Shown: piece after piece, positions 1 to 32,803 of the stretch
Numbering within the stretch: the first letter of the stretch is position 1
Layout of the letters: each line of letters starts with the position of its first letter
From: a virus
Length of the DNA stretch: 32,803 bases
Reading direction: 5' to 3' (one strand)
IMG/VR virus record: IMGVR_UViG_3300027851_000082
Span: 1-32,803 of that record
Translations under genes and position numbers: made by a program
Notes under the pieces: generated by a model
Databases searched by the model: none
Told to the model about the DNA's origin: nothing
The model's input: the letters and a program-made list of their open reading frames with translations, nothing else

Positions 1-3000
1 GTGTAGACGCTGTACGTGCCCGGGGTTGAATACTCAAAGCGGGAGCCCGTGGCCGCGGTGAAATCGACCACCCCGGCGGCCAACACACCCGAGAAGGTGC
101 CATTCGATCCGGTGATGTCGCCAGCAAACTTGCCCGAGCCGCGGACGTACACATCCTGCAGCACCGCCTTGCCTGATTTGCCGATCGCCCAGCCGTTGTT
201 GCCGTTGGCCGTGATCGCGCCTGAGGCATTCACCGCGCCGTCGAAATTGTCGGAGCTGATGAACTTGCCAATGTAGGCATTTGTGATTGCGGCAGCGCCA
301 AGATAGGTCGAGACGTTGCCGGTATTGATTTTGTTGTTCGGCGTCACAGCGGTAACCGTCCCGCCGCCGGACCCGGGGATAGAAATAACCCCCCCCGCCT
401 CGCTCAATGTCAGAGCCTTGTTGTCCACAGTGGAGTCGGCCAGCATGAAGCGCAGGTTGTCGAAGATCACCGTGCCCGTGAAGGCACCAGTGACGGCTGA
501 GGTCCAACACCCCATCACGTAGATCCGAACCCCATAGATCTGCTGCGCGGCTCCCACGCGCGCCGTCCAAGGCACACGTTGCCACGCCCCCACAGCGCCT
601 GCGCTGGCCACCGGGATGGGCACCTCTCGACGGGTGTACGCAGTCAAGGCCGAATCGGTGAAGAGGTCAACCACGATCAGCGGTTTGCCGCTGGTGAATG
701 CCACCAGGTACATGTCAACCGAGCCGGCCAGGAAGGTGCCGACCGGCAGCGGGCTCGCAGCAAACGAGACTTGCCGCTGCATTCCGATGTTGGCACCGCT
801 GGCGGCGTAGCGCACGGCGGCCGTGCCCACCCGCACAATGCTTGTCTCTTTGGTGGGCACCCCACCCGCCCAGTTCAGCCAGTTCACTGGGTAATTGCCA
901 CTTGGCCAGTTGAACGTGGGGTTGAAGCCCAGGGCTACGCTATCGTCGTTGTTGAAGATGGTTTCGTAGGGGATGCCGGCAAGGGCGCCCCATGCGTTGT
1001 TCCCTAAGGGGCCAAACTTGATTCCCGCAACGGTGGTGCCCACGTGGTACAGGCTGAAGTCAGCGAAATAGGTGCGGCCAGGCGTCACGCCCGTGGCCGT
1101 GTACATCAGCACCCCGTTCTTTAGGAAGTAGCAAGCGCCGCCGTCATACTGGATCAGCAGCACATCGCCAACCGCCACAGTCGTGGTGTACAGATCAACG
1201 GCGATGTTCGCCCCGGTGCGCACCCTCGCATTCCCGCTGGGATCGAGGTACCAACAGAACTCCATATCGGTGTAGGTGTTCGAAGAGGCCGGGGCGTCAT
1301 TCAGCCCGGCAAGGAACGACTTCCCCAGATCGTTCACGACGAAAGACAGGTAGGCGCCGTTGGCGAAACCCTCTCTCGAATGAGCCGCGCAGTTGCCAAA
1401 CCCTGAAGAGGTGTGCGTGCTCGTGATGGTGTTGCCGGCCACGGTGCAGCCGATATCAGCCACCAGCGTGAGGTCGCTGGTGGCGTTCATATCACCGGTG
1501 TATCCCAGGCCGGTGATCGTTACTTGGCCAGCGCCACCACCGCTGAGCGTGCCGTCGGCGTTGATGCTGATGTTCTCATTCAGAATCGATGACGGCCTGA
1601 ACAGCTCGGTGTGCTTGGGCTCGCTGCCGTCCACGACGTGGATGAACGGCGGCGCGAAGTGCATCTCTTCGCCAACCGTCTTGCAGTCGTACTGACCAGC
1701 CCTCAAGCCACTACCCAGGGTCGCTGCGTTCGAATGCCACACGAAAGTGGCTGCCCCGTTGTTCCCCGCAACGGGCTCACCGGTGGAGGCCACATAGATG
1801 CCGGTATCAGCGAGGGCAACGTTTGTGCTGCCGAGTGGGTAGACATACCCCACCGCGTACAGCCACACGTTCAACGGCAGCTCGGAAACCAGGCGATTCA
1901 CGAAGTAGGGATTGCTGATCAGCGAGGTGCCGTTCTGACCATAGAGCCTCTCCAACCCGGCGCCAGGGAACCCAGGAGACGCCCCCATATAAAAGCGGCT
2001 GGTGCCGCTGGGTGAAGAGTCCAATCGCTTGAAAGGCACGATGACGCGATACCGCTTCGATGTGTCAATCGCGCGGTAGGTGTTCAGCGGGCCGTCGTTG
2101 TAGTAGCCGCCATCCCAGTTACCCGCCGTTGCCGAGTCGCCGTTCGACAAACCCTTGAGCAGCGCCATCGTTGCGCCATTGGGCCCCACGCCGCTGATCA
2201 CCGAGTTCTCCGCTGCAACGGTGTTCAGGCCTGACCAGGGGAAGGCGCTTCCCGGCACCCAACTGCTGGCGTCGACCAGGTTCCGCGGGTCGGTGTACGC
2301 CACCGCATCACCTGCCAGCCGCAGCGCGCCAGCCGCGTCCAGATAACCCAGCGCGGTGCCTGCAGCCAGAATCACGTTGCCCGCCGCGTCCTTGATGCTC
2401 AGGCCGCGCGTATCGATCTTGCGTGCCACCACGCTTTCGTCAACCAGCAGCGCGCCGTTGATGTGGGCCGCAAGCGTTTGCCAAGTCCCAGAGTAAACCC
2501 GCGATTCCGCCCACTTAGTGGAGGTGTTGTAGAGCGTGACCACATCACCCGAAACCGCCGTGCCGTAGCCGGCACCTGACAGGGCCGAGGCGGCTTCGGA
2601 ATCAGACCAGACCGAGGTGGCGATGGCCCTTGCGAGCTCCACGGTGCCGCGCGGCCCCGTCGAGCCTGTCGCCCCAGTAGAACCGGGCGCACCCGCGGCA
2701 CCCTGCTTCGCCTTGGTCACGTTGAAGCGCTTGGTGAGCGTGGGCGCCCCCGACTTCGTGGCCGTGATGTCCACGTACTCCACAGCCGATGCGGCAGCCA
2801 TGGCCGTGATGGTGACGATGGAGCCCGCCGGCGTGCCCGAGGCCGTGGATGTGATGTTGGCCGACGATGCCAGGCGGGTGAAAGTCCAGTTCGACGTGTC
2901 GTCGGTGGTGCCCTTCAGCACCTTTGCAGTGGTCACGGCGCCGGTGTAGCTGGTGACGTTGCCGCCTGAGTCAGCCGGCAGTTGCCAGGCCTCGCTGCTG

Positions 3001-3440
3001 AGCAGCAGGGTGAAGGCATCAGCGCCGGCGGCACCGGCTGCCCCAGTTGAACCCGTGGCACCAGCAGCACCAGTGGAACCCGTTGCGCCGGTAGCTCCCT
3101 GCTTGGCCTTGCTCAACGCAAACACCGCCGTGAGCGTAGGCCAACCGGCGCGAGTGGCCGTGACCGTGACCGAGCCCGCATCAGCACTCAACGCGCTGAC
3201 CGTGACCACACCACTGGCCAGCGTGCTGGTGCAGTTGCTGTCTGACTTGCTGAGGGTCCACGACGCCGTCACGTTGGCGCCCCCCTGCATCACTCGCGCG
3301 GTAGACACAGCCGTGGCAAAGCTGCTCACGGTGCCGGCGGCATTGGCCGGCAGCGCCACGGTGGGCAGGCTCAGCAAGAGCTGCACGGCGTCGTTCAGAT
3401 CGGCGATGGTGATTTCGCCAGTGGATACCAAGGTGGGCAT
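1..3440 (-). CDS. Tail fibre / central tip protein, 3' end beyond window
   Basis: This open frame of at least 1146 codons runs from an ATG at 3440 to the left edge with no stop. I spot-checked the frame at about 2465, 1691, 1043 and the edge. The N-terminus (MPTLVSTGEITIADLND) nearly repeats that of the preceding gene. Two similar Ig-like blocks (about 20-107 and 138-243) are each followed by collagen-like Gly-X-Y runs (about 108-137 and 245-267). Next comes a segment around 333-345 (DESVVARKIDTRG) resembling the C-terminal region of lambda J-type tip proteins. A SPRY/lectin-like stretch lies at about 720-815. Near the end the visible motif NAYIGKFISS is typical of J-type tails. The likely role is host-surface recognition at the tail tip. 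No strong ribosome site precedes the start. The fold assignments are by eye. Confidence 0.85.
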   Translation of the reverse strand, partial: MPTLVSTGEITIADLNDAVQLLLSLPTVALPANAAGTVSSFATAVSTARVMQGGANVTASWTLSKSDSNCTSTLASGVVTVSALSADAGSVTVTATRAGWPTLTAVFALSKAKQGATGATGSTGAAGATGSTGAAGAAGADAFTLLLSSEAWQLPADSGGNVTSYTGAVTTAKVLKGTTDDTSNWTFTRLASSANITSTASGTPAGSIVTITAMAAASAVEYVDITATKSGAPTLTKRFNVTKAKQGAAGAPGSTGATGSTGPRGTVELARAIATSVWSDSEAASALSGAGYGTAVSGDVVTLYNTSTKWAESRVYSGTWQTLAAHINGALLVDESVVARKIDTRGLSIKDAAGNVILAAGTALGYLDAAGALRLAGDAVAYTDPRNLVDASSWVPGSAFPWSGLNTVAAENSVISGVGPNGATMALLKGLSNGDSATAGNWDGGYYNDGPLNTYRAIDTSKRYRVIVPFKRLDSSPSGTSRFYMGASPGFPGAGLERLYGQNGTSLISNPYFVNRLVSELPLNVWLYAVGYVYPLGSTNVALADTGIYVASTGEPVAGNNGAATFVWHSNAATLGSGLRAGQYDCKTVGEEMHFAPPFIHVVDGSEPKHTELFRPSSILNENISINADGTLSGGGAGQVTITGLGYTGDMNATSDLTLVADIGCTVAGNTITSTHTSSGFGNCAAHSREGFANGAYLSFVVNDLGKSFLAGLNDAPASSNTYTDMEFCWYLDPSGNARVRTGANIAVDLYTTTVAVGDVLLIQYDGGACYFLKNGVLMYTATGVTPGRTYFADFSLYHVGTTVAGIKFGPLGNNAWGALAGIPYETIFNNDDSVALGFNPTFNWPSGNYPVNWLNWAGGVPTKETSIVRVGTAAVRYAASGANIGMQRQVSFAASPLPVGTFLAGSVDMYLVAFTSGKPLIVVDLFTDSALTAYTRREVPIPVASAGAVGAWQRVPWTARVGAAQQIYGVRIYVMGCWTSAVTGAFTGTVIFDNLRFMLADSTVDNKALTLSEAGGVISIPGSGGGTVTAVTPNNKINTGNVSTYLGAAAITNAYIGKFISSDNFDGAVNASGAITANGNNGWAIGKSGKAVLQDVYVRGSGKFAGDITGSNGTFSGVLAAGVVDFTAATGSRFEYSTPGTYSVY

Positions 3441-3473
3441 GCGCGTTCAGTGCCAGGCTGTTAGTCGGTGGCG

Positions 3474-4913
3474 TTAAGGGCGGTTGCTCTCGCAGACGAT
3501 GCGGCCCTTGGCGTCGATCTCGTCGCCCGTGACGGTGATCTTTGCCGCCAGCGCGTTGTTGTTGGCGCCGGCCGTGGTGCGGGTGCCCGCGGCGGTGCAA
3601 ACAAACAACTTGCCGCCCGGTGCGAAATCAGTGGTGGCTGCCGGCGCTGGGAAGGTGGTGAAGGTCAGCCAGGTGTTGGTGCTGGGCGTGCGGATGGTCA
3701 CCGTGTTGCCCGTGCCCGAAGCTACTTCAAAGAAGCAGGCCGAGCCATCGGGCTTGACGCACTTGATGATGTCGCCAGCCGCAAAGGTGATCGCGGTGCC
3801 CGAGTAGGTGAACACCGCGCTGGTGCCCGTGGTGTTGGCCGTGATGTCACGCCCACCCGCCTGCGCGGTGCGGGTGGTGTCCACAAAGCCGCCGCGGTTG
3901 CCGTTGCGGTCATAGAAGTACCAGGTGAATGACCAGCTCGCCAAGTTGGTGAGCTTGTTGGCGCCGTAGTACACGTCAGGGTAGACATCGGTACTGCCCA
4001 CGCCGTTTTGCAGCTTGTCACCCGACGTGGATACGAGCTTGGTGTCATACGGATCAGACACGTCGTACACGGTGAAGAAGGCCTGGTAGATCGTGCCGTC
4101 GCTGTCTTTGGCCTCCACCTTGAACACCATCATGTCGGTGACAGCGGTCTCGTTGATGATCAGCGCCTTGGCGTCGATCCAGCCACCGTCTGGCACGTTG
4201 GCCGTGGTGATGCCGGCCGTGGTGGTGCCGCTGCCGGTTTGCAGCTGGCCGATGGCACCCACGCGGTTGGCGTTGGCCGCGGCGGTGTCTTGCAGCCCGT
4301 ACTTCGTGGTGACGCTGGCCAGGTTGCCGTCAACCTGATCGGCTGCAGCGTGCGGGCTTTGGAACCAACGGTAGGTGACGCCGGTGTTGTCGACACCTGC
4401 AGCGCGGATCAAATCAGCCACCACACGGCCCGTGTTCTTGGTGGAGGTGGTCGATTCTTCAATGGTGAGCTGGCCGCGAATCTGGATGTAGACAGCGTTG
4501 GTGCCCGTCTTCACCTGGCTCACCACGATGGAGGCCACAACGTGATTCACCAGCCCAGTGACGGGATCGGTGTAGTCACCCTCAAAGTAGTAGGTGACCG
4601 GGGCTGAACCAGCGGCCAGGTTGGCGTTGATGCTGTAGGTGGTGCCGGTTCCGAGGCTGGTGCTCAAATCGGTGGACCATTTGCGGTTCGACAGGTTGGC
4701 CGATCCTTCGGTAGCCGCCCCCGCACCGCCCACGTACACCTTGGCGCTCAACACCAGCGGCGTGCTTGCCCAGTCTGGCGTGTAGACCACGGTGCTTTCA
4801 TCCTTGGTGTAGATCTGCTGGGCAGGGCCGTTGGCAGCGATGAAGGCGGTGATGGGCCGGGCATCGTTGTTGTCAACGATGGTGAGTTGGCCGGTAGAAA
4901 CAAGGGTTGGCAT
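3474..4913 (-). CDS. Ig-like tail protein, 479 aa
   Basis: This is a beta-rich, Thr/Ala/Gly-rich protein with no enzyme motif. It starts MPTLVSTGQLTIVDNND, almost the same as the fibre encoded just downstream, so the first 17 residues may be a shared docking peptide. The middle (about 80-330) alternates strands and turns in the manner of tail Ig-like modules. Two cysteines near 388-393 and one near 436 are the only striking residues. The ATG at 4913 has GGAG seven bases upstream. It lies between the paralogous tail pair and the fibre, 33 bases before the fibre start, so a virion tail-tip or fibre-attachment role is inferred. I do not recognise a named family. Confidence 0.7.
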   Translation of the reverse strand: MPTLVSTGQLTIVDNNDARPITAFIAANGPAQQIYTKDESTVVYTPDWASTPLVLSAKVYVGGAGAATEGSANLSNRKWSTDLSTSLGTGTTYSINANLAAGSAPVTYYFEGDYTDPVTGLVNHVVASIVVSQVKTGTNAVYIQIRGQLTIEESTTSTKNTGRVVADLIRAAGVDNTGVTYRWFQSPHAAADQVDGNLASVTTKYGLQDTAAANANRVGAIGQLQTGSGTTTAGITTANVPDGGWIDAKALIINETAVTDMMVFKVEAKDSDGTIYQAFFTVYDVSDPYDTKLVSTSGDKLQNGVGSTDVYPDVYYGANKLTNLASWSFTWYFYDRNGNRGGFVDTTRTAQAGGRDITANTTGTSAVFTYSGTAITFAAGDIIKCVKPDGSACFFEVASGTGNTVTIRTPSTNTWLTFTTFPAPAATTDFAPGGKLFVCTAAGTRTTAGANNNALAAKITVTGDEIDAKGRIVCESNRP

Positions 4914-4970
4914 GAGGTGCTCCGGTGCGCGGCTGCGCGGTGGTTTTGGTTGGGGGAGTTGAGGAAGGGA

Positions 4971-6170
4971 TCAGGGCTTCAAGATGTCGCAGAAGAAGGT
5001 GGCCTTGCTGGCCACGTCGTCCACGCTCACGTTGATTTGCTTGTAGCCAGTGGCATAGAGGGCGTTCCAGCTCGCGTCGTCGTTGGGCGGGCCGGCGGGA
5101 AACAGGCTGACGCGGCGCCACCGAAACCACGACTCGGGCACATCGGCCGTGACTTCCACGCCGTTGCGGAAGACATGGGCGATCAGCAGCGTGTGCGTGC
5201 CCAGGCCCACGCGGAATTCGTCGCCGTTGGTGCTTTCGATCTGCACCTCATAGTTGCCAGACTCCACCAGCGCTTCGGCACCCGTCAGGGTGAGCGGCTG
5301 GCCTGGGCTGATCACCACGTCATCACGGGCCAGGCCTTCCACCGTGATGCTGTAGGTGGACTGCGAGGCCTCGCGCAGATCGAAGCCCCAATCGCGGTAA
5401 AAGCCCAGCGTGCTCAGGGATTCAAAGCCGTCGACGAACTGCCAGAAGCACACCACGGCACGCAGGTCTTCCAGCACGCTGCTGACGGCATCCACCGATG
5501 CCACAGGCACCACCACGGTGGCCTGCAGCTTGCGCGAGTAGGGGCGGCGCTTCACGGCGGTGACGCCGAAGTCGTCGGTGGTCTTGGTGCTGTAGTCCGT
5601 GATGCCCACTTGCGCACCGGGCAGCGTGCGGCCCAGGTCAGAAAAGGCGCCCGCGGTGAAGTGCGCCACCGATACGGCGCCGGTGCCGCTGATGGTGAGC
5701 TTCAGGCGCACGCCCTGCGCCACACTGAGCCCGCTGATGACGACGGTGGAGGTGGTGGACGGCGCCACCGGCGCAGGCACGGCCACCGTGCGCACCAGCG
5801 TGCCCCCAGCATGAACCTGCACCTGGGTGGCCAGCAGGCCAATCAGCGCAATGTCGCTCACAGCGCCGGGCATGTCGAATTCATAGACCAGCGGGCCCAC
5901 CACCACAGACGTGGCGCTGCCGGGCGATTCATCCAGCAGGGCCCAGCGGTTGGTGGGGCCTACGCGCACCCAATGGTCTGGGGCGTCTTCTGGCGCCGTG
6001 CTGGTGGTGCCGGCGATCAGGCGCTCATAGATGCAGTGCGTGGTGATGTGGATCACCCGGTCGCCCACGGCATAGGCCGTGCCGGGCACCCACCAGGGGA
6101 AATCGGCCTCGGGCACGCTGCTGGAGAACAGCACCGCATCCGTCACGGCCAGGGGTACCAGCGCCTTCAT
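4971..6170 (-). CDS. Tail-tip protein, larger paralogue, 399 aa
   Basis: Residues 1-280 align throughout with the preceding 286-residue gene product. Shared blocks include the N-terminal SSSV motif, the segment YAVGxRVI...IYERL, the motif TNRWA, a MPG motif near 100 and QxGITDxSxK near 190. The YAVGDRVI block resembles carbohydrate-binding or chitin-binding type modules of phage tails. The extra C-terminal part (about 285-399) looks like an additional beta-sandwich. Its start ATG at 6170 overlaps the stop of its paralogue (ATGA), so the two are translationally coupled. A structural tail-tip role follows from position after the tape measure; no lambda M, L, K or I signature was seen. The exact function is unknown. 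Confidence 0.7.
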   Translation of the reverse strand: MKALVPLAVTDAVLFSSSVPEADFPWWVPGTAYAVGDRVIHITTHCIYERLIAGTTSTAPEDAPDHWVRVGPTNRWALLDESPGSATSVVVGPLVYEFDMPGAVSDIALIGLLATQVQVHAGGTLVRTVAVPAPVAPSTTSTVVISGLSVAQGVRLKLTISGTGAVSVAHFTAGAFSDLGRTLPGAQVGITDYSTKTTDDFGVTAVKRRPYSRKLQATVVVPVASVDAVSSVLEDLRAVVCFWQFVDGFESLSTLGFYRDWGFDLREASQSTYSITVEGLARDDVVISPGQPLTLTGAEALVESGNYEVQIESTNGDEFRVGLGTHTLLIAHVFRNGVEVTADVPESWFRWRRVSLFPAGPPNDDASWNALYATGYKQINVSVDDVASKATFFCDILKP

Positions 6171-7027
6171 GACAGCAACCCCAGCGCGAGGCTTTCAAGG
6201 CTGATGGAGCCGCTGGCCTGGGTGGCGGTGTCGAGCTTGAGCGACCAATCCTTTGGCCAGCCGTACACCAGCGTGGATTGCAGCCAGGGCACGCCGCGCC
6301 AGATCACCGGCGTTGACCGCAACGCGCTCAGGATGCGCACCACCTGATCAAAGCTGGCCGCCGCCAGCGACACCGGCAGGGTGAGCCGGCGCAGGTAGCT
6401 GCGGCGCACGATTTCGGGCTGGCCAAAGGCATCGAAGCCCTTCTTGCTGAAATCGGTGATGCCCGCTTGCGCCCCCTGCACCACATAGGCCAGCGAGGTG
6501 AAGTTGCCCGCCGCAAAGGTGCCCAGGCCCACGATGCCGGGGCCGCTGATGGTGAGCGTGAGCGTGCCGCCGGGCGATGCCAGGCCCTCCACCAACAAGG
6601 CCGCAGCGCTGCCCGGCACCGCCACCGTGCGGTTGGCCCCGGGCATGGTGATGTTGACGCTGGTGCCGATCACGCCCAGCAGCACCACATCGTTCACCGG
6701 GCCGGGCATGTTGAGCTGCACCGTGATGGGCCCCGTGAGCGCAGACGTGACGCTGCCCACGGCCTGGTCGAACATGGCCCACCGGTTGGTGGCGGCCACG
6801 TCATACCAATTCTCAGGATCGTCTTCAGGTGCTGCCGTGCTGCTGCCGGCGGTGAGCCGCTCATAGATGCGATGGGTTTGGGTGCGAATCACCCGGGTGC
6901 CCACGGCGTACACGGTGGCCGCACTCCACACGGCATAGTCGTTCTCGGCCACGCTGCTGCTCACCAGCGTGGAGTCGCTGATGGCGTAGGGCACCAGCAC
7001 CTGCAGGGCCGCCTGGGCGATGCTCAT
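6167..7027 (-). CDS. Tail-tip protein, smaller paralogue, 286 aa
   Basis: The first gene after the tape measure starts at ATG 7027, overlapping the tape-measure stop by four bases. The protein shares its whole length with the first 280 residues of the next gene, including the YAVGTRVI...IYERL block (about 40-60), TNRWAMFD (about 80-88) and QAGITDFSKK (about 185-195). Its end (VYGWPKDWSLKLDTATQASG) matches the same region of the paralogue. This slot is held by minor tail protein M in lambda, but no M-like sequence is seen. A distal-tail or tip structural component is likely; carbohydrate binding through the N-terminal module is possible. Confidence 0.7.
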   Translation of the reverse strand: MSIAQAALQVLVPYAISDSTLVSSSVAENDYAVWSAATVYAVGTRVIRTQTHRIYERLTAGSSTAAPEDDPENWYDVAATNRWAMFDQAVGSVTSALTGPITVQLNMPGPVNDVVLLGVIGTSVNITMPGANRTVAVPGSAAALLVEGLASPGGTLTLTISGPGIVGLGTFAAGNFTSLAYVVQGAQAGITDFSKKGFDAFGQPEIVRRSYLRRLTLPVSLAAASFDQVVRILSALRSTPVIWRGVPWLQSTLVYGWPKDWSLKLDTATQASGSISLESLALGLLS

Positions 7028-10000
7028 GTGGAGGCCACCCGCACGGCAAAGGCATCGCCACCGTCAGGCGTGACGTTTTCCAACGTGCGCGCCACGCGGC
7101 CGGTGTTGCTGATCACTGCCGCCGTGCGGTCCAGGTGCTCGGCCCGGAAGCCTTCCAGCACCACCCGCAGCGCCCGCACCTCGTCGCGCAGAGCATCGGA
7201 GCGCGCCTGCTCGGCAGCCACCTGGGCGGCCGCGGTGGCTGCCACCACGGGCGCCACCGCCACGCTCACCACCGGCGCCACCACATCAGCCTGGGCAGCA
7301 GGCGCGGCGCTGGCCTCAGCCAGAGCCTGGGCACTGACGTTGATGGCCTTGGCCGCCTCTGCCACCTTGGTGGTGGTGTAGGCCGCCACAGCCGGCAGGG
7401 CCTGCAGTTGCGAGGCGACGCGGGCAGTCTGACGGGCCAGCTCAATCGGGTCAGTGGCGGTAGCCTTCAGCGCCTCCACCAAGCTCTTGGCGCTGGACAC
7501 CACCCGGCCACTGGCATCGGTGTCGCCCGCCTGAGCGCCGGCCAGATCAGCCACGTAGGTGCCGCGCAGGCGGTCCAGCGAGGCCCGCGAGCCCGACACG
7601 CCGCGCAGCTCATTGATGAACGCCACCACGCCCTGCCCGGCGCTGGAAAGCGCCTCGCTCGCCGCCTTCTCATCCTGCAGCGCCCAAATACGCTGCTGCA
7701 GGGCTCGGTTGCCTTCGCTCAGCTTGGCCAGCTCGCGGGAGCGGATGGCCGTGGTGTTGCCCATCAACTCCGCGAGCTGATCCTCCAGGCCCGTGCGCTC
7801 GTCGGCAATGGTCTTCTGCGCATCGGCCAGTTGCGAGTAGGCATCGGCCAGCGTGAGCACCTGGCCCAGCAGCTCGCGGCCCGCGGCGCTGCTGGTGTCG
7901 ATGCCGCGCGCCAGAGCGGCGTAATCGGCCACGGTGGCGGGGAGCTGCAGGCCCAGGCGACCGAACTGCTCGCCCAGCCGGGCTGTGGCCACTGACAGGC
8001 GCTCGCTGTCGTTGAGCACCAGAGCCTCGAAAGCAGCCAGGCCATCGGTGAGGCCCTCAAGCCCACCGCTGCCGCCCAGCAGGTCATACCCCACCGCATC
8101 ACCGTTGAATCCCATCAGACGCAGCGAGGTGCGCGCATCCACCAGGCCGCGGTAGGCGGACACCAGTTCTTCAGCGCTACCCTGCAGGCCCTGCATCACC
8201 TCGCCGATGCCGCTGACGGTGGTCTCGGTGTAGTACCGCAGCATGGTGACGTACTTCATGCCCAAGAAGCCGCCCGTGGTGACCGTTTGGGCCACCACTC
8301 GGCTGGTGGTCTCAGCAGCCACCAGGCTTTGGCGCACCAGCTCGGCGCCGATGTCGCTGGCTTGCTTGTTGACGACGCTGGCTAGGTCAGTGACCGCCAC
8401 GCCCATGCCGCGCATGGCAGCGCGGGCGCTTTCCACCCCGTAGGCCAGGCGGCCAACAGTCTCTAGGTAGCCCTCATCCAGCTTCTGAAAAGCCTTGAAG
8501 GCCGGCAACACGGCCTCTGCCAGCAAATCACCCTGCTGAGAAAACACCGCGGCCAGATTCTTGTTGCGCTCTTCCGGCGTGACGTTGAGGTCGATCTTGC
8601 CGACGTTCACCACGAAGCCGCTGATCTGGCGCTCCACGTCAGCCAGCGATGCACCCAGGGGCGCCGACGCTGCCTTTACGGCATCGGCCAGGGACGACAG
8701 GCCCAGCGTCATCAGCCGGTCAACATCGCCATCGGCATCGCTCAGCAGCGTTTCCCGGCTGGTGCCGGTGGTGATCCAGAACGACTTCTTTTTCTTCTCG
8801 ACATCGGTGTAGTACTGCGCATCAAAGCCGCCCGACATCACCTGCCCCATCGTCTGCGATGCGCCCGTGAGGCCCTGCCCCTTGATGGCCACGCTGGTGC
8901 CGAAGGCGTTCCCGACAAACTTCCCGATGGCCCCGCCGATGCCGAGCGCCTCGGTGATTCCGAGCGTGAAGTAGGCGGCCGCAGCCCGTGCCGCCGTGCC
9001 AACCATCTGACCACGAGCGCTCTGCGTGAAACCAGTCTGCACGCCAGCGGCGGCGCCCTCCAGGCCGCGGCCCTGGGCGATCGCAGACACCAGCCCGCCG
9101 ATGTTGGCCTCGATGCTCTGCAACGCCACCAACATGCGCCCGCTATACCGCATCGTCATCGTGTCCACATCACTGAGCCGATCAATCGCCTTCGAGATGG
9201 ATTCACTGCGCGCCGTGGGATCGCCCAGCACGGTGCCGGTGCCCGAGTTGGTGGGCGCAAAACCGCCACCGCCACCACCCCTGAACGCCCCACCCAGCAC
9301 GGCAGCCACAGCAACACCAGCCGCCGCCATGCCCCACGGGCCCAACGCGCTCATGAAGGCCATGAACACACCCGGTACCTTGGCAGCGTTGCGAGCCGCC
9401 TCGCCAGCGGTGACGGCACTGGTCTCCACCGCCTGCCCGCCAGTGACCGCGCTGGACTGCAGCCCCACACTGGCCACCTTAGCAGCCGTGGTGGCCGAAA
9501 TGAGGCCCATCTGCTGCGCGGCATTGGCCACCGCGGTGGCCAGCTCGGCAGCGCGGAAGGCCTTCTCCACGGTGGCCATGGTCTTGTAGCCCTTGGAACC
9601 TTCCTTGAAGAAGCCCTTGGCTGCGCCCGCCAGCGAGCCGTAGCTGTTGTAGCGGGCCCGCAGATCGCGCAACTCCACCGCAGCCAGCTTGTTGGAATCA
9701 CCCCCGGCATCCTTGATGGCCTGCCTGTAGACCGCCTGCTGGTCGGTCAGCTTGCCGAAGGTTTGCACGAAGGTGCCAAGGCTTTGGCTGGCGCGGTCGA
9801 AGCCAGCGGCCAAGTCAGTGCCAATGTCTTTGCCGAGGTAGTCTCGCAAGCGGCGGTCGGCCTCGGTCTTTTCCTTGCCTTCGGTTTCGCGCCGGTCTTT
9901 ACGGTCAGTGAGGCCGGCGAGTTCGCGGCGGGCAGCAATCTCGCGCTCGATGGCGGCGATGGTTTCGGTGTTGCCAGCCGACAAGGCAGCCGCGCGAGCC

Positions 10001-12186
10001 TCCTGCAGGCGAGCGATTGCCACCTCTTCAAGCGCGGCGGCCAGGGTGATGGACATGTTGCTTTGCATGAGCAGTGCTTGCTCTTCATCACGCAGCGCCA
10101 ACACGCGCTGCGCCACCTGAGCCAGGCTTTGCTCGGCAGCCCTGATGGAAGCCTCACGGGCAGCGGTGGCCAACTTGTCGGCTTCAGCCAAGTCCTTGGC
10201 CGCCTTCACTGCGAACGGCTGTTGCGCCACCAGCACCCGCACTGCGGCGGCATAGCGCTCAGTGGCTGCGGTGCCCTGGTTGGTTCTGGCGAACCCAGCG
10301 TTGAGGGTGGCGATCTTTTCGGCGTAGTCGGCCGCCAAGCCGCCTTCCTTGGCCAGCAGGTCAGACACCAGGCCGCTGTACTGCTTGGCCAGGTCTACCC
10401 CGTCCTTCGTAGGCTTGGTGAACTTCTCGCGGATGCGTGCTTCGAGGTCAGGCGGGATTACACCGCCGAAGTCGGCCGCAGCTTTCTTCAGCTCAGCCTG
10501 CAGGCGCTCAGCATCGCTGGCGTACTTTTCGAGCCACGCGGCGCGGGCCGGCTGTTGGCCGATTTCCTTGGCGCGAGCCTGCTCGGCATTGAGGGCCTGA
10601 ATGCGGCCGTACAGCACGCCGTAGTCGCGCATGGTGGCCTGCAGCACGGCCTGGCGCGTGATCTCATTCATGCTGGCCGCATCGCCGCGGCGAGCGTTGA
10701 GGTCGTCAAGGCGAGATTGCAATTCAGCCAACCTCTCGACGGACGGGCCACTACCCTGCGCAACCGATGGCACCACCTGCGCGAGACGGTTGCGCTCGCG
10801 CAGCTTGGTGATCTGCTTGTCGAGGTCGGCCAGAATTTCTACGGTGGACTGAGCTACCGCGGCGGTTGCGACGACTTCTGCCGTCTTCGAGGATGAAGAC
10901 CAAGCCGCCCACGCAGTGGCCCCCAGCCCCAGCAGCGTGGTCACCAGCCCGATAGGCCCACCCAGCAGGCCCAGCGCCCGGCCGGCGATGGAGGTGGCAC
11001 CGGCCAGCGTCGTTGTGGCCCCGGCCAGTGCGCCCTGTGCCGCAGACTGCGCAGCCAGCGCAGCGGTGTGCCGCTGGGTGGCCGCGATCACGGCGTTTTG
11101 CGCCACCACGCTGGCGCCCAGGCCGGTGGTGTGCGCCAGCGTGGCGCGAGCGTCAGCCAGCACCCAACCGGTATGGATGGCGATGGCTTCGGTTTGCGCC
11201 AAAGTGGCCGCAGATTGGGCTACCGTGGTTTGCAGGGCAGCAACGCGGGCGGAGCGATCAGCCATCACGGCCATGGTGGCGCCCGCCAGGCTTTGCGCCA
11301 TGCGAGCCCCCATCACACCCACCACCGACAGGCCCGCCGTGACCAGCACGCCCATGTGCTGCGCCAGGAAGCTCACGCCTTCGGCCAAGCCGCGCGAGAG
11401 GCCGTTGGCCTGGTCAAACACGCCCACAGCCCGCAGGAGGCTGTTGTTCATCTGGGTGACCGCCTGACCCACGGTGAGGGGCAGCCTGCGAAAATCAGTG
11501 TCGACGCCGGTGGCGCTGGCTTCCAGGGCGCGCACGATTGTGTCAGCCGTGATCTTGCCGGCCGCGCCCAGCTCGCGCAGCTCACCCACGGTGCGGCCCA
11601 TGCCCTGCGCGATGGCCGCCGCCAGGGCGGGGGTTTGCTCCATCACCGAGTTCAGCTCTTCGCCCCGCAGCGTGCCGGCGGCCAGGCCTTGGCCAAACTG
11701 CATGAGCGCGGCTTGCATAGACTCAGTCTCGCCGCCCGACAAAGCCATGGCCTGGCCAATGGTGCGGGTGATCCCCACCAGGCGCTGCTCGCTGAGCCCG
11801 AGGCTCTCAGTGCTCTGGCTCAGCTTCACGTAAAGACTGCCCATACCAGACAAGCCGGTTCGGGTTTCCTGCGCCACTTGGAAGAGCTGCTGCTGCACGC
11901 GGGCGCGGGCCTGTTCCGAGCCGGTAACCAGGGCAAGGCGACCGTTGAGGTTGGCGTACTCATCAGCCAGCCGCACCACGCCGGAAATGGTTTGCGAGAT
12001 TTGCGCCACGCCAGCAATACCCACGGCGTAGTGGCCCACACGGGAAATCGCCGAGCTGAGGCGCTCAGCCGCGGCGGCAGCGCGCTGCCCCTGGCTTTCG
12101 AATGCACCCAACCGGCCGTTGGCAGCACCCATGCCCGAGACAAAGGCACCGGAATCGAGGGCCAGGCGTACCTTGATTTCATTCAT
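7024..12186 (-). CDS. H: Tail tape measure protein, 1720 aa
   Basis: This is the longest gene in the window and is rich in Ala and Gln. The N-terminal 70-260 region resembles the tape-measure N-terminal domain, with a conserved block around LRGEELNSVMEQTPALAAAI. Hydrophobic stretches occur at about 275-300, 405-435 and 935-975, as expected for a protein ejected into the host membrane. The rest is long amphipathic helix with alternating charged and Ala residues. A coiled coil near 1655-1700 (AEQARSDALRDEVRALRVVL) lies close to the C-terminus. By the usual rule of about 1.5 angstrom per residue it would set a tail of roughly 250 nm. It follows G/T and is coupled to the tail-tip genes through an ATGA overlap. 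The start at 12186 is an ATG with a weak GGGG ribosome site. Confidence 0.95.
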   Translation of the reverse strand: MNEIKVRLALDSGAFVSGMGAANGRLGAFESQGQRAAAAAERLSSAISRVGHYAVGIAGVAQISQTISGVVRLADEYANLNGRLALVTGSEQARARVQQQLFQVAQETRTGLSGMGSLYVKLSQSTESLGLSEQRLVGITRTIGQAMALSGGETESMQAALMQFGQGLAAGTLRGEELNSVMEQTPALAAAIAQGMGRTVGELRELGAAGKITADTIVRALEASATGVDTDFRRLPLTVGQAVTQMNNSLLRAVGVFDQANGLSRGLAEGVSFLAQHMGVLVTAGLSVVGVMGARMAQSLAGATMAVMADRSARVAALQTTVAQSAATLAQTEAIAIHTGWVLADARATLAHTTGLGASVVAQNAVIAATQRHTAALAAQSAAQGALAGATTTLAGATSIAGRALGLLGGPIGLVTTLLGLGATAWAAWSSSSKTAEVVATAAVAQSTVEILADLDKQITKLRERNRLAQVVPSVAQGSGPSVERLAELQSRLDDLNARRGDAASMNEITRQAVLQATMRDYGVLYGRIQALNAEQARAKEIGQQPARAAWLEKYASDAERLQAELKKAAADFGGVIPPDLEARIREKFTKPTKDGVDLAKQYSGLVSDLLAKEGGLAADYAEKIATLNAGFARTNQGTAATERYAAAVRVLVAQQPFAVKAAKDLAEADKLATAAREASIRAAEQSLAQVAQRVLALRDEEQALLMQSNMSITLAAALEEVAIARLQEARAAALSAGNTETIAAIEREIAARRELAGLTDRKDRRETEGKEKTEADRRLRDYLGKDIGTDLAAGFDRASQSLGTFVQTFGKLTDQQAVYRQAIKDAGGDSNKLAAVELRDLRARYNSYGSLAGAAKGFFKEGSKGYKTMATVEKAFRAAELATAVANAAQQMGLISATTAAKVASVGLQSSAVTGGQAVETSAVTAGEAARNAAKVPGVFMAFMSALGPWGMAAAGVAVAAVLGGAFRGGGGGGFAPTNSGTGTVLGDPTARSESISKAIDRLSDVDTMTMRYSGRMLVALQSIEANIGGLVSAIAQGRGLEGAAAGVQTGFTQSARGQMVGTAARAAAAYFTLGITEALGIGGAIGKFVGNAFGTSVAIKGQGLTGASQTMGQVMSGGFDAQYYTDVEKKKKSFWITTGTSRETLLSDADGDVDRLMTLGLSSLADAVKAASAPLGASLADVERQISGFVVNVGKIDLNVTPEERNKNLAAVFSQQGDLLAEAVLPAFKAFQKLDEGYLETVGRLAYGVESARAAMRGMGVAVTDLASVVNKQASDIGAELVRQSLVAAETTSRVVAQTVTTGGFLGMKYVTMLRYYTETTVSGIGEVMQGLQGSAEELVSAYRGLVDARTSLRLMGFNGDAVGYDLLGGSGGLEGLTDGLAAFEALVLNDSERLSVATARLGEQFGRLGLQLPATVADYAALARGIDTSSAAGRELLGQVLTLADAYSQLADAQKTIADERTGLEDQLAELMGNTTAIRSRELAKLSEGNRALQQRIWALQDEKAASEALSSAGQGVVAFINELRGVSGSRASLDRLRGTYVADLAGAQAGDTDASGRVVSSAKSLVEALKATATDPIELARQTARVASQLQALPAVAAYTTTKVAEAAKAINVSAQALAEASAAPAAQADVVAPVVSVAVAPVVAATAAAQVAAEQARSDALRDEVRALRVVLEGFRAEHLDRTAAVISNTGRVARTLENVTPDGGDAFAVRVAST

Positions 12187-12215
12187 GGGTGAGCCCCTGA
12201 GCTAAAGTTACGCAC

Positions 12216-12431
12216 ATGACCAAGCTGCTTTCTGCGTTCTTCCGCGGGTACTTCGGGGCCGCCTTCGCGGCGTTGGCCCTGGTGAGCCTGCTGTTGCCAG
12301 GCGCTTGGGTGTTCTGGGCACTGGCCGCGCTGTTGATCGCCGCCGTGCTGCCCTGGCACCGCCGCTGGCTGCGTGACCAGGCGCACCACGCACGCTGGCT
12401 GCGCGACCATGGGCTCGACGACAGCCTGTGA
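12216..12431 (+). CDS. Possible opposing two-helix membrane protein, 71 aa
   Basis: This plus-strand ORF lies in the gap between T and the tape measure. Its TGA abuts the T stop exactly (12429-12431 against 12432-12434). The product starts with a basic stretch, then two hydrophobic helices (about 13-30 and 33-46) separated by a Pro-Gly turn, then a basic tail (HRRWLRDQ). This is the pattern of a small inner-membrane protein. No good ribosome site is seen. A weak TAAAGT at 12203-12208 would give a nearly leaderless message. The minus-strand frames in this gap look like noise. It could be a moron or a chance ORF in GC-rich DNA. Confidence 0.45.
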   Translation: MTKLLSAFFRGYFGAAFAALALVSLLLPGAWVFWALAALLIAAVLPWHRRWLRDQAHHARWLRDHGLDDSL

Positions 12432-12872
12432 TCAGCGCCCGGCTGAGCGGTCCGCTCGCTCAGCCCAGACGGCGAGCACGGCCCGCTCCATGTCTTGCAC
12501 GGCCTCGAAGGCTTCGCGGCGCCGGCGGGGCGTGAAGCCAGCGCGGTCGAGCAAGGCCAGCACTGAGGCGTAGTCAAGCCCGGTAGCCACACCCGCCATG
12601 CCAGCGTGCCGCCACTGTGTTTGCAAGCGCATCCAGAACGACCACACGCGGGCGTTGACCGGCCAGAGGTACCAGGGCGTGCAGGCGGGGCGGGATTGCA
12701 GGGCGGCATCTCCACCCTCAGCGTCCACCGCCCGCAGCCCCATTTGCGCGAGGATGCGGGCCATGCGGCCGCCGTCGTCATCGCCACCAGGCTGCGCACT
12801 GGGGTCATCGGCGTTGTCGTCATCGGTGAACTGGCCTCGCGCCCACAGCCGCGCAGCCTCAGTCAGTTTCCC
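12432..12872 (-). CDS. T: T region of tail assembly chaperone GT (DUF1799-like), reached by -1 frameshift
   Basis: This frame is entered from gpG by slipping one base back at 12866-12872. After the slip the protein reads through an acidic linker (about 30 residues, with DDD and GGDDD clusters). It then enters a conserved block with Trp-rich LWPVNARVWSFWMRLQTQWR and GLDYASVLALLDRAGF, typical of DUF1799 proteins found between tail tube and tape measure. The fusion G-T would be 263 residues (12432 to 13222). An internal ATG at 12764 exists but lacks a clear ribosome site. The likely role is as the minor GT chaperone that binds tape measure and tail tube during tail assembly and is absent from the virion, as in lambda. 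Confidence 0.8.
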   Translation of the reverse strand, partial: GKLTEAARLWARGQFTDDDNADDPSAQPGGDDDGGRMARILAQMGLRAVDAEGGDAALQSRPACTPWYLWPVNARVWSFWMRLQTQWRHAGMAGVATGLDYASVLALLDRAGFTPRRRREAFEAVQDMERAVLAVWAERADRSAGR

Positions 12873-13222
12873 CGGCGGCCTGCTGCGGTATCACCTACCT
12901 GCATGGCCTGCAGGTAGGCAGCGGAGCAAGCCTCCTCCATGCCCACCAAGGTGAGCAGGCAGGCAAAGGCTTCTGGCGAGTAGCTGGCCGGCTGGTCGTC
13001 AGCATCCAACACCAGGCGCTGGCCGCGCCAGCCCTGCACGTTGTCGACCAGGAACTCGCGCATCAACACGGCGTTCTCGGGCTTGAGCGCTTCGCGGTAC
13101 TGATCCAACGGCAGGCGCTTAGCCTGCAGGGTGAAGTTGAAGTTGACGCTGGCGGAGCCGTCCTTCACGCTGCCCTTGACGGGCACGTCGATGACATCGC
13201 TGACCGTGAGTTTGAAGTTCAT
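12863..13222 (-). CDS. G: Tail assembly chaperone gpG-like, 119 aa
   Basis: This small protein directly follows the tail tube, starting at ATG 13222 after AGGGGTGA. It has a beta-rich N-terminal half (FKLTVSDVIDVPVKGSVKDG) and a helical C-terminal half (about 90-112). Its last sense codons, cgg gga aac before TGA, contain the heptamer G GGA AAC, so a fraction of ribosomes should shift into T. This arrangement and the position between tube and tape measure identify it as the major form of the lambda G/GT pair. Sequence similarity to lambda G itself is not obvious by eye. Confidence 0.8.
   Translation of the reverse strand: MNFKLTVSDVIDVPVKGSVKDGSASVNFNFTLQAKRLPLDQYREALKPENAVLMREFLVDNVQGWRGQRLVLDADDQPASYSPEAFACLLTLVGMEEACSAAYLQAMQVGDTAAGRRGN
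12866..12872 (-). other. Slippery heptamer for -1 programmed frameshift (G to GT)
   Basis: The minus-strand sequence GGGAAAC is phased G GGA AAC in the gpG frame, immediately before the TGA at 12863-12865. It fits the X XXY YYZ rule and resembles the lambda site GGGAAAG. The upstream frame's codon phase is exactly one base ahead of the T frame, so a -1 slip joins them. I did not identify a convincing downstream pseudoknot. Confidence 0.85.
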
Positions 13223-13233
13223 TGCGTCACCCC

Positions 13234-14199
13234 TTACTTCTGCACAAAGCGCCATTCGTCGTTGCCGCTGACAGGCACCAACTTGGCATCGAAGCCGATC
13301 AAGCGCACGCCGTCTTTGTCGACTTTCTTGAGGCTGGTGCGCTGCATGGCCGGGGCGTGAAAGATGAGCTGTTCACCAGCCAGAGAGCCGATGGTGAAGC
13401 CCAGGCCGGTGGTGGTGTTGGCCACCAGATCCGCCAGGGCGGTGACTTCCTGAGCGGCCGTGAGCTCCAGCTCGAAGCTGGCTTTGCTGTCGCGGTCAGT
13501 CATCTCGGCACGCTCGCTGGAGAGGGTGGAGAAGAAGCTGGTCTTGTTGCCGAAGTCGATTTCAAGGCCGGTACTGGGGAACACCGTGCCGCCCGCCAGC
13601 GCGCCGGCGGCGTAGGTGCAGCCGATAGTGATATCCACCACGTTGGACTTGTTCATGGGCTTGGGGATCTTCCACGCGGTAAGCGTGGCCGCAGGCAACA
13701 CCACGGCGGTGCCGGGGGTGTAGGCGCCGATGAAATCGAACATCCACTTGGGCGTTTCGCCCATCTTGGCGCTGAACTTGGCGCTGCCCATCGAACCAAG
13801 CAGTTTGTGCTGCACGCCGTCGTCGTTGAGGTAGTGGCTGAGGGTCTTGAGGGCGGTGGAGATGGGCGTGCTTTCCACGCGGGTAGGCGTGGTGAGCGAG
13901 GCCTCGGCCACGCCGCAGCCCAGCAGAAGGCGGCCCCATGGCGCAGAGGTGCCGGCGGTGCCGCTGCCAGCGGCCTCGACCGAGAAGCTGATCTTGCTGA
14001 AGTAGGTACCCAGAAGATCCTGGCTGGTGCCGAAGTACGGCAGCAGCAGCTTGCGCTGGGCGTAGGTGATTTCGATCGGCGTGATGTCGACGTTTTCGAC
14101 GATCAACACCGAGTCAGCGGCGGCGGTGGGCACTGCGTCGACGCCGGCGGTGGGTTCCACCTTGGACATCAGCAGCATGTTGCGGTTGTAGCGAGGCAT
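13234..14199 (-). CDS. V: Major tail tube protein, 321 aa
   Basis: This 321-residue beta-rich protein has the N-terminal region MPRYNRNMLLMSKVEPTAGV typical of tube proteins of the phage_tube_2 type. Later segments include GAYTPGTAVVLPAA (about 156-170), TGLEIDFGNKTS (about 215-225) and DSKASFELELTAAQEV (about 242-257). It starts at ATG 14199 with AGGAG seven bases upstream and lies between the terminator-like gene and G/T, which is the lambda V position. It should polymerise into the non-contractile tail tube. The length is longer than lambda V (246 residues), consistent with the tube plus an added beta domain. Confidence 0.9.
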   Translation of the reverse strand: MPRYNRNMLLMSKVEPTAGVDAVPTAAADSVLIVENVDITPIEITYAQRKLLLPYFGTSQDLLGTYFSKISFSVEAAGSGTAGTSAPWGRLLLGCGVAEASLTTPTRVESTPISTALKTLSHYLNDDGVQHKLLGSMGSAKFSAKMGETPKWMFDFIGAYTPGTAVVLPAATLTAWKIPKPMNKSNVVDITIGCTYAAGALAGGTVFPSTGLEIDFGNKTSFFSTLSSERAEMTDRDSKASFELELTAAQEVTALADLVANTTTGLGFTIGSLAGEQLIFHAPAMQRTSLKKVDKDGVRLIGFDAKLVPVSGNDEWRFVQK

Positions 14200-14205
14200 G
14201 TTGGA

Positions 14206-14373
14206 TTACTCCTGTGCAGGGGTGGTGGGTGCGGTGTCGGTGGGCACATCGAGCGAGCGCCAGGCGCCGGCGATGTCATCCCAGGTCCAATGGCCGCCGC
14301 CAGGCAGCGGCGTGTTTTCGGACGTGCGGCCGTGGTCGGGCACGGCCTGGGGGGTGTCAGGGGTCTTGGCCAT
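14206..14373 (-). CDS. Small conserved-type phage protein, 55 aa
   Basis: This 55-residue ORF begins two bases after the preceding stop and ends seven bases before the tail-tube start. Packing this tight indicates a real gene of the operon. It is Pro/Thr-rich at both ends with a central aromatic segment, GGHWTWDDIAGAWRSLDV, which looks like a short folded or binding motif. No family is recognised. A tail-assembly accessory role is suggested only by position between the terminator-like gene and the tube. Confidence 0.65.
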   Translation of the reverse strand: MAKTPDTPQAVPDHGRTSENTPLPGGGHWTWDDIAGAWRSLDVPTDTAPTTPAQE

Positions 14374-14375
14374 GG

Positions 14376-14810
14376 TCAGGTGTTGAGGTCTTGCCACGCG
14401 GTTCGGTGGCGGAAGGTGTAGAAGGCGGTGCAGGCGCCCACCCGCTCGTCGAATTCGTTCTGGTCCCAATCAAGGTGCGGCTCGGGCTCAACAGAGAAAC
14501 CAGCAGTACTCAAAGTGGCAGCGCCGACGATGCTTTGATGGCCAGCCGTGACCAGCGGGCCCACCGCTTCGTCGGGCGACATCGATGCACCGCAACGGGC
14601 GATGAACTCGACGGCGATCACCGTTTGCCAATCGATCACGCTCATCACGGTGGCCCGCGGCCGGCTGTTGACCAGGCGGACAGATACCCCGCGATCAACG
14701 CCCTCTGGCAGCGGCCGGGTGCGCTGTCGCAACACTTCGGCCGGCGCCAGAGCGGGCGCGGACTGCAGGGCAGCCACCACCAGGCCCAGAAGCTGTTGGT
14801 GCGCGAGCAT
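14376..14810 (-). CDS. Tail terminator-like protein (lambda U position), 144 aa
   Basis: The ATG at 14810 overlaps the stop of the gpFII-like gene (TGATG), which sets the start. The product begins with a helix (MLAHQQLLGLVVAALQSAP), has a central strand-rich part including RPRATVMSVIDWQTVIAVEFIA, and ends with an aromatic strand, ACTAFYTFRHRTAWQDL. This order resembles tail terminator or completion proteins that cap the tail tube. Position between the head-tail connector and tube supports it. Similarity to lambda U is structural in style rather than by residue identity, so the call rests mainly on context. Confidence 0.6.
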   Translation of the reverse strand: MLAHQQLLGLVVAALQSAPALAPAEVLRQRTRPLPEGVDRGVSVRLVNSRPRATVMSVIDWQTVIAVEFIARCGASMSPDEAVGPLVTAGHQSIVGAATLSTAGFSVEPEPHLDWDQNEFDERVGACTAFYTFRHRTAWQDLNT

Positions 14811-15142
14811 CAGGGGCGCTCCATCACCACCAGCACCTGGCCGACGATGCTGTAAGGCACCAGATCCGCCACCAGCCAAGCGGCGCCGTCGAAGGTGCAG
14901 GCGGTGCCTTGCTGCACACCGCCGACCACCTCTTGAAGATCGACCGCCAGGCAAAGCAGCGTCTTGCGACGCACGCGCACCTGTTGCCCACCCATGCCCA
15001 CTTCGGCCGGCTCATCAGCCAACAAGCCGAAGACGGACTGCCCGCCGAAATCGAGCGAGGCATTGGCAAGGCGCCGAAGCACCTGGGCGCCTGCATCGGG
15101 CATCACAGCGGCCATGGGGGCGGTGGTGATCTGCACGGCCAC
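14810..15142 (-). CDS. Head-tail connector gpFII-like
   Basis: The C-terminal part follows the pattern of lambda FII: a beta stretch with GLLADEPAEVGMGGQQVRV, then RKTLLCLAVDLQEVV, then GTACTFDGAAWLVADL near the end. FII proteins sit on gpW and form the surface that joins the tail. A GTG at 15142 just after the preceding stop is the most likely start; GTG 15136 and ATG 15115 are alternatives, and none has a strong ribosome site. It follows the decoration protein and overlaps the next ATG. Confidence 0.65.
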   Translation of the reverse strand: MAVQITTAPMAAVMPDAGAQVLRRLANASLDFGGQSVFGLLADEPAEVGMGGQQVRVRRKTLLCLAVDLQEVVGGVQQGTACTFDGAAWLVADLVPYSIVGQVLVVMERP

Positions 15143-15146
15143 GGGA

Positions 15147-15473
15147 TCAGGCGTTGATCTTGACGGGGACCGAGGTGGTGCCCGCACCAGCAGCGGCATA
15201 GGCGCGGCCGGCCAGCGTATTGCCGGCCGAGGTGAGCGTCATGCGCTTGTTGGTGTTGTCCCAATAGACCTTCTGGCCCTTGGTGATCGCGTCGGTGGAC
15301 AGCTTGGAAACGGTGAAGACGTTCTCGGTAACCACCGGGCCGGTTTCGCCAATGGCGAGGGCACGGGTGGCGATACCGATGGTGTCGGTCATGAGCACCA
15401 CATCGCCCGAGGCGACGGCAGCGGTGGCGGTGAAATCGAAGTGCTCGCCGGGGGCGACGAAGTTGCGAGGCAT
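15147..15473 (-). CDS. Capsid decoration (cement) protein, DUF2190 type
   Basis: This 108-residue protein shows the small beta-barrel pattern of DUF2190/phage_cement_2 proteins. It has the N-terminal block NFVAPGEHFDFTATAAVASGDVV, the middle block VFTVSKLSTDAITKGQKVYWD and the end LAGRAYAAAGAGTTSVPVKI. These proteins bind the outer capsid and stabilise it after expansion. It lies directly after the capsid gene, in the place of lambda D. The start at ATG 15473 has GGAG seven bases upstream. Confidence 0.88.
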   Translation of the reverse strand: MPRNFVAPGEHFDFTATAAVASGDVVLMTDTIGIATRALAIGETGPVVTENVFTVSKLSTDAITKGQKVYWDNTNKRMTLTSAGNTLAGRAYAAAGAGTTSVPVKINA

Positions 15474-15506
15474 GGTGGCTCCTATGCGAAAGAGGGAGGC
15501 GGGTCA

Positions 15507-15527
15507 GGCAGCGGCGAGGCCGCTGCC
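15507..15527 (-). other. Perfect 9-bp stem-loop between capsid and decoration genes
   Basis: GGCAGCGGC and GCCGCTGCC (nine-base arms) flank a three-base loop in the 70-base gap after the capsid stop. No T-run follows on the minus strand, so a simple intrinsic terminator is unlikely. An mRNA-stabilising or attenuating hairpin that sets capsid-to-decoration ratio is the plausible reading. Thermodynamic stability was not computed. Confidence 0.6.
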
Positions 15528-15543
15528 GATAGGTCCGGTTGAG

Positions 15544-17697
15544 TTACGCGCCTGCGTTCCAGTAGGCGCCGCGGTAGTCGATGGCTTTGACGCCCCAACG
15601 CAGCATCACCTTCATCTCGGCGCCGTCCACGCGCCAGCCGTCTTGCGTGGTGATGCGGGGCTCTTGCACGCCGTCGAGGAAGCTCACCTCGATCACGGGG
15701 TTCATGGACGGATCGGCGAAGACGCCCCAGCCGGTGCCCGACAGGCGCGGGGTTTCCACGATCTGCGAGACCATGTTGCGCACGGTGTTGGGCTTCTGCA
15801 GCTTGTTGGCGGTTTCGGGGTCATATTCCGAACCGTTGAGGGTGCGGAAGGTGTCACCCAGCTCCAACGGGCACACGGCGATGCCGGGCACGATGTCGAG
15901 GAACTCGTTGCCGCCGATGTCCTTTTGCTTGGCCAGGGCCAGGCGAGCCGCGGTGAGCGTGACAGTGGATGGAACTGCGCCGGCGCCGGCCAGGTTGTTG
16001 TGCGAGGCGTGGAACAGCGCCAGGCCATCGTCGATCACGGGGTTGCTGGCCAGGTACGCCCACACCGAGGTTTCGATGGTGCGAGCAGCTGCACGGCCCA
16101 GCATGGTGGACAAGCCCACCAGGGCGCCCAGGTCATCGTTGATCACCAGCTCGTCGGTGATGGCGATGATGTTGCCCTTCTTGCCGACCTTGACCTTGGC
16201 CTTTTCGCCATCGGGGATCTGCTTGTTTTTGTATTCGCCGTGCTCGTCGAGATCGTCGAGGTTGCCGATGGAGCCGGTGCGGTAGCGGTTGTGCTCCCGC
16301 AGATCGCCCACCGAACCGATGGAGCAGATCAGGCGCCACTTGTCAGGCGTGGCCTTGAAGGCGCCCAGCAGCGCCTTGTGCATGACGTTTTCCAGCAGCA
16401 CCGGGAAGTCGGACGTGCCTTGACCAACAAAGGCGGCAGACACGATCTCGAACTTGTCCATGCCCGCGGTGTTGCGGCCAGTGGCGCGTACGCAGGCCTC
16501 GGCAATTTCCAGCAGCGAGCGGCCACGGAAGGGGTTGGCCGTATCCATGGCGATCACGCGGCCACCATCGCCAATGGCACCGCCGCGGGCCAACACGGCG
16601 TTGGTCATGGCAGCGCGGATCTTGTCGCGCTCATCGGCTTCGGTGGTGATCTGTCCAGCGGGCGAGGCACCGCGACCGGCCTTGGCCAGGATGCGGCGGC
16701 CGGCTTCGTCGGCATCGATGGCCGGATCGGCCAGGCACTGGGCCTGCACATCCGACAGATCGCCGAAGCGCGTGCCGATCTGGTCAAACGCAGCTTGCAC
16801 GGTTTGACGGCGCGCCACTTCGGCGCGCACGCCTTCGTCGCGCGCCGCGGCCAGCGCGGCCGGGTCAACGGCCGGCGCTGCAGGGTTGGTGGAGTTGGCG
16901 GCTTGTTGATTGGCCGCCGGGGCTTGGTTGGCTTGAGGCATGGTTGCCTGCTCCTGTGGTTGTGCGGCGGCTGCCGCGGGAAGAGACGGGGTGGGCGCGG
17001 GCCGCGGATAGCGCGACTGCGCCATGGCCACCACGCGGGCACGGGCCTGCGCGGGCTCGGGATCAGCAGCGGCCTCGGGGCCTTGCACGATGGCGTCGAC
17101 GAACCCGAAGACCAGGGCCTCGTCAGCGGTGTAGTAGTGGTCGACGCCATCGCTGAGCAATGCCAAGATTTCGTCGGTTCCCTTGCCTGTCTTGGCGACG
17201 TAGCTGGTGGCCATGGCGCGGGCGTAGGTGTCGAGCACATCAGCCATGCGGCGCAGCTCTTCCGCGTTGCCATAGATGCCGGCCCAGGGGGCATGCACCA
17301 TCAGCAGCGCGTTGGCCGCCATCTCGACGCGATCACCCGCCATGGCGATCAGCGAGGCGATGCTGTAGGCGATGGAATCGACCACGCAGGTGACCGATGC
17401 GGGGTGGCGCTTGAGCGCGTTGTAGATGCCAATGCCGTCAGGCACCGAGCCGCCGATGCTGGCAATGCGCACGGTGAGCTTGTCGACCTGCAGGGCGGCA
17501 ATCTCGGCAACGAAGTCGCGGGCACTGACGGTTTCAGCCCACCAGCTTTCGCCGATGTCGCCGTAGATCAGCACCTCGGCAGCCGAGGCGCTGGGGGCAG
17601 ACGATGGGTCCAAGGCGGCTTGTGCGGCTGCAGCCACGGGCGCCAGGTTGCGGATGGTGTACCAGCGCTGCTGCGCGTTGGGGGCAAGTTGGGACAT
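15544..17697 (-). CDS. Prohead protease-major capsid protein fusion, 717 aa
   Basis: Residues 40-205 are a ClpP-like serine protease. They include the IGGSVPDGI loop (81-89), the catalytic Ser112 in SIAYSIAS, His135 in LLMVHAP, and the likely Asp186 before YYTADEA. Residues 210-300 are an Ala/Gln/Pro-rich linker that may act as scaffold. From about 300 the sequence becomes an HK97-like capsid protein, with blocks such as DFPVLLENVMHKALLGAF and LGRAAARTIETSVWAYL. The protease part should cut itself and the scaffold from the capsid subunit during prohead maturation. Fused protease-capsid genes are known in several phages. It sits between portal and decoration genes. A possible internal start lies at 16941. 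Confidence 0.92.
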   Translation of the reverse strand: MSQLAPNAQQRWYTIRNLAPVAAAAQAALDPSSAPSASAAEVLIYGDIGESWWAETVSARDFVAEIAALQVDKLTVRIASIGGSVPDGIGIYNALKRHPASVTCVVDSIAYSIASLIAMAGDRVEMAANALLMVHAPWAGIYGNAEELRRMADVLDTYARAMATSYVAKTGKGTDEILALLSDGVDHYYTADEALVFGFVDAIVQGPEAAADPEPAQARARVVAMAQSRYPRPAPTPSLPAAAAAQPQEQATMPQANQAPAANQQAANSTNPAAPAVDPAALAAARDEGVRAEVARRQTVQAAFDQIGTRFGDLSDVQAQCLADPAIDADEAGRRILAKAGRGASPAGQITTEADERDKIRAAMTNAVLARGGAIGDGGRVIAMDTANPFRGRSLLEIAEACVRATGRNTAGMDKFEIVSAAFVGQGTSDFPVLLENVMHKALLGAFKATPDKWRLICSIGSVGDLREHNRYRTGSIGNLDDLDEHGEYKNKQIPDGEKAKVKVGKKGNIIAITDELVINDDLGALVGLSTMLGRAAARTIETSVWAYLASNPVIDDGLALFHASHNNLAGAGAVPSTVTLTAARLALAKQKDIGGNEFLDIVPGIAVCPLELGDTFRTLNGSEYDPETANKLQKPNTVRNMVSQIVETPRLSGTGWGVFADPSMNPVIEVSFLDGVQEPRITTQDGWRVDGAEMKVMLRWGVKAIDYRGAYWNAGA
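16939..16954 (-). promoter_or_regulatory. Internal ribosome site and ATG inside the protease-capsid fusion
   Basis: On the minus strand GGAG (16951-16954) lies nine bases before an in-frame ATG at 16941, residue 253 of the fusion. Initiation here would make a 465-residue product lacking the protease but keeping the linker and capsid domain. In lambda, the scaffold Nu3 starts inside the protease gene C in a comparable way. Use of this start is inferred. Confidence 0.5.
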
Positions 17698-17700
17698 GGG

Positions 17701-19311
17701 TCAGACCTCGGCCGGCGTGCCGGCGGGTTGGTGGGGAGCGCCTTCGCTCATGGCGGCGGCCATCAGGCCGGTGCGCATGGCAGCGCTGGCTTTGGCGCCC
17801 TGCTGAGCGCCAGGCGCGGCGGGCGCGGCAGGAATGGCGATGCCGGCCTTTTCAAGCTTGGCCTGCCATTCCTTGCGTTGGGCGATCACGTTGTCAGGCG
17901 TGGCACCGCGCTTGCGGATGCCTTCGACTTCGCTGGCCAGGCCGGCTTCGATCAGCGTGAGCCAGGCCAGGGCCTCTTTGGCCGGGTCGATCCAGGGCAT
18001 GCCCGGGGCGATGTACAGCACGTCGTCGTTGGTGAGCGGATCCACATCCGCGGGCATGCGCACAATGGCCGAGAGGTTGGCCATGCGGATGAAGTCCTGC
18101 ACCACGGGATCAAGCCACATGCCCACGAAGTCGTCTGTGAGCATGGCGTACATGATCGACTGCTCGACCAGCTCTTGGCGCTGGGCGCTGTAGGTGCCTT
18201 CGTAAGATTTCGAGACGCTGGAGAAGCTGGCACCGACACCCGCACAGAACGCACGAAGCTGGCCGTGGCGGAACGTCACCAAGTTCGGGTTGGGCCGCTT
18301 GCTGTCGATCAGGCCGATCTCTTCGCCCACCGCTAGGGTGTCGATGATCATGCCCGGCGCGAAGCCAATCTCGCGGGACTTTGGCTGGCCAGTGACGGGA
18401 TCGATGGTGGGCGTGTAGCCATCGCCTTCGGGCGCTTGGCGCTTCACGTAGCCCGTGAGCATCGCGGCGATCTTGGCGGCGATGCGTTCGGATTCTTCGT
18501 AGTCCTTCAGGTCTTCGATGCGGGTGATCACCGAAGCGAAGCGGCTGACACCGCGAAGCTGGCCGATGCGGCTCAGCTCGGCCAGGTGCGTCATGCGTTC
18601 AGCCGGGATGATCTTGGTGCCGGAGAAAGCGCCGCTGCCCAGCACCGTACCTTCGCCGGGGTGCTGCTTGAGCACGTGAAACCCGGTCTTTTCGTTCCAG
18701 GTGTTGAGCTGGATGCCTTGGCGAATGCCACGCTCCGGGTCGTTCAAATCCAAGGGGACAAGATCGGGCTCCAACAGCTCAAGGCTGAGGGGCACGCGCG
18801 ATGCGTGGCGCAGGTAATCGACCTGGCCGCGCAGGTGCTGCATGAACATCTCGCCATCCCGGAACCACGTGCGCGCCGACAGGCGCTGGCACTTGCCCAT
18901 GGTGTGGGTGCGGGTGACTTCGGGGCGCTTGCAGAACGCCTGGTACTCACGGGTAAGGGCCGCGGCGTACTCGGTGTGGATCGTGCCGTCTTTGCGGCGG
19001 GGCTGGAACTCGACGCCGATGCCGGCCGGGCCCACGGTGTTGACCACCAGCACATTGAGCGCGCCAACGGTGAGGTCATGGTTGCGGTCGTAGTGCCGCA
19101 TCTGGGTGCGGATGGCGGCGGCACCTTGGTCGACCAGCGCGTTGGGGCCGCGGGTGTCGCGGTGCATCTTGCGCTGCGTGCCGGGCTTGGCCGCTTCGTA
19201 GTACGCCAACACTCGACGGGCCGCCGCGCGGCGCATGGCCAGGCTGGGCGCCACCGCGGCGACCGCCTGGTCAAGCATGCGAGCCACCACACCGACACCA
19301 GGGCGAGCCAT
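17701..19311 (-). CDS. B: Portal protein (lambda B family), 536 aa
   Basis: Length (536 residues against 533 in lambda B) and the conserved blocks fit the phage_portal_2 family. Blocks include YEAAKPGTQRKMHRD near 38, RTWFRDGEMFMQ near 145, IIPAERMTHLAE near 235, GQLRGVSRFASVITR near 252 and SVSKSYEGTYSAQRQELVE near 365. Twelve copies form the vertex channel through which terminase loads DNA. The C-terminal 60 residues are a low-complexity Ala-rich tail. Its ATG at 19311 overlaps the stop of the gpW gene (TGATG), and the protease-capsid gene follows three bases after its own stop. Confidence 0.95.
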   Translation of the reverse strand: MARPGVGVVARMLDQAVAAVAPSLAMRRAAARRVLAYYEAAKPGTQRKMHRDTRGPNALVDQGAAAIRTQMRHYDRNHDLTVGALNVLVVNTVGPAGIGVEFQPRRKDGTIHTEYAAALTREYQAFCKRPEVTRTHTMGKCQRLSARTWFRDGEMFMQHLRGQVDYLRHASRVPLSLELLEPDLVPLDLNDPERGIRQGIQLNTWNEKTGFHVLKQHPGEGTVLGSGAFSGTKIIPAERMTHLAELSRIGQLRGVSRFASVITRIEDLKDYEESERIAAKIAAMLTGYVKRQAPEGDGYTPTIDPVTGQPKSREIGFAPGMIIDTLAVGEEIGLIDSKRPNPNLVTFRHGQLRAFCAGVGASFSSVSKSYEGTYSAQRQELVEQSIMYAMLTDDFVGMWLDPVVQDFIRMANLSAIVRMPADVDPLTNDDVLYIAPGMPWIDPAKEALAWLTLIEAGLASEVEGIRKRGATPDNVIAQRKEWQAKLEKAGIAIPAAPAAPGAQQGAKASAAMRTGLMAAAMSEGAPHQPAGTPAEV

Positions 19312-19571
19312 CAGCAGCTCCCGTCCATGCGAGCACGGGCAAAGCCCAGCCCGCCGATGCGCGGCGCGCCGGATGCGGCGGACTGTTCGTTGGCGAGCTG
19401 GCGTTCCAGCCCGGCGATGCCGGCCCGGATCTGCGCCAGGTCAGCACCTTTCCAGAGCTGGGTGGCGCCGTTGCCGAGGTCGGCGCGGACTTCCTGGCCT
19501 AGCAGTACAGCAGCCTCCGCGGCGCGATAGGCAGCCAAGCGGTCGGCGGTGGTGGTGGGCGTTGTGGCCAT
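19311..19571 (-). CDS. W: Head-tail joining protein gpW, 86 aa
   Basis: This small helix-hairpin-helix protein fits gpW: an N-terminal helix, DRLAAYRAAEAAVLLG (about 9-25), a short beta hairpin, NGATQLWKG, then a second helix, ADLAQIRAGIAGLERQL. gpW closes the portal exit after packaging and receives gpFII. The start is chosen at ATG 19571 (MATTPTTT); an upstream ATG at 19604 would add eleven residues atypical for the family. It lies directly before portal as in lambda. Confidence 0.8.
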   Translation of the reverse strand: MATTPTTTADRLAAYRAAEAAVLLGQEVRADLGNGATQLWKGADLAQIRAGIAGLERQLANEQSAASGAPRIGGLGFARARMDGSC

Positions 19572-19639
19572 GGAGCGGCATGGTGTCCACAAGCCCTGCG
19601 CCACGCCATATGAGTGTGGCGCAGCCCGATTCGGCGGCC

Positions 19640-20029
19640 CTATTCCTGGGTGTTCCTGAGGCGTTGCAGCACCCGCTCAACAGTGCGACGGCCCACGCCG
19701 TGCTTGACCGCTACCGACTCCATCAAGGCACGCGGAGCCTTCGCGGTGCGGGACAAGAAGCCCGGCTCAAGGACCGAACGAAGCGACCGCTCGATGGCTT
19801 CGTGATTGGTCACGCCGGCCCTGCGGTCAGCGATGGGCACGTACATCATGCCGCCGCCAAACTCGTCGATCAGCCCATCGGCCACTTCGGCCGCCACGGT
19901 GTGCGCGAGCTGATCGCTAGCAAACACCTTGCGGCGCAGGATGCCGGCCACGATCTTGGTGATGCGGCTGCATTGGTCGGCGCGAATGGCCGGGCTCTCG
20001 CCGGCGGTGATGTGATCTTGCGTGGTCAT
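19640..20029 (-). CDS. Small Mor-like DNA-binding protein, 129 aa
   Basis: The start is set at ATG 20029, which overlaps the terminase stop (ATGA). The central block, DGLIDEFGGGMMYVPIADRR (about 70-90), resembles the dimerisation strand region of Mor/C-type activators. The C-terminus, VKHGVGRRTVERVLQRLRN, looks like a helix-turn-helix. A local regulator is possible, but the position between terminase and gpW could also mean a packaging accessory. The family call is by motif shape and is uncertain. A 68-base gap with no other feature follows before the gpW gene. Confidence 0.55.
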   Translation of the reverse strand: MTTQDHITAGESPAIRADQCSRITKIVAGILRRKVFASDQLAHTVAAEVADGLIDEFGGGMMYVPIADRRAGVTNHEAIERSLRSVLEPGFLSRTAKAPRALMESVAVKHGVGRRTVERVLQRLRNTQE

Positions 20030-22125
20030 AGACGCGAACTCCATGCGGAGGAGGCGATGCTGGATGGCCGCACGGGTTGACGCGGCACGGGTGGCGGTAG
20101 AACGGGGGGCACGGTGCGCTGGATAGGCTCATCCGACAGCACCGGTGCGGAGGTGGCTGGCAGTGCCGGCAATGGCTGCGGTACCGGAGCGCTGAACAAG
20201 TCCGGCAGCAGCGCCGATTCCCAGCGCTCCCATGTGGCTGCGGTCTGGGTGTGCAGGCCCAGCACCTGGCACAAGAACATGACGATCACGGTGCAGTCGA
20301 GCGCTTCATTGCGGTGGCCAGCGGGGCACACCCAGCGCTCTTCCCAGCCACGGGCCGTGCGCACACGAATGCGGTGCTCGGCAGTGAGCTGGCCGAACCA
20401 TTCGGGCGAGAGGTATCGGTTGAGGTGCACGTAGCCAGGGCCGTGGGCCTTCACTTTGTCGAGGCGGCCGTGCAGCAGATCTTTGGCCGTGTCCACGCAG
20501 ATGCGCCACAGCTTCAGGCCGCGCTTGATGGTGCGGCCCCGCGCGTTGACGTCCACCATGCTGGGCTTCATCTTGATGGGCGAGCCCAGGGCCGGGTCAC
20601 CCTTGGTGGCGTAGATCGGCAGGTGGGGCCGCTCGCGCACCCAGTTGTAGGCCTGGTGTGTCCAGTTGCTGCCGCCGGTGTCAATGCCAACGGCATCGAT
20701 CGGCATGCGGGCGCCGTGCACGTGTTGGTAGACGGTGGCGATCAGCGGGTCGAGCTTGGCGCCCCACTCGGCCTGGCTGGCCGGGTTGCCGTAGACGATG
20801 CGGTGATCGATGGGCCACATCTCTTCACCACGGCCAACAGCCCACACGGTTGCTTCCCAGCGGTCGGCCTGTGTGTCGATGCCCATGAGGATCTTGCAGG
20901 CGCCGGCGGGCACGGTGAGCAGCGGCACGTCGGTATCGAGCTTGGCGCGCTGCTGCAGCACGGTGGCGTCGGTGTGTTCATACTCTTCCTCCCACACCTG
21001 GGCCAGCGTTTCGTTCACGAAGCCTTGCATGGGCGCGCTGTCGCCGCCTTTCTGAGCGATGCGGGCTTCAAGGAACTCGCGCACGATGTCGGGCCAGGTG
21101 CGCTGGGGGCTGTAGGCCGTCCACACGTCGTCGAATGCAACGTGGCGCGGTGGCTGGCATTCGGCACCGTCTTCGCCATACCAAACGTCGGCCACGTGGT
21201 CATAGCGCAGGCGCCCGAGGTGATCGACCCAAGCACCGGCATCGGTGACGGCCAGATAGTCGGCCTGCGTGATCGATGCATGGCAGTGCGGGCACACGTG
21301 GCGCACGGTGGCCGGCGCCGTCTTCGGATCGCTGCCGTCCCACTTGAAGCCGTGGGCAATATCCTTGCCGCCCCAGAGAAGCGGGTGTTCAACACCGCAA
21401 TGGGGACACGTGATGTTGTAGAGCATGCGCGCGTCGGCCACCTTCACGCGCCGTTCGAGGTGGCTGATGCCCTTCACCCGCGGCGTCGAGCCGATCACGA
21501 TCTTGGGGAAAGGTGCACCCTCAAGACGGCCCCACGCGCCGGTGAATGGGTCGATCGTCTTCTCGACGATCTGATCCATGGCGTCGATCTCGTCGAGGAT
21601 CGACACGGCCACGGTGATGCGCCTGAAGCTGCGTGCGGCCTTGGCCCCCAGCAGGTGCAGCACGCTGCCGCGGAAGCGCTTGAACTTGATGGTGTTCTGA
21701 TCGGCACCCGCACGCTTCACCGGCTTGAGCGCGGCGCAGATGTCGAAGGCCGGGGAGATCTCGCTCTTTTCGAACGAGTCGCGGTCATCATCGGTGGGCT
21801 GCCAGATGGCCTGCTTGCGGCGACGGTGCGAGGCGTTGTAGGCAGCGAAGGCGACCAGCGTTTTGGTGTAGCCCACCCGCTTGGCCTTCTTGACGTTGAC
21901 CTCTTCGATGGCGTCGTTACCGAACGCATTCATCCACCCGATCTGGAAAGCCCAGGGCTCCCAGCGGCCACGCTTGTGGCTGCTTTCCTCGTCGAGTTCA
22001 AAGTGCTTCGATGCCCACTCGCTCAGCGTCATGGGCGGCTCGGCCTTCAACGGCGCCAGGCCCGATCGCACTGAGCGCAAGACAGCAGCACGCAGCTCAG
22101 ACGGGAGCGGGTTGTACGTGGTCAT
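20026..22125 (-). CDS. Terminase large subunit (lambda gpA family), 699 aa
   Basis: The ATPase motor has the gpA-type Walker A at about 79-89 (KKAKRVGYTKT, close to lambda's KSARVGYSK) and Walker B, VAVSILDEID, at 172-181. Two CPHC pairs (about 238-290) suggest a zinc site. The nuclease half begins near 405 with KILMGIDTQADRW and continues with VGIDTGGS and HRNEALDCTVI near the end. It cuts cos-type ends and pumps DNA into the prohead. The last 60 residues are a Pro-rich tail that looks added. The ATG at 22125 overlaps the small-subunit stop (ATGA). Confidence 0.95.
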   Translation of the reverse strand: MTTYNPLPSELRAAVLRSVRSGLAPLKAEPPMTLSEWASKHFELDEESSHKRGRWEPWAFQIGWMNAFGNDAIEEVNVKKAKRVGYTKTLVAFAAYNASHRRRKQAIWQPTDDDRDSFEKSEISPAFDICAALKPVKRAGADQNTIKFKRFRGSVLHLLGAKAARSFRRITVAVSILDEIDAMDQIVEKTIDPFTGAWGRLEGAPFPKIVIGSTPRVKGISHLERRVKVADARMLYNITCPHCGVEHPLLWGGKDIAHGFKWDGSDPKTAPATVRHVCPHCHASITQADYLAVTDAGAWVDHLGRLRYDHVADVWYGEDGAECQPPRHVAFDDVWTAYSPQRTWPDIVREFLEARIAQKGGDSAPMQGFVNETLAQVWEEEYEHTDATVLQQRAKLDTDVPLLTVPAGACKILMGIDTQADRWEATVWAVGRGEEMWPIDHRIVYGNPASQAEWGAKLDPLIATVYQHVHGARMPIDAVGIDTGGSNWTHQAYNWVRERPHLPIYATKGDPALGSPIKMKPSMVDVNARGRTIKRGLKLWRICVDTAKDLLHGRLDKVKAHGPGYVHLNRYLSPEWFGQLTAEHRIRVRTARGWEERWVCPAGHRNEALDCTVIVMFLCQVLGLHTQTAATWERWESALLPDLFSAPVPQPLPALPATSAPVLSDEPIQRTVPPVLPPPVPRQPVRPSSIASSAWSSRL

Positions 22126-22844
22126 TCTTCGTCGGGCGCCGACAGGTCGACCGGGTCTTCATCTTCAACAGGCTGGTCACCCTCGCCCAGCATGTCGGCC
22201 ATCAGGCTTTCGGTCTTGCGGACCATCTCGTTTCGAGCCGACGACAGCTCGCGCATGATCGCGTTGAGGGCCGGCTGTGGCAGGTCTGGGCATACGCGGC
22301 GAAGCGCTGCTGGGATCTGGTCGAAGCGATCGACCACCGATTGCGCCGCGTTGGCCAGGACATCGCCCAACAGATCGATCGGGCCATAGGTTCCGCGCGC
22401 CACTGAGTTCTTGATGTCCTGCCCTTCGCGCTGCGACCTGGCCAGCGCCGCGCGTTCCTGCACCAGATCGAGCCCTTCACTGTCGCCACCCAGACGGCCC
22501 GCGGCCTGTTCACGAAGCCGGCGGATGTAGGCCGCACGCAGCACCGACAAAGGGGTCTGCTTGTGGTCCATGCCCAGTTGGCCCAGCAGCTCACGCAGGT
22601 TGCGCTCGCTCATGTCCAGATGCGCGGCGATCTCGGCCTGGGTGGGCATGCGCTCGCGGCGGTCTGGCTCTTGATGCAGGTACCCGATGTAGTCCCTGAG
22701 GATGTGGGCCGGAACGTATTTCCCTGGCCCTGCGCGGCGCACTATGCCCGCACCCACCAGCTTGGTGAGCTGGTCGGGGCTGACTTGCAGCAGCGATGCA
22801 GCAGCGTCGTGGCTGATCGTGTTGGCCGGCGCCGGTGCGTTCAC
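22122..22844 (-). CDS. Terminase small subunit, 240 aa
   Basis: A DNA-binding N-terminus contains a helix-turn-helix (about 12-36, AAASLLQVSPDQLTKLVGAG) followed by RAGPGKYVPAHILRDYIGYL. A second HTH-like block, PTQAEIAAHLDMSERNLRELL, lies at about 67-87. A helical middle region and an acidic C-terminus follow, the latter usual for large-subunit binding. It recognises the packaging site. The GTG start at 22844 overlaps the methyltransferase stop (GTGA), and its stop overlaps the large subunit's ATG. The double-HTH N-terminus is longer than in lambda Nu1 (181 residues). Confidence 0.85.
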   Translation of the reverse strand: MNAPAPANTISHDAAASLLQVSPDQLTKLVGAGIVRRAGPGKYVPAHILRDYIGYLHQEPDRRERMPTQAEIAAHLDMSERNLRELLGQLGMDHKQTPLSVLRAAYIRRLREQAAGRLGGDSEGLDLVQERAALARSQREGQDIKNSVARGTYGPIDLLGDVLANAAQSVVDRFDQIPAALRRVCPDLPQPALNAIMRELSSARNEMVRKTESLMADMLGEGDQPVEDEDPVDLSAPDEE

Positions 22845-23950
22845 GCAGGCACCTCATCCGTGACGCGCTCAGCCTGCACTTCGGCGAAGGTCTGGCCGGT
22901 TGACTCAAGCACCGCCTCTTGGCCGGTGTGGGCCTGCCAGCGGCGCACGATGACGTCGACGTACATGCCCTGCAGTTCCATCGAGAAGCAGCGCCGGCCA
23001 GTGCGCTCGGCACCCATCAGCGTGGATCCACTTCCACCGAAGGGCTCGATGCAAAGGCCGGCATCGCGCAGGCTGCTGCGCATCACGCGCTCCATCATGG
23101 CCACCGGCTTGGGTGTCGCGTGGCCGTGGCGTTCATCACCCGTGACGCGGGAGAACTCCCACACGTCGCGCATCACATCGTGGGCGTTGTCGAAGTAGGG
23201 GCGGCCGGCGCGGAACTCTTCCCCGCGGGGCCCCAAGACATCAGAGACATAGACGGCATACTGCGCCTGATGTTCGGCTTGCAGTTCGACAAACGGCCTG
23301 GTGAAGGCCCGGCCTTCAGCGGCCTTGGCCAGCTTTATGTAGTCCCGCTCGCTGATCATCTGCCACTGGCTCTTTCCGAACCAGTGGCCCTGCATGTGGT
23401 TGCCGACGATGCGCGTCAAGTCAGACGCACGCCAGCCCGCCTTGTCGCGCTCACCGATCAGCCAAGTTCTGATTGAATCCCAGCCCGGCCAATAATCGTC
23501 TTTTGAGTTCCCCGCCGGCAACAGCGTGTGCCGACCGATCTTGAAGAAGAGACACCGCTCGCTTGCTTCGGGGTACTGCGTCATCTCCGGCGAGGCCATG
23601 CCTGCGATCGACTTCTTGTCCCAGACGATCTCGTTGGTCATGGTGAGCGGCTCACTGTCGCCCAGGCCGCCTGCATACCAGAGCCGCCACAGGTCGGGCG
23701 AGTTGCCCCAGATGTAGGCCGTGGCGTTGGGAGCCAGGTGCGCACGGAATGCCCGCCACCACGCCATCTGGAAGGCGTCGAGCTTGGCGCCGTAGAGGTT
23801 GTCGTTGGCTACGCCATCGGCCGCCTTGCCCATGCCATAGGGTGGGTCGGCATGCAGCAGCTGGGCAGTCTCCCCGGCCAACAGTTGGGCCACGTCGGCT
23901 GCGCTGGTGCTGTCACCGCACATGACGCGATGCCCACCCAGCACCCACAC
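22841..23950 (-). CDS. DNA methyltransferase domain (DPPY type), separated by a frameshift from ParB domain
   Basis: The amino-methyltransferase motifs are clear: catalytic DPPY at 35-38 precedes the AdoMet-binding EPFGGSGS at 302-309, the beta-class order. The start shown is a GTG at 23950, but the same frame continues upstream without a stop to the G tract at 24027-24036. Reading across that tract with one G fewer joins it to the ParB-like domain as one protein of 534 residues, the usual form in phages. It probably modifies phage DNA against host restriction. The exact target base is not deducible; N6-adenine is most likely from DPPY. It overlaps the small terminase gene by GTGA. Confidence 0.85.
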   Translation of the reverse strand: MWVLGGHRVMCGDSTSAADVAQLLAGETAQLLHADPPYGMGKAADGVANDNLYGAKLDAFQMAWWRAFRAHLAPNATAYIWGNSPDLWRLWYAGGLGDSEPLTMTNEIVWDKKSIAGMASPEMTQYPEASERCLFFKIGRHTLLPAGNSKDDYWPGWDSIRTWLIGERDKAGWRASDLTRIVGNHMQGHWFGKSQWQMISERDYIKLAKAAEGRAFTRPFVELQAEHQAQYAVYVSDVLGPRGEEFRAGRPYFDNAHDVMRDVWEFSRVTGDERHGHATPKPVAMMERVMRSSLRDAGLCIEPFGGSGSTLMGAERTGRRCFSMELQGMYVDVIVRRWQAHTGQEAVLESTGQTFAEVQAERVTDEVPA

Positions 23951-24446
23951 GTCGCCGGTCAGTGAGACGACGGCCTGCTCGGGCTCGGGCGCATCGTCCG
24001 CATCGTTCAGGCCCTCGGTTGCAACGCCCCCCCCCCTCGGGTTTCGGGTCTTGCATGAGCAGCGCGTTGAGCTCGTCTTCGTCGAAGCCGAGCGCGCCCA
24101 TGTCGAAGTCCACGGCCATGAGGTCCTTCAGCTCAAGGCGCAGCAGTTCTTCGTCCCACTCTGACCCTTGGGCCAGCTTGTTGTCGGCGATCACGTAGGC
24201 GCGCTTCTGCGCATCGGTGAGACCCACCTTGCGATGGCACGGGGCGGCATCGAGGCCCAGCAACTGGGCCGCGCGCAAGCGCCCGTGCCCGGCCAGCAGC
24301 GTGCCGGCCTCATCGATCAGTAGCGGTACCGTCCAGCCAAACTCGGTGATCGACTTGGCGATGTCGGCCACCTGCTCATCCGAGTGCGTGCGGCTGTTGC
24401 GCTCGTTGGGCTTGATGGCGTTGAGTGGTAAGAGTTCGATCTTCAT
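23913..24446 (-). CDS. ParB-like nuclease domain, N-terminal part of a split fusion
   Basis: Residues 1-120 form a ParB/Srx-like domain. They include LPLNAIKPNERNSRTHS near the start, the diagnostic LAGHGRLRAA motif and the block KRAYVIADNKL. After the GGG run the frame reads arginine/cysteine-rich nonsense and stops at 23913, overlapping the methyltransferase frame. Removing one G restores the fusion. The ATG at 24446 is preferred; an in-frame TTG lies three codons upstream. Neither has a strong ribosome site. The domain in such fusions is thought to help the methylase engage DNA. Confidence 0.75.
   Translation of the reverse strand: MKIELLPLNAIKPNERNSRTHSDEQVADIAKSITEFGWTVPLLIDEAGTLLAGHGRLRAAQLLGLDAAPCHRKVGLTDAQKRAYVIADNKLAQGSEWDEELLRLELKDLMAVDFDMGALGFDEDELNALLMQDPKPEGGGRCNRGPERCGRCARARAGRRLTDRRRVGAGWASRHVR
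24027..24036 (-). repeat. Ten-base G homopolymer splitting ParB and methyltransferase frames
   Basis: Ten consecutive G on the minus strand lie exactly where the two reading frames part. Nine G would make one ORF; ten force a +1 shift and an early stop. The tract could be a phase-variable contingency repeat or a sequencing/assembly length error. Confidence 0.8.
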
Positions 24447-24455
24447 AGGGTGCAA

Positions 24456-24585
24456 AGCAAAAGCGGAACCCCCTTAGGAGCACCGTTGAACAGTCCAAGA
24501 GCGGGGTCCGAATTACCCCCAGTGGCGACCCCCTGGGAGGACCCGCCGACACCCCCATGGGTAGGGGGGTAGGGGTTGCTGTCGG
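24456..24585 (-). other. Non-coding G/C-patterned region, candidate cos site
   Basis: This is one of the few gaps over 100 bases in the lytic operon. On the minus strand GGGGGT recurs four times at uneven spacing, and a near-palindrome, ACCCCCATGGGT, lies at about 24551-24562 next to further G runs. In lambda, cos lies between the early/lysis genes and the terminase genes; this gap is the non-coding stretch upstream of terminase here, separated from it by the ParB-methylase. Repeats could be terminase-binding sites. This is inference from position and repeats only. Confidence 0.35.
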
Positions 24586-25428
24586 TCACGATTTCCCCCT
24601 GGCCGCGAGTCGCGCTGCAGACGCCGCGATGGCCGCCTGCACGTTGGCCGGCAGGCGCTGCTGGGCGGTGCGCTGCACAGCAGCTTCGAAGCCATAGCGA
24701 GGCTGATACGTGGTTGAGCGCACGAAGACGAAGACCAGCGCAGCCGCACGCACGAAATACTCGCGCTGGTAGATCCCCGCTTGCTTCTTGCCGCCGGGAG
24801 GGATCACGAAGTAGCGTCCCCCAGCGCGCTTCACTGCGGCTCTGCGCTTCGCTGGGTCAGTGCTCAAGCTGCGGTTGTGGCCCGCGGTCAGCTCGGTCCC
24901 GAGCTGGCTCAAGATCTGGTTCACCTGCCCCCGGCTCACGTTGCCGTAGGCATCCAGGCGCGCACCCGCTGCAGGCACCACCTGCCACCCCCTCGGCATA
25001 GCACCCTTGGCCTGCAATGCCAGCTCCAGGCGCTTCAAACGACGCGCCCCACCCACCACCTGCGGCATGAGGTATTCGGTGGCTGGCGTGCCCTTCCTGG
25101 TGACCCCTGAAGCATCCTTGACGAAGACATCGGCCGACAGGTAGCCTGACTCCACCAAGCGCCCGTCGAACGGGTCATTCGGGTTGGGCAGATTGCGCAC
25201 ACCCGCAGCCGCCTCGGTGCCCGTAGCGGTCTTCACGCGCACGCTGTTGCGGGTGTAGGGCGTGGGCCTGTCCAGATCCACGGACATGCGCGCCACGGCC
25301 GCATCCTTGGCCTCGATGGCCGTGCGCGTCAACGCCGTGGCCAGCGCCGAATTGATGCGCCGGTCGCTCATGCCCGTGAGCAGGTTCTTGACCCCTGCCA
25401 AGCCTTCGATCTTGAAGTCGACCTTCAC
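24586..25428 (-). CDS. gpZ-like minor tail protein, 280 aa
   Basis: The pattern resembles the minor tail protein Z family. The N-terminal part has INSALATALTRTAIEAKDAA (about 25-45) and DRPTPYTRNSVRVKTA (about 53-68). The middle has KGTPATEYLMPQVVGGARR and AYGNVSRGQVNQILSQL. Toward the end come RYFVIPPGGKKQAGIYQR and the hydrophobic strand AALVFVFVRS. Lambda Z (192 residues) joins tail to head. Here the gene lies far from the tail module, directly after the helicase (GTGA overlap at 25425-25428), which is odd. It may be relocated or a related protein with another job. Confidence 0.6.
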   Translation of the reverse strand: MKVDFKIEGLAGVKNLLTGMSDRRINSALATALTRTAIEAKDAAVARMSVDLDRPTPYTRNSVRVKTATGTEAAAGVRNLPNPNDPFDGRLVESGYLSADVFVKDASGVTRKGTPATEYLMPQVVGGARRLKRLELALQAKGAMPRGWQVVPAAGARLDAYGNVSRGQVNQILSQLGTELTAGHNRSLSTDPAKRRAAVKRAGGRYFVIPPGGKKQAGIYQREYFVRAAALVFVFVRSTTYQPRYGFEAAVQRTAQQRLPANVQAAIAASAARLAARGKS

Positions 25429-26780
25429 GTCATCCCCTTCGCATAGCCGGCCGACTTGCGCCCGATGCGCTCAGGCCACGGCCCTTCCCAGTCCGAGAAG
25501 CGTTGAAACTCGCCCGAGAAGTGCAGCGCCACCGTGCCCGGGGCGCCGTTGCGCTGCACGATCTCAAGCTGCGCGTGGTGCTTCCAATCCTCGGTCTTCG
25601 AGCCCATCGGGTGGGCGTACTCACGGTGCAGCAGCGCGATGATGTCGGCCGCCGCTTCGATGGCCCCGCTGTCCCGCAGATCGGTCATCACGGGTGGCCC
25701 TGCCCGCTTGTCTGCCTCACGGCTGAGCTGCGACAGCAGCACCACCGCGATCCCGAACTCGCCCGCCATGGCCTTGAGGCCGTTCGCGATCTTGTCGAGC
25801 TCTTGGTTGCGGTTCTCCCCCGATCGCCCCTCCCCCGCCATCAGCTGCAGGAAGTCCACGAAGACCACGTCCAGGCCCGCTCGCCGCTTGGCCTGCATCA
25901 CCTTGCGCCGCACGTCCAGCAGCGTCAGCCCGCGCTGGTCATCGAGCATCATGTTGAAGGGCCTCATCCGCTCAGCCGCTTCAGAAACCGCCCCCCACAT
26001 GGCATCGTTGGCGGGGTCGGGCTTGCGCAAGTCCGCCAGGTTGATTGACCCCAGCGCAGCCATGTGGCGGGCCACCAGCTCGTTCACCGGCATTTCCTGG
26101 CTCAGCACCAGCGAGCTGTAGTCGCAGCTCATGGCACGCTGCAGCGTGAGCATCAGCGCCGTCTTGCCCATCTTCGGCCGCGCACCAATCACCGCCAGCT
26201 CGCCCTCTCGCAGGCCGCCATTGAGCTGCCGATCCAGATGCTTCAGGCCCGTGGGGAAGATGCGGCTGCGCCCTTCCGATTCGTCTGTGAGGTGGTCGAG
26301 GTAAGCCACCACCGCCGCCTCAAGCGGCACCGGCTCTTTGGCGCTTCGCACCTCACCCAGGCTCGCCAGGCGCGTCTGGGCACGGTCAATCTTGGCCCGC
26401 ACCTCCCCATCGCCCACTGCATCGGCCGCGATGTCGCCAGCCGCGCGGATCAGCTCACGCTCCAGGCTGCGCTCGCGCACCAGCTCAGCCCAGCGCCGCG
26501 CGTTTGCGCTGCTGGGGATCGACTGCACCATCGCGTTGAGGTAGGCCATGTCATGGCCAGCCTCGGCAACCGTGATCACGTCCGCGGCCTTGCGCGCCAT
26601 GATCATCTGGCACAGGGTGTCCCACACCGCTGCATGGCTCGGGTGGTAGAAGTCCGCAGCCTTGAGGATGTCCGCCACGCGGTCTAAGGCATCGTTGTCC
26701 AGCAGCAGCGCGCCCAGCACCGCCTGCTCGGCCTCGTCGCTGTGCGGCATGCGGCTTGCTGTGATCTCGACAGTGGTCAT
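25425..26780 (-). CDS. Replicative DNA helicase, DnaB family, 451 aa
   Basis: The N-terminal domain matches DnaB (PHSDEAEQAVLGALLLDNDA, about 12-31). The RecA-like core has Walker A GARPKMGKT (199-207), where the usual RPSMGKT serine is lysine, Walker B VVFVDFLQLM (305-314), then VVLLSQLSREADKR and DLRDSGAIEAAADIIALL. It should be a hexameric fork helicase for phage replication, making the phage less dependent on host DnaB. It is coupled upstream to the organiser (ATGA) and downstream to the gpZ-like gene. The length is close to bacterial DnaB (471). Confidence 0.95.
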   Translation of the reverse strand: MTTVEITASRMPHSDEAEQAVLGALLLDNDALDRVADILKAADFYHPSHAAVWDTLCQMIMARKAADVITVAEAGHDMAYLNAMVQSIPSSANARRWAELVRERSLERELIRAAGDIAADAVGDGEVRAKIDRAQTRLASLGEVRSAKEPVPLEAAVVAYLDHLTDESEGRSRIFPTGLKHLDRQLNGGLREGELAVIGARPKMGKTALMLTLQRAMSCDYSSLVLSQEMPVNELVARHMAALGSINLADLRKPDPANDAMWGAVSEAAERMRPFNMMLDDQRGLTLLDVRRKVMQAKRRAGLDVVFVDFLQLMAGEGRSGENRNQELDKIANGLKAMAGEFGIAVVLLSQLSREADKRAGPPVMTDLRDSGAIEAAADIIALLHREYAHPMGSKTEDWKHHAQLEIVQRNGAPGTVALHFSGEFQRFSDWEGPWPERIGRKSAGYAKGMT

Positions 26781-27742
26781 GCCGCCTGCCCGCCCAGGTC
26801 AGGCCCAAGCCCGTGGGCCAGCATGGCCTGGTTTCCCGCCGACGTGACCTCGACACCACCGCCAGGGGTCACCCGCCAGATGCCGTACCAGTTGCCCCGC
26901 AGCGACCGCAACAACGTGGCCGGCCAGTCGCTGTAGCGCTTGGCGCCGTCATGCGAATGGCGGGCCTTGAACTCGGCCCAGTGCGCCTGCATCACGTCGC
27001 CAGGCAACCCGATGCTTTCGGCGTACTGCAGCGGCTCACAGCCCGCCGGCAATGGCAACACGCCAGCGGCCTGGCATCGCGCCAGCCACACCGGCAACGC
27101 CACCGCTCCGGTGCGGCCCACTTCCTCACCCTCCCCCGCATCACCTGAGCCCGGCGAGTCATCCCCCGGCGAAGCCTGAGGGCCTGAGCCCCCGGAAGCG
27201 TCAGCTTCTGGGGGTATGGGGGTATTAATACTCTTCTCTTTCTCTAGCTCCGAGTTTCCTCCGGGATCCATCCGCGTTGTGTCCGCATCTTGTCCGGTTG
27301 CCACCCGGACAGATTCCGGACGTTCTGCGGATTGTTTAGGCGATGCATCCGCCTTGCGTCCGGTCTTCGTCTGCCCCTTGTCCTTGCTGGACCCGGACGA
27401 ACCCCGGCCATCGGCCTTGCGCTTCGCATCAACGCTCCGGCTCTTGGCGGACGCGCCGTTGTGCTCACTGAACCGCGTGATGACCACGCCGTCAGGCCCG
27501 TCCACCAACCATCCGATCTGGCACAGCGCCGCGCCGATGCCCGGCACGCCCGTCTTACGGTCGATCTGCCGCAACGACAGGCCAGGCATGCACCCATCCT
27601 CGGTGTGCTGGTCAGCCGATGCCCACAGCCAGTACAGCGCGCCGATCACGGCCGCCTCTGTGCTGTCGGTCAGGTCACACAGCCTGGCCACCCGCGGGTC
27701 ATCCCACAGGTTGCCCCGCATCTTGATCCATTCACCAGCCAC
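26777..27742 (-). CDS. Replisome organiser / replication initiation protein, 321 aa
   Basis: The start is the GTG at 27742, which overlaps the stop of the preceding gene; an ATG at 27793 would overlap that gene deeply. The N-terminal 100 residues form a winged-helix-like domain (EWIKMRGNLWDDPRVARLCDL near the start, then a second segment, GLSLRQIDRKTGVPGIGAAL). A hydrophilic, low-complexity linker (about 110-220) follows. The C-terminal part (about 225-310) contains HWAEFKARHSHDGAKRYSDW, in the style of DnaT-like loader domains. It probably binds the origin and delivers the helicase encoded next (ATGA overlap). The linker DNA contains repeats that may be the origin itself. Confidence 0.8.
   Translation of the reverse strand: MAGEWIKMRGNLWDDPRVARLCDLTDSTEAAVIGALYWLWASADQHTEDGCMPGLSLRQIDRKTGVPGIGAALCQIGWLVDGPDGVVITRFSEHNGASAKSRSVDAKRKADGRGSSGSSKDKGQTKTGRKADASPKQSAERPESVRVATGQDADTTRMDPGGNSELEKEKSINTPIPPEADASGGSGPQASPGDDSPGSGDAGEGEEVGRTGAVALPVWLARCQAAGVLPLPAGCEPLQYAESIGLPGDVMQAHWAEFKARHSHDGAKRYSDWPATLLRSLRGNWYGIWRVTPGGGVEVTSAGNQAMLAHGLGPDLGGQAA
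27216..27363 (-). other. Candidate replication origin inside the organiser gene
   Basis: Three related 16-base direct repeats with consensus TCCGCnTTGyGTCCGG lie at 27271-27286, 27282-27297 and 27348-27363. The first and third match at 13 of 16 positions. TGTCCGG (27291-27297) is also mirrored by CCGGACA (27305-27311). An AT-rich tract follows at 27222-27245 with the palindrome GTATTAATAC. Iterons beside an AT-rich tract in the middle of the initiator gene are how lambda ori sits in O. Function is inferred. Confidence 0.4.
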
Positions 27743-27911
27743 GCTTGATCCCCTCGCCGGTGGGCGCCCATGCAGCGGCCTTGCGCTGCTCATTGCGCGC
27801 CCTGCCGCCCACCGAATTGGCCCTCGCCCGGCGCTCAGCCAGGCGTTCAGCCTCAGTTGTCTTGATGGCCCCGCCGGCTGGCCAGGGCTTGCGCTCAGCT
27901 TTGCCCGTCAT
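27732..27911 (-). CDS. Small basic phage protein, 59 aa
   Basis: The ATG at 27911 overlaps the previous stop (ATGA) and its TGA overlaps the GTG of the replication gene, so it is locked into the operon at both ends. The product is basic and helical, with a run of charged residues (ETTEAERLAERRARANSV-like, about 17-35), and no membrane segment. A nucleic-acid-binding accessory to replication is conceivable, but no family is recognised. Confidence 0.7.
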   Translation of the reverse strand: MTGKAERKPWPAGGAIKTTEAERLAERRARANSVGGRARNEQRKAAAWAPTGEGIKRGW

Positions 27912-28102
27912 GGCGGTGCCCTCGCATCACCCAGGGGCACGATGCGCACCCTGGTGTGGCGGGCCAGAAAGGCCCCCACCTTGCGCTCATCAGGCTGCAT
28001 GCGCATCACTTGCGCCACGAAGCACAAGGCGCACAGCCACCAACGCACCCACAGCGGCACCTTGATTACCACGGCATAGAGCCGCGAGACATCACCAGCC
28101 AT
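27908..28102 (-). CDS. Small membrane protein, 64 aa
   Basis: ATG 28102 has GAGGTG five bases upstream. One hydrophobic helix (about 16-33, PLWVRWWLCALCFVAQVM) contains two Trp and two Cys, followed by a basic tail. The stop overlaps the next ATG. The family is unknown; inner-membrane location is predicted. Its upstream region is repeat A, which carries the promoter of the opposing gene. Confidence 0.65.
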   Translation of the reverse strand: MAGDVSRLYAVVIKVPLWVRWWLCALCFVAQVMRMQPDERKVGAFLARHTRVRIVPLGDARAPP

Positions 28103-28115
28103 GGCACACCTCGCA

Positions 28116-28148
28116 CGGAATGGGCGGGCGCCCTGCCTGCGTTACGCT
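28116..28148 (+). promoter_or_regulatory. Moron promoter A for the BssS-like gene
   Basis: The -10-like TACGCT lies at 28143-28148, with the conserved GGAATGGGCGG block about 17-20 bases upstream and GGGCGCCC dyad DNA between. It matches promoter B near 28.65 kb in sequence. The distance from the -10 to the start codon (41 bases) is the same as in B. The -35 is not consensus, so an activator or another sigma factor may be needed. Confidence 0.45.
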
Positions 28149-28188
28149 GGAGGCTCCAACACCAACCCAGCCACACAGGAGGGCACCC

Positions 28189-28431
28189 ATGGCAATGGAA
28201 TTCGACGTACTCACCCGCGGCCTCTTTGAAATCAAGACCCTGGGCGACAACAAGCAGCGCGAAGACTTCATCCTGCTCACGCTGCGCTACCAGCACTTTC
28301 CGGGCGGGGAACATCGCTCCCACCCGCCGCTGTTTCTGTCTGCCGATGCGGCTCGCAATCTGGCGATGGCGCTGCTCCAAAAAGCCGATGAGCTAGCGCC
28401 ACAGACTCCCCAACATAAATCGCCGAACTGA
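28189..28431 (+). CDS. BssS-like small regulator, 80 aa, opposing orientation
   Basis: AGGAGG precedes the ATG at 28189 on the plus strand, against the direction of the flanking operon. The product has a strand, EDFILLTLRYQHF (about 25-37), then LFLSADAARNLAMALLQKAD (about 49-68). This resembles the two blocks of E. coli BssS, LMLRLHYQ and LWLTTDVARQFISIL. BssS-type proteins are small regulators of biofilm and signal metabolism, often carried by prophages. With its own promoter it looks like a lysogenic-conversion gene. The family call is by eye and moderate. Confidence 0.6.
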   Translation: MAMEFDVLTRGLFEIKTLGDNKQREDFILLTLRYQHFPGGEHRSHPPLFLSADAARNLAMALLQKADELAPQTPQHKSPN

Positions 28432-28537
28432 AACCCACCTCAGGCCCCTTGATCGACATCGAGATAGTCACAGGGGCCTTGCTGCGGTGAGCGCGGCGCA
28501 GCAGGGCAATGAAGTCGCTCAGGTCTTCACGTCGCAT
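28277..28537 (-). CDS. Doubtful minus-strand ORF, antisense to the BssS-like gene
   Basis: The ATG at 28537 overlaps the stop of a 31-codon ORF and has GGGGGT upstream. The first 36 residues (RREDLSDFIALLRRAHRSKA onward) look protein-like and fill the space right of the BssS-like gene. The remainder is the antisense of that gene. It may be a true small gene of the minus operon that lost its end when the opposing gene was inserted, or it may be noise. Confidence 0.3.
   Translation of the reverse strand: MRREDLSDFIALLRRAHRSKAPVTISMSIKGPEVGFSSAIYVGESVALAHRLFGAAPSPDCEPHRQTETAAGGSDVPRPESAGSAA
28442..28479 (+). terminator. Inverted repeat after the BssS-like gene
   Basis: AGGCCCCT and AGGGGCCT (eight-base perfect arms) are separated by 22 bases and start ten bases after the BssS-like stop. 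There is no T-run, so it is at best a weak or Rho-assisted terminator limiting opposing transcription. Confidence 0.3.
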
Positions 28538-28622
28538 CACTACCCCCGAAGGGTGGGGCTACATCTGCCCGGCACAGTTCCGACATCTGGTGCATGACCA
28601 GCAGCACCGTGTCACGCCGCAT
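28527..28622 (-). CDS. Possible 31-aa leader-type ORF
   Basis: ATG 28622 has GAGGTG six bases upstream. The product begins MRRDTVLLVMHQMSELCRAD and its TGA overlaps the next ATG by an ATG-five-base-TGA junction typical of this operon. The start region is an exact copy of the junction after cro. It is too short to judge by composition. Confidence 0.3.
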   Translation of the reverse strand: MRRDTVLLVMHQMSELCRADVAPPFGGSDAT

Positions 28623-28630
28623 CGCGCACC
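28612..28630 (-). repeat. 19-bp direct repeat, left copy
   Basis: This is identical to 29412-29430, exactly 800 bases away. The two copies bracket the plus-strand zinc-motif gene and its promoter. Each copy spans a minus-strand start codon with the following bases cggcgtga. Confidence 0.8.
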
Positions 28631-28635
28631 TCGCC

Positions 28636-28668
28636 ATTGAATGGGCGGCCCATCCGCTTCGCTACGAT
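28636..28668 (+). promoter_or_regulatory. Moron promoter B for the zinc-motif gene
   Basis: TACGAT at 28663-28668 is the -10 candidate. TTGAATGGGCGG upstream corresponds to the conserved block of promoter A. A perfect dyad, ATGGGC-G-GCCCAT, covers 28641-28653, where a -35 or an operator would be. The leader to the ATG at 28709 is the same length as in A and shares GGAG.CTC and CAACC runs. Confidence 0.45.
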
Positions 28669-28681
28669 GGAGACTCTCACA

Positions 28682-29422
28682 TCAACCACCATTGCGAAGG
28701 GACGGGCCATGGACTTTCACATCCTGCTGGCCAGCATCAACAGCGCCCGCCAGCTTGGCAGCGCCCTCATCGCGGAGCGCGATGGCATAAAAGCGGCGGC
28801 CATCCAGATCGATCTCTCGGAAAAACTCATCCAGGCTCAATCCCAGATCTCGGAGGTACTCGCGGCCATCATCAGCAAAGATGCGGCGCTCTCGGTCCTT
28901 ACCGAACGCATACGCGAGCTGGAGGCCAGTCAAAGCGAGCGAGCTCGTTATCAGCTTGCAAAACTGGGCACTGTCGGGGAGTTCTTCGCCTATCAACTGC
29001 GCCCGGCTGGCGAATTGAGCGAGCGCACTGATGAGCCCGCCCACTTCCTTTGCCAGCCGTGCTTCGATGCCGGCAAGAAGGGCGTTTTGCGCGTCACACC
29101 CACCTATGCCTTCTGCCCGCTGTGCAAGCTCAACATGCAGGTCGGAGCAATCCCCAGCAGCCCCCCCCGGCAAGTCTCTCGTGGCCTGGGCTTCACCCGA
29201 GACTGGTGAAGCCTCAATCACATCGATGAAGCGCACCGGGCCGACCTTCGTCATTCTCGCAGCACGCCTCGCTAAAGCAGCCCCTGCCGCAGCCCTGCGC
29301 CGCCAGGGCAACATGGCCTTCCTACGTCGAACCTGGCGCACGATCCACACCGTCGGCACAGACAGCCGGAATCCTTTCGCCTGGACGTCAACCCCAGGCG
29401 TCAACAATCGCTCACGCCGCAT
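28682..29422 (-). CDS. Minus-strand ORF after cro, probably real only at its 5' end
   Basis: The ATG at 29422 lies inside the last codons of cro, an 11-base overlap, so it should be translated after cro. Residues 1-70 (29422 to about 29210) are very basic and plausible, with segments such as FRLSVPTVWIVRQVRRRKAM. From 29209 on the frame is antisense to the zinc-motif gene and is probably accidental. The original gene may have been cut by insertion of that cassette. No family is recognised. Confidence 0.3.
   Translation of the reverse strand: MRRERLLTPGVDVQAKGFRLSVPTVWIVRQVRRRKAMLPWRRRAAAGAALARRAARMTKVGPVRFIDVIEASPVSGEAQATRDLPGGAAGDCSDLHVELAQRAEGIGGCDAQNALLAGIEARLAKEVGGLISALAQFASRAQLIGEELPDSAQFCKLITSSLALTGLQLAYAFGKDRERRIFADDGREYLRDLGLSLDEFFREIDLDGRRFYAIALRDEGAAKLAGAVDAGQQDVKVHGPSLRNGG
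28709..29209 (+). CDS. Helical protein with C-terminal CxxC pairs, 166 aa, opposing orientation
   Basis: Residues 1-110 are long helices with heptad character (IQAQSQISEVLAAIISKDAA near 41-60). A zinc-ribbon-like part follows: CQPC at 115-118 and CPLC at 136-139. The codons are clearly coding on the plus strand. It starts at ATG 28709 with a GAAGGGA ribosome site and follows promoter B. Proteins with this coiled-coil plus CxxC/CxxC layout occur in other prophages without known function. The opposing direction and private promoter fit a moron expressed from the prophage. The 200-base stretch to 29411 has no other plus-strand gene and no clear terminator. Confidence 0.8.
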   Translation: MDFHILLASINSARQLGSALIAERDGIKAAAIQIDLSEKLIQAQSQISEVLAAIISKDAALSVLTERIRELEASQSERARYQLAKLGTVGEFFAYQLRPAGELSERTDEPAHFLCQPCFDAGKKGVLRVTPTYAFCPLCKLNMQVGAIPSSPPRQVSRGLGFTRDW

Positions 29423-29430
29423 CGCGCACC
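29412..29430 (-). repeat. 19-bp direct repeat, right copy
   Basis: This exact copy of 28612-28630 includes the cro stop codon and the overlapping start of the next frame. It probably marks the boundary of a duplicated or inserted segment. Confidence 0.8.
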
Positions 29431-29705
29431 CCTTCGGCCTGCGCCGCCTGGCCATCCGAGGACACAACCACATCCAGCAGCGGCCGGCCATCGGGGTGCC
29501 ATGGCCATTCAGGGTCAGGCACGCGCACCCAGCGCGCATCGGGGCACACGACTTCGCACGCCCATCGCCCCTCGCTGCCGCGCTCGATCGACGGGCCCCA
29601 CTTCGATGGGATGCCACGCTTTCGCCACTCGATCACCGAGGGCGATTTGCAGCCAGTCCACCGCGCGACAACGGCCGGCCCGCCAAGTTCCGAAATGAGG
29701 TCCAT
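29412..29705 (-). CDS. Cro/YdaS-like regulator, 97 aa
   Basis: The first 40 residues form a helix-turn-helix of the Cro/YdaS kind (ISELGGPAVVARWTGCKSPS, about 4-23). The segment RWACEVVCPDARWVRVPDP, characteristic of prophage Cro-type proteins in betaproteobacteria, lies at about 47-65. It diverges from the repressor across the three operators and is the first gene of the lytic operon from P_R. The predicted start of transcription falls on or next to the ATG, so its message appears leaderless. It should repress the lysogenic promoter and favour lytic growth. Confidence 0.82.
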   Translation of the reverse strand: MDLISELGGPAVVARWTGCKSPSVIEWRKRGIPSKWGPSIERGSEGRWACEVVCPDARWVRVPDPEWPWHPDGRPLLDVVVSSDGQAAQAEGVRDAA

Positions 29706-29711
29706 TTCGGC

Positions 29712-29740
29712 ATGCTAGGTGTCCCTAGCATTTTTGTAAA
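29712..29740 (-). promoter_or_regulatory. P_R, lytic promoter for cro and the minus operon
   Basis: On the minus strand TTTACA (29740-29735) and TAGCAT (29717-29712) are 17 bases apart. It matches P_L at 25 of 29 positions. Six bases separate the -10 from the cro ATG. The operator at 29713-29730 covers the spacer and -10, so bound repressor should block it. Confidence 0.85.
29713..29730. promoter_or_regulatory. Operator OR1-like
   Basis: The arms TGCTAGG and CCTAGCA are perfect, with a four-base centre. The same arms recur at 30970-30987. It overlaps P_R. Confidence 0.85.
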
Positions 29741-29753
29741 GGCATGCCTAGCA
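29736..29753. promoter_or_regulatory. Operator OR2-like
   Basis: The right arm CCTAGCA is perfect and the left arm is degenerate (AGG kept). Its centre is 23 bases from OR1. It lies where a repressor could contact polymerase at the lysogenic promoter. Confidence 0.6.
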
Positions 29754-29760
29754 GTTCGGT

Positions 29761-29778
29761 GGGTAGGCTAACCTAATG
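29761..29778. promoter_or_regulatory. Operator OR3-like
   Basis: TAGG-ctaa-CCTA keeps the core of the operator. Its centre is 25 bases from OR2. It covers the -10 of the lysogenic promoter and the repressor start codon, so binding should shut repressor synthesis off. Confidence 0.6.
29764..29769 (+). promoter_or_regulatory. P_RM -10 for the repressor gene
   Basis: TAGGCT lies six bases before the repressor ATG. No good -35 is found at 16-18 bases, as in lambda P_RM, which needs activator repressor bound next to it. The transcript would be leaderless. Confidence 0.45.
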
Positions 29779-30255
29779 GAGACACTTGCAGACCGCCTCA
29801 ACCGGGCGATGAAACACCGAAAGGTCACGAAGAAAGCCGACCTGGCGCGAGCCTGTGGCGTCAAAAGCGCTTCTGTCGCCGACTGGTTCAACGGCGAAAC
29901 CAAAAGCCTGGGCGACAAAGCCGCGCGGGCCGCAGCCAAGTTCTTCCGGTGCTCGCGGGACTGGATTGGCTCAGGCGTGGGCCAGCCAAACTGGGAGGAC
30001 GAACCGGCATCGCAAGCGGCTGAAGAGGCCGTCAAGCCTTACACCACCCCGCCGCGGACGCTCCCCGTGCACGAACTGGTCGAGCAACTGAGCCAGCTGC
30101 TGGAAAAGCTCGACAAGGCCGACAGACAAGCCGCCGCCGAAGACCTCACCTCATTGAGCAGAAGCCCCGACAGCCGCATCGCGCGCGACGACCTAACCCG
30201 CACCCTTGGTGGCACCCCACCCGCAACGCAGCAGACCAAACGCACCGGCACGTAG
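29776..30255 (+). CDS. HTH repressor lacking a peptidase domain, 159 aa
   Basis: Residues 1-65 form an XRE-type helix-turn-helix domain (KADLARACGVKSASVADWFN, about 20-39). The rest is hydrophilic, with a helical, possibly dimerising segment at about 85-110 (VHELVEQLSQLLEKLDKADR). There is no S24/LexA-type Ala-Gly cleavage site or Ser/Lys dyad. The divergent position across three operators marks it as the CI-equivalent. Lambda CI has 237 residues, so the C-terminal domain for oligomerisation and RecA-induced cleavage is missing. No ribosome site precedes the ATG, consistent with leaderless translation. The next 116 bases to 30371 are GC-rich with imperfect hairpins and no gene. Confidence 0.8.
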   Translation: METLADRLNRAMKHRKVTKKADLARACGVKSASVADWFNGETKSLGDKAARAAAKFFRCSRDWIGSGVGQPNWEDEPASQAAEEAVKPYTTPPRTLPVHELVEQLSQLLEKLDKADRQAAAEDLTSLSRSPDSRIARDDLTRTLGGTPPATQQTKRTGT

Positions 30256-30371
30256 AGCGGGGGGCCGAACTTTACAATCTGGTCGACCTTCGCGCGGCTC
30301 GCCTGAGGAGGGGCGACTCCCGAGACGCGCGGGGGGTGCTTGCCGAAGAATTCACAGGGGAGTGACCGGAA

Positions 30372-30809
30372 ATGAAAAAAATGAATGCGGCCCTTTGGGC
30401 CATCGGCGCCATCGTCACGGCCGGCGCCGCCTACGGCTACGTTCGGTGGTCCGACCAGCAAGAGTTCGATCTGCGATCAGCGCCGCTCGTGCGCGCCCTG
30501 AAGGATCCCGACACTGTGAAGTTCCGGGACTGGAAGATCAGGGGCCCGAACCTGTGCGGCGAAGTCAACTCCAAAGGTAGCGCCGGCGGGTATGTGGGCT
30601 TCAAGCGCTTCATCTCTCACCCAGGTGGGTACGCCATCGAGAGCGAAACGGTCGAGCCCTTCACCAGCGGTCAGCGAGACACATCGGACATCATCGCCGA
30701 CCTAGACCTTCAGATCGCCTTCATGAAGACACACGATCACCGCAAGCCCACCGGCGAGGAACTGCTCGCCCTGCGGTTCGACTCCCTCTGGAAGGCCAAC
30801 TGCCAGTAG
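30372..30809 (+). CDS. Membrane-anchored periplasmic protein in the rex position, 145 aa
   Basis: AGGGGAG lies eleven bases upstream of the ATG. An N-terminal hydrophobic segment (about 5-24) with two lysines before it predicts membrane insertion or an uncleaved signal. The soluble part begins with LVRALKDPDTVKFRDWKI (about 39-56) and contains LCGEVNSKGSAGGYVGFKRF (about 61-80), a pattern shared with small exported bacterial proteins. Two Cys (62 and 144) could pair. It lies between repressor and P_L/O_L, where lambda carries rexA/rexB, so it may be expressed in lysogens. Function is unknown; superinfection exclusion is a guess. A weak hairpin (30809-30823) follows the stop, and 30824-30923 holds no visible gene. 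Confidence 0.8.
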   Translation: MKKMNAALWAIGAIVTAGAAYGYVRWSDQQEFDLRSAPLVRALKDPDTVKFRDWKIRGPNLCGEVNSKGSAGGYVGFKRFISHPGGYAIESETVEPFTSGQRDTSDIIADLDLQIAFMKTHDHRKPTGEELLALRFDSLWKANCQ

Positions 30810-30923
30810 GCGGCACAACCGCCCTGCAGCCGGCATACGGGTCGCCAATCGGCCCAACCCTCCCACCTCATGCGCCACCGCAAAAGCGTCAGCCTGCCCG
30901 GCCTGCGCACCAGTGTGGCAAAA

Positions 30924-30941
30924 AAGTAGGGAAACCTAGTC
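30924..30941. promoter_or_regulatory. Operator OL3-like
   Basis: TAGG-gaaa-CCTA core with partial outer arms. Its centre is 21 bases from the next operator. Confidence 0.5.
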
Positions 30942-30944
30942 ATT

Positions 30945-30962
30945 AGCTAGGTATACCTATTG
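30945..30962. promoter_or_regulatory. Operator OL2-like
   Basis: The core TAGGTATACCTA is a perfect 12-base palindrome. It touches the -35 of P_L. Confidence 0.75.
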
Positions 30963-30988
30963 ACCAAAATGCTAGGTACGCCTAGCAT
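30960..30988 (+). promoter_or_regulatory. P_L, early promoter for the plus-strand operon
   Basis: TTGACC (30960-30965) and TAGCAT (30983-30988) are 17 bases apart, close to sigma-70 consensus at the -35. The expected start of transcription is about 30995. Repressor on OL1 and OL2 would block it. Confidence 0.88.
30970..30987. promoter_or_regulatory. Operator OL1-like
   Basis: Perfect TGCTAGG/CCTAGCA arms, the same as OR1. It overlaps the P_L spacer and -10. Confidence 0.85.
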
Positions 30989-30990
30989 TT

Positions 30991-31039
30991 GCTCCGTCGC
31001 CTTGAAAGCCGCCCCACCGGGGCAACAAGGCGAGGGAGC
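30991..31039 (+). promoter_or_regulatory. Long stem-loop in the P_L leader
   Basis: Bases 30991-31004 pair with 31026-31039 (13 of 14 positions). A second hairpin, GCCCC-acc-GGGGC, lies inside (31011-31023). The right arm contains the GGGAG ribosome site of the first gene. The P_L transcript is predicted to start inside the left arm, so only read-through RNA would form the full stem. Confidence 0.65.
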
Positions 31040-31044
31040 AGCAG

Positions 31045-31224
31045 GTGAAATACACCACCACCCAGCTGGCCACCATGGCCACCACCGCCCTGCAGGCCAA
31101 AGCGCGCAACGATGCCCGCTACCTGCAACTGGTGCTGCAGCTCGCGCTGCGCACGGGCCTTGCGCCCATCCAAGTCGAACAGAACATCCTGGCCATGGCT
31201 CAGCGCGCAGGGGCCGCAGCATGA
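31045..31224 (+). CDS. First gene of P_L operon, helical protein, 59 aa
   Basis: The GTG at 31045 is preceded by GGGAG at six bases, inside the leader hairpin. The product is helical (TQLATMATTALQAKARNDAR early, then YLQLVLQLALRTGLAPIQVE) without a true membrane segment. The stop overlaps the next ATG (ATGA). This is the position of lambda N, but the protein is not Arg-rich at the N-terminus and no nut/boxA was found, so an antiterminator role is not supported. Confidence 0.7.
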   Translation: MKYTTTQLATMATTALQAKARNDARYLQLVLQLALRTGLAPIQVEQNILAMAQRAGAAA

Positions 31225-31418
31225 GCCGCGTCACGCACATGAGCAACGGCAACGGCGCGGTGCTGTCGCTGGAACTGGTGTGGCTCCGCTGGGGAGGCGG
31301 CGCCACACCCGGCAAGACCCACGTCTTCGTGGCCGGCCCAATCACCTTCATGTCTATCTCGACGCAATGCGTCGTTGACGACTTCGGCACCCTGGTGCCG
31401 GTGGAGGCCGCGCTGTGA
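31221..31418 (+). CDS. Small beta-rich protein, 65 aa
   Basis: The ATG at 31221 overlaps the previous stop (ATGA), indicating coupled translation. The sequence is strand-rich, with LSLELVWLRWGGG and VFVAGPITFMSIS, and ends at TGA 31418, 14 bases before the convergent gene's stop. No family is recognised. It belongs to the early P_L operon. Confidence 0.65.
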   Translation: MSRVTHMSNGNGAVLSLELVWLRWGGGATPGKTHVFVAGPITFMSISTQCVVDDFGTLVPVEAAL

Positions 31419-31432
31419 AATCGCGCACTCTT

Positions 31433-31843
31433 TCAACGCCGCGGCAACATGGCGAGCAATGCCGCGATGGTGGCCTTGATGGCCCGCACGTCCGTGTAGT
31501 GGGGATGGCCGCTTGCGCCGCGGGCCTGGCACTGGCTGGCGCACTCTTGATGCCGCTGTATGGCACGGCACACGCGCTGCCGCTGCAGCCAGCCCAGGTG
31601 CGGGCGCAGGCGGTCGAGCTCGTCCCGCGTGGGCTCGGTGCGGGTCATGGGCGTGGGGTTCTCGAGCTGGCGCAGCAGGCGCTTGCGCACGGGGTCGACA
31701 GCCTCGTTGTATTCCTTGCGGCGCTCCCGGCCCAACTGCAGGCGGTGCCCGATCAACAGGCCAAGCGGGCCGAACACGGCACCACCAGCCAAGAATGGCC
31801 GCAGGCCATCCTCAATGAGCTGAGCGATTGGGTGAAGGTCCAT
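31433..31843 (-). CDS. Membrane-anchored protein on the opposite strand, 136 aa
   Basis: The ATG at 31843 has GAGG ten bases upstream. The N-terminus has one hydrophobic segment (about 15-32, RPFLAGGAVFGPLGLLIG). A basic cytoplasmic-type helix, RLQLGRERRKEYNEAVDPVR, follows, and then a long charged C-terminus with three Cys-containing turns. Composition is far more protein-like than the plus frame across it. It converges with the 65-residue gene and diverges, with 12 bases of overlap at the starts, from the next one. It may be a further moron; no promoter was found. Confidence 0.6.
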   Translation of the reverse strand: MDLHPIAQLIEDGLRPFLAGGAVFGPLGLLIGHRLQLGRERRKEYNEAVDPVRKRLLRQLENPTPMTRTEPTRDELDRLRPHLGWLQRQRVCRAIQRHQECASQCQARGASGHPHYTDVRAIKATIAALLAMLPRR

Positions 31844-32050
31844 CTGCGCGCCTCTGCATTTGTGTGGACGGCGTTGGTGATCGAACACCTCGCGCTGCTG
31901 TTCATCGTCTACAAGGCCCTGAACGCATTCGACCGACAGGGCTGGAAATACTGCAACGCCATGATAGAGGCGGCCGACTGGCAACGGCGCTACTACCGCC
32001 TGCACGCCAGGTTCATGCGCCGCGTTGCGTCCACCCGGGTGGAGGACTGA
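31832..32050 (+). CDS. Small membrane protein, 72 aa
   Basis: The same plus frame extends back to 31415, but that part is antisense to the 136-residue gene, so I place the start at GTG 31832; it has only weak GAG upstream. One hydrophobic helix (about 9-25, AFVWTALVIEHLALLFIVYK) precedes an aromatic, basic C-terminus (DWQRRYYRLHARFMRR near 50-65). GGAGGA in its last codons serves the next gene. Function is unknown; early P_L operon. Confidence 0.5.
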   Translation: MKVHLRASAFVWTALVIEHLALLFIVYKALNAFDRQGWKYCNAMIEAADWQRRYYRLHARFMRRVASTRVED

Positions 32051-32053
32051 CCC

Positions 32054-32200
32054 ATGTGGCTGTTCACCCCCGCCCGCCGGGCAATCACTCTGGTGATTGC
32101 CACCGCGGCCCTGGCCCTCATCAGCGCCGGCGGCATCGTTGCCGGCGTGTTGATCCTGGGCACCGATCGCCTGGTCGGCGGCGGCCCCGCGCTGCACTGA
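32054..32200 (+). CDS. Small single-pass membrane protein, 48 aa
   Basis: GGAGGA at 32041-32046 precedes the ATG. A basic N-terminus (TPARRA) is followed by one strongly hydrophobic helix (about 11-36). It ends four bases after an Ala-Leu-His C-terminus in a tight operon. Too small for a family call. Confidence 0.6.
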   Translation: MWLFTPARRAITLVIATAALALISAGGIVAGVLILGTDRLVGGGPALH

Positions 32201-32209
32201 GGCCGCGCC

Positions 32210-32449
32210 ATGGCAGCACTCGACCACGTGATCCGCATCGAGCGCGAGGGCACCGCCACGCGCTGGGTGCAGACCATCGCCCGCAGCGACGACATGGGCT
32301 GCACCGTCACCCGGCACTTTGACCAGGCGCGCCGCATGACCGACGTCACCGCGCAGCGCCACGCCGCCCGCCTGCAGGCGCTGCTGGGCAAAACGCTGGG
32401 CACGCTCAGCGCAGCACCAGTTGAGGAGGCGAAGACATGCACCGCCTGA
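32210..32449 (+). CDS. Hypothetical early protein, 79 aa
   Basis: GAGG lies seven bases before ATG 32210. The product is mixed alpha/beta with a strand HVIRIEREGTATRWVQTIAR (about 6-25) and a basic helix later. Its end overlaps the next start by 13 bases. No family is recognised. Confidence 0.65.
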   Translation: MAALDHVIRIEREGTATRWVQTIARSDDMGCTVTRHFDQARRMTDVTAQRHAARLQALLGKTLGTLSAAPVEEAKTCTA

Positions 32450-32547
32450 TCACCCTCGCCCTGCTGATCGCGGCCGTGCTGCTGCTCGCATCGGCCGCGG
32501 CCCACGCCACCACCCCGCCTGTCACCCATCAATGGAGGCATTCATGA
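32437..32547 (+). CDS. Very small exported or membrane peptide, 36 aa
   Basis: GAGGAGG precedes the ATG at 32437. The peptide is basically one hydrophobic helix (about 4-20) ending in ASAAAHA, which resembles a signal-peptidase site. It overlaps both neighbours (13 bases; ATGA). This is typical of phage operon filler genes, and function is unknown. Confidence 0.5.
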   Translation: MHRLITLALLIAAVLLLASAAAHATTPPVTHQWRHS

Positions 32548-32803
32548 TCTTCGCAACCAAGGCCGTTTTTGCAGACGGCACCAAGCAAGACATCGACATC
32601 CCGGCACCCAATTGGCACGCAGCCATGGAGCGCGCCGCTGAGTTGGCCGGTAAGACCCCGCAGCGCATCAGCGCCCGGCCCCTGCACGGCTTCCGCCCCG
32701 TGGTGGTATGCCAGGCCCCGCCCGAGCACCGCGCCACGCCGCTCGATCAAGAGACGGTGATCACCCCGGTCGATCTGGACGCCCTGCACGCCTATGACCA
32801 AGC
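32544..32803 (+). CDS. Hypothetical early protein, cut by window edge
   Basis: The ATG at 32544 overlaps the previous stop (ATGA), with GGAG seven bases upstream. At least 86 residues are visible, starting MIFATKAVFADGTKQDIDIP, with a later block, HGFRPVVVCQAPPEH. The C-terminal end is outside the window. No family is recognised. Confidence 0.6.
   Translation, partial: MIFATKAVFADGTKQDIDIPAPNWHAAMERAAELAGKTPQRISARPLHGFRPVVVCQAPPEHRATPLDQETVITPVDLDALHAYDQ

Follow-up and report, generated by a model that had tools for sequence, protein, structure and literature searches.

The window (the whole stretch of viral DNA that was analysed, 32,803 nucleotides) very probably carries, to judge from its sequence, the immunity region of a temperate siphovirus, in which six TAGG-N4-CCTA operators would be contested by a YdaS/P22-type Cro and a short repressor of the P22 c2/DicA type. 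The window is of the temperate siphovirus type, and the switch lies near its right end. The order of genes and sites was as in lambda (cro, OR, repressor, one gene, OL and pL), with pL located beyond the repressor gene and reading in the repressor's direction. The minus strand carries, downstream of cro, all of the genes for a replication initiator, a DnaB-like helicase, a DNA methyltransferase, terminase, portal, head protease and tape measure proteins. Between the helicase and methyltransferase genes, where a tail gene would not be expected, was a match to a minor tail protein family (phrog_1924; 24586-25428, minus strand). The gene in the position of lambda rex (30372-30809, plus strand) codes for 145 amino acids, matches phrog_2320 (a family of unknown function), has a probable N-terminal membrane anchor and is a candidate for superinfection exclusion. 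The first candidate gene of the pL operon (31045-31224, plus strand; 59 amino acids) has a GTG start and produced no family match.

The initial annotation had described two triads of a TGCTAGG-N4-CCTAGCA operator, and all six sites were recovered at its coordinates, with centre-to-centre distances of 23 and 25 bp in the first triad and of 21 and 25 bp in the second. OR1 (29713-29730) is a perfect copy of the operator, lies between the -35 and -10 of pR and overlaps the pR -10; OL1 (30970-30987), also perfect, lies between the -35 and -10 of pL and overlaps the pL -10. OR2 (29736-29753) has the core AAGG-N4-CCTA, with one mismatch and a good right half, and OR3 (29761-29778) has the core TAGG-CTAA-CCTA, its end lying on the repressor start codon. 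The cores of OL3 (30924-30941) and OL2 (30945-30962) are TAGG-GAAA-CCTA and TAGG-TATA-CCTA, respectively, and OL2 extends into the pL -35. The perfect form occurred at only two of the six sites (those starting at 29713 and 30970), and the other four were weaker in the outer bases, with 9-10 of 14 positions matching. Common to all six was the core TAGG-N4-CCTA, exact in five and with one mismatch in one; the sites thus hold as palindromes, but their conserved part is the core and not the full 14-base arms. A search of viral contigs for the exact full-length operator returned 19 stretches, mostly lone sites without a triad, which also indicates that the outer bases are not the conserved part.

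Nine cores with up to one mismatch were found in the window, against 2.6 in shuffled sequences, and all six triad sites were among the nine. For exact cores, five were observed and 0.036 expected. A scattering of the same palindromes elsewhere, named by the initial annotation as an argument against its reading, was looked for in the window, and exact TAGG-N4-CCTA cores were confined to the triads, with none in the rest of the 32,803 bases. The degenerate outer bases of four sites are all that speaks for the inverted repeats being products of chance or composition; the window has two triads, not one of 1000 Markov-simulated windows had even one, and the same geometry is conserved in other phages. 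A chance origin was rejected on these grounds, and its probability is negligible.

A promoter scan of 29000-31800 returned only two sigma70-like promoters, pR (29712-29740, minus strand; TTTACA-17-TAGCAT) and pL (30960-30988, plus strand; TTGACC-17-TAGCAT), each matching the consensus at 9 of 12 positions with a 17-bp spacer. The two are identical at exactly 25 of 29 positions, as had been claimed, and the claim that the best site of each triad overlaps an early promoter also held, since the perfect operator sits between the hexamers of pR and of pL and runs into the -10. The proposed -10 of PRM, TAGGCT (29764-29769, plus strand), is inside OR3 and ends 6 nt before the repressor ATG. The N4 of OR3 began with [AC]T in all 24 nonredundant loci among the matches listed, compared with 4 of 96 other operators, which makes the sequence TAGG[AC]T, a plausible PRM -10; the extra constraint in OR3 can plausibly be read as a hidden promoter element. 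In lambda, the centre of OR2 lies about 42 bp before the repressor AUG. In the window the distance is about 31.5 bp, and the repressor start is about 12 bp closer to pR than in lambda, so that OR2 covers the -35 region of PRM. Because OR2 is about one helical turn closer to the repressor AUG, activation of PRM from OR2 in the lambda manner may not occur here, and any activation should differ.

The repressor (P0002; 29776-30255, plus strand; 159 amino acids) has an N-terminal HTH related to P22 c2 both by sequence and by the fold of the predicted model, of which the best fold match was P22 c2 bound to its operator. The model was confident only to about residue 70; a C-terminal helix was predicted at residues 98-126 with low confidence. 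Identity with DicA was rejected, as the match to NCBIfam DicA (PRK09706) was 26.7 bits, far under the cut-off of 101. No match to Peptidase_S24 was found in P0002, in contrast to its relative L023 (30.1 bits); L014 was just below the cut-off. Since the S24 domain is absent, lambda-type SOS induction by RecA-stimulated self-cleavage would not be expected.

The cro-like gene (P0001; 29412-29705, minus strand; 97 amino acids) codes for a YdaS/P22-Cro-like HTH protein and its start codon is 6 nt past the pR -10. The protein matched Pfam YdaS_toxin (PF15943) with 32.6 bits, above the cut-off of 30. Matches to P22_Cro in Pfam and to Cro 3bd1 in the PDB (E 0.024) were weak. In the first codons of cro (29690-29710, minus strand), the start codon is flanked by the arms of a perfect inverted repeat of 8 bases, CCGAAATG/CATTTCGG; the repeat would be shortened if the mRNA begins at the AUG.

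A search of viral contigs with the pL signature TAGG-N4-CCTATTGAC-N8/9-TAGG-N4-CCTA returned at least 120 stretches, which shows that the switch class is common. In at least 85 loci, some redundant, the OR triad adjoins the repressor and cro, and 24 distinct repressors at the 85% level were obtained from these among the matches listed. With allowed spacings of 22-26 bp (OR1-OR2), 23-26 bp (OR2-OR3) and 24-27 bp (OL1-OL2), the 24 distinct switches among the matches listed had OR2-OR3 at 25 bp in every case (24/24), OR1-OR2 at 22-25 bp and OL1-OL2 at 25 or 26 bp, the last being no independent test because the pL pattern preset it at 25-26 bp for most loci. The OR-to-OL distance ranged from 0.6 to 3.4 kb, and a third OL site was clear in only a few relatives. 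Both clusters recurred in the closest Cro relatives at almost unchanged positions; the more distant Cro relatives (L034-L046) had no TAGG sites before cro. Named phages with TAGG-N4-CCTA sites were Acinetobacter phages vB_AbaSI_1 and Ab1656-2 and Pseudomonas phage F_TK1718sp/PAK. Alcaligenes phage Piluca carried a weak repressor relative and none of these operators. A profile search of genome contigs with the Cro alignment returned no relative, and three genome-contig matches to the promoter plus perfect operator were rejected as chance-like, none having a second site and one being inside a non-switch gene. In L067 and L068, both strands carried the CCTATTGAC pL-type signature with two cores, at OR as well as at OL, which makes the two early promoters of these phages nearly interchangeable.

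The arrangement claimed to be lambda-like is supported by these results: Cro-like and repressor-like genes flank OR, the second triad overlaps a pL beyond the repressor, and layout and spacings recur in divergent phages. The term does not extend to SOS induction or to octamer looping through an S24 domain, which the repressor lacks. Repressors with and without S24 used the same operator core, and the C-terminal part of the repressor appears from this comparison to be exchangeable. The S24-type repressor of L023 (3194-3922, minus strand) reads GDELYP where a serine (GDSM.P) is usual, and it may have lost self-cleavage yet kept the domain.

In the subclass to which the window belongs (18 distinct switches among the matches listed, including the window), the cI start lay 11-15 bases from where the OR3 core begins, and at 12 bases in 14 of the 18. 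The cro start was 10-13 bases past the OR1 core in 17/18, and a simple test for a ribosome-binding site before cro was negative in 17/18. The spacing from -10 to AUG and the missing ribosome-binding sites suggest that cI and cro mRNAs are probably both leaderless in this subclass. Six Acinetobacter-type loci, in contrast, had cro 27-30 bases from the OR1 core with an AGGAG-type site, and the contrast argues for leaderless messages in the window's subclass. There is precedent in PY54, in which both cI and cro mRNAs are leaderless by RACE (PMC4488713), and in CP-933P, in which the repressor mRNA is leaderless (PMC8630535).

Co-variation between operator and repressor, which the initial annotation had proposed looking for in related prophages, appeared strong under column shuffling. 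The test placed repressor residues 31-32, at the start of the recognition helix and aligned with N32/V33 of P22 c2, among the columns best correlated with the base before TAGG. Serine or threonine at residue 31 went with C before TAGG in 6/6 repressors, and C was found with no other repressor. On the tree, the correlation came down to two independent changes only and could be explained by shared ancestry, so the association of this base with residues 31-32 is suggestive, no more than a hint.

A GC-rich hairpin (30997-31033, plus strand) was located early in the predicted pL transcript, near its 5' end. The 81-nt fold had z = -3.35, with none of 200 shuffles equally stable, and similar folds occurred in some relatives. 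At the same position, L023, L024, L029, L032 and L092 had a stem carrying an A-rich bulge of 7 bases on its 5' side, together with a small inner stem in which the paired bases co-vary; L014 and the window were looser. The region 28000-32803 gave no match in Rfam, and MAFFT produced no useful alignment of the leader hairpins. A strict descriptor of the hairpin fitted 4 of 24 relatives and missed the window itself, and for this reason no RNA element is claimed. Possible roles of the hairpin are translational control of the first pL gene or an action like that of the put RNA of HK022.

In the proposed mechanism, repressor bound to OR1 and OL1 would shut the pR and pL early operons in the lysogen, as the position of these sites suggests. 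Protein bound to OR3 would switch off repressor synthesis, because the proposed PRM -10 lies within OR3, whose end overlaps the repressor start codon. If Cro prefers OR3, an order of preference modelled on lambda and CP-933P, its binding would lead to the lytic state. Both regulators would be translated from mRNAs that begin at the AUG, as spacing and the missing ribosome-binding sites suggest. The missing S24 domain implies that induction would need an antirepressor or loss of the repressor. The two triads, about 1.2 kb apart, may be bridged by repressor oligomers.

A purely local repression of pL by the second triad, without triad-triad contact and with sites and regulators otherwise as described, has somewhat less than even chances. 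The repressor lacks the C-terminal domain that makes octamers of lambda CI, its predicted C-terminal helix is of low confidence, and the variable OR-OL distance among relatives also favours local action. Against this, PaaR2, the repressor of CP-933P, is short as well and forms octamers (PMC8630535), and, of the relatives reached through Cro, each of the five with TAGG operators had an OL cluster as well. Looping between OR and OL is therefore possible, with PaaR2 as the precedent for a short repressor. Much less credit is due to the reading in which a degraded prophage has the lambda-like layout without a working immunity switch, the 159-aa protein doing no more than regulate its own synthesis or serving as one member of a toxin pair of the YdaS type. 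The YdaS_toxin match of the Cro-like protein would fit it, as would a repressor without S24 when some relatives with the same operator have this domain. The phage nevertheless has long genes for replication, terminase, portal, head and tail and keeps pL under three operators, short repressors recur in many relatives, and work on CP-933P argues that YdaS is a Cro and not a toxin partner (PMC8630535), which together make this reading very improbable.

With the window taken as an immunity switch, it may tentatively be placed, at somewhat under even chances, in an immunity class, broad and unnamed, that spans phages of Acinetobacter, Pseudomonas and other Proteobacteria; its members would share a single operator core and a fixed geometry, and the C-terminal domains of their repressors would be exchangeable. 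Within the compact subclass, a single site, OR3, would serve as operator, supply the PRM -10 and lead up to the start codon; the two regulators would come from leaderless mRNAs, and the repressor would be unable to activate PRM from the lambda position. Such a class would supply an operator code that can be read across a large set of prophages not yet characterised, making immunity groups and repressor targets predictable from sequence. The compact leaderless subclass would be a natural test of a lambda-type decision with repressor synthesis, promoter and operator fully overlapping and no self-cleavage.

Lambda has three OR and three OL sites in the order cro-OR-cI-(rex)-OL-pL, with the best site between the -35 and -10 of each early promoter and a leaderless cI. 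The window differs from it in the operator, in a repressor without S24, in a YdaS-type Cro and in a cro that is probably leaderless. Phages vB_AbaSI_1, Ab1656-2 and F_TK1718sp/PAK resemble the window in having TAGG-N4-CCTA at OR and OL with similar spacing; the outer operator bases are mostly A/T in these Acinetobacter and Pseudomonas phage sites and GC in the window. Unlike the window, vB_AbaSI_1 and Ab1656-2 have annotated S24/LexA-type repressors, and cro is leadered in the Acinetobacter-type loci. DicA of the Qin prophage and P22 c2 were the best relatives of the repressor HTH in NCBIfam and in the PDB and fold comparison, respectively, and the DicA operator TTGTTAGTCATAACTAACAA (TTAG-N6-CTAA) is in the same register as the TTAGG-N4-CCTAA of many relatives (PMC3441716). 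No description of the TAGG-N4-CCTA operator class was found in the open-licence papers searched.

N15, phiKO2 and PY54 share with the window a divergent repressor and cro and three OR sites (one in PY54), and differ in their 16-bp TA-N10-TA operators and linear plasmid prophages (PMC4488713, PMC4997575). N15 and phiKO2 have two OL sites, the intergenic region of the telomere phages is 80-116 bp, and phiKO2 Cro binds OR3 only (PMC4488713, PMC4997575). CP-933P of E. coli O157:H7 has, like the window, a short repressor without sequence similarity to lambda CI, a YdaS-type Cro on the opposite strand, and repeats both in OR and, past the repressor operon, at pL; PaaR2 and YdaS both repress PR, PRM and PL (PMC8630535). 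This likeness is one of layout and published descriptions. In CP-933P the operator is built on GTTTAGTAA and a region of 97 bp holds four inverted repeats, whereas the window has three TAGG-N4-CCTA sites in 70 bp; with TGCTAGG half-sites instead of the GTTTAGTAA consensus, the window falls outside that operator class (PMC8630535). A leaderless cro is predicted in the window and not reported for CP-933P. The closest known systems are CP-933P (PaaR2/YdaS) and PY54 (leaderless cI and cro); the general type of switch is already known, and the compact, apparently leaderless design of the window is of more interest than the type itself.
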